NCBI GenBank assembly: GCA_013003715.1
Contig: JABDIN010000024.1
Span: forward strand, 1 to 64,000
Reading direction: 5' to 3'
From: Desulfobacteraceae bacterium
Lineage (GTDB): Bacteria; Desulfobacterota; Desulfobacteria; Desulfobacterales; Desulfosarcinaceae
Length of the DNA stretch: 64,000 nt
Shown here: in pieces, positions 1 through 64,000 of the stretch
Layout of the letters: each line of letters begins with the position of its first letter
Position numbering within the stretch: position 1 is the stretch's first letter
Notes under the pieces: model-generated
Told to the model about the DNA's origin: nothing
Seen by the model: the letters and a program-made list of their open reading frames with translations, nothing else
The model's database searches: none
Program-made: the position numbers and the translations under genes

Positions 1-75
1 GTTGAACATGATAAAAAGGGAAAATACAGAGAAAAAGAGTATCAAAGCCAAACGACTCAGGGCCGGATGGGATAA
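1..75 (+). CDS. Possible C-terminal tail of a gene cut by the window start
   Basis: Frame 1 is open from the first base to a TAA at 73-75 and gives a basic, Lys/Gln-rich tail of 24 residues. I do not recognise it and it may be chance. The rest of the stretch to 257 shows no other gene, hairpin or clear promoter. Confidence 0.2.
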   Translation, partial: VEHDKKGKYREKEYQSQTTQGRMG

Positions 76-257
76 TGATTACCTGCTAAAGGTTTTGAAC
101 TCATAATTCCAAATGCGGTTACCCTGCGACACTGCCGATCTCTCCGATTGAAAGTTCAAATGATTCTGAGAGGATAGCGGCCGATGAAACACAATGATAT
201 ATTGCCGTGGCCACATCTGATGCGGTTGTTCAACCCCAAAATCCACTTGGAGCGGAT

Positions 258-827
258 ATGAATGAAATTGTTGCATTATTGTTCCAGGCACACCATCTGA
301 AACGGGTAAAGCGGACCGGATACGAATTTTTAGGTATGGGAAATGAATCCGTTGCCGAGCACAGTTACCATACAGTTTTTATCGCCTATGCATTGTCCAA
401 ACTCGTGCCGGAAGCCGATGCGCTGCGGTTGCTCGCCATGTGCCTGTTTCATGATCTCACCGAAGCACGCATCGGTGATCTGAACTATGTTCAAAAAAAG
501 TATGTGACCCCGGACGAATCAAAAGCCCTCGCCGACACCATCAGCGGTGTTCCTTTCGGCCGGGATATGGCGGCGATCATTGAAGAATTCAATGCACAGG
601 AGACACTTGAAGCCAGACTCTCCCATGATGCCGACCAACTGTCCTTTATAATGGATCTTAAAATGCTGTCGGATCTTGGATACAAGCCGCCGAAGGAGTG
701 GTTGCCCAATGTACGGGGACGCCTGAAAACTCAAGTTGGAATTCAACTATCCGATTCCATTTGCAAAACAAACCATGACCAATGGTGGAGAAAAATTTTT
801 GTTGACTCGGAAAATGAAAAAGAATAG
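258..827 (+). CDS. HD-domain protein, YfbR-like 5'-deoxynucleotidase family
   Basis: This is a 189-residue soluble HD-superfamily protein. The metal-binding set is visible: His35 in EHSYH, the His65-Asp66 pair in FHDLTE, and a later Asp in LSHDADQL. Family members related to YfbR or human HDDC2 hydrolyse deoxynucleoside 5'-monophosphates with a divalent metal; the substrate here is inferred from the family only. An in-frame ATG exists at 207, but the ATG at 258 has GGAG five bases upstream and starts directly at the conserved alpha-helical N-terminus, so I chose it. The gene stands alone ahead of sdhC, 55 bases away, and could be read through into it. Other HD phosphohydrolase activities are possible. 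Confidence 0.75.
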   Translation: MNEIVALLFQAHHLKRVKRTGYEFLGMGNESVAEHSYHTVFIAYALSKLVPEADALRLLAMCLFHDLTEARIGDLNYVQKKYVTPDESKALADTISGVPFGRDMAAIIEEFNAQETLEARLSHDADQLSFIMDLKMLSDLGYKPPKEWLPNVRGRLKTQVGIQLSDSICKTNHDQWWRKIFVDSENEKE

Positions 828-882
828 TTCTGAACCCTTTTCGTAAAAATCCTATCATAATATTTTCCCAGCGGAGGAATGT

Positions 883-1524
883 ATGAACTGGTTCATCAAC
901 TCACTCGGGTCATCCATTGGCAAAAAGCTGATGATGGCGATCACCGGACTTTCCTTTTGTGGATTCCTGATGGCGCATCTTGCCGGCAACCTGACATTAT
1001 ATGGCGGAAGAGACGCTTTCAACGCTTATGCGGAACACCTGCATTCATTGGGAATCTTGCTGAATTTTGCCGAAATCGGGCTGTTGTCCCTCGCCTTAAT
1101 CCATATTCTCACCGGTCTGTATCTTTTCTGGCAGAACTTTCGCTCAAGGCCCGTACGCTATGCCGTCAATAAAAGCGCCGGTGGTCGAACCATAGGATCG
1201 GTAACCATGCCCTATACCGGCGTTTTCCTTATTTGTTTCGTCGTCTTCCATCTGCTGAACTTTCATTTTGTGGATAAGACCCAAACCACTATTTATGATA
1301 TTGTTGACACGGCCTTTTCCAACCTTCCCTATACGCTGATCTACATTCTTGCAATGGTCATCGTGGCTATTCATGTCAGTCATGGACTATGGAGCGCATT
1401 TCAGACAATAGGGGCCAATCATTTGAAATATATGCCATTTGTTCAGGTGGCCAGTATCGTCTTAGCCCTGGTATTCGCGATCGGCTTTGGATTTCTGCCC
1501 ATTTATATCGCGTTTAATTTATAG
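883..1524 (+). CDS. sdhC: Succinate dehydrogenase/fumarate reductase cytochrome b subunit (b558 type)
   Basis: A 213-residue membrane protein with about five hydrophobic segments and histidines inside or at the edges of them (MAHLAG, AEHLHS, ALIHIL, VFHLL, AIHVSHG). This pattern fits the single-subunit, di-heme cytochrome b of type-B complexes such as Wolinella FrdC and Bacillus SdhC. It anchors the SdhAB dimer and exchanges electrons with menaquinone. GGAGGA precedes the ATG. It is followed after 12 bases by sdhA, giving the C-A-B order typical of this type. In type-B enzymes two hemes span the membrane, so succinate oxidation by menaquinone can be driven by the membrane potential; the direction in this organism cannot be read from sequence. 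Confidence 0.92.
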   Translation: MNWFINSLGSSIGKKLMMAITGLSFCGFLMAHLAGNLTLYGGRDAFNAYAEHLHSLGILLNFAEIGLLSLALIHILTGLYLFWQNFRSRPVRYAVNKSAGGRTIGSVTMPYTGVFLICFVVFHLLNFHFVDKTQTTIYDIVDTAFSNLPYTLIYILAMVIVAIHVSHGLWSAFQTIGANHLKYMPFVQVASIVLALVFAIGFGFLPIYIAFNL

Positions 1525-1536
1525 AAAGGAAACGTC

Positions 1537-3450
1537 ATGCAGCTTGATGCAAAAATTCCAGTAGGACCATTGGCCGAAAAATGGGATAATCACCGTTTCA
1601 ACCTCAAACTGGTGAATCCGGCCAACAAACGAAAATACACTATTATCGTTGTCGGCACCGGTCTGGCAGGCGGATCGGCAGCGGCGACACTGGCCGAACT
1701 GGGTTATAATGTAAAAGCTTTCTGCTACCAGGACAGCCCACGCCGGGCACATAGCATTGCTGCACAGGGCGGCATCAATGCCGCGAAAAACTACCCGAAC
1801 GATGGCGACAGCATTCGGCGCCTGTTTTACGATACCGTCAAAGGCGGGGATTTCAGGGCACGGGAGGCAAATGTATACCGCCTGGCACAGATCAGTAACA
1901 ACATTATCGATCAATGCGTGGCCCAGGGTATTCCATTTGCCAGGGACTACGGTGGGTTGCTGGCCAATAGATCCTTTGGCGGCGCCCAGGTGTCCAGGAC
2001 CTTTTATGCCCGCGGGCAAACCGGCCAGCAATTACTTATAGGCGCCTACAGTGCGCTGATGCGACAGGTCGCCGAGGGCAAGGTAAACCTGCTGCCACGA
2101 CGGGAAATGCTTGACCTGGTGCTGGTAGATGGCCAGGCACGTGGAATTGTGGCCCGGAACCTGGTCAGCGGGGAGATTGAAAGTCACGCCGCGGACGCCG
2201 TCGTCTTGGCCACCGGCGGTTACGGGAACGCCTTTTTCCTGAGCACAAATGCGATGGGCTCCAATGTCACGGCGGCCTTCCGGGCCTATAAAAAAGGAGC
2301 ATTTTTTGCCAATCCCTGCTTTACCCAGATCCACCCGACCTGTATTCCGGTTCATGGCAGCTATCAGTCCAAACTGACCTTGATGAGCGAGAGCCTGAGA
2401 AACGACGGTCGGGTATGGGTACCTAAAAAACCGGGCGACTCCCGATCACCCGAAGACATTCCGGAATCGGAACGGGATTATTTCCTCGAACAAAAATATC
2501 CGAGTTTCGGCAATCTGGTTCCCCGGGACGTGGCTTCCAGAAATGCAAAAGAGCAATGCGATATGGGCAAGGGGGTGGGCGACACAAAGATAGCCGTCTA
2601 TCTGGATTTTACGGATGCCATCAAAAGAGACGGCCGTGGCATTATTGAAAAAAAATATGGCAACCTGTTCGAAATGTATGACAAAATTACGGCGGACAAT
2701 CCATACGAAACACCGATGATGATCTACCCTGCGGTGCATTATACCATGGGTGGACTATGGGTGGACTATGACTTGATGAGCACCATTCCGGGGCTGTTCG
2801 TACTTGGAGAGGCCAATTTCTCGGATCATGGCGCCAATCGACTGGGTGCCTCGGCATTGATGCAGGGGCTTGCCGACGGTTACTTCATCATCCCGTACAC
2901 CATCGGCGGCTATCTGAATGAAATGAACAGCGGACCGGTTACCGCCAGCCATCCTGAATTCCAGACCGCGGTCACAGCGGTATCCGATGCTACGAACCAA
3001 TTGCTGTCTGTAAACGGCAAGCGAACGGTTGACGATTTTCATAAGCAATTGGGGAAAATTCTGTGGGACTACTGCGGCATGTCGCGTAATAATCAGGGCT
3101 TGGAAAAGGCGAGGAAGATGATCCGGGACCTGAGGAATGAATTCCGGGAAAATGTATTGATTCCCGGCTCAGACTCAGAAATAAACCAAAGTCTCGAAAG
3201 AGCCGGCCGTGTGGCGGATTTCCTCGAATTCGGCGAGTTGATGGTCATTGATGCCCTGGCGCGGCAGGAATCTTGCGGCGGACACTTTAACGAAGCCTAT
3301 CAAACCGAGGAAAACGAAGCACTACGGGATGATGACAACTATTGCCATGTGGCGGCGTGGGAATTCACCGACGCTGATAAGGAACCGTTATTTCACAAGG
3401 AACCGCTGGAATTTGAAAATGTTCATTTAACGCAAAGGAGTTACAAGTGA
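1537..3450 (+). CDS. sdhA: Succinate dehydrogenase/fumarate reductase flavoprotein subunit
   Basis: This 637-residue protein is the catalytic subunit that interconverts succinate and fumarate. The dinucleotide-binding glycine motif [10 protein letters not shown] starts near residue 40. His72 in the HSIAAQGG motif is the expected site of covalent FAD attachment. Downstream motifs include HPTCIP and the substrate-domain stretch around [13 protein letters not shown]. The length matches type-B SdhA/FrdA. AAAGGAG lies just before the end of this gene and serves sdhB, whose GTG start overlaps the TGA stop here (GTGA), so translation of the two is coupled. Fumarate reductase activity is an equally valid label. 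Confidence 0.95.
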
Positions 3451-4211
3451 CCCAGACCATAAATGTGACACTTAAAATCTGGCGCCAGAATGGTCCGAAG
3501 GAAAAAGGACGATTTGAGACATTCAATGCTGAGAATATTTCAACGGATATGTCTTTTCTTGAAATGCTGGATGTGGTGAATGAGCAACTGACCCGAAACG
3601 GTAAAATCCCCATTGCATTCGACCATGATTGTCGTGAAGGTATCTGCGGTACCTGCGGCGCTGTGATAAACGGACGGCCCCACGGACCTGAAAAAGCCAC
3701 CACCCTTTGCCAGCTCCATATGCGAAAATTCAAAAACGGTGACACCATTGCCATAGAACCCTTCAGGGCAATGGCCTTCCGGGTGATTCGCGACCTGGTG
3801 ATCGATCGCAGTCCCTTGGACGAGATAATACAAGCCGGGGGTTATATCTCTGCGAATACGGGGGGTGCACCCGATGCCAACGCCATCCCAATTCCCCAGC
3901 AAACAGCGGAGACGGCCATGGATGCCGCAGCCTGTATCGGCTGTGGGGCGTGTGTGGCATCCTGCCCCAATGCATCCGCCATGCTGTTTACCGGTGCAAA
4001 GATTTCTCAATTGGCGCTTCTGCCCCAAGGTCGTCCCGAAGCGGCCGAACGCGCCATCAGCATGGTACGCCGGATGGATAGACTCGGATTCGGTAATTGC
4101 AGCAACGAACGGGAATGCGAAGCCGAATGCCCGAAAGAAATCTCCATTACCCATATTGCCCGGATGAATCGTGAATTCCTGAAGGCCAGCTTTTTCTCAT
4201 CAGTGAAATAA
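3447..4211 (+). CDS. sdhB: Succinate dehydrogenase/fumarate reductase iron-sulfur subunit
   Basis: A 254-residue electron-transfer subunit. The N-terminal plant-ferredoxin fold carries the [2Fe-2S] cysteines in [10 protein letters not shown] plus a later Cys in TTLCQLH. The C-terminal domain has [13 protein letters not shown] for the [4Fe-4S] cluster, then a Cys series ending in CEAECPKEI for the [3Fe-4S] and [4Fe-4S] clusters. It passes electrons between the flavin of SdhA and the hemes of SdhC. The start is GTG at 3447, overlapping the sdhA stop by four bases and preceded by AAAGGAG. It is the last gene of the operon; the next 230 bases contain a strong hairpin. Confidence 0.95.
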
Positions 4212-4230
4212 GGGGTCACTGCGTATCAAG

Positions 4231-4283
4231 TGGGGTGGTCAACTGGCACGGATAGGGTAAACATCCGTGTTGATTGCACCCCA
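4231..4283 (+). repeat. Two-part hairpin between sdhB and the REC-STAS gene
   Basis: TGGGGTG at 4231-4237 pairs with CACCCCA at 4277-4283. Inside it, CACGGAT at 4247-4253 pairs with ATCCGTG at 4263-4269, around a nine-base loop. There is no T-run after it, so it is not a standard intrinsic terminator. It could stabilise the sdh mRNA 3' end or act as a terminator of another kind. Confidence 0.55.
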
Positions 4284-4369
4284 TTCGCCGACATGCCTTC
4301 CCCTCATCCCCTGCCCGTTTCCCATGGTCATAAATCCCCGATGAATGTTGTAAGTCCGGAAAAACATTC

Positions 4370-4396
4370 TAAAGTTTTACAGGTCCTGATCGATAA
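4370..4396 (+). promoter_or_regulatory. Candidate sigma-28 (FliA) promoter for the REC-STAS gene
   Basis: The -35 element TAAAGTTT (4370-4377) matches the FliA consensus at all eight positions. An 11-base spacer follows, then ATCGATAA (4389-4396), which matches GCCGATAA at six of eight. The site lies 47 bases before the chosen ATG. The consensus is established for flagellar and chemotaxis genes; its use here is inference. Confidence 0.6.
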
Positions 4397-4442
4397 ACAG
4401 GGTATATCCAATAGCGCACGGTCGTTTATTCCGGAGGAAAAC

Positions 4443-5177
4443 ATGCCTTATAAAGTGCTGTCGGTCGATGATAGCCAGACCATTCGACAAATTGTGAAAA
4501 AAGCGTTCGAACCCTATGATTGCGAAATCATGGAAGCCCAGAACGGCAAGGAAGGTCTCGCCATGGCTGAATCCGAAAAGCCCGACCTGATCATTCTGGA
4601 TATTACCATGCCGGTGATGACCGGTATTGAAATGCTGGCAAAATTAAAAGACGATCCGAATCTGATGCAGATACCGGTGATCATGCTCACGGCGGAATCC
4701 GGTAAGGAATACGTCATGCAGCTGGTAAAAATGGGCGTCAGCGATTATATGGCTAAACCCTTTAAAGGTGAACAGCTGATTGACCGTGTAAAAAATTTCC
4801 TGGACCTGGACGGTTTGGGGAAAGATTCATCAGATATCATCGGGTCGTTCAAACCATCCGGTCAGATCCTGATCTACTCCTTTCCAGTTGAAATAAACCG
4901 CAAAACGGTAAAGCCGATATTGGCCGCCGTCAGAGAAAAATGTCCGGAATTGCCCGGCGCCGGAATCAAACACATCATATTGGATATCACTAAAATCCCC
5001 ACGATTGATATGCGGACCATCAATTTAATCGTCACCATCCTTAAAACCTTACGGGAAAAGAAAATACACTCCCGGATAGTCGGCACGAAAAACCAGAGTG
5101 AGGCCTTTAAGGGCTTTCAGGAAACCAGCAACATTCCCATCCAGGTCTCTCTGGAAAAAGCCAAAGCCGATTTCTAA
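4443..5177 (+). CDS. Response regulator: REC domain plus STAS-like domain
   Basis: A 244-residue protein. Residues 1-120 form a receiver domain with acidic pocket Asp9-Asp10, phospho-acceptor Asp53 in LIILDITMP, a Thr in MLTAES and Lys in MAKPF. Residues 135-244 resemble a STAS (anti-sigma-antagonist-like) fold: a beta strand and the stretch HIILDITKIPTIDMRTINL, then VTILKTLREKKIHSRIVG. The long open frame begins at 4230, but the ATG at 4443 has GGAGG seven bases upstream and is the true start of the REC fold. It lies first in the che cluster and carries its own FliA-like promoter. STAS domains usually bind protein partners, so it may be a phosphorylation-controlled partner switch; the target is unknown. 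Confidence 0.8.
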   Translation: MPYKVLSVDDSQTIRQIVKKAFEPYDCEIMEAQNGKEGLAMAESEKPDLIILDITMPVMTGIEMLAKLKDDPNLMQIPVIMLTAESGKEYVMQLVKMGVSDYMAKPFKGEQLIDRVKNFLDLDGLGKDSSDIIGSFKPSGQILIYSFPVEINRKTVKPILAAVREKCPELPGAGIKHIILDITKIPTIDMRTINLIVTILKTLREKKIHSRIVGTKNQSEAFKGFQETSNIPIQVSLEKAKADF

Positions 5178-5198
5178 ATCCAACCAGGATAAAAAAGC

Positions 5199-5225
5199 TA
5201 AAGTTTTTCACTATATAGCGGATAT
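5199..5225 (+). promoter_or_regulatory. Candidate sigma-28 (FliA) promoter for cheA
   Basis: TAAAGTTT (5199-5206) is a perfect FliA -35 match. It is followed by an 11-base spacer and GCGGATAT (5218-5225), six of eight against GCCGATAA. It sits just after the REC-STAS stop and about 220 bases before cheA. The remaining 5226-5448 stretch shows no gene. Confidence 0.6.
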
Positions 5226-5448
5226 ATAGGCTAGAAGAAAAGAGCCTAAATTTCATAATAATCCTTTTAAAACAAACCGTTATGTAATGACGCCCCTTAC
5301 GGGTGAAAATTGATGCGAGCCTCGGCCATATCTTCCTCATGGATGCCACAATTCGTTAAGTCACCGGTTTAAAACAAATACGACAGAGACCATAAGCAGT
5401 CTCGGTCTTTTCGAAACAAGTTGGAAATATTTATCAAGGAGTGATGTC

Positions 5449-8400
5449 ATGACAATACAAGACGATGAAACCTTACAGATGTACGTCGAGGAATCCATCG
5501 AACACCTGGAAAATATTGAAAATGATTTTCTGGCCATCGAACAGGACGGGGCTGATATCAATGAAGATCTGGTCAATAAGGTGTACCGGGCGGCCCATTC
5601 AATCAAGGGCGGTGCAGGATTCATGGGTTTGACAAACATCAAGGATCTGACCCACGAAATGGAAAATATACTGGGGAAGATAAGAAGCCGGGAACTTGTC
5701 CCCACCTCTGCCATCGTCAATTCACTTCTCCGCGCGTCCGATGCCCTCAAAGGCCTGATCGCTGATGTCCTGAAGAGCAATGACATTGATATTACGGTGC
5801 ACGTGGAGGAATTACAAAACGTCTTAAGTGGTGAGACACCCCCAGCCAATCCGGCTCCGGAGGCGCCGTCCCCTTCAGCGGACAATAGAACGGGTACCAG
5901 GACACCATCTGCGCCAGTAGTCGAAGAATTGCCGGTGGTTGAATCTCCGGCGCCTGATGCCGGTTTGGACGGCAAAGAAAAAGTCAACATTCCATATCCG
6001 GGTAGCAGCCATGTCTGCACCTTCGATCGCAAGACTGCGGCTGAACTCTTCCAGGAGGGTAAATATGTTTACCTGGCCAAAATCGACCTGCTGGCGGATG
6101 TTGTGGCAAAAGGGAAAAAACCCAAAGACATCGTCGAAGAAATGGAACAAACAGGTTCCTTGATCTACGCGTACCCGGATATTGCCGGTGTGACAACAAA
6201 AGTGGTCGATCAAAACACACAAGATCCCTTTTTTGTTGTCTTTGCCACCATATTGAAACCTACCGATATCAATGTGTTGTTCGAAATAGATGAACAAAAC
6301 ATATACGCAATAACTGAAAATTACGCCGTCCAAACCCTCAGCGGAGAGACCGTGACGGGGGAAAAACCCCTGCAGTCCGAAGCCGCAACTGAACCGGTGG
6401 TAGAACAACTGCCGGACACTGCACCGGAACCTGACATACCGGATACGGTGGAAGCCGCAACATCCACCGGGATCAATGAACCGGAAGCGGAACCTCAAGA
6501 GAAACCAGAATATACCGCAGCGCCATCAGCGGTTTCAGTGGAACTTCAGGAGTCGGCGGGAATGTCTCCACCCGTTTCAAAGGGGGGTAAAACCGAACAT
6601 GACACCAGTCTGAGAGTTCATGTCAGTTTGCTTGACCAGTTGATGACGCTAGCCGGAGAACTGGTTCTGAGCCGGAATCAACTGATCCAATCCATGTCCT
6701 CGAACGATGTGAGGGCTTCGGAAATTGCCGGGCAGCGGATTGACCTGATCACTTCCGAGTTGCAAGAGGCGATCATGCTGACGCGAATGCAGTCCATAGG
6801 CAATGTATTCAACAAATTCCCACGGGTGGTCAGAGATTTGTCCCAGACCCTTGGCAAGCAAGTGGAGTTGACACTTGAGGGCAAGGGGGTGGAGCTGGAT
6901 AAAACCATTATTGAAGCCATTGGTGATCCATTGACCCATCTGGTCAGGAATGCTGTGGATCATGGTGTCGAGCGACCGGATATCCGGCGCAAGTCCGGAA
7001 AATCCCCGGTGGGACAGATATATTTAAAAGCCTACCATGAAGCCGGACAGGTCAATATTGAAATCTCGGATGATGGAAAAGGTCTGGATGGGAAACAATT
7101 GGCCGAAAAAGCAGTTGAAAAAGGATTGATCAGCGAAGAAGAAGCCAAGGTCATGTCCGATAAAGAAAAGGTCAATCTGATTTTTCTGCCGGGCTTCTCA
7201 ACCGCAGACAGGGTGACGGACGTATCCGGCCGTGGCGTGGGGATGGATGTCGTCAAGACCAATCTGGACAAACTGGGGGGGGTAATCGACATCGATTCCG
7301 AAATCGGTAAAGGGTCCACCATACGGATCAAGCTTCCGCTTACCCTGGCCATTATTCCCTGTCAGATTGTGATGACAGGTGGGGAAAGATACGCCATCCC
7401 CCAGGTCAACCTGGAAGAGTTGCTGAGAATTCCGGCGGATCAGGTTAAAAACAGAATTGAGAGAGTAGGCAACGCCGAAGTGGTAAGGCTCCGCGGTAAT
7501 CTTCTGCCGCTGGTGAAGCTGTCGGATATTATCGGTATCGATGCCATGTATTCAGACCCGGAAACCCATGAGCTAAAAATCGACCGACGCAAGTCCATCA
7601 TCGACCGCCGTTTGAATAAAACTGAGGATATAGTCTCAGATTCCGATAAAAGGGAAGTCCGCGCCGAAGATCCACAAATCGAACAACGAACGGAAGGTGA
7701 CAGGAGATATCATGCCGCCAGTGCACTCAACATCGTTGTCGTATCCACAGGATCGATGAAGTACGGCCTTGTGGTCGATGAATTGCACGACTCCGAAGAA
7801 ATTGTGGTCAAACCGCTGGGACGGCATCTGAAAAAATGCAAAGGATACGCTGGTGCAACCATCATGGGAGATGGACGTGTTGCGTTAATCCTGGACGTTG
7901 GCAACCTTGCACAGATGGCAGGATTGACATCAGTTGAAAGTGCTTTGAAAGCAGCTGATCTGGCGAAGAAGAATCAGGAGATCAGCAAGTCCATACGTGA
8001 CCGGCAGTCACTTCTGGTATTCAGAAGCGCAGATGATGAACAATTTGCAGCCCCTCTCAACCTGGTCGAGCGAATTGAGAAAATAAAACAAACCGATATT
8101 GAATATGTCGGCGGAAAACGAGTAATTAAATACAGAGGCGGCAGCCTGCCGCTCTTCTCAATAGACGAAGTGGCTAATGTGAAGGCGTTATCGGAAAATG
8201 AGAATTTGCTGGTCATTGTCTTCATCGTTGCGGGCAAAGAAGTGGGCCTGCTGGCCATTGGCCCGGTTGACGCAATGGAGACGACCCTGGATATGGATCC
8301 GACAACACTGAAACAGACCGGTATCATGGGATCGGCGATTTTGAATAAACATACGACACTATTGGTTGATGTGTTTGAAATCGTACAATGTCTGAATCCG

Positions 8401-8829
8401 GAATGGTTTGAATCCCAGGAAGCCGTTCAAGACCATGTCGGTGAGGTACCGACCATCCTTTTTGCCGAAGATTCCAACTTCTTCCGCAATCAGGTGAAAG
8501 CCTCCATGGTAGAAGAAGGTTATAAGGTCATTGAAGCCGAAGATGGCGCAGTCGCATGGGAGCTCCTGCAGGAAAGAGGTGATGAAATATCCCTGGTGGT
8601 TACGGATATCGAGATGCCCAATATCAACGGTTTCCAACTCACGAAAATGATCAAATCAGATCCCCACTTCTCTCATTTACCTATCATCGCTTTAACAACG
8701 CTTGCCGGAGATGAGGACATCGCCATGGGTAGCAAAGTGGGTATTGATGATTACCAGATCAAACTGGACAGGGAAAAACTGCTCAGAAGTATCTATGATT
8801 TTCTAAGCAACAATTACGGAAAACGATAA
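5449..8829 (+). CDS. cheA: Hybrid chemotaxis histidine kinase CheA with C-terminal receiver
   Basis: A 1126-residue kinase, larger than the usual 650-750. In order: an Hpt domain with phospho-His50 in AAHSIKGGA; a Pro/Glu-rich linker; a middle alpha/beta domain (about 190-300) in the place of P2; a second acidic linker; dimerisation and HATPase domains with N box HLVRNAVDHG near 495, G1 DDGKGLDG near 540 and G2 GRGVGMDVV near 593; a CheW-like domain from 635 interrupted near 705-755 by an Arg/Asp-rich insert with repeated DRR; a second CheW-like region near 853-985; and a receiver domain 999-1126 with Asp1053 in VVTDIEMP. AAGGAG precedes the ATG. It phosphorylates CheB and receivers in response to receptors not present here. 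The built-in receiver may act as phosphate sink. Confidence 0.93.
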   Translation: MTIQDDETLQMYVEESIEHLENIENDFLAIEQDGADINEDLVNKVYRAAHSIKGGAGFMGLTNIKDLTHEMENILGKIRSRELVPTSAIVNSLLRASDALKGLIADVLKSNDIDITVHVEELQNVLSGETPPANPAPEAPSPSADNRTGTRTPSAPVVEELPVVESPAPDAGLDGKEKVNIPYPGSSHVCTFDRKTAAELFQEGKYVYLAKIDLLADVVAKGKKPKDIVEEMEQTGSLIYAYPDIAGVTTKVVDQNTQDPFFVVFATILKPTDINVLFEIDEQNIYAITENYAVQTLSGETVTGEKPLQSEAATEPVVEQLPDTAPEPDIPDTVEAATSTGINEPEAEPQEKPEYTAAPSAVSVELQESAGMSPPVSKGGKTEHDTSLRVHVSLLDQLMTLAGELVLSRNQLIQSMSSNDVRASEIAGQRIDLITSELQEAIMLTRMQSIGNVFNKFPRVVRDLSQTLGKQVELTLEGKGVELDKTIIEAIGDPLTHLVRNAVDHGVERPDIRRKSGKSPVGQIYLKAYHEAGQVNIEISDDGKGLDGKQLAEKAVEKGLISEEEAKVMSDKEKVNLIFLPGFSTADRVTDVSGRGVGMDVVKTNLDKLGGVIDIDSEIGKGSTIRIKLPLTLAIIPCQIVMTGGERYAIPQVNLEELLRIPADQVKNRIERVGNAEVVRLRGNLLPLVKLSDIIGIDAMYSDPETHELKIDRRKSIIDRRLNKTEDIVSDSDKREVRAEDPQIEQRTEGDRRYHAASALNIVVVSTGSMKYGLVVDELHDSEEIVVKPLGRHLKKCKGYAGATIMGDGRVALILDVGNLAQMAGLTSVESALKAADLAKKNQEISKSIRDRQSLLVFRSADDEQFAAPLNLVERIEKIKQTDIEYVGGKRVIKYRGGSLPLFSIDEVANVKALSENENLLVIVFIVAGKEVGLLAIGPVDAMETTLDMDPTTLKQTGIMGSAILNKHTTLLVDVFEIVQCLNPEWFESQEAVQDHVGEVPTILFAEDSNFFRNQVKASMVEEGYKVIEAEDGAVAWELLQERGDEISLVVTDIEMPNINGFQLTKMIKSDPHFSHLPIIALTTLAGDEDIAMGSKVGIDDYQIKLDREKLLRSIYDFLSNNYGKR

Positions 8830-8861
8830 GACGTTTATCAGCAGATTTCTGGAGGTATTAA

Positions 8862-9311
8862 ATGGTAAAACCGAACAATACGGGCGCAAGCAGCAATGTG
8901 GAACTGGCGACCTTCTATGTGGGAGAAGCCTTATGCGGAATGGATATACTTAAAGTACAGGAAATAAACAAATTGTTGGAAATGACATCCGTTCCCCAGG
9001 CACCGGATTATGTGATGGGCATACTGAATCTCCGGGGACAGATTGTAACGATCATTGACCTTTCAAAAAAGCTCGGTCTTCCGTCCACCGATTGCAGTGA
9101 AGTCAGCCGCAATATCATTGTAAACTCTCAAAATGAGTATATTGGTTTGATGGTGACGAGAATCAGTGATGTTGTTGATGCCGATTGGGAACGCGTGGAG
9201 TCTCCTCCAGCAAACATCGGCGGTGTTCAAGGCACATACTTCAAAGGTGTGTTCAAAACCGACAATCGCCTGGTGGGTATCCTGGATGTGGAAAAGGTGC
9301 TTGGTGAGTAG
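8862..9311 (+). CDS. cheW: Chemotaxis coupling protein CheW
   Basis: A 149-residue CheW-domain protein that bridges chemoreceptors and CheA. It shows the family landmarks GMDILKVQEI in the N-terminal half and MGILNLRGQIVTIIDL in the middle, the latter being the conserved core strand-turn. It starts 32 bases after cheA with GGAGGT upstream of its ATG and is followed by cheB after 72 bases, so it is in the same operon. Nothing is missing relative to the usual length. Confidence 0.93.
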   Translation: MVKPNNTGASSNVELATFYVGEALCGMDILKVQEINKLLEMTSVPQAPDYVMGILNLRGQIVTIIDLSKKLGLPSTDCSEVSRNIIVNSQNEYIGLMVTRISDVVDADWERVESPPANIGGVQGTYFKGVFKTDNRLVGILDVEKVLGE

Positions 9312-9383
9312 CGTAAAATAAAAGCTTCCGGTTTATATGAAATGATCGTGCATAAAAACCTTTATATAGGAAATTTGTTGTAA

Positions 9384-10505
9384 ATGATTACTAAGGCGCC
9401 GCTGCGTGTGTTGGTTGTTGATGATACGGTGGTATACCGTAAGATCGTTTCCGATGTTCTGGATGATTTACCCGGTGTAGAGGTTGTGGGGACAGCACAC
9501 AATGGTAAAGCCGCCATGTTCAAGATTAAAACCTTAAAACCGGACATTCTGACTCTTGATATCGAAATGCCTGAAATGAATGGACTTCAGGTTCTGGAAC
9601 AACTCCGGAAAACCGCACCCCATGTCGGTGCCATCATGTTGAGTACACTCACCCAGGAAGGTGGTGCCATGACAATGAAGGCCCTGGACCTGGGTGCCTT
9701 TGACTTCATACCCAAACCACAATCCGGTGGGATGGATGAAAACAAGGAACTGGTAAAAAGTTCACTGGCCCCCATACTCAGAGCATTCAGCCGTGGTCGA
9801 AACAGTCGAAATTTATATCCGGGGAAATTGTCCACAGGCGTATCCGCCCTCCAGACAGACCGAAAACGACCGACTTCACCTGTTCGACATCGTTCAAATC
9901 TCTCTGATTACAGAAATAAGGCTGCCTCCGAAATCATTGCCATCGGAATTTCCACTGGCGGTCCCAAGGCCTTAGCTGTCCTGTTGCCCAAAATACCCCA
10001 TGACATCGGTGTACCAATCCTTATAGTTCAACATATGCCGCCTTTGTTTACCCAATCACTGGCCCGGAGTCTTGACGCCAAGTGTGGTCTGAAAATCATC
10101 GAAGCTGAAAATGATATGCCGATTCAGTCGAACAACGTGTACATTGCACCTGGCGGGAAACAAATGCGTGTCGAGGCCGGGGCGGACGGCAGCACCCGTG
10201 TATTGAAAATTACGAATGACCCGCCGGAAAACAGCTGCAAACCATCGGTTGACTATTTGTTCAGATCTGTGGCCCACCATTATATCGGAAGAGCCACCGG
10301 TGTGATTATGACGGGAATGGGATCGGATGGCGCAGCCGGTCTGAAGCTGATGAAACAAAACGGTGCCGTGATAATCGCGCAGGACGAGGCCTCATGCGTT
10401 GTTTTCGGTATGCCGAAGGAACCCATCGAATCGGGTACTGTCGATATTATTGCCTCTTTGGACAGCATCTCGGACGCCATATTTAAAACGATTAATAAAA
10501 GGTGA
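9384..10505 (+). CDS. cheB: Protein-glutamate methylesterase/glutamine deamidase CheB
   Basis: A 373-residue enzyme that removes methyl esters from chemoreceptors. The receiver domain covers residues 1-125, with VVDDTVVYR and phospho-acceptor Asp in LTLDIEMPEM. After a basic linker of about 50 residues the esterase domain carries the catalytic triad: Ser in GISTGGPKA, His in VQHMPPLF and Asp in GMGSDGAAG. The ATG at 9384 is preceded by a weak AGGA twelve bases away. It lies between cheW and cheR, its reaction partner. Full length, no anomalies. Confidence 0.94.
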   Translation: MITKAPLRVLVVDDTVVYRKIVSDVLDDLPGVEVVGTAHNGKAAMFKIKTLKPDILTLDIEMPEMNGLQVLEQLRKTAPHVGAIMLSTLTQEGGAMTMKALDLGAFDFIPKPQSGGMDENKELVKSSLAPILRAFSRGRNSRNLYPGKLSTGVSALQTDRKRPTSPVRHRSNLSDYRNKAASEIIAIGISTGGPKALAVLLPKIPHDIGVPILIVQHMPPLFTQSLARSLDAKCGLKIIEAENDMPIQSNNVYIAPGGKQMRVEAGADGSTRVLKITNDPPENSCKPSVDYLFRSVAHHYIGRATGVIMTGMGSDGAAGLKLMKQNGAVIIAQDEASCVVFGMPKEPIESGTVDIIASLDSISDAIFKTINKR

Positions 10506-10584
10506 CCGGGTAGGTATAGATGTCAACACATACATTGAATTTTCATGGTGAGGAAAATGCTGTAAAAAATTGTGAGATTATTTC

Positions 10585-11418
10585 ATGTTAAAAATTAAAC
10601 CGGACGAGATTACCCTTTTCTCGAATTATATACATAAGCTGACAGGCATATCCATTGATCAATCAAAGGCTTACCTGTTGGAAACGCGGTTCGGACGGCT
10701 CCTTCAGGAAACCGACAGCACGACCTATGCGGATTTATACCACAAAGCCAGAATGGAACCCGGAAAGCACTTGGAAAAGAAGATAATCGATGCCATCACC
10801 ACAAACGAAACGCTTTTTTTTAGAGATACCGGTCCCTTTGATTTATTACGGCATAAAATTATACCCGAGCTCATTGATTCCAGAATTGCCAAAGCCAACG
10901 GCACCCGCCCCTCCTTGAAAATCTGGAGTGCCGCCTGCTCAACAGGCCAGGAAGTTTACAGTATTGCCATTGTTCTTAAAGAATTACTGGCTAAAGGAAA
11001 TTACAATATCAAACTGCTGGGAACGGATATATCCGATGCGGCAGTAACCCAAGCCAGCTATGGAGACTACAATAAATTTGAAATCGAGCGGGGCCTTCCG
11101 AAAGATAAGCTGATAAAATATTTCTCCTCGTCAGGCAGCCGTTGGAAAGTCAGTGATGAACTCCGATCGATGGCCACATTCCGAAAAATCAACCTTTTGA
11201 CGCCGTTTACCAATTTAGGCAAATGGGATATTGTATTCTGCCGGAATGTAGCCATCTATTTTACGCTTGAAGACCGACAAAAATTGTTTTCTCAAATCGC
11301 CCAAGTCCTGGAACCAGACGGGTATCTGATTATCGGTTCCACGGAATCCTTAACCGGTGTCTGTCCATCATTCGTTCCCAAACGACATTTGCGAACCATA
11401 TTTTACACAAAGAGGTAA
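10585..11418 (+). CDS. cheR: Chemoreceptor glutamate methyltransferase CheR
   Basis: A 277-residue SAM-dependent methyltransferase that esterifies receptor glutamates, opposing CheB. The N-terminal helical domain is followed by the TTNETLFFRD motif and the SAM site IWSAACSTGQEVYS. Further conserved blocks are LLGTDISDAA, DIVFCRNV and the C-terminal LIIGSTESL. It ends six bases before the next response regulator. There is no C-terminal TPR or receptor-tethering extension. The Shine-Dalgarno site is poor, suggesting translation at a level below its neighbours. Confidence 0.94.
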   Translation: MLKIKPDEITLFSNYIHKLTGISIDQSKAYLLETRFGRLLQETDSTTYADLYHKARMEPGKHLEKKIIDAITTNETLFFRDTGPFDLLRHKIIPELIDSRIAKANGTRPSLKIWSAACSTGQEVYSIAIVLKELLAKGNYNIKLLGTDISDAAVTQASYGDYNKFEIERGLPKDKLIKYFSSSGSRWKVSDELRSMATFRKINLLTPFTNLGKWDIVFCRNVAIYFTLEDRQKLFSQIAQVLEPDGYLIIGSTESLTGVCPSFVPKRHLRTIFYTKR

Positions 11419-11424
11419 ATTCCC

Positions 11425-11991
11425 ATGAGCCGACTCAATATTCTAGTTGTGGATGACGACCCCGTAACCGTCATACTTATTCAGAAAAAACTGGTGAAAG
11501 AAGATTATGCCGTGGATACCGCCGAGGATGGCCAGCAGGCAGTGGATAAATTGACGAAACGATACTATGACGTCATTCTCACTGATTTGATGATGCCGGG
11601 TGATATCGATGGAATTGGCGTTCTGGAGGCAGCAAAAGAATGGAATATTAAAACTGAAGTCATACTGATTACCGCCTTTGCGTCCATCGAAAACGCCATA
11701 GAAGCCATGAAAAAAGGCGCGGTGGATTATCTGCAAAAGCCGATTAATTTTGACGAACTGTTGCTACGCCTTGAAAAAATCAAGAATATGAAAATGTTGA
11801 TGAAAAACGCCACTGACCTGCGAGAGGCTATGGACGTAACCGAACAAAGTTCCGCCGGAACCATACAGGTGCTAGAACTTGAGGTAGGCAAACTGCAAAC
11901 CCTCATTTCAGACATAAACGAACTGTTATTGAATGATAACCTTGATGCACAAAGCCGAATTGAGCGGGTTATCGAGAAAATCGATACATAG
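11425..11991 (+). CDS. Response regulator: REC domain with C-terminal coiled coil
   Basis: A 188-residue protein at the end of the che operon. Residues 1-125 form a receiver with Asp10-Asp12, phospho-acceptor Asp54 in ILTDLMMPGD, a Thr in LITAFAS and Lys in LQKPINF. Residues 125-188 have no DNA-binding or enzymatic motif but show heptad-like spacing (VLELEVGKLQTLISDINELL), so they probably form a coiled coil. AGAGG precedes the ATG and only six bases separate it from cheR. The receiver resembles those of NtrC-type regulators, but no AAA or HTH domain follows. It may act by dimerisation or by contacting a partner protein; the function is not known. Confidence 0.8.
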   Translation: MSRLNILVVDDDPVTVILIQKKLVKEDYAVDTAEDGQQAVDKLTKRYYDVILTDLMMPGDIDGIGVLEAAKEWNIKTEVILITAFASIENAIEAMKKGAVDYLQKPINFDELLLRLEKIKNMKMLMKNATDLREAMDVTEQSSAGTIQVLELEVGKLQTLISDINELLLNDNLDAQSRIERVIEKIDT

Positions 11992-12105
11992 TCGTCTTTC
12001 ATTCCGTCCAGGTCCCTTATCACTTGGGAAATAATTATATTTCAAATATAAGTGCCCGCCCCCTGCCTGATAGACAGTTCTGAATTATCCCTGATTTTTC
12101 CGGGG

Positions 12106-12119
12106 TCACCAATTGGTGA
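12106..12119. promoter_or_regulatory. 14-bp perfect palindrome upstream of the MscS gene
   Basis: TCACCAATTGGTGA is perfectly symmetric and lies 108 bases before the start codon of the channel gene, in a 236-base gap with no ORF. The form is that of an operator for a dimeric repressor. No regulator can be assigned. Confidence 0.3.
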
Positions 12120-12227
12120 ATTTGTCACTTGAGTTTGATCAAAAAAATGGTACCATATGCATCATTTTCGAAAAAATGAACGGGATGCACCGGCTATTGT
12201 TTCTTCTCTTCCCTCAAGAGGTTGATT

Positions 12228-13355
12228 ATGAATGAAATCATAATGTTCATGGAAAAAATGTTAACGCATTTCAGTACGGACTCCGAATTGCTTAAAATTT
12301 TATATAAAGCAACGGCGACGATCCTGCTGTTCTTCATCGTCTGGTTGATCATAAAAAAAATTCTGACGACCCTCGAAAAACGTGTTACGCGCTATGAATG
12401 GCTGAAATTCAGTGCGGATATTTTTATTATTCTGCGCAAGGCCCTTTTTCTGGCCATGTTGCTGATATTCGGTACTTACCTCGTCAGATTATTGGGCATC
12501 ACACTTCTGGAATCCCCCTTCCACGCCGTTGTTATAATCCTCATCGCCTCTCCGGTGAGCCGGTTCCTGCATGTCGTGTTAAAACTGTTAAGAGAAAACC
12601 TTGCCGCCAAAACCGAAACGAATGTCGATGACATTATTTTCGATCTGTTGAACAGATTCTCCGGTGTCATTGTTTACGCTGTGGCGGCTGTGGCGGCGCT
12701 GGATGTCATGGGCATCAACATCATGCCGTTCATTGCCGGTGCCGGTGTATTGGGTGTGGCCATCGGTTTCGCCGCCAAGGACACCTTGTCCAATTTAATT
12801 GCCGGCGTATTGCTGATAATGGACCGGCCTTTTGAAGTCGGCGACAGAATAGAAGTGTGGAACGCGCCTGCGGGCAGTGCAACATGGGGCGATGTGATGG
12901 ATATCGGAATCCGCGCCACAAAAATTAAAACCACCGATAATATTATCATTGTCATTCCCAACAACGAAATCATGACGCGGGATATCATCAACTATACCTC
13001 CAATACCAACGCCATCAGGGTCAGGATAAACATCGGTGTGGCATATGATACGGATCTGGAGAAGGCAAAACAGACGATTTTGGAAGTCGCCCAATGCATG
13101 GATTGGATCAAGACAGATCCGGCCCCGGTGGTGGTTGTCAAAAGCTTTGGTGAATCTTCGGTGGACCTGCAACTTCGCGTCTGGATCGAAAACGCCCGAA
13201 AAAGAATCCACACCATCTCTTATGTCACGGATAACGTGAAATCAGCCTTTGATAAAGCGGGTATTGAAATTCCGTTCCCAAAGCGTGATATAACGATCAT
13301 CACCAAGAGTCCGTCGGATCAGGAAAATCAGGAAAAAGAGAATACCGCAAAATAA
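12228..13355 (+). CDS. Small-conductance mechanosensitive channel, MscS family
   Basis: A 375-residue inner-membrane protein. Several N-terminal hydrophobic segments precede the MscS pore region: AGAGVLGVAIGFAAKDT is the glycine/alanine-rich pore helix, followed by IAGVLLIMDRPFEVGDRIEV, the start of the beta domain. The C-terminal cytosolic vestibule follows to about residue 350, then a charged tail. It opens on membrane tension to release solutes after osmotic downshift. A TTG at 12222 is in frame, but the ATG at 12228 with AGAGG six bases upstream is better. It is monocistronic, with a strong terminator right after the stop. Confidence 0.9.
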   Translation: MNEIIMFMEKMLTHFSTDSELLKILYKATATILLFFIVWLIIKKILTTLEKRVTRYEWLKFSADIFIILRKALFLAMLLIFGTYLVRLLGITLLESPFHAVVIILIASPVSRFLHVVLKLLRENLAAKTETNVDDIIFDLLNRFSGVIVYAVAAVAALDVMGINIMPFIAGAGVLGVAIGFAAKDTLSNLIAGVLLIMDRPFEVGDRIEVWNAPAGSATWGDVMDIGIRATKIKTTDNIIIVIPNNEIMTRDIINYTSNTNAIRVRINIGVAYDTDLEKAKQTILEVAQCMDWIKTDPAPVVVVKSFGESSVDLQLRVWIENARKRIHTISYVTDNVKSAFDKAGIEIPFPKRDITIITKSPSDQENQEKENTAK

Positions 13356-13363
13356 GCCTATCT

Positions 13364-13404
13364 AAAAAAACTCCTGCTGTGTGATGACCGGCAGGAGTTT
13401 TTTA
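13364..13404. terminator. Bidirectional intrinsic terminator
   Basis: CTCCTGC (13371-13377) pairs with GCAGGAG (13391-13397). The stem is flanked by A7 on the left and T7 on the right, so it can end transcripts from the MscS gene on plus and the lipoprotein gene on minus. Confidence 0.9.
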
Positions 13405-13438
13405 ATAACAAGGTGGACGACTTTATTACGTCAACGGA

Positions 13439-14239
13439 TTAGTGACGCATGTACTCCTGAGGCGTATTCTCAGCAATGTACTTGACCGCATTGTAAAGGC
13501 AGGTGCGAATGGCTTTTTCCATTGGCGTTTTGGCATATGAGCCAAGTCCACCGGCCATTCCGCCGGAGCCACCGAACGCGCCCAGAAAACCACCGAGGCT
13601 GACATCTTTGGCAACGCCTTCCACGCGAGTGGCCGACAATACTTCGGAAGTGGCCGTATCCACGATACGAATATCCATGGCCATCGATGATTTCTTATAT
13701 GCGCCTCTTGCCGCACCGAACAATGCCGTTGCTTTTCCCAGCACACCGCCGCCAATACCACCGCCGCCGCCGGAGGTTCCCGGCTCCCAACCGGTGATGG
13801 CCCCCATAACCAATAAGTCTGCGCCCTTGATGGCACCTTTTTTAACACCGGTTGTATCCGTGTACCCCTGGTTGGTGAGACTCATCTCCTGTTGCAGAGA
13901 AGCGAGGTTCTGACGTTCAAGCACGCGGTAACGCTTGCTTTGCACCATAGCTGTCGTCAACATGTCTCTCAGTCCGGTGGTGTATCCGGTACTCTCGGTT
14001 TGGCTGACGGAGATGGTTTGGCCACCGACGCTCATGGTGGTTTTTCTGCCGCTGTCTCCGACTTTCCACTCGAAATCGGCAACGGCCACTTTGGCACGTG
14101 GACCGCTGTATGGCGGAAGTCCCATCTCCGCACCGGTATCGGTCGTGGCTGACGGTTTGACCGCACCTTCTAGACAACCGAAAAGCATAAACATCATCAA
14201 TAGTGCACAGACCCCTATCAAACCATATTTCTTGTGCAT
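13439..14239 (-). CDS. CsgG/LpoB-like lipoprotein
   Basis: A 266-residue predicted lipoprotein. The signal peptide ends in the lipobox LFGC with Cys22. The mature part contains the CsgG-type pattern: KVAVADFEW, a domain with LRDMLTTAMVQSKRYRVLERQ, then ADLLVMGAITG and a strand MAMDIRIVDTATSEVL. Two glycine-rich segments (GGGGGIGGGVLG and the stretch near GGFLGAFGGSGG) are inserted in loops. CsgG forms an outer-membrane curli export pore, but most stand-alone relatives have unknown roles and no csg genes are nearby. AAAGGAGG precedes the ATG. I would call it a CsgG-fold envelope lipoprotein and nothing more specific. Confidence 0.75.
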   Translation of the reverse strand: MHKKYGLIGVCALLMMFMLFGCLEGAVKPSATTDTGAEMGLPPYSGPRAKVAVADFEWKVGDSGRKTTMSVGGQTISVSQTESTGYTTGLRDMLTTAMVQSKRYRVLERQNLASLQQEMSLTNQGYTDTTGVKKGAIKGADLLVMGAITGWEPGTSGGGGGIGGGVLGKATALFGAARGAYKKSSMAMDIRIVDTATSEVLSATRVEGVAKDVSLGGFLGAFGGSGGMAGGLGSYAKTPMEKAIRTCLYNAVKYIAENTPQEYMRH

Positions 14240-14290
14240 TCAGACCTCCTTTGGTTAAGGCATAATGCGATGCCCACGTTTAAGTATTCA

Positions 14291-14438
14291 TTAGAAGCTA
14301 TCTCAAAAAAGTCTTTTGGCCCAATATCGGCGTTGGAGCCTCCTTTCAACTCCTCGAAATACTATCGTATTCCTGCGGGTTGAAAGTCAGTTCCGCCTTG
14401 ATCTTGAACCAAAATCTTTTTTTTGAGATGGCTTCTAA
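14291..14438. repeat. 148-bp imperfect palindromic element (MITE-like)
   Basis: The ends TTAGAAGCTATCTCAAAAAA (14291-14310) and the complement of 14417-14438 match with one mismatch. The interior also folds on itself: TTTTGG, CTTTCAAC and GGAATAC-like blocks recur in inverted order around 14363. The whole element can form one long hairpin. No ORF is inside. It lies between the lipoprotein gene promoter region and the murI 3' end. Confidence 0.7.
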
Positions 14439-14493
14439 TAATAATTGATTGGCATAAACCGCCTAAAGTGTCAATAATCAAGGGCAATTCCAG

Positions 14494-15279
14494 TCATATT
14501 TTTACATGCCGGAGTTCCACATACCGGTTGATCATGAATTGAGCAATGCGGTTAAGCTGCGGTGTGAGGCCGGATACATAATACTGATGTGTACCTGTTT
14601 TCAACATTTGTGTATCCAGTTCCGGGTGCGAGCGGAGAAAAAATTTTATGTTTTCCGTTACCGCCGCCGGCGTGTCTACAATCCGGACACGTCTACCGAT
14701 CTTCCGCTGTATCAATTCCTTTAGTACGGGATAATGGCTGCAACCAAGTATCAGTGTATCTATTTGCCGGACCTTCAATGGGTGCAAATATTTTTTGACG
14801 ATCATGGCCGTTTCCGGTCGCTTGAACCAGCCCTCCTCCACCAGCGGTACAATGAGCGGGCAGGCCGCTGCGGTTGTTACGGCTGTTGGCAGACGGGTTT
14901 TTATTCTGGATTCATAAATCCCGCTGCTCACTGTGCTGCGTGTACCGATGATGCCGATTCTGACACCCGGCGACGCACTGATTGCCGATTCCACTGTTGG
15001 ATTTATTACCTCAAAGACAGGCAGGCCAAATGTTTTATGCAGTATTTCTGAAGCTATGCTGGATGCGGTGTTGCTGGCGATGACCATCAGCCTGGCGCCG
15101 TTATTCACTAAAAACCGGGCACTGTTCACCGTATGTTCAATTATGGTTTCGGGATTTTTGATGCCATAGGGGGTTCGCGCGGTATCACCGAAAAAGGTGA
15201 TATCATAGTCGGGAAATGCCGCCATGATGGACTTGACGACAGTTAAACCGCCGATCCCTGAATCGAATACACCGATCAT
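14494..15279 (-). CDS. murI: Glutamate racemase homologue with Ser at the first catalytic Cys
   Basis: A 261-residue aspartate/glutamate racemase family protein that would make D-glutamate for peptidoglycan. The N-terminal FDSGIGGL and FGDTARTPYG motifs and the second catalytic motif LGCSHYP are intact. The first catalytic motif, normally CNTA, reads ASNTASS: an AGC codon replaces the expected TGC. In characterised two-cysteine racemases loss of either thiol destroys normal racemisation. The start overlaps the stop of the upstream YkgJ-type gene (ATGA). Either the enzyme has altered activity, another racemase exists in the genome, or a base error is present. Confidence 0.88.
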   Translation of the reverse strand: MIGVFDSGIGGLTVVKSIMAAFPDYDITFFGDTARTPYGIKNPETIIEHTVNSARFLVNNGARLMVIASNTASSIASEILHKTFGLPVFEVINPTVESAISASPGVRIGIIGTRSTVSSGIYESRIKTRLPTAVTTAAACPLIVPLVEEGWFKRPETAMIVKKYLHPLKVRQIDTLILGCSHYPVLKELIQRKIGRRVRIVDTPAAVTENIKFFLRSHPELDTQMLKTGTHQYYVSGLTPQLNRIAQFMINRYVELRHVKI

Positions 15280-15683
15280 GTAGTCGCCAATGCCTTTTTA
15301 ACGCACCGTCTGATGGTTTCCGCGGAAGCGCCCAAACGCATTCCCGGACACGAATCAGCCATAATTTCCCAGTTGTCAATATCGACCAGGATGCTAGGGA
15401 TAAACGGCCATTGGCGGCACATGTTCGGTTTTACCGAATGGATCCGGCACCCGTTATTCTCTGAAAACACACAATACCCGTCAGCCCCCTGAGCCAGTAC
15501 CGGCTGACGTCCTGAAAATACGCAAAAGTCCTCAATGAATCTTTCAGGGGGTATGCCAAGATAGGCCGAAATATTTTCAATTTCATCGGCATTCACGGAA
15601 GTACCGCCATACCCCTTGCAACACTCTCCGCACATGCGGCATCGAAACAGCCGATGGGATGCAATAGTCTCATTCGACGGCAT
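15276..15683 (-). CDS. YkgJ-family cysteine-cluster protein
   Basis: A 135-residue soluble protein of the zinc/iron-chelating YkgJ family. The N-terminal cluster CRMCGECCKGYGG is followed by further cysteines in FCVFSG, GYCVFSENNGC, MCRQWPF and DSCPGM. These are the family's expected metal ligands, possibly holding an Fe-S cluster or zinc. Its biochemical role is not established. The ATG overlaps the 3' end of recR by 14 bases and its stop overlaps murI by four, so it is inside a tightly coupled operon of DNA repair and cell wall genes. Confidence 0.85.
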   Translation of the reverse strand: MPSNETIASHRLFRCRMCGECCKGYGGTSVNADEIENISAYLGIPPERFIEDFCVFSGRQPVLAQGADGYCVFSENNGCRIHSVKPNMCRQWPFIPSILVDIDNWEIMADSCPGMRLGASAETIRRCVKKALATT

Positions 15684-16272
15684 GTCGCTTCTCCATCGCT
15701 TTTTTCAATGTCACCTGATCGACATACTTCAAATCGCCGCCCACCGGAACACCGGAAGCGATGCGGCTCACCGTGACCGGGTAACCTCTTAACACCTGGG
15801 CAAGGTATGCGGAAGTGGATTCTCCTTCGACATGGGTACCCGTGGCGAGGATTACCTCTTTGACTTCTCCCCGTTCCACTCGTTTCATAAGTTCTCCGAT
15901 TCGAATATGTTCCGGTCCCACTCCGTCCATTGGTGCCAGTACACCACCCAGAATAAAATACAAGCCATTGTATCCACCGGATTTTTCAATTGAAGTCATA
16001 TCCGCCGGCTGTTCGACAACACAAAGCAAGGCTGTGTTTCGTGACACAACGCCGCAGATGGTGCAAAGCTCATGGTCGCTGTATCCGAAACATTTCCGGC
16101 ACAACCGGACCGATTCCTTCATATGGGTGATACTCAAGGCGAGTTGTTGGGCCTGGGCGGACGGATTGTTGAGTATATGCAGGGCCAGACGCTCGGCTGT
16201 TTTTTCACCGATCCCCGGCAAACGCCCCAGGTTTCGGATCAAATTGATAATCGATTTTGGATGATGTAACAT
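15670..16272 (-). CDS. recR: Recombination mediator RecR
   Basis: A 200-residue protein acting with RecF/RecO to load RecA at gaps. The helix-hairpin-helix RLPGIGEKTAERLALH comes first, then the four-Cys zinc finger CRKCFGYSDHELCTIC, and the Toprim domain with CVVEQPADMTSIE, MDGVGPEHIRI and VILATGTHVEGEST. The length is standard. It is located downstream of dnaX-ybaB, the conserved arrangement in many bacteria. A 149-base gap separates it from ybaB and holds no gene. Confidence 0.96.
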   Translation of the reverse strand: MLHHPKSIINLIRNLGRLPGIGEKTAERLALHILNNPSAQAQQLALSITHMKESVRLCRKCFGYSDHELCTICGVVSRNTALLCVVEQPADMTSIEKSGGYNGLYFILGGVLAPMDGVGPEHIRIGELMKRVERGEVKEVILATGTHVEGESTSAYLAQVLRGYPVTVSRIASGVPVGGDLKYVDQVTLKKAMEKRHAVE

Positions 16273-16421
16273 TAACTTTCTCCGTGAAACGCCGTTCCAC
16301 TCGTCTCCGATTTCCGTGCTTGAGGCACCTCGCTTGAATCTTAAAAAATTGATTCAATCCCTCGAATTGATACCGCCCGGGGCCCGGGTCAAGGACGGCA
16401 GAAGACCGGATGCAGCCGACA

Positions 16422-16733
16422 CTACATGAGTCCCGGGATCTTCATGCCGCCGGTAAGCTTTGCCATTTCACCGGATACCATTTCCTGTGATTTATTGAGC
16501 CCGTCGTTCACAGCAGCCAGGACAAGGTCCTCCAACATTTCGACATCTTCCGGATCAACGACTTCTTTTTCTATCTTGATGGATACGATTTGCTGTTTTC
16601 CATTGGCCACCACCGTTACCATGCCGCCACCGGCTGAGGCTTCTACCGTCTTCTCAGCCAGTTCTTCCTGAAGTTTCATCATTTTTGATTGAAGCTGCTG
16701 AGCCTGCTTCATCATATTACCCATTCCCTTCAT
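16422..16733 (-). CDS. YbaB/EbfC family nucleoid-associated protein
   Basis: A 103-residue DNA-binding dimer of the YbaB/EbfC family. The N-terminal helix is Met/Gln-rich ([20 protein letters not shown]), followed by the beta-sheet segment [18 protein letters not shown] and the C-terminal helix with [15 protein letters not shown]. Members coat DNA and alter gene expression. It lies 15 bases downstream of dnaX, the usual partner gene, and upstream of recR. Confidence 0.93.
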
Positions 16734-16748
16734 TGTCTTTCATTCCTC

Positions 16749-18440
16749 CTATTTTGTTTTAATATCAATGACTTTACCGTTGAAAAGCTCAATGGCGTCA
16801 GCGATCAGGGGATGATTCAACATCTCTTGTTTAATATCAGTTGCCGCTCGCACATTGCGAACGGTATGGCTTTCATCAGAAATATCCGCAGTGACAACAA
16901 CCTGAATATCGCCGGGAAAAAGCTCTTTGCAAACCTGACTGATAACAGGCTTGTTCTTTTCCATGGACTTGGCCAGGTAACTACTTGATGTCACTTCGAT
17001 TTCAAGTCGTTCCTCACTGATGGACTTGAGTCGGCACTTTCTCAAGTTGGCCCCCACGGATGCCTTACGCTCCGATACGGCATCTGTCAGCTTTTCCCAA
17101 ACGGTCTCTGTGTCCAGGCTGGACAGGGACTCCGTTTCCCGCGGCCTGGTATTCTCGGACAATGGCGTTTTCATTTCCGGTGAATTCCCGGGGGCCGGTT
17201 CGTCGTCTTTTGGGGGGTGTTCATCTTCAATCAGCGGATCGGCGGCTTCCACAATTGGATCGGCCGGTAAAGAGGTGGTGGTGACAGGGGCGTCAGCCAG
17301 TTGCTGTTTCAACGCATCCAGTTTTTGTATCAGCAGATCCATGGATAAGGCCGGTTTGGTTTGCAGCAGTTTCACAAAGACCATTTCAAAAGCAAGCTTG
17401 GGTTGTGCGGCATACCGTACCGTTGATTCCTCTTTGAACAATAAATCCATGACCTGAACCAGATAGGGTTCGGGGATTGCCTCCCCCTGCTCCCGCAACA
17501 CCCCGATATCACTTACCGGCAGATCCACAAGCTTTTCAGATCGCTTACCCAGTTTGACCACGAGGAGATGCCGGAAATGCGTGATGACCTCGGTGTAAAG
17601 CTTTCGAATATCCAATCCGCGATTGTATACACCATCGATCACATCAAGAATTGCCGGCATATCGCTGTTGAATATGGCGTCTACGAGATTAAAAACGATA
17701 CTGCGATCGATGATTCCCAATACAGTGGAGAGATGGCTGTGTGAAACCGGTCCGTCAGCGCAGGCAAAGACCTGATCCAACAGGCTCAGGGCATCCCGCA
17801 TACTGCCGTCGGCCTCCCGGGCGATCATTGCGATACTGTCCGCATCCAGCGCAACCGCTTCTTTTTCGCTGATATGCTGCAACTGCGAGACGATGGCCTC
17901 GATATCGATTCGCCGCAATTCATGCTGCTGGCACCGTGACAGAATGGTAATGGGAATCTTGTGATATTCCGTTGTGGCGAACATGAACATCACATGGGGC
18001 GGCGGCTCTTCAAGGGTCTTCAAAAGGGCATTGAATGCCGCCACACTGAGCATATGCACTTCATCGATAATATATATTTTATACCTGCCGATGCCAGGCA
18101 TATACCGGCTGTTTTCCCGCAGTTCACGAACCTGATCCACACTATTGTTCGATGCGCCGTCTATTTCGTATACGTCTGTAGCACTTCCGGTGGTGATATC
18201 AGTGCATGACCTGCATGTATTGCATGGTGTCGGTGTCGGTCCGTGCTCACAATTCATGGCCTTGGCGAGGATACGCGCAACGGTTGTTTTACCGGTTCCC
18301 CGGGGGCCGGAAAATAAAATGGCGTGAGCGACACGCCCGGAATTAATCGCGTTGGATAAAGTTTGCGTGACATGCCCCTGCCCGACGACGTCTCCAAAGG
18401 TCTGTGGTCGATATTTTCGGGCGAGAACAATATAAGACAT
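16749..18440 (-). CDS. dnaX: DNA polymerase III subunit gamma/tau
   Basis: A 563-residue clamp-loader ATPase. Walker A is GPRGTGKTTVAR, the zinc-binding cysteines occur in CEHGPTPTPCNTCRSC, Walker B is IDEVHMLS, and the SRC sensor is in ILSRCQQHE. The C-terminal 200 residues are Pro/Glu-rich then end in the tau-like domain. I looked for an A-rich slippery site giving a shorter gamma form and found none convincing. It starts the dnaX-ybaB-recR-ykgJ-murI transcript, with two tRNA-Ser genes upstream on the same strand. Confidence 0.95.
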   Translation of the reverse strand: MSYIVLARKYRPQTFGDVVGQGHVTQTLSNAINSGRVAHAILFSGPRGTGKTTVARILAKAMNCEHGPTPTPCNTCRSCTDITTGSATDVYEIDGASNNSVDQVRELRENSRYMPGIGRYKIYIIDEVHMLSVAAFNALLKTLEEPPPHVMFMFATTEYHKIPITILSRCQQHELRRIDIEAIVSQLQHISEKEAVALDADSIAMIAREADGSMRDALSLLDQVFACADGPVSHSHLSTVLGIIDRSIVFNLVDAIFNSDMPAILDVIDGVYNRGLDIRKLYTEVITHFRHLLVVKLGKRSEKLVDLPVSDIGVLREQGEAIPEPYLVQVMDLLFKEESTVRYAAQPKLAFEMVFVKLLQTKPALSMDLLIQKLDALKQQLADAPVTTTSLPADPIVEAADPLIEDEHPPKDDEPAPGNSPEMKTPLSENTRPRETESLSSLDTETVWEKLTDAVSERKASVGANLRKCRLKSISEERLEIEVTSSSYLAKSMEKNKPVISQVCKELFPGDIQVVVTADISDESHTVRNVRAATDIKQEMLNHPLIADAIELFNGKVIDIKTK

Positions 18441-18717
18441 AATACAAATTCCTGGTGGATTCAGGTTTTAAAAGATGGAAACATCAATTGATTCCGGCAC
18501 ACCGTATATACCTAATCGAGATACACCCGCCAAACCGGTCACGCGAAGGGGGTATGTCAACGACCACACGGATATTAGTAAATCGGCGTCTTATTTTCAA
18601 GTCGAATCAATTGGGATATCAAATTCGGCAGAGAATGATCCGGATCATCGTTCGCTGTCAATGACATAATTGAATACACGAATCAGGAGGGGAGAAAAGA
18701 TGAAGCGCTTTAAAATA
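18441..18717. other. Gap between tRNA-Ser(GGA) and dnaX
   Basis: No credible ORF. I looked for the small SRP RNA often located near dnaX and did not find its conserved apical sequence. The dnaX promoter should lie here on the minus strand, but no strong match to consensus was seen. Confidence 0.4.
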
Positions 18718-18811
18718 TGGCGGAGAGAGAGGGATTCGAACCCTCGGTGCCGCTATAAACAGCACACACGATTTCCAGTCGTGCTCCTTCAGCCAACTCG
18801 GACATCTCTCC
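18718..18811 (-). tRNA. tRNA-Ser(GGA)
   Basis: On the minus strand the acceptor arms GGAGAGA and TCTCTCC pair, followed by discriminator G and encoded CCA. The anticodon stem-loop CACGA-CTGGAAA-TCGTG gives anticodon GGA. A long variable arm (about 20 bases) follows, as in class II tRNAs. The T loop GGTTCGAATCC is canonical. Confidence 0.97.
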
Positions 18812-18924
18812 GTATATTATCAGGCGTATATCAGTGTATGCCGTATCTCCGGAATGGGTGAAAGCAAGATATAAGCAACCGTTTCCTGGTGCTGGTTTCT
18901 CGATATATCTTCACCGGCAGATGG

Positions 18925-19016
18925 TGGCGGAGAGGGTGGGATTCGAACCCACGATCCCATTTGCACAGGATACCGCTTTTCGAGAGCGGGGCCTTCAGCC
19001 GCTCGGCCACCTCTCC
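18925..19016 (-). tRNA. tRNA-Ser(CGA)
   Basis: Minus-strand acceptor arms GGAGAGG and CCTCTCC pair; G and CCA follow. The anticodon stem-loop CCGCT-CTCGAAA-AGCGG gives anticodon CGA. The long variable arm and T loop GGTTCGAATCC confirm a serine class II tRNA. It lies 113 bases upstream of tRNA-Ser(GGA) in the same direction. Confidence 0.97.
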
Positions 19017-19520
19017 ATTCCCTCTCGGTACGTCGCGTACAGGTAGGGTTCAATATAATTTTTACCCTGCCCTGTCAATGGCCATCTTTATTTAAATGAG
19101 GGCTCGGGGAATTATTTATTAATAGCAGCGGGTTGGGTGATTTTTCAGCACGCTTGTGCATTGTCTGAGTGCGTTAGGACTCGTTGGTAAAAAACAGGAC
19201 AATAAAGGCATGCTCATTTGCGCGTGTTGCGTCAATGCCATGTAACTATACGTAAATATGTATAAAATTTGGAATCGTGTCCGATGAAAGCAGGTCAAGT
19301 AATGTCAAATGACAAAATCCAAATGCCAAAGGAAGGAATGCTGTCGATTGATCTTCATTTTATGATCAAAGCGATCTTTAAAAAAGATAGAATACCTTCA
19401 TTTGAAAATTGAGCTTTGTCATTTGACATTTTACCCGTACCTTGTATCAGTGCATACCTATATTCTAAAGTATCCGATACAATGCCAATTCTACATGCGA
19501 TCGCCCTGCTACAGATGGCA
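19017..19520. other. Gene-free 504-bp stretch
   Basis: No ORF with coding character on either strand. It holds the tRNA promoter region and the long palindromic element at 19301-19430. AT content is higher than in flanking genes. Confidence 0.5.
19301..19430. repeat. 130-bp element bounded by a perfect 16-bp inverted repeat
   Basis: AATGTCAAATGACAAA (19301-19316) is the exact reverse complement of 19415-19430. Inside, CAAATG near 19324 and CATTTG near 19399 extend the inverted symmetry. No coding potential. The shape suits a miniature inverted-repeat transposable element or an extragenic palindrome. It sits just past the 3' end of the trmN6-like gene. Confidence 0.7.
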
Positions 19521-20243
19521 TTAGGGATGAAACATTCTTTCCATCTCGTCCGAATAGATATCGTCTTTTTTGTAGATGATAAGGGGTGGTTTGATGGTGA
19601 TCCCCGGTCGCCCGGCTTTTACAGCCTCAACAAGAACCAGTTTGGCAGCTGATCCGGATTTTGAATGGACGCTGCGCAGAAACTTCGGTTCCATGTTACA
19701 GGCTCTCAACGCCGAGATAAGGTCTACCATGCGATCCGCCGGGTATATGGCATGAAATTTTCCGCCGGTTCGTAGCAATCTTCTAGCCGATGCCACCAGT
19801 TGCGATAATGTAATTCTCAATTCATGTCTTGCCACTGCCTTTTGAGGTTCAGGATTGATACGCCCTGAATTTGCCCTACGATATGGTGGATTGCTGGTGA
19901 TAATATCCACGGGTTGATCGACATGCCGGAGGGTTACGGAATTCATATCCATGGATCTGATGAGAATCCGATGATTCAGTGAATTGCATGTAACATTTTG
20001 CTTGGCCAGATCGGCAAGGTCCTTCTGTACTTCCACACCGATCACATCGATATCCGGAAACCGGTATGCCAGAATAATGGGTATGATACCGCAGCCGGTG
20101 CCGAGATCCAACAGGGTATCCGAAACCGCCGGCCTTATGTCGCCGGCGAGGATTACGGCATCAAGTGAGAAGCGATAACCGTTTTCAAACTGTTTGATGC
20201 AGATACGGCCGTTAAAAAAAGTATCCGAAGTTACCGTGTTCAT
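19521..20243 (-). CDS. TrmN6-like tRNA adenine-N6 methyltransferase
   Basis: A 240-residue class I SAM-dependent methyltransferase. The SAM-binding strand-loop DLGTGCGIIPIIL is near residue 45, the acidic ribose ligand is in VIGVEVQKDLA, and the catalytic motif is SNPPYRR near 118. The arrangement and N-terminal sequence (FFNGRICIKQFENGYRFSLDAVIL) fit the family of tRNA1(Val) A37 N6-methyltransferase. The exact tRNA target is inferred. It follows the DciA-like gene by nine bases. Confidence 0.85.
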   Translation of the reverse strand: MNTVTSDTFFNGRICIKQFENGYRFSLDAVILAGDIRPAVSDTLLDLGTGCGIIPIILAYRFPDIDVIGVEVQKDLADLAKQNVTCNSLNHRILIRSMDMNSVTLRHVDQPVDIITSNPPYRRANSGRINPEPQKAVARHELRITLSQLVASARRLLRTGGKFHAIYPADRMVDLISALRACNMEPKFLRSVHSKSGSAAKLVLVEAVKAGRPGITIKPPLIIYKKDDIYSDEMERMFHP

Positions 20244-20252
20244 ATCAGCTTT

Positions 20253-20564
20253 TTAGATCGGACCAATTTTGAATCTGATGTCCCGAACGGATTCCTGTCC
20301 AAGGGCATCATTTAATTTCTGAAGCATTTCCTGTTTTAGAAACCGCAATTGCTGAAGCCATGTGGAATTCGAAACATTCACCAGCAATAAATCTCCCTTG
20401 AATGCAGAAGGCCGGGCATTTTCGGCGATGATCCTGCCGACGGCCCCCTCCCATTCATCCCAGATGTTGGAAAGTTTTCCCTCCGGTCGTCGTTGATATC
20501 TGGATACCACCGTGTCAAGAATATCGCCAAGGGGTGTAAGATCTGAGTTTCTTCTGTTTTTCAT
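20253..20564 (-). CDS. DUF721 protein, DciA-like
   Basis: A 103-residue DUF721 protein. The typical pattern is seen: an N-terminal LGDILDTVVSRY, then IWDEWEGAVGRIIAENARP, then a strand-helix LLLVNVSNSTWLQQLRFLKQEMLQKLN. DciA, the characterised member, helps load the replicative helicase DnaB in bacteria that lack DnaC. The family is widespread and this copy has only the core domain, so a helicase-loading role is plausible but inferred. It begins a two-gene unit with the methyltransferase. Confidence 0.75.
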   Translation of the reverse strand: MKNRRNSDLTPLGDILDTVVSRYQRRPEGKLSNIWDEWEGAVGRIIAENARPSAFKGDLLLVNVSNSTWLQQLRFLKQEMLQKLNDALGQESVRDIRFKIGPI

Positions 20565-20971
20565 CGAGACGCATTTGCTTTATTGTTAAAGGTGCAAGCC
20601 ACCGAGGGATCGAACTATGCTATTTGATATTTATATAAGTTGATCGATAATCACCGTTATGGACAGTTTAAATGGACGAGAGGACACGAGATTCAACCCA
20701 CCCTCTCTTTTAATAAGGTATACAAAGGAATGATGCCACGCGCAATATGCATTTTAACGTGTCCATCCCGGATATTTTGTTTTCATGATATATCCGAATA
20801 CCGCACAATCTGGTTTTTTCTTGACTTGATCCAATGGTCCACTTAAGTTATGAGGCATCTGAAGCAAGAAAACTCATCATTTTTATTTGTTATTTCAGAG
20901 GCAAAATTTAATTTTGGCAGTCGAACGCGTGTCTTCATTATCATCAATAATATAAAGGTTGGGACAGGAAA
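20565..20971. other. 407-bp divergent intergenic region
   Basis: No gene seen. It separates the minus-strand dciA-like gene from plus-strand hflK and carries a candidate sigma-70 promoter for hflK at 20821-20849. Confidence 0.5.
20821..20849 (+). promoter_or_regulatory. Candidate sigma-70 promoter for hflKC
   Basis: TTGACT (20821-20826), a 17-base spacer and TAAGTT (20844-20849). The predicted leader to hflK is about 115 bases. Confidence 0.45.
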
Positions 20972-22003
20972 ATGAACTGGGACTGGGAAAAACTAAATCA
21001 ACAGCAACGGCAAAAACCGCCAATGCCGCCTCAGGTGGATGATTTGCTGAAGCAATTCAAAAATTTAAAAATACCGGGTGGCCCGATACTCATTGTTGTG
21101 GTTCTTATTGCTATATTGGCATTTACTTCATTTTATACCATTGGTGTAGATGAGGTAGGTGTTGTTCTTCGCTTCGGCCGATATGTCAGAACCAGCCAGC
21201 CGGGTCTTAATTTCAAACTGCCGGCTGGTGTCGAACAAGTCGAAAAAGTAAAAGTCAGGCGGGTCTACAAGGAAGAGTTCGGATTCCTGACCGTAGAGCC
21301 GTCAAACCGAAGTCGATTCTCCGCTGAAAATGAGAACACAAACGTTGCTCTGATGCTCACCGGTGACTTGAATGTTGCATTGGTCCCATGGATTATCCAG
21401 TATCGCATCAAGGACCCGTACAATTATCTGTTTAAAGTCAGAGATGTACGACGCCTGCTAAGGGATTTATCCGAAGCGGCCATGCGTCTGGTGGTGGGAG
21501 ACCGCAGCATCAACGAAGTGATAACGAAACGTGAAGAGATAGCGGACCAGGCCAGACTTGTGCTGCAAAAAGAGTTGGATCATGCGGAGACCGGAATTCA
21601 CATACAAACCATCGAAATGAAAAAAACCAATGTGCCCGGTCCGGTACAAACCTCGTTCAATGAGGTCAACCAGGCTGTCCAGGAGAAGGAACAAACTATC
21701 TATCAGGCGAGAGAGGACTATAATAAAGCCATACCGGCGGCAAAGGGTGAGGCTGAAAGGACTATTAAAGCGGCCGAAGGTTTCGCACTGGACAGGATCA
21801 ATCGAGCGAAAGGTGACGCGGCACGGTTCACGGCTCTTTACAAAGAATATTCAAAGGCCAAGGATGTCACCAAACGGCGGCTCTATCTGGAAATGATCAG
21901 GGATCTTTTTCCAAAGCTGGGAGAAAAGTATATCGTGGATTCAGATCAAAAGAATTTTTTACCTTTACTTAACTTAGGAAAACAAAGCGGTGCGCCAAAA
22001 TGA
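20972..22003 (+). CDS. hflK: HflK, SPFH-domain modulator of FtsH protease
   Basis: A 343-residue membrane protein. A Gln/Pro-rich cytoplasmic N-terminus of about 40 residues is followed by one membrane segment (ILIVVVLIAILAFTSF), then the SPFH/band 7 domain starting GVDEVGVVLRFGRY and a long charged helical region. With HflC it forms a large cage around the FtsH protease in the membrane and limits its action. GGGACAGGA precedes the ATG. Its stop overlaps the hflC start (ATGA), so equal synthesis is likely. Confidence 0.94.
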   Translation: MNWDWEKLNQQQRQKPPMPPQVDDLLKQFKNLKIPGGPILIVVVLIAILAFTSFYTIGVDEVGVVLRFGRYVRTSQPGLNFKLPAGVEQVEKVKVRRVYKEEFGFLTVEPSNRSRFSAENENTNVALMLTGDLNVALVPWIIQYRIKDPYNYLFKVRDVRRLLRDLSEAAMRLVVGDRSINEVITKREEIADQARLVLQKELDHAETGIHIQTIEMKKTNVPGPVQTSFNEVNQAVQEKEQTIYQAREDYNKAIPAAKGEAERTIKAAEGFALDRINRAKGDAARFTALYKEYSKAKDVTKRRLYLEMIRDLFPKLGEKYIVDSDQKNFLPLLNLGKQSGAPK

Positions 22004-22977
22004 AAACTAAAGTATTCTTAATTATATTGGCTGTTATTGTTGGTGTGGGGCTATTCGGACGGCCATTTTATATTGTCGATGAAACCGAGCAGGTGGTGGT
22101 CACACAATTCGGCCGGGTCATCGGGGAACCGACCACCAACCCCGGGCTCAAGTTCAAACTCCCGTTCATCCAGCAGGCCACTTATTTTCCCAAAAACCTC
22201 CTCGAATGGGATGGAGACCCGGGACAGATACCGACGCTGGAAAAAACGTATATCTGGGTGGATGCATTTGCCCGATGGAAGATCGTTGATCCCGTTAAAT
22301 TCTTCCAGACAGTTGAAAATACGGTAAGCGCCCAAGGGCGCCTGGATGACATCATCGATCCGGCCATACGGAACTTTGTAACGTCATATTCGCTGATTGA
22401 AACCGTTCGCCAGACGAACCGTGAAATGGATACCTTTGAAGTCGGTATCGGCACCAGCACCGCTGAGCAGGATGACCAGATTGATAAGCGACCGCGGTAT
22501 ATCGTCAATACCGGAAGGGAAAAAATCACCCAAGGCATCCTTGCCCAGGCACAGCCGAAACTCGCACCCTTCGGTATCGAATTGGTGGATGTTAAGATAA
22601 AACGCATCAACTATGTGGAACAGGTTCAGAAATCCGTCTACAACCGGATGATCGCCGAAAGAAAGCAGATCGCAGAAAAATTCAGATCGGAAGGACAAGG
22701 CGAGGCCAGGAGAATTCTCGGGGAAAAAGAGAGAGAATTGAAACGAATCTCCTCAGAGGCTTACCGTACGGCACAGGAAATCAAAGGGAAGGCTGATGCC
22801 GAATCCACGCAGCTGTATGCAGAGGCATTCGGTGTGGATCCCGAATTTTACTCGTTTACAAAGACACTGGAAATATATGCGGAAGCACTGGGGGAACAGA
22901 GTTCCTTGATACTATCGACAGATTCCGAGTTTCTACGATTCCTGAAAAGCTATAAAGCGGAAACTTCCGCACAATAA
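22000..22977 (+). CDS. hflC: HflC, SPFH-domain modulator of FtsH protease
   Basis: A 325-residue partner of HflK. It has an N-terminal membrane segment (VFLIILAVIVGVGLF), the SPFH start VDETEQVVVTQFGRV, NPGLKFKLPF, and a helical tail with ERKQIAEKFRSEGQGEARRI typical of HflC. The start ATG at 22000 overlaps the hflK stop. A strong terminator follows directly, so hflKC is a two-gene operon. Confidence 0.95.
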   Translation: MKTKVFLIILAVIVGVGLFGRPFYIVDETEQVVVTQFGRVIGEPTTNPGLKFKLPFIQQATYFPKNLLEWDGDPGQIPTLEKTYIWVDAFARWKIVDPVKFFQTVENTVSAQGRLDDIIDPAIRNFVTSYSLIETVRQTNREMDTFEVGIGTSTAEQDDQIDKRPRYIVNTGREKITQGILAQAQPKLAPFGIELVDVKIKRINYVEQVQKSVYNRMIAERKQIAEKFRSEGQGEARRILGEKERELKRISSEAYRTAQEIKGKADAESTQLYAEAFGVDPEFYSFTKTLEIYAEALGEQSSLILSTDSEFLRFLKSYKAETSAQ

Positions 22978-23033
22978 AAAAAAAGCACCGAGGAATTCTT
23001 GAAAACAATTCACAGATCTTCGGTGCTTTTTTT
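22976..23033. terminator. Intrinsic terminator after hflC
   Basis: GCACCGA (22985-22991) pairs with TCGGTGC (23020-23026). An A-run before and T7 after make it usable in both directions, also for the small minus-strand gene at 23067. Confidence 0.88.
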
Positions 23034-23066
23034 AATGGCTTCGAATCGAAGAAAATATAGGTACCA

Positions 23067-23183
23067 TTATTTACCCTTTCTTCTCTGATGCCGAGTACGG
23101 GCCAAAAGCTTGCGGTGCTTATGCTTTCTCATTTTTTTTCGGCGTTTTTTGATGACACTACCCAGAAGATCACCCCCATTCAT
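23067..23183 (-). CDS. 38-residue AURKAIP1/COX24 (mS38-like) basic protein
   Basis: The minus strand encodes 38 residues: an N-terminal MNGGDLLGSVIKKRRKKM, then a Lys/Arg/His-rich stretch ending in RTRHQRRKGK. The SVIKKRRKKM and LLARTRHQRRK blocks are the signature of the AURKAIP1/COX24 domain, known from mitochondrial ribosomal protein mS38 and a small bacterial ribosome-associated protein. The size suits a late small-subunit component, but the role here is inferred. The gene is below normal ORF cut-offs. The Shine-Dalgarno is weak (AAAGAAAAA). The hflC terminator lies just past its stop. Confidence 0.82.
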   Translation of the reverse strand: MNGGDLLGSVIKKRRKKMRKHKHRKLLARTRHQRRKGK

Positions 23184-23440
23184 TTTTTCTTTTTTAATAA
23201 ACCACTTCCATAGCACTCCAATTCATCCGTGTCCATATTTTTCTTTTTACACATTAATATCATGAGTCCATTTGCGGCCTGCCGGTTCAATCGGCGACTT
23301 GAAAGCAAGGACCAATACATGATATAACCATTGGTAAACATGACAGTTTCAGTTCGAAGCCAGCGAAAACCCGGAAACAGCAATCGGAATGTCACTTTAC
23401 ACAATGTATAATACGATGACATCGCTGTCAGCGAGAGACA

Positions 23441-23989
23441 ATGACGGACAAACAAAAACTTTTGAAATTCAATCCGGATCAAATAGAAATGGTGAACAAC
23501 TCCGTGGCCATGGCCGAGGAGTTGGTGAGTAACCACTTCAAAATGTCCGCCAGTCAGTGGCTCCATCCCAAATATGATGTTAAAACACTGGCTGATCTGG
23601 CACCAGACGAAATTGTCAATGGACCTTTTGCGCAAGTGATCCGCTACAAAGGCAGGCGAATTGGAAAAACATTGGAGTCCGCCAGTTATGATCTATACAA
23701 GATCTGCTTGCAGGACCATTCCATCATTTCCATATTAAAGTCGAAAAAAGACCTAAGGTTATTTCCTTTCGCATTGTATATCATCACACATGAACTCATA
23801 CACATCGTCAGGTTCAGCAAATTTCTTCAAAGTTTTGCCGCGTCGGAAGATGAAAAATATCTCGAGGAAGCCAGGGTGCATAATTATACACGTCTGATAT
23901 TGAATGATATCCAAATTTGCGGATTGGACAAGGTACTGGCTTTCTATAGCAACTGGCAAATCCCCATCGAAGGTGTGCGATTGTCATAG
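23441..23989 (+). CDS. Conserved-looking protein with HExxH motif, putative metal-dependent hydrolase
   Basis: A 182-residue soluble protein that I do not recognise by name. It contains HELIH at residues 117-121 within the hydrophobic helix FALYIITHELIHIVRF, and Glu142-Glu143 plus His147 in LEEARVH about 21 residues later. HExxH plus a downstream Glu is the zinc site layout of gluzincin peptidases, so a metalloprotease-like fold is possible. There is no signal peptide. A TATAAT is present 29 bases before the ATG. It lies between hflC and fmdB/groESL, a proteostasis context, which is only suggestive. Confidence 0.65.
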   Translation: MTDKQKLLKFNPDQIEMVNNSVAMAEELVSNHFKMSASQWLHPKYDVKTLADLAPDEIVNGPFAQVIRYKGRRIGKTLESASYDLYKICLQDHSIISILKSKKDLRLFPFALYIITHELIHIVRFSKFLQSFAASEDEKYLEEARVHNYTRLILNDIQICGLDKVLAFYSNWQIPIEGVRLS

Positions 23990-24114
23990 CATAGGTGTCT
24001 CCATTTCATCCTGTCCCTTTCCGCAGACCAAGGCCATCCGGAAACGGTAAATATTTTTATTTTCAATATATTAAAAAAGAATGTCAAGGGACCCAAAAAA
24101 TAATCATCGAATCC

Positions 24115-24142
24115 TTGACAATAATGACAGAGACACTATATT
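24115..24142 (+). promoter_or_regulatory. Sigma-70 promoter for fmdB
   Basis: TTGACA (24115-24120), a 16-base spacer and TATATT (24137-24142). The match is close to consensus and lies about 70 bases before the ATG of the FmdB-type gene. Confidence 0.65.
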
Positions 24143-24212
24143 AATCCAGTTTTTCATGCCATCAGGCAGGCAAAGATATCGAGATATGCAGAAGTCCGGA
24201 GGTTAATCAAGA

Positions 24213-24500
24213 ATGCCGATTTATGAGTATGAATGCAGTAAATGCGGATTGATCGAAGAGGCTATTCAAAAGTTTTCAGACAAACCGCTGTCCAAATGCA
24301 AACATTGCTCTGGCAAACTGCACAAGTTGGTTTCGCAGAGCGCTTTTCATTTGAAAGGCAGTGGGTGGTACGTAACCGACTACGCCAATAAAAAGTCGTC
24401 GCATTCAACAGCAAAAGCCGATACGGACTCAACGAAAACCGCCAGTGGTGCGAATGAAACATCTTCTGCGGATAAGAAATCCAAAAAAGCCCCGGATTAA
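24213..24500 (+). CDS. FmdB-family zinc ribbon protein
   Basis: A 95-residue protein. The N-terminal zinc ribbon MPIYEYECSKCG and KCKHCSGKLHKL provides two CxxC pairs. The segment SAFHLKGSGWYVTDY is the family hallmark. The C-terminal 35 residues are Ser/Thr/Lys-rich and probably disordered. FmdB-type proteins are called putative regulators but have no firmly established activity. GGAGG precedes the ATG. It may share transcription with groESL 310 bases downstream, though a hairpin intervenes. Confidence 0.88.
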   Translation: MPIYEYECSKCGLIEEAIQKFSDKPLSKCKHCSGKLHKLVSQSAFHLKGSGWYVTDYANKKSSHSTAKADTDSTKTASGANETSSADKKSKKAPD

Positions 24501-24810
24501 CCGCCAATGAGCCGATCCCGTCCTGAAATGATCTGCTGCAACATGAACTTGGCAAACCCGTAATTCATTCAAATAAAAACGCAGTTTCTGCCCTTTACAA
24601 CACCATGAGGGTGATTATAATTTCAAAAAATGTCAGTGATGTTCAAATGAAATCGATTTTATTCATACGTTTATACATCCTCTGCTATTCTTTTTTATAC
24701 CTTAAGACCGATGCGCGAATGACAGTTCGGATGCCGGTTTCACCGGCACCTTTTTAAAATTAAACCAATACTTCAATTGTTCACTAAAGAAAAAAAGGAG
24801 AATGTGAATC
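24501..24810. other. 310-bp groES leader region
   Basis: No gene. It contains a GC hairpin plus T-run at 24732-24755. I searched for the CIRCE operator (TTAGCACTC and its inverted copy) and did not find it, nor a clear sigma-32 promoter. Confidence 0.5.
24732..24755 (+). terminator. Terminator-like hairpin before groES
   Basis: TGCCGG (24732-24737) pairs with CCGGCA (24743-24748) around a five-base loop, followed by CCTTTTT. It could end fmdB transcripts or attenuate groESL. Confidence 0.55.
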
Positions 24811-25098
24811 ATGAAACTCAGACCATTACAGGATCGAATCTTAGTGCAGCGCGTAGAGGAAGAAACCACCACAAAAGGTGGCATCATCATTCCGGATACA
24901 GCTAAAGAAAAACCCGCTGAAGGCAAGGTGGTTGCGGTAGGAAACGGGAAACTCGCCGATGACGGCAACAGGGTAGCGTTGGAGGTAAAAAAAGGCAATC
25001 GTATTCTCTTCGGGAAATACTCAGGAACTGAAGTAAAGATTGACGGCGAAGAATACCTCATCATGCGCGAAGACGACGTGCTTGGTATAGTTGAATAG
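24811..25098 (+). CDS. groES: Co-chaperonin GroES
   Basis: A 95-residue heptameric lid for GroEL. The sequence has the standard beginning [17 protein letters not shown], the mobile loop [16 protein letters not shown] that docks on GroEL, and the C-terminal [19 protein letters not shown]-like end. AAAGGAG lies ten bases before the ATG. groEL follows after 37 bases with its own GGAGG. Confidence 0.98.
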
Positions 25099-25129
25099 CA
25101 AACTCAAATGTTTAAAATAATGGAGGTAA

Positions 25130-26800
<1,671 letters not shown>

Positions 26801-26836
26801 GCCTGTTTCCCCTTCGAAATGTCTGAACATTCAGTA

Positions 26837-26877
26837 AAAAACCCTCTTGCCCGATGAAGGCGGGAGGGTTTTTTTAT
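26837..26877 (+). terminator. Intrinsic terminator after groEL
   Basis: CCCTC (26842-26846) pairs with GAGGG (26864-26868), extended by further G-C pairs toward the loop, and is followed by T8. Confidence 0.88.
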
Positions 26878-26979
26878 TCTAGTTGAGTGCTTGACAATTC
26901 AGCGCAAACAGGTTACTGAAATTAAAGTAAAACTTAATATTCTAACCCAAATCTTATATGCCTTCAGCGAGGATGCCCT

Positions 26980-28023
26980 ATGAATTTCTGTTTTAAACTA
27001 ATGCTTATTTCATCCTTGTGTTTTATCTTCTCCATCTCTATTCTACCGCCTGCCAATGCCGAGGATGCTGAAAAACCGGTGGAACTTGAGACCGGTTTTT
27101 ATTATACCGTGAAGAAGGGAGATACCCTTTGGGACATCTCACAGCACTTCAGCGATTCACCATGGTTGTGGCCGGATTTATGGAAGGAAAACGATCAAAT
27201 CGCCAATCCGCACTGGATATATCCGGGTGAGCGGATCCGGCTTTACCTCAAAAAGGATCAATTCGCTCAGAAGGCAACACCGGCACCAACGGTAGAAGTC
27301 ACCGAAGAACCGGCACCGCCGCCGCCGAAAGGCACCTTTTTCTTCTATAACGCCATTGATCAGGTGGGATTCATCCGGAAGCCACCGGTGTCGACATCGG
27401 GTACTATTTTTAAATCAAAAGATGACAAAGAACTGATCAGCAGCGGTGATATGCTATACGTAAGACCACCGGTAAAAGGACAGTCCGCCATGATTCCCGG
27501 CAGCAGATATACGGTTTACCGTTATCTTGCACCCACCGACGAAAAATCTTCCGAGAAAGAAATCGGTACACAGCATCTTCTGCTTGGGGTCGTTGAAGTC
27601 CTTCGCAATGAGTCGGACTTTTCCATCGTGCAGGTAGTGGAATCTTATCGTAGAATGAAAATCGGAGATCTGCTGATGCCGTATGCACTCCGATCTCCGG
27701 AAATTTACCTGAAAGAAAGCGTGGATCCATTTGATGGCATGGTGATCAGCGCGGAAGATCACCTGAAATTAATCGGTGAACAAACGATCATATTCATCGA
27801 TAAGGGTGCAAACGACAATGTTTTTCCGGGGCAACAGTACCATATTTACTACCAGGAGGAAGAACGGATTGATCCGAAAGCAAGAGACCGTGTACTACTG
27901 CCACCCGTTGATATTGGCAAACTGATTGTACTGCATACCGAGGAAACCACCTCCACGGTATTGGTTACCTATACGGATCAGGAAATAAAGCCGGGACTGA
28001 AAGTGCGTGCACCGGTCCGTTGA
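26980..28023 (+). CDS. Secreted LysM-domain protein
   Basis: A 347-residue exported protein. The signal peptide is about residues 1-27, with cleavage near PANA-ED. A LysM peptidoglycan-binding domain covers about 41-92: YTVKKGDTLWDISQHF, then WPDLWKEND, WIYPGERIRL. The remaining 250 residues contain a Pro-rich linker and a beta-rich region without a named domain. Relatives with this N-terminal LysM and long C-terminus are common in Desulfobacterota and of unknown function. GAGGA precedes the ATG. It is monocistronic and ends at a two-way terminator shared with the pilB-like gene. Confidence 0.85.
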   Translation: MNFCFKLMLISSLCFIFSISILPPANAEDAEKPVELETGFYYTVKKGDTLWDISQHFSDSPWLWPDLWKENDQIANPHWIYPGERIRLYLKKDQFAQKATPAPTVEVTEEPAPPPPKGTFFFYNAIDQVGFIRKPPVSTSGTIFKSKDDKELISSGDMLYVRPPVKGQSAMIPGSRYTVYRYLAPTDEKSSEKEIGTQHLLLGVVEVLRNESDFSIVQVVESYRRMKIGDLLMPYALRSPEIYLKESVDPFDGMVISAEDHLKLIGEQTIIFIDKGANDNVFPGQQYHIYYQEEERIDPKARDRVLLPPVDIGKLIVLHTEETTSTVLVTYTDQEIKPGLKVRAPVR

Positions 28024-28077
28024 CCCCAAAGGTTCAAGGATCACGACATTTTCCACTTCATTTTCCTGGCATTTCTT

Positions 28078-28130
28078 AAAAGAGGAGACATGAAGGCCTT
28101 TAGAAATGGCTTTCATATTTCCTCTTTTTT
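28078..28130. terminator. Bidirectional terminator
   Basis: AAAAGAGGA (28078-28086) pairs with TCCTCTTTT (28120-28128), and the stem is extended by TGAAGGCC/GGCTTTCA-type pairing. It closes the LysM gene on plus and the PilB/GspE gene on minus. Confidence 0.75.
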
Positions 28131-28173
28131 ATATTCTACCTCCGCGAGTTGGCACAACGGCCGGGTGCCCAAC

Positions 28174-29994
28174 CTAGAATTGTTCCCAGGTCACCCGTAA
28201 AACTTCATCAAAGGTGGTTATCCCTTTCAAAAACTTATCCACCGCGCTTTCCCGCAGAGTCGTCATGCCTTCCTCCCGGGCGGCTCTTTTCAACCTCTCC
28301 AGATCCGTTCCGGTGATGGTCAGTTTCCGCATGCTGTCATTATACGGAAGCACCTCGAAAATCCCAATGCGCCCCCGGTAACCCGTGCCCCGGCACTTCT
28401 GACATCCTTTGCCTTTATAGACCTTTATTTTACCGCTTGTGCCCACATCGATTCCCATTTTTTTCAGGCTCTCGACATTTATCTCAAAAGGTGTCTTGCA
28501 TTCGGCACAGATTTTTCGAACCAGCCGTTGCGCCACAATACCATTGAGGGTGGCTTGAAGTAAAAAAGACGGGACACCAAGCTCCAGCAGACGAATCACA
28601 GTGGCGGGGGCATCGTTTGTGTGCAATGTGGACAGGACAAGATGACCGGTCAACGCGGCTTGAATCGCATTTTCCGCAGTCTCCAGATCTCTCATTTCTC
28701 CGATCATAATGATATCCGGATCCTGTCTCAATATATATCTGAGGACGGAACCGAAGGTAATATCAACCTGGGGCTGAACGGCAATCTGGTTGAAATCTTC
28801 ATGTATCATTTCAATGGGATCTTCAATGGTGGTAATATTGACCGCCGGACTGGCGAGATTGCGCAGTGTCGAATACAAGGTTGTTGATTTTCCACTACCG
28901 GTGGGACCGGTAACCAGTACGATTCCATGGGGAAGTGATACAAACTGGTTGAATCGTTTGAGGTCGGCATCTGTCAGGCCGAGCGTGTGCAGGTCCTGGA
29001 ACAGGATATCCGGATCCATGATTCGCATGACGATTTTTTCACCAAATGCCACCGGGATGGAAGAGACGCGGATTTCAACCTCCACCCCGCCCTTATCTGT
29101 TTTGATACGTCCATCCTGGGGGCGGCGTTTTTCCGCCATATCCAGCCGGGATAGATTTTTTATCCTGCTGATGATGGCGGAATGAACGTTTTTGGGCAGT
29201 TTATACACCGTATGCAGTACACCGTCGATGCGGAGCCGGACCAGACTGACATCACGTTTGGGTTCGATATGGATATCACTGGACTTCTGATCGAAGGCAT
29301 AGATAAACAGGTGATTCACCGCATTGACAACATGTTGATCGTTGGACGGTAATTCATCGCCGGAACTCAAGCGAACATATTGTTCAAGGTTGCCCAGATC
29401 CACGGTCGGGCCGGAGAACTGGTTTTCCGCCGCCGCTATGGAGCGTTTGAATCCGAAAAATTCATTGATCAATCGAATAATATCGGTTTTGGAGCTGACC
29501 ACCGTCTTGATTTTAAGATTACTCGCGCGGGAGATGTCATCCATCACTTCATTATTGGATGGATCGGGTGTCGCCACCGTCAATACCCCATCGGCAACAT
29601 CAATCGGAAGCACGAGATGACGTTTTGCAAAGGATCTGGGAATGGTGGTCGTCACGATATTCAAGTCGAGCTTCAGGGGATCAATTTTGATATAAGGAAT
29701 ATTCCATTTTCCTGCCAAAGCCTGATAGATGGCATCCTCATCAAGGGTTTTCTTTGTGTCGGATCGTGTGAGTTTAAGCGATGACAGGATATCGATGATG
29801 GTGACCGGATTTTCAATCTTGTCGGCCTGGGAAGTGTCTTCGTTTTTTTTGGCCCGCGCGGCTTCAAGCTTTTGTTTAAAGCCGTCTTCTTTCTTCAATA
29901 TATTCTCAGCCCGTGTGCGGGTAATGATGTTGTTCTCCAACAAGGCCTGGAGAACATTCTCAGTGGATAACAGATTAGTGGCCGGTCTGTTCAT
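28174..29994 (-). CDS. PilB/GspE-family secretion or pilus assembly ATPase
   Basis: A 606-residue hexameric ATPase that powers pilus extension or type II secretion. The N-terminal MshEN-type region (about 1-180) is followed by the core: Walker A GPTGSGKSTTLYSTLR, the Asp box TIEDPIEMIHEDF, Walker B DPDIIMIGEMRDLETA and the His box TGHLVLSTLHTNDA. A zinc site of the PilB/GspE type is formed by CAECKTPF and CQKCRGTGYRGRIG. The minus-strand neighbours upstream are PilY1 and minor pilins, favouring a pilus role, although a terminator and a 430-base gap separate them. GspE for type II secretion is the alternative. Confidence 0.88.
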   Translation of the reverse strand: MNRPATNLLSTENVLQALLENNIITRTRAENILKKEDGFKQKLEAARAKKNEDTSQADKIENPVTIIDILSSLKLTRSDTKKTLDEDAIYQALAGKWNIPYIKIDPLKLDLNIVTTTIPRSFAKRHLVLPIDVADGVLTVATPDPSNNEVMDDISRASNLKIKTVVSSKTDIIRLINEFFGFKRSIAAAENQFSGPTVDLGNLEQYVRLSSGDELPSNDQHVVNAVNHLFIYAFDQKSSDIHIEPKRDVSLVRLRIDGVLHTVYKLPKNVHSAIISRIKNLSRLDMAEKRRPQDGRIKTDKGGVEVEIRVSSIPVAFGEKIVMRIMDPDILFQDLHTLGLTDADLKRFNQFVSLPHGIVLVTGPTGSGKSTTLYSTLRNLASPAVNITTIEDPIEMIHEDFNQIAVQPQVDITFGSVLRYILRQDPDIIMIGEMRDLETAENAIQAALTGHLVLSTLHTNDAPATVIRLLELGVPSFLLQATLNGIVAQRLVRKICAECKTPFEINVESLKKMGIDVGTSGKIKVYKGKGCQKCRGTGYRGRIGIFEVLPYNDSMRKLTITGTDLERLKRAAREEGMTTLRESAVDKFLKGITTFDEVLRVTWEQF

Positions 29995-30426
29995 ATGGCA
30001 ATCACATCACTTAACGGTTTCAAACGGATTAATTCCAATGATCGGGGATAGTTGCAGAAATACGATCTGTCGATTCACCCTGAATAATACATTTATACGA
30101 TCCATGACAATTAAAAAACAATTTTTGATGAAAAACTCCTTCATCAAAATGACGAATATCAGTCACGGCGTTCATTATTGGTGACACCGGAGGATCGATC
30201 ATTGATGGTCGGTGCATCGGTCTGAGGGCACAAAAATCCGTAGGATTAAAGATCCCCAGGTGTTTTATCTGTTTATATCCGCCCGATGTGACAATCCGCC
30301 ACACAAATATAATAGGGATTAGAAGCAAATTCCGGACCATATGAAATTCAAGGTTTCTATATCAGGTACACAATACAAAAAGGCCCGCCTGGGGCGGGCC
30401 TTTTACAAACCGCAGTGTATGCGCGT
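29995..30426. other. 432-bp gap between pilY1 and the pilB-like gene
   Basis: An open frame of 103 codons on minus (30029-30340) has no recognisable domain and unusual composition, so I do not call it. The pilY1 terminator is at 30377-30404. The promoter of the ATPase gene should be here but no strong match was seen. Confidence 0.4.
30377..30404 (-). terminator. Intrinsic terminator after pilY1
   Basis: GGCCCGCC (30382-30389) pairs perfectly with GGCGGGCC (30393-30400) around a three-base loop. On the minus strand a T5 run follows. Confidence 0.92.
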
Positions 30427-33400
30427 TTATGGACGCACGATACAACCGCTGGGTTGGGAGGGGTCGAGCTGGTTCCAGAACGTCATTTCACTGCGGATGA
30501 TACCCGGATTTTCCAGTTCCACTTCTATCATCGGGCCGTCGCTGGTCTGAATCACTGCCTTCAGTCCGCCTTCCAGGCTTGGATCCACATGCAATTTCGG
30601 GGTCCAGGCAACCCCCTTTTCACCGGTACGCAGCCGTTTTATTACATCCCCACCCGCGTCTACACCGGTATTATTGTTCGATGGCGACTTGAGTATACCC
30701 AGATCATATGCCGTTCCGGTTTTATAGTACAAGCCATACAAATAGCTATAGCCGATCGCTTCGCACGGGTCTTCATCCGGGACATAGGTGGTGAACAGGA
30801 TGATATCACCGAAAATAGTCGCCCGGCTGATGTTCCGCTCTCCATCGTCAGCAAAATCCATGAACCATCCACTTTTGCCGTCGATCTCCTTGTCCAGGTC
30901 TTCCAGGGTTATGCCGGGTGATCCGTCCGTTTCCGTCACGGTGGACGATGTGCACGTGGATGACAAGGTATCACCGGCAGGATTATCCGAGGTATCCTCG
31001 GAAGTGATGCAGCTGACATTCTTAAGAGCCGATTTTTCCACCGTAGCCCAGGTAAAGGCGCCGGTTTCCGCATTCACGGGTTCTTTAATTCCGTAGAATG
31101 AATTTTGATAGTTCAGGTAAGGCAGGGTTTTGTCCGTTGTTCCCCAGAACCGTCCCGTACCGAAGTATACCCAGAAATTCCCCTCCACATCTTTTACGAT
31201 GGATGGGGAGATGCTGATGTGCTGGTTATTGTCATCATCGCCGGCACCATTGGTATCGAACAAAAGCTTCAGTTCCCAATCCGTATCAGGTGCGTCAGAT
31301 CCCTTGGTCACAAGCCGATAGATACGTCCTTTATGGGTACCGGCGCCGTCGGTTCCGAAATATACGGCTTCCCCGCTCCACTGGGTGCTGCCGCTGGATT
31401 CGTCCCTGGCAAGGTCAAAATCCATGGCCACCGGATCGGATACAAAGGCAAAGGTATCGGGTAGAACAAACTCTTTCTTCAAAGTACCGGTATCGGCCTC
31501 GACGACAAAAACCCGTGCGTTTTGCCCGCTGCCGCCATAGGCCACCATAGTCCCTGAGCTGTCCTCGCGGACGGCATCAAAGTTATCCGGCCCGGAGCCA
31601 ATCACCAGAAACCATTTATCCTTCACCCGGATGGGTGTCACGTAGCTGGTGGTCAATCCGAGACCGGTATCCGTAAACGACCAGAGCAATTTCGGCGGTT
31701 TTTCCGGATTGGTGATATCCAGGGCGAAATAGGTGGAGGTAAATTCAAGCTCGCAGGGTTCGTCATCGGGATCCGCCTGATCGGTATCCACTCCGATGGG
31801 TGGTCCCCCGAACCTCAAACCACTCACAAGTACGGTTCCCCAACCGCCCGGGTAATCGTTGTCGGTATTATTTGAAAAAATATTTGCATCGAAAACAACG
31901 GGTTTCATATCCACATAGTAAACGTGCTCGCTGTATTCCATTTCCTTGAGCCATCTCAGATGGGGAAGCACGGCGTTCGGAACGTAAGCCCATAGTTCGG
32001 CCCCAAGCTCGTGTCCCGAAAAGCTGGTATCGTCTTCATAATGATCCGTGACCCATTTTTGCGGGAGTTGTTTGAAATGCACGACATCCGTATCCGTGGC
32101 GCCGCTCTTTTTTTCGCGATGGATAAAACCACCGTTGAACGCGTGAAGCATACCGTCATTGGCGCCAGCGTAAACCACGTTCCGGCGGTTGAGATATTTT
32201 TTCCGGAACAATCGGTAAGAATCATCCTTGTACAGCAGATCATAATATTCCGCAGGTGCGGACACCGAGGTGGGCGCAGAATGGACGATGTCGCCCAATC
32301 TGAACACTTTATCGATCGTACCATCCCCGTTTATATCAAGGGATCGATTCCGGTATGGTGCGCCGGTTAAGGTATGGGACAAGCCTTCCTCTCCCCTGAT
32401 ATAGCGAACAATGTTTCCGGCTTCGTCCAGCCGCTGCTCGTCGGTAGTTGTATTCTCATCGTCCGGATTCAGAAAATAGAAATTCTTATCGGTGACACCC
32501 CCGAAGCTGGTGGGCAGGAAATCCATGATTTGTTCGCTGTCCACATTGCCCGGCCCCACCGGATTGGTGGTATTGATGTTGTCCGTGAAAATATAACGGA
32601 GCCGGCTCACGGTTCCATATGGCCGTTGCACACCGGTGCTCATACCGGGATCACCAAGCCAATCCGATGCATCCCACAGGTAGTTGATCTCATCGATGGC
32701 CGCGCTTCCGCTGGGCGTAAGTGTTTTGGTCGGAATATCGTAGGTGAATTTATTATAGCGATCATTTGCCGCATCAAAGATAATCACGCGATCCTGCGCA
32801 TCTCCGCTCAAATCCAGGGCCTTGTCGCCATCGCTGTCCTCACGTATGGAACCGAACTGATCCATAAACAGGGCATTGACGGTGCCGTACCAGCGTACTT
32901 TCCGGCCGCTGCCCAACTCGGTGTCGGATTCGGTGTTGAATATGGCCTGGTAAACCGCACCCTCTCCCCGTCGCGTGGAGGCATTGACCGCAGCCGCCGT
33001 TCCGGAACCGGTCCTCCCGAGAATTTCGGTGAGTGCCTTAAGGAGCTGTTCCTGGAATTGTTCGCCATCTTCGGCTTCAAGATAGGTGTCCGGTATGTTA
33101 TCGTTGTTTTTATCCCATTTCGGATCGCCCACAAATGCAGCGGGATCCGAATCGCTGGTGGAGCCACCGGGGTCAAGATCATCGCCGACAATTTCGAACC
33201 CGCCGGCCCGCGCCGCCTTCATCATTTCGGCTTTAGCTTCGGGATCCTGGTCAAAACAGAAGATGGTGTACAGGGTTATATTCTGCCGGATGGTATCGCT
33301 GGTCTCCTCCATACCGGTATCATCCCGCAGATCAGTGACATGGGCACTGTAGGCGATGTCATCCAGCTCACCCGATCCATTGGAAGTCAAGTCATTGTTT

Positions 33401-34947
33401 TCGGGGCCATTCGGCCACTCACCACTGATATTTCGCCATCCATTGTTATTGCTGGCGCCGTCGGATACCAGAATGATGTAGGATTTGGCACAGGGCACGA
33501 ATCCACCGGATCCGGTTCCGTTCAAATGATTGAAATAATATGGATCCCATGTCGTATCAGTCGTGTAGTGCGACGAAAACGACAGCGGTGAATCCGATGA
33601 AGAGAATGACGGCGGGAGCTGCTGGTAGTATCTCACCGCCTCCCACAACACCTCCTCCAAGGGGGTGTTGCCATAGGTCAATTGTTCATTGATATTTTTG
33701 GTGATATCCATCACCGATCGGCCGCTGACATCAGTGCTCAAGGTGATATCACCAACGAAATTCCGGACAATTCCCCCATCGGCATATTGGTAAATAAAGT
33801 CATTGGTGCCGTCTCCGTCAACATCCCACCGTTTGCTGACGTTGCCGTCAGTATAGTCTTCATCATCATTGGAACCGGAGCCATGTTCAAACTGCATGTA
33901 GCCGAAACGAACCTTATTGGACAGCTCCTGAACAATGCCCGCCACCTGATGATCATCGTTTTTAACCTTCAGCGCAATAACATAACCGCTGTATCGCAAT
34001 GCCGGATCCGATTCTCCGGCATTGTCGCTTCCGGCACCGGTAGAAGTGCTCAAATCAATGCCACTTGCAGAAACGGTAGTCGTCCCGGTAAGGTCGCCAA
34101 CCCCATCAAAATCAGCGGCAACGGCTGTGAACATGGGAACGAATTGTTTTTGGGATCCATCAAAGTGGTCACCACGGTCTTCCGTAAAAAAATAAGAGTA
34201 AATACCTCTACGGAAAGGTGTGTAAAATACATTCTTCTGATGATCACCGGTCAATATATTATGGGGATCCTTATAGGTGTCATCATCTCCGGGACTGAAA
34301 TTGGACTGTGAAATGTAGTCATTAAACATTTTCCGGTTGTCGTTAAACCAGCTGCTCTGGGCATTGACCAATTCACCCTCCAGGACAAGGGTCTGATCAG
34401 TCTTGTTATAAGGCACCGGGGCCACCTTTCCCCCGGTAAGGGCTTTTTTGGCTACATCGAACCGTCTCATGGTCCACCAGTTCAGCCAGTTCCCGGAAAA
34501 TTTCCGTTCCGAGGTATCCTTGAACCCGGCGGCCCGTTCGACAATCCCGGTGGAAGGGTCATCCACCGTATCGCCGTCTTCCACAAAATAGTGATTGGCG
34601 TTTTCATACGAGTAACACTTATCCGGATTGAACAGGCCATAGTATTTCTTGCCCGGGATGTACCCCGTATAGGCCGTGGCCGTTATCGAACGACGGCCGA
34701 CGGTGTAGGATACCTTCCCTTCGACTTCGTGATAGGCATATTTGAGCATACTCCCGGAGTTATCCAGAATCAGCAGCACATTGGGTTTTGTATTGGTCGA
34801 CAAAAATTGGGGCGCGGCGGTAAAATCGCTGATGGGGAAAGAGCAATCTGCCGCAAAAACCGTAAATTTTAAAAGAACTATCCCTAGCACCGCCAGCACA
34901 CCGCGGAAGATTAATCTGCTATGGAGATGTTTATTCAGAATAGCCAT
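30427..34947 (-). CDS. pilY1: Type IV pilus tip-associated protein PilY1
   Basis: A 1506-residue exported protein. The signal peptide ends near residue 33 (VFAA-DCSF). An N-terminal von Willebrand A-like domain has the metal site DNSGSM at 62-67. The C-terminal half has the PilY1 beta-propeller pattern (VVYAGANDGMLHAFNGG, ELWAYVPN, and similar blades). Asp-rich calcium-type loops are frequent: DVDGDGTND, DINGDGTID and DSDGDKALD. PilY1 sits at the pilus tip, primes assembly with minor pilins, and mediates adhesion and surface sensing, with calcium control in Pseudomonas. It is the last gene of the minor pilin operon and is followed by a perfect terminator. Confidence 0.93.
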   Translation of the reverse strand: MAILNKHLHSRLIFRGVLAVLGIVLLKFTVFAADCSFPISDFTAAPQFLSTNTKPNVLLILDNSGSMLKYAYHEVEGKVSYTVGRRSITATAYTGYIPGKKYYGLFNPDKCYSYENANHYFVEDGDTVDDPSTGIVERAAGFKDTSERKFSGNWLNWWTMRRFDVAKKALTGGKVAPVPYNKTDQTLVLEGELVNAQSSWFNDNRKMFNDYISQSNFSPGDDDTYKDPHNILTGDHQKNVFYTPFRRGIYSYFFTEDRGDHFDGSQKQFVPMFTAVAADFDGVGDLTGTTTVSASGIDLSTSTGAGSDNAGESDPALRYSGYVIALKVKNDDHQVAGIVQELSNKVRFGYMQFEHGSGSNDDEDYTDGNVSKRWDVDGDGTNDFIYQYADGGIVRNFVGDITLSTDVSGRSVMDITKNINEQLTYGNTPLEEVLWEAVRYYQQLPPSFSSSDSPLSFSSHYTTDTTWDPYYFNHLNGTGSGGFVPCAKSYIILVSDGASNNNGWRNISGEWPNGPENNDLTSNGSGELDDIAYSAHVTDLRDDTGMEETSDTIRQNITLYTIFCFDQDPEAKAEMMKAARAGGFEIVGDDLDPGGSTSDSDPAAFVGDPKWDKNNDNIPDTYLEAEDGEQFQEQLLKALTEILGRTGSGTAAAVNASTRRGEGAVYQAIFNTESDTELGSGRKVRWYGTVNALFMDQFGSIREDSDGDKALDLSGDAQDRVIIFDAANDRYNKFTYDIPTKTLTPSGSAAIDEINYLWDASDWLGDPGMSTGVQRPYGTVSRLRYIFTDNINTTNPVGPGNVDSEQIMDFLPTSFGGVTDKNFYFLNPDDENTTTDEQRLDEAGNIVRYIRGEEGLSHTLTGAPYRNRSLDINGDGTIDKVFRLGDIVHSAPTSVSAPAEYYDLLYKDDSYRLFRKKYLNRRNVVYAGANDGMLHAFNGGFIHREKKSGATDTDVVHFKQLPQKWVTDHYEDDTSFSGHELGAELWAYVPNAVLPHLRWLKEMEYSEHVYYVDMKPVVFDANIFSNNTDNDYPGGWGTVLVSGLRFGGPPIGVDTDQADPDDEPCELEFTSTYFALDITNPEKPPKLLWSFTDTGLGLTTSYVTPIRVKDKWFLVIGSGPDNFDAVREDSSGTMVAYGGSGQNARVFVVEADTGTLKKEFVLPDTFAFVSDPVAMDFDLARDESSGSTQWSGEAVYFGTDGAGTHKGRIYRLVTKGSDAPDTDWELKLLFDTNGAGDDDNNQHISISPSIVKDVEGNFWVYFGTGRFWGTTDKTLPYLNYQNSFYGIKEPVNAETGAFTWATVEKSALKNVSCITSEDTSDNPAGDTLSSTCTSSTVTETDGSPGITLEDLDKEIDGKSGWFMDFADDGERNISRATIFGDIILFTTYVPDEDPCEAIGYSYLYGLYYKTGTAYDLGILKSPSNNNTGVDAGGDVIKRLRTGEKGVAWTPKLHVDPSLEGGLKAVIQTSDGPMIEVELENPGIIRSEMTFWNQLDPSQPSGCIVRP

Positions 34948-35003
34948 GTGATGCTCCTTTGTCCGTAAATTAAGCCTTTTTTTAACATCCCTTGTGCCAG
35001 TAC

Positions 35004-35411
35004 TTACTCTTTTTTAACGACGACTTTCTCTATTCCCCTGTATTCCCGGCCAAAAGGATGCTCCTTGTAGTTCGTTGAGAAAGTTGCATACACAATGTCA
35101 GCCGTGCACGGCAGCGTGAGATTATTGGCGACAATCCTGACGGATTCTCCCGAGGCACGTTGCTCGTAGAATTCCGTATTCGTGGAAAATCGGTAGGCCT
35201 CGTCGTCGATGATCAGGATGTTCTCAAATCGATGGGTAATAAGGCCATTCACAATGGAATGAACGGTTTTTTCCAGCTTCTCTCCATCCTGCAATTTAAA
35301 ATCAGCATTGGCGCTCGGCACAAATACCAGTAGGAACAAGCTGAGAAATACGAGTGCTGCTGTTTCGGTATGAAACCGAATTATGTTCTGAAATCCATAT
35401 TGTATATTCAC
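35004..35411 (-). CDS. Small secreted protein in the minor pilin operon, unknown function
   Basis: A 135-residue protein. A hydrophobic segment (AALVFLSLFLLVF) and a likely cleavage site at SANA-DF indicate export after residue 37 or so. The mature part is about 98 residues, charged and beta-rich, with one Cys in LPCTAD. No known domain is visible. It lies between the PilX-like and PilY1 genes. In Pseudomonas the small protein PilY2 occupies a nearby slot, but I see no sequence similarity. A role in pilus biogenesis is inferred from position only. Confidence 0.7.
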   Translation of the reverse strand: MNIQYGFQNIIRFHTETAALVFLSLFLLVFVPSANADFKLQDGEKLEKTVHSIVNGLITHRFENILIIDDEAYRFSTNTEFYEQRASGESVRIVANNLTLPCTADIVYATFSTNYKEHPFGREYRGIEKVVVKKE

Positions 35412-35466
35412 GATAAAACTCCTTTACCATCAAGCCGTTTACAATAATGCCTGTCCCCGGAATGCA

Positions 35467-36057
35467 TTAATTAAAAAGTCCCACCACATGCCGCCATTCG
35501 ATACCTATGGTACGGTTGGCATATTTTTCACCTACCCATTGGGAACCGATGGCATAGGGAATGATGACACCGCCACCGGCAGCACCGGCGCCGGGACCGT
35601 CATATCCGCGGGCCATCTGGCTGGCAGATCCCGGTGCAAGGCCCGGGTCTCCGCCGAATTTCAGATTTCCGTGCGGCTGTCCCGGAACCCAACCCGGGGG
35701 CGACCAGCAGTCACGATTTGTATTGTCGCATGGCGCAACGCTTAAATAAGTCGGATTCAAATAAAAGTTGAGATTATCGCCTTCAAGATTACCCTCAACA
35801 AAAGTCGTCCCCGGGCTGGCCGGCTCAAAGCCGGCCTGGCGGATATTTTTCTCCAAAAGCTCAATCCCCAGATTGGAAAGACCGTCGGCGGAATAATGCA
35901 CGCGTTTGACCAGTGCATCATTACCGGCCATTTTCAATTCCACATTGGAGGTATTGATGGCGGTCACGCCGATGATCACCACAGCCGCCAGGATCAATAT
36001 GGCGATAAACATAACGGCCCCTTCTTCGGATTTCATATGATCGTTCAATATACTCAT
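35467..36057 (-). CDS. Minor pilin, PilX-like
   Basis: A 196-residue protein with the PilX N-terminal pattern: a short leader, EEGAVMFIAILILAAVVIIG as the hydrophobic helix, then TNTSNVELKMAGND-type sequence (here INTSNVELKMAGND). The helix keeps the Glu near mature position 5. Cleavage would occur before the hydrophobic stretch. The C-terminal half is Gly/Pro-rich (PGAGAAGGGVIIPY). The frame is open from 36081, but the ATG at 36057 has GGGAG eight bases upstream and is preferred. PilX-type proteins form part of the priming complex with PilV, PilW and PilY1. Confidence 0.8.
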   Translation of the reverse strand: MSILNDHMKSEEGAVMFIAILILAAVVIIGVTAINTSNVELKMAGNDALVKRVHYSADGLSNLGIELLEKNIRQAGFEPASPGTTFVEGNLEGDNLNFYLNPTYLSVAPCDNTNRDCWSPPGWVPGQPHGNLKFGGDPGLAPGSASQMARGYDGPGAGAAGGGVIIPYAIGSQWVGEKYANRTIGIEWRHVVGLFN

Positions 36058-36088
36058 GGAACATCTCCCTGATTTGGACAATATGTGG

Positions 36089-36565
36089 TTAATTGAGCAT
36101 GCAGCGGTAATAGGTAAGCTCCGCTGTTTTCCGTTTGCCCCCGGTGCCCTGGGTTACACGTACCAGAATGGTTTTGGTGTCCTCAAGGTCCTGATCTTCC
36201 AGTGCATCCCATTCCAGATGTATTTGCGCCGAGTTGGGTGCCCCCACCTCATCCCCTTCATCGATCTCTCCGTCCATGTCGTTATCGATCATATCGGCAT
36301 TTGCAGCGAGGGTGTGTGGATTCGTACCGCTGAGAAGTGGCGCATCGTATGGCAGTCCCATGAGCTTTTCCACCCGGTCTGCGGCAATGGTATATAGGAA
36401 TGTGAGTTTCGCCGCGCTGGTATTACCCCTTGATGCCGAAAGCTGCATGGAGGCCACCCCCAATATGCCGATGGAAAGTACGGCAAGGGCGATCATGATT
36501 TCTATCAATGAAAACCCGAGTTCACGATGTGTATCTCTTATATTCCGGATAGGCGGATGTACCAT
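36089..36565 (-). CDS. Minor pilin, PilV-like, with acidic calcium-type loop
   Basis: A 158-residue prepilin. The prepilin peptidase site is ELG-FSLIEIMIALAVLS near residue 17, with Glu at mature position 5, and the helix continues to about residue 40. The globular part includes DNDMDGEIDEGDE (94-106), which has the spacing of an EF-hand or thrombospondin-3-type calcium loop. AGGGAGAGG precedes the ATG at 36565; the frame extends further upstream without a start site of quality. Four-gene order FimT-PilW-PilV-PilX supports the assignment. Calcium binding is inference. Confidence 0.83.
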   Translation of the reverse strand: MVHPPIRNIRDTHRELGFSLIEIMIALAVLSIGILGVASMQLSASRGNTSAAKLTFLYTIAADRVEKLMGLPYDAPLLSGTNPHTLAANADMIDNDMDGEIDEGDEVGAPNSAQIHLEWDALEDQDLEDTKTILVRVTQGTGGKRKTAELTYYRCMLN

Positions 36566-36575
36566 GTTCCTCTCC

Positions 36576-37343
36576 CTATGATAAATTTTTACACTTGACT
36601 TCGAACGACAATGAAGCCCGCCGGAATTGATCCCCCGCCGGTCCGAATATCGTGTCCTTGAATTGGTTCTGATATTCTGTATTGTCCGTATATTTATACA
36701 TGAGCACGGGGACGTTCTTCCCGGCACGCATCACCAAAGTTACCTGGATGGCCCGTATGAGCGGAATACTTGCAACTACGTTACCCGCAGCATCATCCTC
36801 CAGGCGTTTCCCGTCGGCGTCGAGGTAGACGAAGTTCATCGCTTCGATATTGGATGCGATAAGACTGGGTGTGTCCACCGCCGGAGTGGCGGGCGTTGTG
36901 CGTTTTAACTCGGTACCTTCCAATCGGTAGGTGATTACTTCCCCCAATCCGATATCACAAACCCCATCACCTCCGGCTTCGCCCGGATCATCAGCGCCAT
37001 TTATGCTATCATCATCTTCACCGTCTTGAGCATCCGGATTGGTAAAATCCATCCTAAGGGTTATGGAATTTGCATTTGCCGTGGTTATGCCGGTTGTCGC
37101 GGTTTTGGTGGGATTAGTGCCGGCCATCCGGATATCCACCTGCATGATTTGCGAGATACTCCGTAACACCTGTTGCATTTCAGCAAGTTGTTGGTTGGTG
37201 ACATACGACCGCAATTGTCCTCTGTAAGCACCATATATCGATCCCATGGCAATACCGAAAATGGCAATTCCAACCATGATTTCCAGCAAGGTCAGTCCGG
37301 CACAATCGGCAGTGATTCTATATGGTTTTTTTGTATTGGGCAT
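36576..37343 (-). CDS. Minor pilin, PilW-like
   Basis: A 255-residue prepilin. The cleavage motif is CAG-LTLLEIMVGIAIFGIA, with Glu5 of the mature protein present. The body has an Asp/Glu-rich insert (DAQDGEDDDSINGADDPGE) likely to bind cations, and a C-terminal beta region. The chosen start is the ATG at 37343, nine bases after GGAG; another ATG 15 bases upstream has no suitable ribosome site. The PilW label follows size and position between FimT and PilV. It probably belongs to the pilus tip complex capped by PilY1. Confidence 0.8.
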   Translation of the reverse strand: MPNTKKPYRITADCAGLTLLEIMVGIAIFGIAMGSIYGAYRGQLRSYVTNQQLAEMQQVLRSISQIMQVDIRMAGTNPTKTATTGITTANANSITLRMDFTNPDAQDGEDDDSINGADDPGEAGGDGVCDIGLGEVITYRLEGTELKRTTPATPAVDTPSLIASNIEAMNFVYLDADGKRLEDDAAGNVVASIPLIRAIQVTLVMRAGKNVPVLMYKYTDNTEYQNQFKDTIFGPAGDQFRRASLSFEVKCKNLS

Positions 37344-37382
37344 ATCAAATTTCTCCATTCCTGTTGATAACGAAAGAATCCG

Positions 37383-37886
37383 CTAAACCTCAATTCTCGA
37401 AAGACCGGCGATGTTCACAATGATTTTTTTTGTTTCACCGGCAGATGACTTCAATTCGACATTCCCACCCATATAACTGTTTTTACTGCGATAGAGACCG
37501 CCTTGGCTGTTGAACTCGATTCGCTGTTGTGAGGAAAAGCCGGCACTGTGTATCGTAACGCCATTGGGGACGGTTTTTTCCATTAGGGTAAGCTCGGTGC
37601 CGTCCTGTTCTCCATTGTAGGCGGTTCCGCCACCACGGCCGTTATCCAGAAAGACTTTATACTTATTGTTGGGTACATCAAAATCCACAACGACATTGGC
37701 AAATTCCTTTACCGCCCTCAGCCGGGCATTTTGAAGCACAGACAGAACATCACTGGAAGCACTGCTCAGTCGATATGCGGGCAGCCTTCCGATAAGATTG
37801 GGTATGGCGATGGCAGAGGTAATGGCCACAATGGCCACAACGACCATCATTTCCATGAGTGAGAAACCTGATGTATTGCGGATCAT
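37383..37886 (-). CDS. GspH/FimT-family pseudopilin
   Basis: A 167-residue prepilin. The cleavage motif is TSG-FSLMEMMVVVAIVAI near residue 8, with Glu5 retained. The rest follows the GspH/FimT pattern with SSASSDVLSVLQNARLRAV after the helix. AAGGAGG lies five bases before the ATG at 37886, better than the GTG at 37892. It is the first gene of the fimT-pilW-pilV-pilX-orf-pilY1 operon. Confidence 0.85.
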   Translation of the reverse strand: MIRNTSGFSLMEMMVVVAIVAITSAIAIPNLIGRLPAYRLSSASSDVLSVLQNARLRAVKEFANVVVDFDVPNNKYKVFLDNGRGGGTAYNGEQDGTELTLMEKTVPNGVTIHSAGFSSQQRIEFNSQGGLYRSKNSYMGGNVELKSSAGETKKIIVNIAGLSRIEV

Positions 37887-37892
37887 ATCCAC

Positions 37893-38205
37893 CTCCTTTT
37901 TCCCTCTCTAAATACAAAGAATATGCCAAAACATCGGCCGACTATCCGGCAGGCAATTTGGTCTTGCCGGCAGTTGATTAACAACCACGCATCAATCTGA
38001 TTTAATAGTTAAAATTATTACAAGTGATATACAGTAATAAAATGAGCTATCGTGTGATACCATCTGCAGATATATATTTGATTCCCGGAAAACCAGGATA
38101 GGTATTAAAAAGTTTTAGACTGCTATTAAATTATTTTATAGCTTTTTGAAGGGAGGTCGAGGGATTGAGAAATGGCAAAAAAGCTATTGGGATGTCAACT
38201 CCTTC
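37893..38205. other. 313-bp region upstream of the minor pilin operon
   Basis: AT-rich, no gene. It has a hairpin CCGGCA/TGCCGG at 37946-37970 and a partial sigma-54-like site at 37914-37928 on the minus strand. Confidence 0.4.
37914..37928 (-). promoter_or_regulatory. Weak sigma-54-like site before the minor pilin operon
   Basis: On the minus strand TGGCAT, five bases, TTGT resembles the TGGCAC-N5-TTGC consensus with two mismatches, one of them in the important -12 GC. The implied transcript would start about 16 bases before the first ATG, leaving room for the Shine-Dalgarno site. Confidence 0.3.
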
Positions 38206-39015
38206 TTAAAAATAGTCCACTGCATTCTTGAAGAGTTGTATGCCGGGTGTGATGCGGCCGGGTGCGGGAGACAATCCCCGACGGATCAGCTCGTTGCGGC
38301 GGGACCAGTCCGGATGGTTGGTCCAGTGGTTGAAGGCTTCGGGATGGGGCATCAATCCGAAAATCCGGCCGGTGGAATCGCATATGCCGGCGATATCGAG
38401 GATGGATCCATTGGGATTATGGGGAAATTCAAGATTGGCGGGTATCCCGTCGGCAAGTGCGTACTGAAGGACAATTTGATCATTCCCGACCAGTCGTTCG
38501 ATGGTCCGCGAATCGGCGAAAAACTTCCCCTCCCCGTGTCGTATCGGGTATTCGACCTGGTCCAGGCCCTTGGTGAATATACAGGGCGACGCCCCGTTTA
38601 CCTTAAGGGAGACCCACTGGTCCCTGTAATTACCGCAATCATTATAGGTCACGGCCACACTGCGGGTCACGTAATCCCCATCGATGCCCGGCAGGAGCCC
38701 GATATTCACCAGCGCTTGAAATCCATTGCAGATGCCGATGATCAGTTTGCCTTCGGCAATGAAGGTGCTCATCTGATCCCCGATATTGGTCTGCATGCGA
38801 ACGGATTGAATAACGCCGCCGCCATGGTCATCCCCCCAACTGAACCCGCCGATAAATGCCATGATCTGATACTTATCGAGACTTACCGAACCGTCAATCA
38901 ATGCGTTGATATGCACCCGGTCGGTATCCGCCCCGGCCTGTTCAAAAGCATAGGCGGTTTCATTGTCACAATTCAGACCATATCCGGTTAATACAAGTAC
39001 GTTGACTTTACTCAT
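38206..39015 (-). CDS. purQ: Phosphoribosylformylglycinamidine synthase, glutaminase subunit
   Basis: A 269-residue class I glutamine amidotransferase that feeds ammonia to PurL. The nucleophile Cys is in IGICNGFQALV, the nucleotide-binding loop region is FIGGFSWGDDHGGG, and the catalytic His-x-Glu is in LMPHPEAFNHW. It is slightly longer than the ~230-residue PurQ of PurS-dependent systems. The ATG overlaps the purL stop (ATGA), so the two subunits are translationally coupled. Confidence 0.93.
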   Translation of the reverse strand: MSKVNVLVLTGYGLNCDNETAYAFEQAGADTDRVHINALIDGSVSLDKYQIMAFIGGFSWGDDHGGGVIQSVRMQTNIGDQMSTFIAEGKLIIGICNGFQALVNIGLLPGIDGDYVTRSVAVTYNDCGNYRDQWVSLKVNGASPCIFTKGLDQVEYPIRHGEGKFFADSRTIERLVGNDQIVLQYALADGIPANLEFPHNPNGSILDIAGICDSTGRIFGLMPHPEAFNHWTNHPDWSRRNELIRRGLSPAPGRITPGIQLFKNAVDYF

Positions 39016-42008
39016 CTGAGATCCCTGAAGGGGTTTTGCCAGGCGTTTTTAAGCTTTTCGATGGAAAGGTTGACGATATCAGTCCCGGTAAACCCGGTGA
39101 TAACCAACTCAGGTGACGCCGTAACCTCCCCGATTCGAGCAACAGGCTGTTTTTTAAAAAGCTTCTCGAAGTGCTGTCGGTTTCGTGGATCAATGGTGAC
39201 AATGAACCGGCCCGCGGATTCCGAAAACAGCAGCGTGTCGTTGCGGCTCACATTTTCGGACGGCATCTTCGGAAGATCGATTCTCATCCCCAGGTTTCCC
39301 GCCATACCCACAATTGCCAGGTGCACGCCGAGACCTCCGCGGTAAATACCATGAACTGAGGCGGTAAGATGTTTTTTGATTGCGGTTGCCAACGCTCTGT
39401 ATAGTTCAAGCGATGACTCAGGGTTTACCTGTGGGACATTAGTGCCGATGTAATCGTAATGCGCATAGTACTCTGATCCGCCGAGTTCATTACCGGTCAT
39501 GCCCAGAATATATACGAGATCTCCGTCCAACTTGGCATCCAGTGTCTGGCAGCAGTCAATATCTTCGATCACACCCGAGGTCGAAAATTGCATTGTTTCC
39601 AGCGCGGAAACCTTCCGGGTTTCGCCGTATGGCCCTTGAAGATGACCGTCCACATACATGCTGTCCTTGCCGGACAACAGGGGTATGCCATAGGCCAGAC
39701 ACATCTCCCTGAGCGCGCGGCAGGAGCGAACCAATTGTGCCGCCTTGAACTTCCCGTTTGGATTGGTACGCGGGTTGTATTGAATATTGGGCCAGCAAAA
39801 ATTGTCAACTCCGCCGATCTCTTCAGGGTCGGCCCCCACACTGATCAGCCGTCTGTATGCTTCGTCAATGGTACAGGTGGTCATATGATAGGCATCGATG
39901 GCGGCATACATGGGGATTATCGCTTGAGAAAATGCCAGACCCCGCTCGGATTCCAATACGGGCCGTATGACCGAAGCATCGCTGTTGACATCCCGTCCCG
40001 CACCCACCAGAGGTTTGATCACACTGGTGCCTTGGACTTCATGGTCGTATTGACGGGTGATCCATTCCGTGGAGCAGATATTGGGGCGCGACAATATGTC
40101 CAACAGGAGTGAATTATAATCCGTGGGCTCGGAAATAACTGGTTCGACCAGTCCCCGTTGTTCGGGTGGAATCCATTCCGCATCGAATTCCCATTGGGGG
40201 AAACCGGTTTGCAACAAATCAATGTCGACATAAGCACAGGTGGTTCCCCCATAGGTGATGTGCAATTTCCCCGAATCCGTATACTCGCCGATGACCGTAC
40301 TTTCAACAGCATGCCGCCTGGACAGGGTCAGGAATTGATCCAGATGCTCAGGCGCCACGGCAATGGTCATTCGTTCCTGGGACTCGGAAATCCATATCTC
40401 CCATTGATCAAGTCCATCATACTTTAAGGGGATACTTTCCAATTCGATGCGACACCCGTTAGAGAACCTGGCGGATTCGCCCACAGAAGAGGACAGTCCA
40501 CCGCCCCCATTATCCGTGATAAATCGAATAAGGCCGGAATCCCGGGCTTCCAGGAGGAAATCATGCATTTTTTTCTGAGTATACGGATCACCGATTTGAA
40601 CATGTCCTGCGGGTGTGGTCTCCGAAAAGGTCTCCGATGACGCCGTAACACCATGAATACCATCCTTGCCCACCCGGCCGCCGCTCATGATCACGAGATC
40701 CCCGGGAACGATGTGTTTTTGGTCCGAGGGTTCATCGTCTACAATGGCCGGCATGATGCCAAGGGCCGTCACAAATACCAGGCATTTCCCCAGATACCCG
40801 TGATGAAACAGGACCTGGCCGAAGGTGGTGGGAATGCCGCTTTTGTTGCCACCGTCGCGAACCCCTTCGATCACACCATCCAATAGACGGCGCGGATGAA
40901 GACGCGGTTTCAGATCTCCTTTATAATCCCTTGGTCCCACACAAAACCCGTAGCTGCCCATGATAAGCTTGGAGCCCTTTCCCGTGCCCATGGGATCACG
41001 GTATATTCCGACGATACCAGTGATGGCGCCGCCGTAGGCCTCCATATTCGATGGAGAATTGTGCGTTTCGCCGGTGATCACATAGTAATGATCATCATCG
41101 AAGCGCCCCACCCCGGCGTTATCCCAAAGCACTGAAATGACCCATGGTTTTTCCGCCTTCAATGACAATGTGGGGGTCTGGATATAGGTCTTGAACAGAT
41201 CATCAACCACTTCAACGGCATCAGGGCCGGCTTCGGTATACCTGAACAGGCCGCCGAAGGTATTATGGTTGCAATGATCGCTGCGGCCTTGTGATATATA
41301 CTCCAACTCCACGTCCGTTGGATCGGAAAGTCCCACGGTCGCGCGCTGATCCTGAACCGACTGTTTTAAAAAATACCGTCGGATGGTAGAGATATCATTG
41401 GGATGCAGCGCCAGATTGCGGTCTTTGCTGAGCGCCAGCAGGGTACGGTCACTGTCGATGGGGATGGTGGTTACCGTGGGCACATGGTTCAATTGGACCT
41501 TCGGTACAATATATCCGATGCCTTCCCCGGGATCCCACTCCGCTCCGGAAAAGATTTTCCATTGTTGAATGATGTCATTGGCCAACAACTCGCCGGCAAT
41601 GGTATCCATATGCGCGTGGGTCAATCCGTCGCCGGATATACAATATCGCTTCGAGGTATAGACCGCTTCCCCCGGTTTCAATGCCGAATGCAAAAAATCT
41701 TCGATGGCCTCAACCGCCGTACTTCCGGCGTTGTCCTTAACACCAGGCCGGTATCCCACCCAGATACACCATTGAAAGTCGATGTCCAGAGACGCCAGCG
41801 ATGAGACTTGCGTGACCGGATTTGTGAATATCCGGGTGCGCAGCATCTCCACCTGATCAATGGATAAATCGGCATCGATGGTCAGAATGTGTACGGTCCG
41901 GATAGCGGCAGATTGAATACCAAAGTAGTCGACGGCTTTCTGTCGAATACCTTCGCCTTCGGCATCAAACAGTTCAGGTTTCAGTGTAATTTCGATTCGG
42001 TTCGGCAT
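39012..42008 (-). CDS. purL: Phosphoribosylformylglycinamidine synthase, PurS-PurL fusion
   Basis: A 998-residue ATP-dependent synthase in purine biosynthesis, converting FGAR to FGAM with ammonia from PurQ. Residues 1-170 contain two PurS-like repeats (for example NRIEITLKPELFDAEGE and the region near VYTSKRYCISGD); the PurL body follows, with GETHNSPSNMEAYGGA and the Gly-rich GTGKGSKLIMGSYG, then a second half with DNGGGGLSSSVGE. The large separate PurL (over 1200 with fused glutaminase) is not used here; PurQ is a separate gene. The ATG at 42008 is chosen by family alignment; a TTG at 42026 is possible and neither has a good ribosome site. Confidence 0.9.
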   Translation of the reverse strand: MPNRIEITLKPELFDAEGEGIRQKAVDYFGIQSAAIRTVHILTIDADLSIDQVEMLRTRIFTNPVTQVSSLASLDIDFQWCIWVGYRPGVKDNAGSTAVEAIEDFLHSALKPGEAVYTSKRYCISGDGLTHAHMDTIAGELLANDIIQQWKIFSGAEWDPGEGIGYIVPKVQLNHVPTVTTIPIDSDRTLLALSKDRNLALHPNDISTIRRYFLKQSVQDQRATVGLSDPTDVELEYISQGRSDHCNHNTFGGLFRYTEAGPDAVEVVDDLFKTYIQTPTLSLKAEKPWVISVLWDNAGVGRFDDDHYYVITGETHNSPSNMEAYGGAITGIVGIYRDPMGTGKGSKLIMGSYGFCVGPRDYKGDLKPRLHPRRLLDGVIEGVRDGGNKSGIPTTFGQVLFHHGYLGKCLVFVTALGIMPAIVDDEPSDQKHIVPGDLVIMSGGRVGKDGIHGVTASSETFSETTPAGHVQIGDPYTQKKMHDFLLEARDSGLIRFITDNGGGGLSSSVGESARFSNGCRIELESIPLKYDGLDQWEIWISESQERMTIAVAPEHLDQFLTLSRRHAVESTVIGEYTDSGKLHITYGGTTCAYVDIDLLQTGFPQWEFDAEWIPPEQRGLVEPVISEPTDYNSLLLDILSRPNICSTEWITRQYDHEVQGTSVIKPLVGAGRDVNSDASVIRPVLESERGLAFSQAIIPMYAAIDAYHMTTCTIDEAYRRLISVGADPEEIGGVDNFCWPNIQYNPRTNPNGKFKAAQLVRSCRALREMCLAYGIPLLSGKDSMYVDGHLQGPYGETRKVSALETMQFSTSGVIEDIDCCQTLDAKLDGDLVYILGMTGNELGGSEYYAHYDYIGTNVPQVNPESSLELYRALATAIKKHLTASVHGIYRGGLGVHLAIVGMAGNLGMRIDLPKMPSENVSRNDTLLFSESAGRFIVTIDPRNRQHFEKLFKKQPVARIGEVTASPELVITGFTGTDIVNLSIEKLKNAWQNPFRDLR

Positions 42009-42081
42009 AATGGCAGTAGGTATCAATTCCCCTGTTCAATGTCAAAATGATTTGCATGGCTCAGGAGTCGGGGGATGGACG

Positions 42082-43149
42082 CTAATTAAAGAAGATGCGC
42101 GTTATATCGTTGTAGAAAACAAAAATCATGAGCAGGATCAGAATAAAAATTCCGGCCTGCTGGGCGATTTCACGCATTCTTGTATTGACCGGTCTTCCGA
42201 TGATGGCTTCAATGAGAAAAAACAGCAGATGGCCGCCATCGAGAACGGGAATGGGCATAAAATTCAATATGGCCAGATTGATACTGAGAAGAGCGATGAA
42301 AAAAATGAGATTTCCGGCCCCTTCTTTTGCCTGCTGACCGGCCATTTCGGCGATCATGAGCGGTCCGCCTAATGTATTGGAGGAAATCCGGCCTTGAATG
42401 AGTTTGACGATACTGAGGATGGTCAGTTTTGTTATTTCATATGTTTGCGCGCCACCTTCCACAATTGCCTCAAGGGGGTTCAGTGATTTAGAGATCACAT
42501 CACTGCCGGAGTTGACACCGATGACATAGCGGTCCACATCTTCTCCGAATATATTTTTTGATGTAATCAATTCGGGTGTAACGGATGTTTCAAATATGTC
42601 ACCATTGCGTCGAACGGTGATGACCAAAGGGTCTCCACCGGATTGGGTGATGAGGGCCGCCATGGCTTCCCAGGTTTCAACCGGAACCTTATTGATGGCT
42701 GCAATGGCATCGCCTTTTTGTATCCCGCTTTCATAGGCCGGCGAGGCTGTTTTCACGTCTCCAACCGTGGGTTTCAAAATAAACTTACCATAGAACAGAG
42801 AGAGGCCGCAGAAAATGATGAACGCCAGAAACAAGTTAAACAGAGGTCCGGCGGCGACGATGCAGATACGTTTGAAAACATGTTTATGGGTGAACGATAT
42901 CGGTATCAGTTCCGGTTCCAGATCGGCATCCGGTTCATCCCCTACCAATTTGACGAATCCACCGAGCGGGATCGCTGACACCCGGTAGTCCGTTATGCCG
43001 ATCTTTTTTCCGAACAGGCGTGGCCCGAATCCCAAGGAAAATTTTTCGACGCCGACGCCAAACAACCGGGCGATCAGGAAATGACCGAGTTCATGAAAAA
43101 AAATCAATACGCCAAGCACAACGATAAAAGCTATTAAACTGGTACCCAT
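42082..43149 (-). CDS. rseP: RseP-like site-2 metalloprotease (M50)
   Basis: A 355-residue intramembrane protease. The first membrane segment holds the zinc motif HELGHFLIARLFGV, the PDZ domain covers about 115-200 (SPAYESGIQKGDAIAAINKVPV), and the last segment has the third zinc ligand region MPIPVLDGGHLLF. Only one PDZ domain is evident, against two in E. coli RseP. It cleaves membrane anchors of anti-sigma factors and remnant signal peptides. The ATG at 43149 with GGGA six bases upstream is preferred over 43161. It follows dxr in the conserved order. Confidence 0.93.
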   Translation of the reverse strand: MGTSLIAFIVVLGVLIFFHELGHFLIARLFGVGVEKFSLGFGPRLFGKKIGITDYRVSAIPLGGFVKLVGDEPDADLEPELIPISFTHKHVFKRICIVAAGPLFNLFLAFIIFCGLSLFYGKFILKPTVGDVKTASPAYESGIQKGDAIAAINKVPVETWEAMAALITQSGGDPLVITVRRNGDIFETSVTPELITSKNIFGEDVDRYVIGVNSGSDVISKSLNPLEAIVEGGAQTYEITKLTILSIVKLIQGRISSNTLGGPLMIAEMAGQQAKEGAGNLIFFIALLSINLAILNFMPIPVLDGGHLLFFLIEAIIGRPVNTRMREIAQQAGIFILILLMIFVFYNDITRIFFN

Positions 43150-43216
43150 TTTGTATCCCATCCTTCAGACGAAATCGGTTCGTTTGCGGTTACATGTCCG
43201 GATTAGTCTGTCTATT

Positions 43217-44386
43217 TTATTGGTTAGCACAATTGGGCCTTGGATTGCTCAGCGTTTTCATTCTTGCCCACGTATCGGCCTTCAATATCGCGTCAAGACC
43301 GGGATTCTCCACAATCTCATGTTGCGCCATGGCCCCCTTGACCAGATGATAAATGTCCGTATAATGAATTTTTCGATCCAATAACGCCTGAACCGCCACT
43401 TCATTGGCGGCATTGAGCACCGCAGGCATGGTTCCACCCGCTCCACAGGCATCAAATGCAAGTTGAAGGCATGGAAATCTTTTTATATCCGGTGGCTCGA
43501 ATGTTAAGGCGCCGATGCGGTTGAATGCCGGCAAGGGTTGACCCAACGGCAGTCTTTCCGGATATGATAAACCATAGGCAATGGCGCCTTTCATATCCGG
43601 GATCCCCATTTGAGCCATTATGGAACCATCTCGATACGCCACCATGGAATGCACGATGGATTGGGGATGAATCACAACTTCAATCTGATCTACCGGAATG
43701 TCGAACAGCCATCTGGCTTCGATAATTTCAAGACCTTTGTTCATCAGAGTGGAAGAATCGATGCTGATTTTCTTCCCCATTTCCCAATTGGGGTGGTCGA
43801 GGGCGTCCTCGGGCTTGATGTCACCAAAGGTATCCGCTGGCCGACGCAAAAACGGACCACCGGAAGCTGTCAGCAGAATTTTGTCGATATCCCGGCGCCG
43901 GTGACCGATCATGCTCTGAAAAATGGCGCTGTGTTCGCTGTCCACAGGGACAATGCGAACATTATGCCGTTGGGCAGCCGCCATCACCAGATTACCGGCC
44001 ATGACCAGTGTTTCCTTGTTGGCAAGGGCGATATCCTTGCCCGCTTCAATCGCGGCCAGGGTAGGCACCAGACCCGCTGCCCCGACCATGGCGCTTAAAA
44101 CCATTTCCACTTTCGCATGAACCACCGCGGCGTTGTAGCCCTGGGGTCCATATCGTATTTTAATTGCCGGACCGCCGCCCATCAGCTTCTCAAGCCTGCC
44201 TGCCGCCTGTTCGTCGAAAACCACCGCCATTTCAGGTCTGAACATGCGGATTTGTTCGCTGAGTCTTTCAACACTATGTTTAGCGGTGAGCGCAACGACC
44301 TTGAACTGATCCGGAAATTGCTTAACGACACTTAAGGCGTTCCGGCCTATAGATCCGGTGGATCCGAGTATAGACAAATATTTCAT
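43217..44386 (-). CDS. dxr: 1-deoxy-D-xylulose-5-phosphate reductoisomerase
   Basis: A 389-residue enzyme (IspC) forming MEP in the non-mevalonate isoprenoid pathway. The NADPH loop GSTGSIGRNAL is at the N-terminus. The metal- and substrate-binding motifs VDSEHSAIFQ, TASGGPF and SSTLMNKGLE are intact. It lies between cdsA and rseP, the standard order. Isoprenoid units made here feed UppS, encoded two genes upstream. Confidence 0.96.
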   Translation of the reverse strand: MKYLSILGSTGSIGRNALSVVKQFPDQFKVVALTAKHSVERLSEQIRMFRPEMAVVFDEQAAGRLEKLMGGGPAIKIRYGPQGYNAAVVHAKVEMVLSAMVGAAGLVPTLAAIEAGKDIALANKETLVMAGNLVMAAAQRHNVRIVPVDSEHSAIFQSMIGHRRRDIDKILLTASGGPFLRRPADTFGDIKPEDALDHPNWEMGKKISIDSSTLMNKGLEIIEARWLFDIPVDQIEVVIHPQSIVHSMVAYRDGSIMAQMGIPDMKGAIAYGLSYPERLPLGQPLPAFNRIGALTFEPPDIKRFPCLQLAFDACGAGGTMPAVLNAANEVAVQALLDRKIHYTDIYHLVKGAMAQHEIVENPGLDAILKADTWARMKTLSNPRPNCANQ

Positions 44387-44428
44387 CTGCTTAAGTATTC
44401 ATCAACGATATTATCCATTAAAAATCAA

Positions 44429-45238
44429 TTACAATATATGACCCAATAAAAAATAGGCAAGTGGCGTTGCGAACAGGAGCGCATCGATTCGATCCAACAT
44501 GCCGCCATGTCCGGGGAGAATCGTACCGGAATCCTTGATGCCGGCTGAACGCTTTAAAATCGATTCGAACAAATCACCGGCTTGACCGGCCATGCCGACC
44601 AGGATGGAAAAAACAAGCGCGTCGGCCACCGAAAGCGTGTTCAGAAAAAGGACTTTGAATATCAACCCGATTGCGATACTGCCGCAAATCCCCCCCACGG
44701 CTCCCTCTATTGTTTTTTTGGGACTTGCGGCCGGCCACAGCTTGTGTTTACCGAAGTAACTCCCCACGTACAGGGCAACCGTATCACCAAGGGCCACCAG
44801 ACATAGTATATAAAAAATCCAGCTGATACCATGGGGGGTATTATAGATTAATATCAAGAAGGAAAGAGATGTCGGGATGTAAACCACCCCCATCAATTGC
44901 CGCGGGATCATATCGGTCGCAGCGGGCTCATATTTGAACAGGATGACGCCCATAAGGCCGCAAATAACAAAATTCCCGGTTATGATGGTCAACAGATAAT
45001 CAATATTCGAAAAATAAGCGGAAAGGATAATAAGCGAGGCACTCACATAGGTCAGGCCGGAGAACCATCGTTTTGCGAGATGGTGACATGGTTTGAATGT
45101 AAAGGTGAGGTATTCATACACACCGATGAGGCCGGCACCCCAGATCAACAGGGAAATTAACGCCTTTCCCCCATAGTTGATAATTGCGAAAATGATGGGA
45201 ACAGCTATTATTCCGGTTATCCACCGTTTTAAATGCAT
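44429..45238 (-). CDS. cdsA: Phosphatidate cytidylyltransferase
   Basis: A 269-residue membrane enzyme making CDP-diacylglycerol for phospholipid synthesis. Several hydrophobic segments cover most of the length. The signature near the C-terminus, from SILKRSAGIKDSGTILPGHG through MLDRIDALL, is complete. It is located between uppS and dxr. Confidence 0.94.
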   Translation of the reverse strand: MHLKRWITGIIAVPIIFAIINYGGKALISLLIWGAGLIGVYEYLTFTFKPCHHLAKRWFSGLTYVSASLIILSAYFSNIDYLLTIITGNFVICGLMGVILFKYEPAATDMIPRQLMGVVYIPTSLSFLILIYNTPHGISWIFYILCLVALGDTVALYVGSYFGKHKLWPAASPKKTIEGAVGGICGSIAIGLIFKVLFLNTLSVADALVFSILVGMAGQAGDLFESILKRSAGIKDSGTILPGHGGMLDRIDALLFATPLAYFLLGHIL

Positions 45239-45322
45239 TGATTTAACAAAAATTCATCATTGGGTGGTATAATACCGATAACCACAAACTGTTATTATCA
45301 GCCACGGGGTAAGAGCCGTTTT

Positions 45323-46075
45323 TTACGTTTCCAGTACACGGCCAAAGCGTCGTTCACGATTTTGAAATTGAGTTATAATGGATATAAACTCTGTTTCCGA
45401 AAAATCCGGCCAAAGCGTATCCGTGACGAGGAACTCCGAATAGGCTATTTGCCAGAGCAGAAAATTACTGAGCCGCATTTCACCGCTGGTTCGGATGAGC
45501 AGGTCAGGATCCGCCATATCGCGGGTATACAGATGGTCGACAATGGTTTCCTCAGTAATATCCTTTGGGGTCAACTCCCCATCGGCAACTCGGGTGCCGA
45601 TCTTACGGACCATTTCCACAATTTCGCTTCTTCCGCCATAGCTCAGCGCCAGATTCAACAGCATTCCGTCATTATCTTGGGTCGAAGCCTTCACCCTGGT
45701 TAGCACGGTACGTACATTTTGGGGCAACCGCTGTGTCTGACCAATGGTGTTCAACCGGATATTCTTCTCAAGCAGCTCCTTTTCTTCGCTGTCTAAAAAC
45801 CGTTTGAGAAGCCCCATGAGCGCAGTGACCTCAGCCTTGGGCCGTAGCCAGTTTTCCGTGGAGAATGCGTATAGGGTAAGGATTTTAATGCCGAGCTTAC
45901 GGCAACAGCGAACGATGGCGCGAACCGTATCGGCACCTTTTTCATGGCCTTTGATGCGATTCATGAGCCGTTTTTTTGCCCAACGGCCGTTTCCATCCAT
46001 AATAATGGCCACATGGGAAGGAATTTTTGCTGGATCCAAATTTATATCATCAAAAGATAAACCGTTAGAATTCAA
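45323..46075 (-). CDS. uppS: Isoprenyl transferase (undecaprenyl diphosphate synthase)
   Basis: A cis-prenyltransferase making the C55 lipid carrier for cell wall synthesis. The start of the fold, [16 protein letters not shown], carries the catalytic Asp. Later motifs are [26 protein letters not shown] and [19 protein letters not shown]. No ATG lies before the fold; I chose TTG at 46075, which overlaps the 3' end of frr by 11 bases (250 residues). TTG at 46111 (262 residues) is the alternative. Assignment of the product length (C55) is by family. Confidence 0.92.
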
Positions 46076-46622
46076 GGATTTCTTTCTCTTTTTCTTTGTA
46101 GGTATCGTCAATCTTTTTGATATAATCGTCGGTTATCTTTTGAATTTGGTCCTGGGCCTTGAACGCATCGTCTTCGGAAATATCCCCCTCTTTTTTCAAT
46201 CCCTTTAAAAACTCATTGGAATCACGCCGGATGTTGCGGATTGCCACTTTATGCTCTTCGCACATTTTATTGACGACTTTCACGAGATCCTTCCGGCGTT
46301 CTTCTGTCAGCGGTGGAATAGAGATACGTACAACCTTCCCGTCGTTGGAAGGAGTGAGTCCAAGATCGGATTTCAGAATCGCTTTTTCAATTTCTTTGAT
46401 GGCGGAAACATCCCATGGCTGGATCAGAATCAACCGGCTTTCCGGAACGGACAATGAAGCCATTTGATTGAGGGGTGTGGGGGTTCCATAATAGTCCGCG
46501 GATATACCATCCAAAAGCGACAGGGAGGCACGACCCGTACGAACACGCTTAAGCTCGTTTTTGAGCGCTGTAATGGTCTTCGCCATACGGTCTTTGGTTT
46601 CTTGAAAGGTTTCCTCAATCAT
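46065..46622 (-). CDS. frr: Ribosome recycling factor
   Basis: A 185-residue factor that splits post-termination ribosomes with EF-G. The three-helix bundle shows [35 protein letters not shown] in the beta domain, and [15 protein letters not shown]. The length is canonical. It lies 130 bases downstream of pyrH and overlaps the start of uppS. Confidence 0.96.
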
Positions 46623-46752
46623 CGTCGTTCACCTTCATTAAAATGATTTTGAATGATCCGGTTCAAAAATAGTACCAATTTCTTTATGGTAAAACCAATG
46701 GGCATCTGAAGAATCCGGTCGATTGAGACCGGTAAATCCTGCCCGCCCGAAT

Positions 46753-47469
46753 TTAATGGGAAATACGGGTTCCTACAAATTCACCGCGGGCTACTTTGCT
46801 GATATTGCCTTCCCCCTTGAGGTTGAACACCACCAGGGGAAGATGGTTGTCCATTGCCAGGGAGATCGCCGTCATGTCCATTACCTTCAGCTGGCGTTCG
46901 AGCACGGACATGTATTTGATCGACTTGATGAAATTGGCGCCCTCCACCTTTTCCGGGTCCGCATCATAAAGTCCATCCACCTTCGTGGCTTTTAAAAGTA
47001 CATCGGCATGCACTTCCTGGGCTCTGAGAACGGCAGCCGTATCCGTGGTAAAATACGGGTTTCCGGTGCCGGCGGCAAATATTACCACCCTTCCCTTCTC
47101 AAGATGCCTCAGTGCCCGACGAAGGATGTAGGGTTCGGCGACCTCATGCATGGAAATGGCGGTTTGGACACGGGTCTGGATGCCCATCTTCTCCAGAGCA
47201 TCCTGAAGCGCCAGACTGTTAATCACAGTGGCCAGCATGCCCATGTGGTCGGCGGATGTTCTCTCCATGCCGAACGAGGATGCTTTTACTCCCCTGAAAA
47301 TATTTCCCCCGCCAACCACGATGGCCAATTCCACGCCAAGCTCAATAACATTTTTCACTTCACCGGCGACATAAGATAGCATCTCCGGACTGATGCCGAA
47401 GCCTTGATCACCCATCAGGGCCTCACCACTGAGCTTGAGCATAATTCGTCTGTATTGAAGATCCGACAA
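46753..47469 (-). CDS. pyrH: Uridylate kinase
   Basis: A 238-residue UMP kinase of the amino-acid-kinase fold. The start [12 protein letters not shown] is standard, with [31 protein letters not shown] and [14 protein letters not shown] following. The start is TTG at 47469, with GGAG about nine bases upstream; the next in-frame Met would cut into the conserved first strand. Two bases separate it from the tsf stop, so coupling with tsf is likely. Confidence 0.94.
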
Positions 47470-47471
47470 TA

Positions 47472-48071
47472 TTAGTCCGCTCCTATCTGGAATCTGGCAA
47501 ATCGGTTTATCTGTATTTTTTCACCGGTTTTACCGATGATTTCGGTGAGATAATCCGCTATGGATTTATCGGGATCCCGCACGTACTGCTGGTTCATCAG
47601 ACAAGATTCCTTGTAGAATTTATTGAGTTTCCCCTCGGCAATCTTATCGACCATTTTTTCGGGTTTTCCCATTTCCATCGCCTGTGCACGATAGATTTCT
47701 TTTTCTCTCTCGATGACATCCTGTGGAACATCTTCGGGCGTGATACTCACCGGGTTGGTCGCAGCAATGTGCATGGCGATATTTCTGGTAAAGTCCAAAA
47801 AGTCATCGGTTTTGGCCACAAAATCCGTTTCGCAATTGACTTCAACCAACACACCGATTTTCCCACCCATGTGGATATAGGATTGAATGGTTCCTTCAGA
47901 AGTGGCTCTATCAGCACGTTTAGCTGCCGTTGCCAGACCTTTTGTTCTCAGATAGTCAACGGCTTTTTCCATATCGCCATCACACTCTTTAAGTGCGGTT
48001 TTACAGTCCATTATCCCGGCACCGGACTTACTCCGGAGCTCTTTAACCATGCCTGCACTGATGGTTGTCAT
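47472..48071 (-). CDS. tsf: Elongation factor Ts, short form
   Basis: A 199-residue nucleotide exchange factor for EF-Tu. The N-terminal UBA-like domain [19 protein letters not shown] and the [10 protein letters not shown] motif that contacts EF-Tu are present. The C-terminal region ends in [16 protein letters not shown]. coli EF-Ts is 283 residues; this form lacks one of the two core subdomains, as in Thermus and several other phyla. It lies two bases downstream of rpsB. Confidence 0.95.
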
Positions 48072-48073
48072 AG

Positions 48074-48970
48074 TTATTCTCCTGTTATCTCTGTATCAAC
48101 CGTTTTCTCTTGTTCTACAGCATTCTCGCTGTCCTCGGCACCTGTTTTCCTGATGATTTCCACTACAGGTCCATCGGATCCGTCGGATATTACTTTACGT
48201 TCGCCCGGCTTGAGGTCGGCAGCAGCTGTCTGCAATTCGGTATCATCCTCCTCGCCTTTGTCCATTTGCGCCTGTTTTTTCTCTTCGAACCGTTTTTTGC
48301 CTTCGTTGCAGGCATCGGATATTTTAGATGTAATCAGGCGAATGGCACGGATGGCATCATCGTTACCCGGGATAATATAGTCGATATCGTCCGGGTCACA
48401 ATTGGTATCCACAATGGCGACGATGGGAATGCCCAGTCGCTTTCCTTCCCGTACCGCGATGGCTTCATTCTTGGGATCGACAATAAACATGGCCCCCGGG
48501 AGTTTACTCATCAGGCGAATACCACCTAAAGTGCTGTCCAGTTTGGCGCGCTCTTTCCCGAGCTTCAACCGCTCTTTCTTAGGGAATAAATTGATGGAAC
48601 CATCATTTTCTATTGAATTCAGATAGTTCAACCTATCAATACTTTTTTTGATGGTCTGAAAATTAGTCATCATCCCGCCCAGCCAGCGGTTGTGGACATA
48701 GTACATCTCGCAACGGTTTGCTTCCTCATAGATGCTTTCCCGCGCCTGTTTTTTCGTTCCGACAAATAGAATGGATTTGCCGCCGGCAACGGTGTCGGTG
48801 ATGAAATCATATACCGACTTGAACATGCGAACCGTCTTTTGCAGGTCGATAATATATATTCCATTGCGTGCGCCGAAGATATAGGGTTTCATCTTCGGGT
48901 TCCATCGTTTCGTCTGGTGTCCGAAATGGACGCCTGCTTCAAGCATTTCCTTCATGGTGATGTAAGCCAT
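48074..48970 (-). CDS. rpsB: 30S ribosomal protein S2
   Basis: A 298-residue ribosomal protein. The start [20 protein letters not shown] and [13 protein letters not shown]-like block ([20 protein letters not shown] region) are typical. The final 65 residues form an acidic Lys/Glu/Asp-rich tail beyond the usual 240-residue core. GAAGGAG precedes the ATG. It is the first gene of rpsB-tsf-pyrH-frr-uppS-cdsA-dxr-rseP. Confidence 0.96.
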
Positions 48971-49192
48971 AAGTATCTCCTTCGGTTTGGTTTTTTTCCT
49001 GCACCGGTTTCAACTCCGATTCCGACTTTGAAATCAAAGCACCCAGAATAAGATCCACCGGCGTGTGGTTTATGAAAATCAGGGATAAGTAACAAATCAA
49101 TCCCCAATCCGCAACACTTTTCTTTAGTTATATTTCCGATTTAACTGCTTTTAGGCGGTTGCCGCACCAACGAATTATTTTCATCGACGCAT

Positions 49193-50101
49193 TTACAATC
49201 CCTTCGATACCGCCGTTTTCTTTATGATTGCTATCCGGTCGAGGCCGCAATAATCCTGCCGGAAATGAATCTCCCCATACTGGTTGCATTCACGGGTAAT
49301 GGATTCAACGGCATCTCTCTGGTCAAATCCCATCTCGAGAATCAGCCGGCCATTTGGCGACAAATACCGGTGAGACTGTTCAATGATGCACCGCAGCGCT
49401 CCCAAGCCATCAGCGCCCCCATCCAATGCGGTATTCGGTTCGAATTTCAATATTTCCGGTTGCAGCAGACCGATATCCTCTTTTTTGATATACGGGGGGT
49501 TAGAGACAATCAGATCCCACGACAAACTGTCCTTCACCGGGTCGAACCATCTGCCGCAAAAAAAACCGATCCGTGATGGCAGATCGTATTTTGCCGCATT
49601 GGCCGTTGCCACCTTTATCGCCGCCGGTGAAATATCCGAAGCCCAATAATTATGTCGCTGATGTTCCAAAGCAAGCGCAATGATCACAGCCCCGGACCCG
49701 GTGCCCAGTTCCAGGACATTCTTCACACATTGTGTTTTTTCATCCAGTATTTTGATCGCCTCTTCCACAAGGCATTCTGTTTCGGGGCGGGGTATCAGCA
49801 CATCCCTGTTCACGTTCAGATCAATGGACCAGAACGATTTCGTACCGGTGATATAGGCAACGGGTTCCCCGGCAACTCGTTTTTTGATAAAGGTCTTGAA
49901 ATATTGCAGCTCTTGGCCGTGGAGTGGTTGATCGTATTGAAGATACAGGTCTAATCGGTTCAGGCCTAACGCATGGGCCAGTAATATTTCAGCGGAAGCC
50001 CGGGGACCTTCGATGCTATTATCCTTAAAAAATTGCGTTGTCCATTCAAGGATTTTAAGAATAGTCCATAGAGATCCCTTAGGCGCTGGTGAGTTCTTCA
50101 T
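49193..50101 (-). CDS. prmC: Release factor glutamine methyltransferase
   Basis: A 302-residue SAM-dependent enzyme that methylates the GGQ glutamine of RF1 and RF2. The SAM motif [16 protein letters not shown] and the catalytic NPPYI in [13 protein letters not shown] are intact. The N-terminal helical domain has [14 protein letters not shown]. An in-frame extension to 50179 exists, but the ATG at 50101 fits the family start and overlaps the end of prfA, its substrate gene, by 23 bases. Confidence 0.94.
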
Positions 50102-51155
50102 TCTTAAGTGCTTTACTCTGATAATAAGTGATGAGTTCCTCCACAAACTCATCAATTTCGCCTTGTAAAACCGATTCAAGCTTATACAAGGTCAACCCGA
50201 TTCGGTGATCGGTCACGCGGCCCTGCGGAAAGTTGTAGGTCCGGATTCTTTCACTGCGGTCACCACTGCCGATCTGATTTTTCCTTTCTTCGGACCGTTT
50301 TTCATTCTGCTCACGGATTTCACTGTCCAAAAGCCGTGATTTCAGAACCTTCATGGCTTTATTTTTATTTTTCAATTGGGATTTTTCATCCTGGCAGGTA
50401 ACCACAAGACCCGTTGGAAGGTGGGTCAGCCTGACCGCCGAATCGGTGGTGTTTACGGATTGGCCGCCGGGACCGGTCGATCGATATACATCAACTTTTA
50501 CCTCACTGGGATCAATATGAATTTCCACATCTTCAGCCTCGGGTAAGACCGCAACAGTTACCGCGGAGGTGTGGATCCGTCCCTGGGTCTCGGTAACCGG
50601 GACCCGCTGAACACGATGGGTACCGCTCTCATACTTTAAACGACTGTAGACACCATTGCCCTTGATCATGGAAATAATTTCTTTGATACCGCCGACGCCG
50701 GTGCTGTTCATGTTCATTATCTCGATTTTCCATTTACGGCTCTCCGCATAGCGGCTGTACATTTTATATAGATCACCGGCGAACAAACCGGCTTCGTCTC
50801 CTCCGGTGCCGGCCCGAATCTCAAGAATGACATTCTTGCCGTCCAATGGGTCTTTGGGAATAAGCAGCAGCTTCAAGGACTCTTCGATATCCTGTTTTTC
50901 CTGATTCAGCCGATTGATTTCCTCACGGGCCATTTCCTTTATTTCCGGATCGTCATCTTTGAGGAGATCAAGGCTTTCATCCAATTCTTCGCTGACCCTT
51001 TTAAATTCCCTGAAGACCGTGACAATTTTATTCAATTCGGCATGTTCCACGGCATATTTTTGATAAGCCGCTCTATCCTGGACCACCTTTGGATCGCTCA
51101 GTAAGGTTTCGATCTCGGTGAACCTGTCTTCGACACCTACTAATTTGTCAAACAT
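50079..51155 (-). CDS. prfA: Peptide chain release factor 1
   Basis: A 358-residue class I release factor reading UAA and UAG. The catalytic GGQ is in [16 protein letters not shown], and the codon-recognition PxT region is [19 protein letters not shown] nearby. The length is standard. Located upstream of prmC in the common prfA-prmC pair. Confidence 0.97.
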
Positions 51156-51265
51156 TTGTCTTGATCCGTATTTTCTGAATTATATGGATTTACCGGCACG
51201 AATGTTCAGACATTGCTGCCGACCGACATATTTTTCCGCGGAAGACTAATCAAATGAAACAGAAC

Positions 51266-51366
51266 CAGACTGCTATTTAAAAAGGTGTTTACGATACCTT
51301 CAGTAGTCGGGGATCCCGGAACCTAAAAAAAGGGAATGCTTACCCGCTAGTAAAAACAGCAGTCTG
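51266..51366. repeat. Inverted repeat between rpmE and prfA
   Basis: CAGACTGCTATTT (51266-51278) is the reverse complement of 51354-51366 with one mismatch. The 75-base interior has no gene. The first 11 bases of AGACTGCTATT also occur at 38117-38127. Confidence 0.45.
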
Positions 51367-51399
51367 ATCGCAAATTTGGAAGAGAACTGATCGGGAAGG

Positions 51400-51609
51400 C
51401 TATTTTTTCTGAAATTTTTCGTATTTTTTCCGAAATCGCTCAATTCGCCCGGCAGTGTCCATCAGTTTTTGTTTACCGGTAAAAAAAGGGTGGCATTGGG
51501 AGCATATTTCCACAGAAATATCTTTTTTTGTTGAACCGACCTCAACGGTGCTCCCGCAAGCACATTTGATGGATGTATCCTTATATTCAGGATGAATATC
51601 TACTTTCAT
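51400..51609 (-). CDS. rpmE: 50S ribosomal protein L31
   Basis: A 69-residue zinc-binding (C+) form of L31. Four cysteines are present: C-A-C near residue 16 and CSQC near 37, followed by HPFFTGKQK, the standard core. The zinc form is replaced by a cysteine-free paralogue under zinc shortage in some bacteria; no paralogue is seen here. It lies just downstream of rho on the same strand. Confidence 0.96.
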
Positions 51610-51635
51610 TGTAATTTCAACCCCCTATATTCTAT

Positions 51636-52883
51636 TTACGCATTCATGGAATCCAAAAAATTTTTATTATCCTTGGTTCCGTTCATTTTTTCAAGTAAAA
51701 ATTCCAAGCTGTCCACCGGATTCAAGGATGAAAACAATTTTCGCAGAATCCAGACGCGATTCAATGTCTCTTCACTTAGCAACAGCTCTTCCTTACGCGT
51801 ACCGGATTTCTTGATATCAATTGCCGGAAAGATACGCTTGTCAGCCAACCGTCGGTCGAGTTGTATTTCCATATTACCCGTGCCTTTGAATTCTTCAAAA
51901 ATCACCTCGTCCATCCGGCTGCCGGTATCTATCAACGCGGTGGCGATAATGGTCAGGCTACCACCGTCTTCTATGTTACGGGCAGCCCCGAAAAATCTCT
52001 TGGGCCGTTGTAATGCGTTTGAATCGACACCGCCTGACAGTATTTTCCCGCTCGGCGGCATAACCGAGTTGTAAGCGCGCGCCAGCCGCGTGATGCTGTC
52101 GAGTAAAATAATAACATTCTTCTTATGCTCGACCAGTCGTTTGGCTTTTTCGATAACCATCTCGGCAACCTGAACATGCCTTTCAGCCGGCTCGTCAAAG
52201 GTCGAACTGATCACTTCGCCTTTAACCGAGCGCTCCATATCGGTCACTTCTTCCGGCCGCTCATCGATCAGCAGCACAAACAATACGACGTCTTTTTCAT
52301 TGGCGACAATACTATTGGCGATGAACTGAAGCAGCATGGTTTTACCGGATCGGGGAGGAGACACGATCAAGCCCCGCTGGCCGAAGCCTATGGGGGTTAA
52401 CAGATCCATGATTCGGCTCGAGTAATTTTCCGGATCATTTTCAAGGTTGATTTTCCGATCCGGATATAACGGAGTCAGGTTATCGAACAGAATTTTATCT
52501 CTGGCAATTTCAGGATCTTCATAGTTGACGGCTTCCACCTTTAGCAAAGCAAAGTACCGTTCGGACTCTTTAGGCTGGCGTATCTGTCCTGAAACCGTAT
52601 CACCGGTTCTTAGATTAAAACGCCGGATTTGGGACGGAGACACATAAATATCGTCAGGACCGGGAAGATAATTATAACTGGGTGCCCTCAAAAACCCGAA
52701 CCCATCCGGAAGGATTTCCAAGGTCCCTTCACCAAAAATCAGACCATTTTTCTCGATCTGCGCTTGCAGGAGGGAAAAAATCAACTCTTGTTTTCTCATG
52801 CCCGCGGCACCCTCAATGTTCAGTTTTTTGGCCATCTGGGTGAGTTCGCTGATCTTCTTGTTCTTTAGCTCGACGATATTCAT
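51636..52883 (-). CDS. rho: Transcription termination factor Rho
   Basis: A 415-residue hexameric RNA helicase. The N-terminal helix bundle ([23 protein letters not shown]) precedes the RNA-binding cold-shock-like domain ([23 protein letters not shown]), Walker [17 protein letters not shown], and the Q-loop/R-loop region [14 protein letters not shown]. The start at 52883 has GGAG five bases upstream; the frame is open to 52916. No large insertion is present. Confidence 0.96.
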
Positions 52884-53413
52884 TTTAACTCCATTGTTTA
52901 ACGATTTTTTCTTCATCTGTTGTCACAGTCTCGAATCAGTGGCACACGGCTAATCCCATAAAGCAAGTCGGCATATGGCAAAAATTTGTAGACCTTGAAC
53001 AAAAAGGACCAACGGGTGATAGTGATTAGTATTACTGCGTCGAATTTGTTTTTGCCTTTCCGGTGATTAACTGGCTGCTGGCGGTTATGGAGGAATATGA
53101 GTGTTTATGAAATTTTATAGAAGATATTACAAGGTATTCGCTCCACTCGGTGGGTTCCACACCTACTCTTGTTTATAATCCAGCTCTTATAATAGGTAAT
53201 GGTATCTGTCAAGCCCTTTTGAAGCTTAGACAGGCGGTTTTGGAATTTCCTGAAAGCTTTGGCACCGTAGGCCTCATCGAAATCGTTTTTCACAAATTTT
53301 CTGTCCCCCGCTGTGCACACATTAAAAAACCCCGGTGCGGAAAACCAGGGCTTTTTCTATATTTTTATTTGTTATAACAACTGTTTTGCCTTGATCAAGA
53401 AGACGGAGAATCT
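52884..53413. other. 530-bp region between adk and rho
   Basis: It carries the adk terminator at 53324-53356 and presumably the rho promoter and leader. A 71-codon GTG-started frame on minus (53105-53320) is basic and without a known domain; I do not call it a gene. Confidence 0.4.
53324..53356 (-). terminator. Intrinsic terminator after adk
   Basis: On minus, CCCTGG (53350-53345) pairs with CCGGGG (53335-53330), followed by T6. Confidence 0.8.
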
Positions 53414-54640
<1,227 letters not shown>

Positions 54641-54847
54641 TTGAAGGCTATCGAAGTAAAAGTTTTGGATAACGATTTAGAAAAGGCCATGAGAATTTTA
54701 AAGAAAAAAATTCAGAATGATGGACTTTTCAAACGTCTGAAGCTGAAGAAGAGCTACGAAAAACCAAGCGAATACAGACGTAGAAAGCAGCGCGAAGCCT
54801 TAAGACGGCAAAGAATTGCTGCCGCCAAAAGCCGCCGTTACCGATAA
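54641..54847 (+). CDS. rpsU: 30S ribosomal protein S21
   Basis: A 68-residue basic ribosomal protein. EVKVLDNDLEKAMRILKKKI at the start and YEKPSEYRRRKQREALRR in the middle are typical. The start codon is TTG at 54641; no upstream ATG exists in frame and GGGGG lies ten bases before it. S21 helps initiation at leaders with strong Shine-Dalgarno sites. A strong terminator follows at once. Confidence 0.95.
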   Translation: MKAIEVKVLDNDLEKAMRILKKKIQNDGLFKRLKLKKSYEKPSEYRRRKQREALRRQRIAAAKSRRYR

Positions 54848-54870
54848 TCGACACCATGTCAACAATTAGC

Positions 54871-54907
54871 AAAACCCGGTATAATCGCATATTATACCGG
54901 GTTTTTT
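54871..54907 (+). terminator. Intrinsic terminator after rpsU
   Basis: AACCCGGTATAAT (54873-54885) pairs perfectly with ATTATACCGGGTT (54891-54903), followed by more T residues. The A-run on the left makes it usable in both directions. Confidence 0.93.
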
Positions 54908-55079
54908 AATCACAAACGGACAGATGGCAACTGATGGCTGCCCAGCGCACCGGAAATACGCCTGACCAAACCCTGCGTCCCTGTCCCTCTTTCGAAATAA
55001 TGAATGAAGGCCGCGGCAAAAGCGTCCGAAACCCGCTGAACGGAGTTCAATGTTGGAAACTGAGACTGATGGGTGACTC

Positions 55080-56369
55080 ATGTCCACTTCTAGTTACAGC
55101 AACTGCCTAAAATCACTTTTTAGTTTACGAAGATTTGGCATCAAGTTAGAACTCGATACCATAAGACACATATTGACGGCGTTGGGAAATCCGCAATGTT
55201 CGTACAGATGCATTCACATCGCCGGAACCAATGGTAAAGGCTCTGTGGCCGCCACCCTTGCTACGATTATTCGGGCAGCGGGCTACCGGGTCGGCCTGTA
55301 TACGTCCCCCCACCTGATCAGTTTCAACGAACGGATATGCATAAACAACAGACATATCGATAATGAAGACGTCGTTGCGACGTTTGAAGCCGTAAAATCA
55401 GTACACCATGGGGATCGGGAACCCACGTATTTTGAATTTGCCACCGCCATGGCCCTGTATCAATTCGCCAAGGAACAGGTGGATTGGGCGATAATAGAAA
55501 CCGGTATGGGTGGACGGTATGATGCCACTAATGTCATCACACCGATCCTGTCCGTCATCACCAATATCTCCATTGAACATAAGTCCTATCTCGGGAATAC
55601 GATCAATGAGATATCGATGGAAAAAGGCGGAATCATAAAAGATGATACACCCGTCATCACCGGGGTTCATCAAAAATCAGCAATCGATACCATCGGTGCG
55701 ATTGCTGCGGAAAAAAATGCGCCGATATACCGGCTGGGGAAGGATTTTAAAGTCCGTAAAACAAAGGATGGGGCATTCAACTACAGCGGCATGTTCAATA
55801 AGTGGTCTCGCTTGCGGTCGTCCTTGATCGGTACACATCAGATTGAAAATGCCGCCCTGGCCATGGCCGCTTGTGAAATATTGAACAGGTATCATATCTT
55901 ACTTCCTCTGGAGACCATCAAATCCGGACTTCAGACCACACACTGGCCGGGACGGTTGGAGATTGTCTCTTCAAACCCGCTGGTAATACTGGACGGTGCA
56001 CATAACCTTATGGCGGCAAGGAATCTTGGACGCTATTTGTTTGAAAAACTCAGCAGTAAAAGAAAAACATTAATCGTCGGTATTTTAGATGACAAACCCT
56101 ACACAACCATGATCAAGGATTTGGCGGCTCCCTGTGATCGCGTCATCGTCACACAACCCAAGATTGATCGTGCCCTACCTGCGGAGATACTGCTTGATAC
56201 CGTCAAACCATTGGTATCCGACGTGACAATCATCAGGGATGTGGGTGAGGCTGTTCTGGATACGATTCAATCCGCATCTCCAACGGATGCCATCTGTGTA
56301 GCCGGCTCGCTCTATGTTGTCGGTGAGGCGAAAGCAGCCCTCCAGAACCGCTTGGATATTGCACACTGA
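55080..56369 (+). CDS. folC: Bifunctional folylpolyglutamate/dihydrofolate synthase
   Basis: A 429-residue Mur-ligase-family enzyme that adds glutamate to folates. The P-loop is HIAGTNGKGSVAATLA, with YTSPHL and the glycine-rich ETGMGGRYDATNVI following, and LDGAHN in the C-terminal domain. Both synthase activities are usual in bacteria. The start ATG at 55080 is preceded by a stop in frame (TGACTC), so it cannot extend further. The Shine-Dalgarno site is poor. It stands alone, with tRNA-Arg downstream. Confidence 0.93.
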   Translation: MSTSSYSNCLKSLFSLRRFGIKLELDTIRHILTALGNPQCSYRCIHIAGTNGKGSVAATLATIIRAAGYRVGLYTSPHLISFNERICINNRHIDNEDVVATFEAVKSVHHGDREPTYFEFATAMALYQFAKEQVDWAIIETGMGGRYDATNVITPILSVITNISIEHKSYLGNTINEISMEKGGIIKDDTPVITGVHQKSAIDTIGAIAAEKNAPIYRLGKDFKVRKTKDGAFNYSGMFNKWSRLRSSLIGTHQIENAALAMAACEILNRYHILLPLETIKSGLQTTHWPGRLEIVSSNPLVILDGAHNLMAARNLGRYLFEKLSSKRKTLIVGILDDKPYTTMIKDLAAPCDRVIVTQPKIDRALPAEILLDTVKPLVSDVTIIRDVGEAVLDTIQSASPTDAICVAGSLYVVGEAKAALQNRLDIAH

Positions 56370-56620
56370 AACCCGATGCCAAAAACGGTATGCCATTTAT
56401 AGCTAAAGGACAGTGCTGAAAATGGAGGGAATTCAGAACGGCAGGATTCCGCCGTTTGGCAATATTCAGTTTGTCATGATCACGGTCTTCGCCTAAAAAG
56501 GAAATCATAAAAAATCCGGGCCGATTTCAAATTCGGTCGCCCTGGCTTGGAATGCATTACACCTTGACATGTTTTACCCGATACATTAGATACCCTTTTC
56601 ATCACTTCAAATATGGATAT

Positions 56621-56696
56621 GCGCCCGTAGCTCAGTGGATAGAGCGTCAGCCTCCGGAGCTGAAAGTCACAGGTTCGAATCCTGTCGGGCGTACCA
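56621..56696 (+). tRNA. tRNA-Arg(CCG)
   Basis: GCGCCCG pairs with CGGGCGT (one G-U) and CCA is encoded. The anticodon stem-loop TCAGC-CTCCGGA-GCTGA gives anticodon CCG. D loop and T loop (GGTTCGAATCC) are canonical. Confidence 0.97.
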
Positions 56697-56936
56697 CCTG
56701 ACCTCTTCTTTCTCAGCCGATTTATCATTGGCACAAGCCCCAGCCGGCAACCGATGCCCGATGCAGCTTATGAGGCGGGAATTATTGCCGATATAAAATT
56801 CAATATTTCAAACAAGACGCAAACACCAGCGCGAAATCGTTCGCCGATTTGCCTCACCGGTGCCGGGTCGTCCCATTCGATCCGCGGTGCTGCCGGTCTC
56901 TTGAATAATAACCAGATATGATTATAATTGACCATT

Positions 56937-58682
56937 ATGACAAAACACGACGAAAACATACCGGATCCAAAGAAACTGGAAAAAGAAATTGGTGACTTTC
57001 TAACGAAAAAATTCGGCGGAACCGTGAGGTTGGCATCTCCGATCATGATGCCCCAGGAAGATACCCAGGAGGTGGATGCTTCCCCGAAAGAGAAAAAAAG
57101 AATTGCCGACTTCAATTTGAAACCGGAAGAACTTGTCGCATATCTGGATCAGTATATCGTTAAACAGGATGATGCCAAGGCCATTCTGTCGACCAAGATT
57201 TGCACTCACTTCAATCGTATCCGGTACAATGAGACATCACCGGAAGACCGGGACGATATGGTGGGGTCCATTAAAAACAACGTTTTGATGATCGGTCCGA
57301 CCGGAGTAGGCAAGACATATATGGTTCGATTGATCGCCAAAAAACTGGGGGTACCGTTCGTTAAGGGCGATGCGACCAAATTCAGCGAAACCGGTTATGT
57401 CGGCGGAGATGTGGAAGATCTGGTTCGGGACCTTGTGAGGGAAGCCGATGGGGATATGAAGCGCGCCCAGTACGGCATTATATATATCGACGAAATCGAT
57501 AAGATTGCATCCAGCCACAATTTAATCGGGGCGGATGTTTCCCGAACCGGCGTACAGCGGGCACTACTGAAGCCATTGGAGGAAACCGAAGTTGACATGA
57601 AAGTGCCGCACGATCCGATTTCCATGATTCAGGAAATAGAGAACTTTCGGAAAACCGGCAAAAGGGACCGAAGCACCATAAATACAAAAAATATTCTGTT
57701 TATTGTCAGTGGCGCGTTTTCAGACATCATCGAGATCATCAAAAAAAGGATAACCACCCAGAAGATCGGTTTTGGTGCGCAGATCAGTTTGCCGGGAGCC
57801 GAGAACGCTATTTTGAAGCACATTAAATCGGAGGATCTCATTTCATATGGTTTTGAATCGGAATTTGTGGGTCGCCTGCCGGTTCGAGCCGTATTTGAAC
57901 CCCTTGTTGAAAAAGACCTGCTTGAGATCCTTAAAAACCCGAATAATCCGATTATTCTGGGGAAAAAGCGTGATTTTGCCGCCTACGGCATCAACATAAA
58001 ATTCAATGACGAGGCTTTGGCCATGCTGGCCAAAGCTGCATTCCAGGAAAACACCGGTGCCCGCGGTTTGGTCAGCGCGGTGGAAACGGCCATGCTTCCT
58101 TTCGAAAAGACACTGCCGTCAACTCCGGTCAAAACGTTTCCGGTGACCGCGAAAGTCATCCGGAAAAGACAAGCAGCCCTGGAAAAACTGGTAAGATCTC
58201 CGGATTCAGCGGATAACCACTTGACTTATGGGCAGATCACACAACACGAAAAAGACAGGATTGTCGAATATATCAACAGCAATAAACGGAAACTGGATGA
58301 AAAATACGGGTTTATACTGACCGGATTCAGATCGAATCTGATTGCCGACTACTATAGCGATCACATCACCGACATTGACCGGTCCATAAAAAAAATCAAG
58401 GGCTACTTTGAAGATACCAAAACAATAGAGCTTCATTTTTTGAAAAATTTTGGTATAAATCTGGTTCTTGAAGACGATGCCATCGATCATATCATCGAAC
58501 AATTTGCAAGATCTCATACAAGTGTAGATTATTACTATAAAAAACTGGCGGATGATTTTGAACATGGGCTGAGGCTGGTAAGGGAAAAAACCGGACAGAA
58601 CCGGTTCTTTATTTCCAAAACAGCAATCCTGAATCCGGAAAAATACATAGCAGAGATGCTTAGAAACCAAAGGGAAATTTAA
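56937..58682 (+). CDS. ClpX-like AAA+ unfoldase without the zinc domain, with a C-terminal extension
   Basis: A 581-residue AAA+ protein. Walker A GPTGVGKT is at 120-127, the ClpX-type pore loop GYVG at 153-156, Walker B IIYIDEID ends near 188, the IGFG loop is at 277-280, and VGRLPV and GARGLVSAVE (sensor 2) follow. E. coli ClpX starts with a four-Cys zinc domain; here the 60-residue N-terminus has no such cysteines. About 180 residues follow the AAA core, more than in ClpX. The IGF tripeptide in ClpX docks on ClpP, so partnership with a ClpP-type protease is possible. The stop (TAA) shares its last base with the ATG of ahbC. No good ribosome site is present; a TTG at 56928 is another start. 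Confidence 0.85.
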   Translation: MTKHDENIPDPKKLEKEIGDFLTKKFGGTVRLASPIMMPQEDTQEVDASPKEKKRIADFNLKPEELVAYLDQYIVKQDDAKAILSTKICTHFNRIRYNETSPEDRDDMVGSIKNNVLMIGPTGVGKTYMVRLIAKKLGVPFVKGDATKFSETGYVGGDVEDLVRDLVREADGDMKRAQYGIIYIDEIDKIASSHNLIGADVSRTGVQRALLKPLEETEVDMKVPHDPISMIQEIENFRKTGKRDRSTINTKNILFIVSGAFSDIIEIIKKRITTQKIGFGAQISLPGAENAILKHIKSEDLISYGFESEFVGRLPVRAVFEPLVEKDLLEILKNPNNPIILGKKRDFAAYGINIKFNDEALAMLAKAAFQENTGARGLVSAVETAMLPFEKTLPSTPVKTFPVTAKVIRKRQAALEKLVRSPDSADNHLTYGQITQHEKDRIVEYINSNKRKLDEKYGFILTGFRSNLIADYYSDHITDIDRSIKKIKGYFEDTKTIELHFLKNFGINLVLEDDAIDHIIEQFARSHTSVDYYYKKLADDFEHGLRLVREKTGQNRFFISKTAILNPEKYIAEMLRNQREI

Positions 58683-59869
58683 TGATCGGAATTTCAAAAT
58701 TGTACTGTGGAACCGTTGAACCCTCGGACGCCTTGCGATATGGCCGGATGTCCTCCAACCTTCCTTCCCACCTTCTCCAGTTTTCCAAGGATAAAAAACC
58801 AGTGGTGGTATGGAATATCACCCGCCGATGCAATCTAAAATGCGTTCACTGCTACGCACATGCCAAGGATGTCAGCTTCAGCAATGAACTCACCACGGAT
58901 GAAGGCAAAACACTATTGGACGACCTGGCATCTTTCGGTGTACCGGTGGTCCTATTTTCCGGCGGTGAGCCCTTGGTACGGAAAGACCTTCCGGAATTGG
59001 CCGAATACGCAGTGGGGAAAGGCATGCGTGCGGTAATTTCCACCAATGGCACCCTGATCACCGGTGAAATGGCCAAAACCCTGAAAAGCATCGGCCTGTC
59101 ATATGTGGGTATCAGTCTAGACGGCATGCAGAAAATCAATGACCGGTTTCGCGGTGTTTCCGGTGCATTCCGGAAAGCGCTTGAGGGAATCGATAATTGT
59201 CAGAAAGCCGGAATTAAAGTAGGGCTGCGATTTACGATGAACAAGGCCAATGTTCAGGAGATACCCGAGATATTCGACCTTCTCGAGGAACGTGACATTC
59301 CCCGTGTCTGCTTCTATCACCTGGTTTATGCCGGAAGAGGTTCAAAGCTGGTCGAAGAGGATCTGACACTTGCGGAAACACGTTCGGCTGTCGATCTTAT
59401 TATGGATCGCACCCGTGAGCTGCACCAAAAAGGCAAGCCCAAGGAGGTCCTGACCGTCGATAATCATGCGGACGGCCCATACTTATATTTACGCATGAAA
59501 GCGGAAGATCCCGATCGTGCTGAAGAATCCATGAAACTGCTTGAAATGAATGAGGGTAATAGTTCCGGAAGGGGTATCGGATGCGTGAGCTGGGATGGTG
59601 AAGTTTATGCGGACCAGTTCTGGCGACACCATAGTTTTGGAAATATCAGAAACAGACCATTTTCGAAAATCTGGACCGAGCCCGATGATGATCTCCTCAT
59701 AAAATTGAAGCAAAAGAAAAATTATGTTAAAGGAAGGTGCGCCTCTTGCCGTTGGCTGAATATCTGTGGCGGTAATTTCAGAGTCCGGGCGGAAGCTGTT
59801 TCCGGTGATGTTTGGGCCCCTGATCCGGCATGCTACTTGACCGAGGAAGAAATCGCACAGACCATTTGA
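58682..59869 (+). CDS. ahbC: 12,18-didecarboxysiroheme deacetylase AhbC
   Basis: A 395-residue radical SAM enzyme of the siroheme-dependent heme pathway. It removes two acetate side chains from 12,18-didecarboxysiroheme to give iron-coproporphyrin III. The radical SAM cluster motif is RRCNLKCVHCYA, and the C-terminal cysteines in CASCRWLNICGGN hold an auxiliary cluster. The opening MIGISKLYCGTVEPSDALRY matches the AhbC family. It overlaps the AAA+ gene by one base and is followed after 157 bases by hemB and then ahbD. Confidence 0.92.
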   Translation: MIGISKLYCGTVEPSDALRYGRMSSNLPSHLLQFSKDKKPVVVWNITRRCNLKCVHCYAHAKDVSFSNELTTDEGKTLLDDLASFGVPVVLFSGGEPLVRKDLPELAEYAVGKGMRAVISTNGTLITGEMAKTLKSIGLSYVGISLDGMQKINDRFRGVSGAFRKALEGIDNCQKAGIKVGLRFTMNKANVQEIPEIFDLLEERDIPRVCFYHLVYAGRGSKLVEEDLTLAETRSAVDLIMDRTRELHQKGKPKEVLTVDNHADGPYLYLRMKAEDPDRAEESMKLLEMNEGNSSGRGIGCVSWDGEVYADQFWRHHSFGNIRNRPFSKIWTEPDDDLLIKLKQKKNYVKGRCASCRWLNICGGNFRVRAEAVSGDVWAPDPACYLTEEEIAQTI

Positions 59870-60026
59870 TGCAATGCAAAGTGTTTGTATTTTTACAATC
59901 GGCGCCGGCCCCCATCCCTGTATATTTAAACCGTTTTTCGTTTACAAGAATCCTGGTAGCGCACTCACCAGCCCGTCGCTCTAATGCTCACATCATTCAC
60001 CGGTGTATTTATTAAAGGAGAACAAT

Positions 60027-60998
60027 ATGCTTTTTCCAGACTACAGGCCCCGCCGTTTGCGACAGAGCAAAGCTTTCCGTCGAATGGTCCGGGAAACCGA
60101 ACTTTCCGTAAACGACCTGATCCTGCCGCTGTTCGCCGTTGAGGGTAAAGATGTAAAGAACCCCATATCCTCCATGCCCGGGCATTTCCAGCTATCGGTT
60201 GATCATATTGTTCAAACGGCGGAAGAAGCACATGGATTGGGAATTCCGGCCGTGATCTTATTCGGTATTCCATCCGATAAAGACAGTCTGGCAACACAAG
60301 CCTACAAGAAAGACGGCATTGTTCAAAAAACAATTTCCGCCATAAAAGAACGAATTCCGGATCTCGCTGTAATTACGGATGTTTGCTTGTGCGGTTATAC
60401 GGACCATGGCCATTGCGGCATTGTGAATGGCCAAATCATCGACAATGATGCAACCTTGGATTTATTGGCAAAAATAGCGGTATCGCATGCAAAAGCCGGT
60501 GCCGATATGGTGGCGCCTTCAGATATGATGGATGGACGCGTTGCGGAAATCAGGGATGGGCTGGACGAGAATAATTTCAGCCATATTCCCATCATGGCGT
60601 ACTCCGCAAAATACTGTTCAGCCTATTATGGGCCATTTCGCCAAGCAGCGGAATCGGCACCTCAATTTGGTGACCGGCGCACCTATCAAATGGATCCGGC
60701 CAATGCCGTTGAAGCGATACGGGAAGCCACACTGGATATCGAGGAAGGCGCGGATATCATCATGGTAAAGCCGGCGCTGTCCTACCTCGATATAATTTAC
60801 CGTTTACGCGAAGAAACGGATCTTCCCATAGCGGCCTACAATGTCAGTGGCGAATTCTCAATGATTAAAGCTGCCGAACAACTGGGCTGGATGGATGGAA
60901 CGGCTGTTATGCTGGAAACCCTTACCTCAATCAAACGGGCAGGGGCGGATATGATATTGACCTACTTCGCAATTGATGCGGCCAAAGCAATCGGTTGA
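60027..60998 (+). CDS. hemB: Porphobilinogen synthase (delta-aminolevulinate dehydratase)
   Basis: A 323-residue enzyme joining two aminolevulinates into porphobilinogen. The zinc-site cysteines are in [14 protein letters not shown], the Schiff-base lysines in [13 protein letters not shown] and [12 protein letters not shown]. So this is the zinc-dependent type. An in-frame ATG at 60003 exists, but AAAGGAG precedes the ATG at 60027. It sits between ahbC and ahbD, the arrangement known in sulfate reducers. Confidence 0.96.
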
Positions 60999-61102
60999 GC
61001 TTAACCCAACGGCATAAGCGAATGATTTGTTAAAACTCGTCTGTGGTGATGCCCGGGCCGATGAATAAAATTCTTCCACCAACAATACAAAAGTGAATCA
61101 AT

Positions 61103-62215
61103 ATGACAAAAGTTCCTCATTCAACAGAAGCGCACCCGCACGCAAAACAGGAGAAGCCAGGTGAAACCTTGAGGCTTGTCGCATGGGAAACGACCCGAAA
61201 TTGCAATCTTGCCTGCAAACATTGCCGGGCGTCGGCCACATTCGGCCCCCACTCAGGCGAACTGGACACGCCGGCCGCTTTTCAGCTACTGGATCAGATC
61301 GCTTATGTCGCCAAACCCATCGTTATTCTTACCGGAGGAGAACCCCTTTTGCGGCCGGATATTTTTGACATTGCCAGATATGGTACCGAATTAGGGCTAA
61401 GAATGGTGATGGCCCCGAACGGTACATTGATAACCGAAATTCTTGCCCACAAAATGGCGGATTCGGGTATCAGACGAATAAGTATAAGCCTCGACGGTGC
61501 AGACCGGGAAAGCCACGACAACTTCAGAGGTGTCGATGGTGCATATGACGGTGCACTCACCGGGATAAAGCACGCAAAAAGCGCCGGCATCGAATTTCAG
61601 ATCAACACCACCATCACCAAGTCCAACCTCGACCAGATTCCCAAGCTGCTTGAACTGGCCGAAAACCTTGGTGCCGTTGCACATCACATTTTTCTTTTGG
61701 TACCCACGGGGCGCGGTAAATATATCGTTGATCAGGAGATAAATGCAAAAGAGTATGAGGAAACACTGAATTGGTTTTATGACCAGAGGAAGAAAACATC
61801 CCTGCAACTTAAAGCCACTTGTGCACCGCACTATTATCGCATATTACGCCAACGGGCTAAGGCGGATGGCGAAAAAGTAACCTTTCAATCCCACGGTCTG
61901 GATGCCGTATCACGCGGTTGCCTTGCGGGTACCGGTTTTTGCTTTATCTCACATAAAGGCGTTGTCCAACCCTGTGGATTTCTTCAACTGGAATGCGGTG
62001 ACGTCACAAAAACACCTTTCCCTGAAATATGGAAAGCCTCCGATATCTTCAAATCACTCAGAAATGTAAATGAACTCAAAGAAAAATGCGGCATTTGTGA
62101 ATATCGAAAAGTATGCGGCGGATGCCGGGCAAGAGCTTTTGAAGCGACCGGAGATTACTTGCGGGAAGAACCGCTGTGCTTGTATAAACCATCGGCGGCC
62201 GGAGACATCGTATAA
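61103..62215 (+). CDS. ahbD: Heme b synthase AhbD (iron-coproporphyrin III decarboxylase)
   Basis: A 370-residue radical SAM enzyme that oxidatively decarboxylates two propionates of iron-coproporphyrin III to vinyls, giving heme b. The cluster motif is TRNCNLACKHCRAS. The C-terminal cysteines in CGICEYRKVCGGCRARAFE provide the auxiliary cluster typical of this pathway. LRLVAWETTRNCNL is the family start region. It ends the heme cluster; a strong terminator follows. ahbA and ahbB are not in the window. Confidence 0.92.
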   Translation: MTKVPHSTEAHPHAKQEKPGETLRLVAWETTRNCNLACKHCRASATFGPHSGELDTPAAFQLLDQIAYVAKPIVILTGGEPLLRPDIFDIARYGTELGLRMVMAPNGTLITEILAHKMADSGIRRISISLDGADRESHDNFRGVDGAYDGALTGIKHAKSAGIEFQINTTITKSNLDQIPKLLELAENLGAVAHHIFLLVPTGRGKYIVDQEINAKEYEETLNWFYDQRKKTSLQLKATCAPHYYRILRQRAKADGEKVTFQSHGLDAVSRGCLAGTGFCFISHKGVVQPCGFLQLECGDVTKTPFPEIWKASDIFKSLRNVNELKEKCGICEYRKVCGGCRARAFEATGDYLREEPLCLYKPSAAGDIV

Positions 62216-62228
62216 GGTTCGGAACAAC

Positions 62229-62264
62229 AAGGGGATAGGTTTGATGGACCTTATCCCCTTTTTG
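62229..62264 (+). terminator. Intrinsic terminator after ahbD
   Basis: AAGGGGATAGGT (62229-62240) pairs with ACC-TATCCCCTT (62248-62260, one bulged T), followed by a T-run. Confidence 0.85.
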
Positions 62265-62470
62265 AGATGGTATCCACAGGTGTTTGTACCCTTCCGTCGA
62301 TAATGAAACATCCCACCTCTAACTGTTTTCCTGCCAGTGCCCGATCTGATCTCAGCTCGAAGGGTTGCAGAATTTTCTTGTTTACCGCACATGTATATTG
62401 ATATAGTTGGGGTCTGCCCAAAATCATGATTAATTTGAAAATTCTTTAACCACCCGTTTCGGAGTTACCC

Positions 62471-63076
62471 ATGAAGATAAAATCCTTGATGATTTCCAAT
62501 CCCATCACCATCCCCAAAAACGCGTCCGTCGCCGAAGCATTGGAATTGATGAAAAATAATTCCATTCGACATCTTCCCGTGGTCAATAGCAATAAGTCGC
62601 TGCTGGGATTTGTGACGCTGGCTGATCTGAAACAAGGTCTTATCCCTTCCATGGTGGGTGATTTGCTGCTGAAGGATATCATGATCCAGAATCCGATCAC
62701 CGTCGGATCGGAAGACGACATCGAACTTGCCGCCCGCTTAATCTACCTGAAAAAAATCAGCGGCATGCCCGTTGTCGAACAGAACCAGGTAATCGGGATC
62801 ATTACAGAATCCGATATACTTAGAGCGTTCATCGATATGATGGGCATATTGTCGAGCAGTTCCAGAATTGACGCCGTCCTGGGGGATGATCCGGCGGCGC
62901 TGAACAAGGCGTTGCAAACAATCACCGATAGCGGTGGTCAAATAATCAATGTGGGGATGACCGCTCAGAATGCCGGTAAAAAAACCTACTTTTTCCGTTT
63001 GGCCGCATGCGACACCACCATCATCAGGAAGGCATTGGAAAACAAAGGAGTTGTCGTACTCTCGGCCATGGATTGA
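62471..63076 (+). CDS. CBS-domain pair protein with C-terminal ACT-like domain
   Basis: A 201-residue protein. Two CBS domains occupy about 1-58 (MISNPITIPKNASVAEAL, LLGFVTLADL) and 70-125 (IMIQNPITVGSEDDIELA, VIGIITESDIL). The final 65 residues have a pattern like an ACT fold (DSGGQIINVGMTAQNAG then TYFFRLAACDT). This architecture is like AcuB. CBS pairs bind adenosyl nucleotides, ACT domains bind amino acids; the ligand and target here are unknown. The stop overlaps a short downstream frame. Confidence 0.85.
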   Translation: MKIKSLMISNPITIPKNASVAEALELMKNNSIRHLPVVNSNKSLLGFVTLADLKQGLIPSMVGDLLLKDIMIQNPITVGSEDDIELAARLIYLKKISGMPVVEQNQVIGIITESDILRAFIDMMGILSSSSRIDAVLGDDPAALNKALQTITDSGGQIINVGMTAQNAGKKTYFFRLAACDTTIIRKALENKGVVVLSAMD

Positions 63077-63201
63077 TGTCGATTGACGCAATCTCCGGAT
63101 TGAAAGAGCACATCCCGGACAATCCTCAATTATCTTTTGCAGCTGTATTCTCATATAAACCGGGCAACCGCATATCAGGAGTTGGAATTACCGCTTTCTG
63201 A
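63076..63201 (+). CDS. Short ORF overlapping the CBS-ACT stop (TGATG)
   Basis: A 41-codon frame starts with the ATG sharing bases with the TGA of the CBS-ACT gene. The translation (for example DAISGLKEHIPDNPQLSFAA) is not obviously random and could be a fragment or a small coupled protein. No domain is recognised. Confidence 0.3.
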   Translation: MSIDAISGLKEHIPDNPQLSFAAVFSYKPGNRISGVGITAF

Positions 63202-63224
63202 CTGAGCTCGACGATGCCTTCGAT

Positions 63225-64000
63225 TCAATTAGCATCAGTATCTTCATCAGTAACAAGAATAGTATGCGAATTACCAACTGAATTCAACATGAGGGTAATT
63301 GGCCTGTCCTCTTCGCTTTTGCCGGTAAACCGGATAGGACCGGGCCGGCGGTAGTTGTCTTTTCCGGGATCTGCGGCTAACCATTTCTCACGAAACGCCT
63401 TAGCAACTTGAAATGCAGGCGACTTCACGTCCACAATGCTCTTCTCAAGAACAAGCGATAATTTACCCAGCCGTTCTTCCAGATGCATCAATGCGGCAAT
63501 GGGGATACCGATGGGTTCCCATTTTTCAAAATCATATTCAAGATTTCGAATGGCGGCCATCTGTCCGGTGGAACCGTTGGCGATAAGACTGAATACCGTT
63601 TGGCCCAGGTTATAAGTATAAATGCAGTCGAAACGGGTCGGATCCGCACCCCGGCCGTCATACCCATAAAAATGGGACTGCGTCTTAAAATTTGGCACCG
63701 ATGCAGTGTAAATCTTGCCGATACAAGATGGCACATCCTGATCCGCTGTGATAGCGCCCGCTTTCTCCAATGCCTGCCGAAGTGTTTTCAGGGAGATGAT
63801 TGATGCCTTAATCAAAAGATATTCGGACTCGCCATAGTTTCGAAAGAGAATAGGACCGAAATAGTCCGGGTCCAGACGGTCTTCTTTCAAAACTTTTTGA
63901 TAATAGGCGTTCTTAATGCCGACCTTATAGCTCCCTTTCTCTTTTAAAATATTCAGATAATCCCTTACCAGATTCAACAGGACTTTTTCCGTGGGCACCT
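63225..64000 (-). CDS. PPi-dependent 6-phosphofructokinase, C-terminal part
   Basis: The final 257 or so residues of a longer gene cut by the window end. The stretch FDCIYTYNLGQTVFSLIANG followed by STGQMAAI is typical of the C-terminal domain of the long pyrophosphate--fructose-6-phosphate 1-phosphotransferases (PFP), and PIGIPIAALMHLEERLGK fits the same region. The catalytic N-terminal half lies outside. PPi-type enzymes reversibly interconvert F6P and F1,6BP in glycolysis and gluconeogenesis and are common in Desulfobacterota. Confidence 0.8.
   Translation of the reverse strand, partial: VPTEKVLLNLVRDYLNILKEKGSYKVGIKNAYYQKVLKEDRLDPDYFGPILFRNYGESEYLLIKASIISLKTLRQALEKAGAITADQDVPSCIGKIYTASVPNFKTQSHFYGYDGRGADPTRFDCIYTYNLGQTVFSLIANGSTGQMAAIRNLEYDFEKWEPIGIPIAALMHLEERLGKLSLVLEKSIVDVKSPAFQVAKAFREKWLAADPGKDNYRRPGPIRFTGKSEEDRPITLMLNSVGNSHTILVTDEDTDAN

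Follow-up and report, generated by a model that had tools for sequence, protein, structure and literature searches.

The window, by which we mean the whole 64,000-nucleotide stretch of Desulfobacteraceae DNA that was analysed, contains a run of four genes in the order XL, ahbC, hemB and ahbD, in which a predicted ClpX-like AAA+ unfoldase (XL) precedes three genes of tetrapyrrole synthesis:

56937..58682, + strand: XL, predicted ClpX-like AAA+ unfoldase of 581 aa without a zinc-binding domain (open reading frame, profile scores and alignment)
57294..57317, + strand: Walker A motif GPTGVGKT of XL, residues 120-127 (lysine 126 present in 164/164 sequences)
57393..57404, + strand: GYVG pore-1 loop of XL, residues 153-156 (invariant, 164/164)
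57765..57773, + strand: IGF motif of XL, residues 277-279, predicted ClpP-docking loop (alignment; role from PMC7112952)
57948..58211, + strand: AAA+ small domain of XL, residues 338-425, with sensor 2 at 374-377 (domain profile, alignment and model)
58206..58415, + strand: helical insert of XL, about residues 424-493 (profile comparison and model)
58416..58670, + strand: second AAA+ small domain of XL, residues 494-578 (hhalign and model)
58682..59869, + strand: ahbC, 12,18-didecarboxysiroheme deacetylase (TIGR04546 match)
60027..60998, + strand: hemB, porphobilinogen synthase (PF00490; ATG start picked by eye)
61103..62215, + strand: ahbD, heme b synthase (TIGR04545 match)

The XL reading frame opens with an ATG at 56937 and closes with a TAA at 58680-58682, the last base of which is also the first base of the ahbC start codon (TAATG), exactly as an earlier sequence-only reading of this DNA had described. 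AhbC scored 763.5 bits against TIGR04546 (cut-off 650) and AhbD 554.1 bits against TIGR04545 (cut-off 500). Near XL, promoters (6 found, 5.3 expected) and terminators (7 found, 4.8 expected) occurred at about the chance level, no match to the CIRCE heat-shock operator was seen in the window with a consensus pattern that allowed up to three mismatches, and a search for structured RNA in 54000-64000 returned only a tRNA-Arg.

The curated models closest to XL are those of ClpX, NF003745 and TIGR00382, which it matched with 322.7 bits (cut-off 359) and 294.1 bits (cut-off 370.75), respectively; two XLs from other phyla likewise remained under the ClpX cut-offs. The HslU model, which represents a related AAA+ core, gave 179.6 bits, far below its cut-off of 362.45. 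An anti-phage role was considered and dropped, as the matches to the IetA and RtcR models were weak (best 24.9 bits). The family alignment comprised 164 sequences, 140 from Desulfobacterota and 24 from other phyla; sequences of less than 440 aa (L208, L245 and L142) were left out of it and of the trees. Like canonical ClpX, XL has the large and small AAA+ fold with both Walker motifs, the GYVG loop, the arginine finger, sensor 2 and the IGF loop, so that every motif listed in the sequence-only reading is in place. Canonical ClpX differs from XL in having a Cys4 zinc domain and an RKH substrate-recognition motif. No Cys4 domain was found in the N-terminus of XL, in agreement with the earlier claim, and 119 of the 140 Desulfobacterota sequences and 22 of the 24 others have no cysteine at all within the first 60 residues (a single sequence has four). 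Nor was the RKH motif found when XL was aligned with the ClpX of its own genome: the respective columns, which follow an 11-column insertion, are R/Q, K/R and T in most XLs, and the segment that stands in place of RKH, conserved in the clade of the window XL, reads VPHDPISMIQEIE...RKTGKR.

A comparable absence has been described for ClpX3 of Myxococcus xanthus (MXAN_2743), which has neither the N-terminal domain nor the RKH motif, is 43.54% identical to Escherichia coli ClpX and is encoded by an isolated, deletable gene (PMC11423568). It is required for normal growth at raised temperature, the mutant being inhibited at high temperature, and the available excerpts of that paper report no heme link (PMC11423568). 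XL shares both absences with ClpX3 as described there, and there was no Myxococcota sequence among the best 80 of the 468 XL relatives.

The extra C-terminus of about 180 residues, pointed out in the sequence-only reading, proved to be real. Profile comparison and the predicted structure both show that it holds a second AAA+ small domain, which canonical ClpX does not have, along with an insert that resembles half of that copy. Compared one against one with hhalign, the second small domain matched residues 338-425 with a probability of 98.5 (E = 3.5e-15), against 0.2-2.8 for the controls (six other segments and one reversed), and in the predicted model its strands and helices follow the same order as in the first. 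The helical insert resembled the first half of the second small domain (84.6-92.4) and did not match the first small domain by profile (4.6). It is at least 70 residues long in 138 of the 140 Desulfobacterota XLs and 50-69 residues long in the other two; among the XLs of other phyla it is at least 70 residues long in one of 24 and shorter than 20 in 23. The model used was built from 92 sequences (mean pLDDT 85.9) and replaced an earlier one with a mean pLDDT of 68.8 and a poor core (TM 0.24-0.30 of query to ClpX). Its core superimposes on ClpX (3hws) with Z = 30.4 and an rmsd of 3.1 over 320 positions, and on HslU with Z of about 24-25.

XL is a paralogous family that exists beside canonical ClpX. 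The source genome has a separate clpX, located next to clpP and apart from XL, and in all six named genomes checked XL was accompanied by another match that scored like a ClpX; a weaker match elsewhere in the source genome (C114) looks like hslU. The source genome also has an extra lone ClpP. At E <= 1e-35, ClpP was detected in 136 of the 142 Desulfobacterota genomes that carry XL, in a single copy in 134 of them; the remaining six genomes, some of which are incomplete, had none at this threshold. Only two of the 142 encode two ClpPs, which led us to reject a second ClpP dedicated to XL; XL would therefore usually share the sole ClpP of the cell. The IGF loop, to which the ClpP-docking role has been assigned in ClpX (PMC7112952), is conserved as [ILMV]GF in 140/140 Desulfobacterota and 24/24 other-phylum XLs. 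The proposed use of ClpP thus stands as far as sequence capacity is concerned; its other half, AhbC as the protein degraded, is considered below. XL might instead act as a chaperone or disaggregase with a J-protein and DnaK, independently of ClpP, in which case the IGF motif would be a relic or would serve to dock another partner. We regard this as very unlikely: a J-protein gene adjoins XL in 36 genomes, a second small domain extends beyond the ClpX core and the six genomes without a ClpP match would fit, but a GF pair that is invariant in 164/164 sequences across several phyla, within a loop whose neighbouring positions vary, does not look like a relic.

Conservation of the gene neighbourhood was assessed within the order and in a sample of 297 Desulfobacterota genomes, the 142 with XL included, in which neighbours were assigned by simple ORF calling and tblastn with one representative per family. 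In the order, ahbC is the next gene after XL in 29 of 30 loci, the window included. In the phylum sample, XL is followed by ahbC in 69 genomes, by hemB in 17, by the gene for a J-domain co-chaperone in 36, by something else in 17 and by a contig end in three. XL is therefore directly upstream of a tetrapyrrole gene in 86 of the 142 genomes, with a receiver gene intervening in 19 of the 86. Among cultured species, Desulfosarcina alkanivorans has XL, ahbC, hemB and ahbD one after the other, and Thermosulfurimonas dismutans has the receiver gene inserted between XL and ahbC. In 38 of 45 named Desulfobacterota loci, position +1 is taken by ahbC, hemB or the receiver gene, against 6 of 48 for the commonest family at -1, and synteny downstream of XL is thus far above the upstream background. 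The coupling is clearly not confined to the strain in which it was first noticed, and in the order XL does not occur mostly away from ahb genes; in the phylum sample, the counts (69 of 142 for ahbC, 86 of 142 with hemB included) amount to a draw. The tie between this ClpX relative and heme genes is supported as a conserved one. An overlap by exactly one base is not the rule. Of the loci in the phylum sample where ahbC follows XL with no intervening receiver gene, 58 without the window, the two genes overlap in 12 (11 as ATGA, one by one base), are 0-20 bp apart in 14 and are separated by larger gaps, up to 1074 bp, in 32; overlaps were found in 8 of the 27 loci measured in the order, some of whose genomes are shared with the phylum set.

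The sequence-only reading suggested AhbC as a possible client of XL, to be remodelled, protected or degraded, an assignment that the genomic data do not support. A dedicated activator or protector of AhbC, acting on its Fe-S clusters or on a siroheme intermediate, would have a precedent in mitochondrial ClpX, which partially unfolds ALA synthase (ALAS), the first enzyme of heme synthesis (PMC7077987), and would account for the adjacency and for the stop/start overlap seen here and in some relatives. We nevertheless consider such a role improbable. Of the 17 genomes with hemB-linked XL, 16 are without an ahbC that passes the family cut-off; the listed completeness of these 16 is 97-100%, and the existence of this XL-hemB pair is the reason why AhbC as the only client was rejected as the main reading. 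Across the 297 genomes, XL and ahbC occur together in 97, XL without an ahbC over the cut-off in 45, ahbC alone in 67 and neither in 88, so XL is evidently not needed for AhbC, their co-occurrence being loose. (The XL-only count was lowered from 46 after ahbC had been located at the contig end of G136; among the 45, G151 shows at a contig edge a fragment that probably belongs to ahbC.) Recombinant Methanosarcina barkeri AhbC produced Fe-coproporphyrin III in E. coli (PMC3942049), which presumably lacks XL. Retention of the ClpP motif, in turn, points to degradation rather than to remodelling alone.

In phylogenetic trees, the heme-linked XLs form one clade, both with FastTree (164 rows, local support 99) and with an IQ-TREE mixture model (64 rows, SH-aLRT 99), the latter set having been freed of nine long-branch rows and of rows at least 66% identical to one already chosen. 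The J-protein-linked XLs fall outside this clade and form a grade, not a clade of their own, in both trees. Therefore, the pairing of XL with heme genes may have arisen once, as one old event inherited within the clade. This bears on the view that there is no functional link at all, a general stress unfoldase having moved once upstream of heme genes, where inertia of the operon and a common basal expression would have kept it. We take this view seriously while judging it to be the less likely one. In addition to the possible single origin, it draws on the genomes in which XL precedes a J-protein gene (36) or something else (17), on the frequent occurrence of XL and ahbC without each other, and on the other phyla, where XL was found in Verrucomicrobiota, Poribacteria, KSB1 and others (among the best 80 of the 468 relatives) and where none of the 44 loci had ahbC, hemB or the same J-protein gene within the stretches examined (in three, a radical-SAM match, itself weak, lay about 7 kb away). 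Two observations speak against inertia: the ahbC or hemB pairing persists in 85 of the 95 heme-clade rows that could be resolved (35 family codes), ten members having a different neighbour, while the upstream side is scrambled, and the hemB pairing is retained in 16 genomes without ahbC.

Taken as a genomic pattern, these data suggest that a dedicated unfoldase may control or clean up heme enzymes. The explanation we prefer, to which we give an even chance, is that XL is a ClpP-using unfoldase of proteostasis that was captured, apparently once, into a tetrapyrrole operon, where it probably acts on enzymes of the pathway. XL would thread its substrates through the GYVG-lined pore into the ClpP of the cell, and a general role in proteostasis would explain its placement upstream of the J-domain co-chaperone gene. 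Apparently once in Desulfobacterota, it would have been put at the head of a tetrapyrrole operon, kept with ahbC, hemB and ahbD and presumably co-expressed with them; there it would most likely turn over or remodel enzymes of the pathway, be it HemB, the Fe-S radical SAM proteins or both, or else proteins damaged while the pathway runs. A bolder version, which we put forward tentatively and consider rather doubtful, is that of a bacterial ClpX-type unfoldase dedicated to tetrapyrrole synthesis that evolved independently of mitochondria: a zinc-domain-less paralogue with a duplicated small domain would sit on the ClpP ring and selectively remodel or degrade the radical SAM heme enzymes as well as HemB, after a single switch within Desulfobacterota from a general, J-protein-linked role to a heme-linked one.

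Sulfate reducers rely heavily on cytochromes, and would, if this were true, gain an unexplored control point. Mitochondrial ClpX and ALA synthase already provide an established case of heme synthesis controlled by an unfoldase (PMC7077987; PMC8361296); the link is one of demonstrated unfolding in that case, whereas for XL it is genomic, with ahbC, hemB and ahbD. A bacterial counterpart that acts on other steps, in the siroheme-dependent pathway, would make the coupling of unfoldases to tetrapyrrole synthesis a recurring solution. Among open-licence PMC papers, we found none joining ClpX with AhbC, none on 'ClpX-like' in Desulfobacterota and none tying ClpX to a heme or hemB gene cluster in sulfate reducers. 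With its two contexts, J-protein or heme, XL also makes it possible to test directly whether the surroundings of a gene reveal the clients of its product. Finally, the family displays an AAA+ architecture, a ClpX core followed by a second small domain, of which the open-licence PMC literature retrieved by searches aimed at other topics made no mention; in a viral structure library, the best match to XL was a 401-aa viral protein (TM 0.54 of query, 34% identity).

The gene for the ClpX-like AAA+ ATPase (XL) is followed directly by the heme synthesis gene ahbC, with the TAA of the former and the ATG of the latter having one base in common at position 58682. The features at this site are as follows:

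56480-56734, reverse strand: ORF overlapping the tRNA-Arg gene, probably spurious
56621-56696: tRNA-Arg (CCG), upstream of XL
56937-58682, forward strand: XL, from ATG to stop, encoding an ATPase of 581 aa
58682-59869, forward strand: ahbC

Both ahbC and ahbD scored over the curated family cut-offs, and the gene between them is hemB. The best models for XL were those of ClpX, yet it fell under both cut-offs (322.7 of 359 and 294.1 of 370.75) and far under that of HslU. A distinct clpX, adjoining clpP, is found apart from XL in the same genome, which also encodes a second full-length ClpP, distant from clpX (G000:C52:64834-65358).

Within the ClpX kind, the XL family stands out as a variant by its second small domain and by occurring in two gene contexts. 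In a profile comparison, residues 494-578 matched the AAA+ small domain (338-425) with a probability of 98.5 (E 3.5e-15), and the match stayed with sequences from Desulfobacterota alone (98.4) or from other phyla alone (98.2); six other XL segments and a reversed profile, used as controls, gave 0.2-2.8. The structure model (mean pLDDT 85.9, with ten-residue means of 87-98 across residues 291 to 580) has strands and helices that follow one another identically in the two copies, and its core aligns with ClpX (3hws; Z 30.4, rmsd 3.1 over 320 residues) somewhat better than with HslU (Z about 24-25). Between the two small domains, Desulfobacterota XLs carry an insert of ~70 residues, which by profile comparison is similar to half of the second copy (92.4 and 84.6 in two comparisons) but not to the first (4.6); an insert of at least 70 residues is present in 138 of 140 Desulfobacterota XLs and in 1 of 24 from other phyla.

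The alignment of these 164 sequences (Desulfobacterota, 140; other phyla, 24) shows no variation at the Walker A lysine, the acidic pair of Walker B, GYVG, sensor 2 or the arginine finger, and the zinc domain is absent. The model has an N-terminal helix at residues 11-26, several positions of which are invariant in 13 close relatives. All 164 sequences have the loop motif [ILMV]GF, with most adjacent loop positions variable; the corresponding loop of ClpX is described as docking on ClpP (PMC7112952). ClpP (E ≤ 1e-35) was found in 136 of 142 XL-encoding genomes, usually as a single copy (two copies in 2). Because the docking motif is conserved and ClpP is usually single, the most economical reading of the sequences is that XL would partner with ClpP. 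According to the same source, ssrA-tag recognition by E. coli ClpX needs the RKH motif (PMC7112952); at this position the aligned XLs have a longer conserved segment instead, so their substrate code should differ from that of ClpX.

The adjacency of XL and ahbC noted in the sequence-only reading proved real and conserved, and its reach is broader than could be seen from one stretch. An XL of at least 600 bits was present in 52 of 60 genomes (the present genome plus 59 relatives), and ahbC lay directly 3' of XL in 29 of the 30 fetched loci, window included, with hemB in the remaining one. Matches of ClpX strength in this search were between about 1e-54 and 1e-71, so the XL threshold used for a phylum sample of 297 genomes (E ≤ 1e-90; ahbC, E ≤ 1e-100) separates the paralogues; all six named genomes checked had a further match of ClpX strength besides XL. 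By these thresholds, XL was found in 142 genomes and ahbC in 163; with one contig-end case corrected, 97 genomes had both, 45 had only XL, 67 had only ahbC and 88 had neither. The gene 3' of XL in the 142 genomes was ahbC in 69, hemB in 17, a J-domain co-chaperone (J-protein) gene in 36 and another gene in 17, with a contig end in 3. Among named loci, ahbC, hemB or a small receiver-domain gene lay downstream of XL in 38 of 45; on the upstream side, which served as the background control, the most frequent neighbour family reached 6 of 48.

The ahbC-linked loci fetched (68) comprised 31 with the whole order ahbC, hemB, ahbD, 6 with ahbC and hemB, and 31 with neither hemB nor ahbD beside ahbC within the available stretch. 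None of the 45 XL-only genomes exceeded the TIGR04546 cut-off for ahbC, and 16 of the 17 hemB-linked XL genomes were without ahbC at a listed completeness of 97-100%. AhbD exceeded its TIGR04545 cut-off in 18 of these 45; an AhbD-like protein scored 415-499 bits in 17 more and 313 bits in one, and 9 had no match at E ≤ 1e-60. Part of this XL-only group, which includes G066, G069, G104 and G139, has the final heme synthase AhbD but lacks the AhbC step.

FastTree placed the heme-linked XLs, among 164 rows, in one clade of 96 (local support 99; ahbC 68, hemB 17, other 10, contig end 1), with all 36 J-protein-linked rows outside it. IQ-TREE, run with a mixture model on 64 rows (nine long branches left out), recovered the same clade (40 rows, 39 heme-linked; SH-aLRT 99), below which the J-protein rows form a grade. 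This suggests one switch of XL neighbour, from J-protein to heme genes, for which we infer both the root (other phyla) and the direction. Operon inertia is a serious rival explanation of the heme linkage: one event, inherited since, could account for it, and either gene is often present where the other, ahbC or XL, is not. The heme context is kept in 85 of the 95 clade rows that could be resolved, and it persists with hemB in the absence of ahbC, which points to a role in which XL would act pathway-wide in heme synthesis. The same observation weakens the earlier proposal that XL remodels, protects or, with ClpP, degrades AhbC specifically. Control of heme synthesis by an unfoldase, via partial unfolding, has a described precedent in mitochondrial ClpX (PMC7077987).

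The published description of Myxococcus xanthus ClpX3 gives it a heat phenotype and neither N-domain nor RKH motif (PMC11423568), in both of which absences it is like XL. This phenotype and the J-protein context point to proteostasis as the role that XL would have. In families without a heme link, a CbpA-type J-protein gene is often found 3' of XL. DnaJ and DnaJ_C domains are present in the one J-protein that was scanned, and the 36-member cluster has HPD in 36/36 and a zinc-finger motif in 1/36. Families f43, f104 and f122 have a Lon-like protease gene two genes 3' of XL (one example scanned), and an RsmE-like gene, named by eye, is next in several J-protein or Lon-like loci. Neighbours of these kinds are seen at L098:11791-12714 and L154:8824-11385.

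In 19 of the 141 loci fetched, XL is separated from ahbC (10 loci) or hemB (9 loci) by a gene for a lone receiver-domain protein of ~123 aa (e.g. L119:11644-12015; PF00072 in the single example scanned), which may feed signals into the operon.

In a scan of named genomes, the best 80 of 468 matches included XL relatives from, among others, KSB1, Calditrichota, Zixibacteria, Latescibacteria, Poribacteria and Verrucomicrobiota; in the phylum of one Verrucomicrobia record, 19 of 79 genomes had a relative at E ≤ 1e-85. Neither ahbC, hemB nor the J-protein gene was found in 44 other-phylum loci within the available stretch, which spans only about 1.5 kb per side in 19 and ends early in some others. 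In three Poribacteria loci, the AhbD query matched weakly at a distance of about 7 kb from XL. A conserved non-heme neighbourhood, with protein clusters c49 and c84, XL and clusters c85-c88, is seen in the Poribacteria loci L145, L149 and L153.
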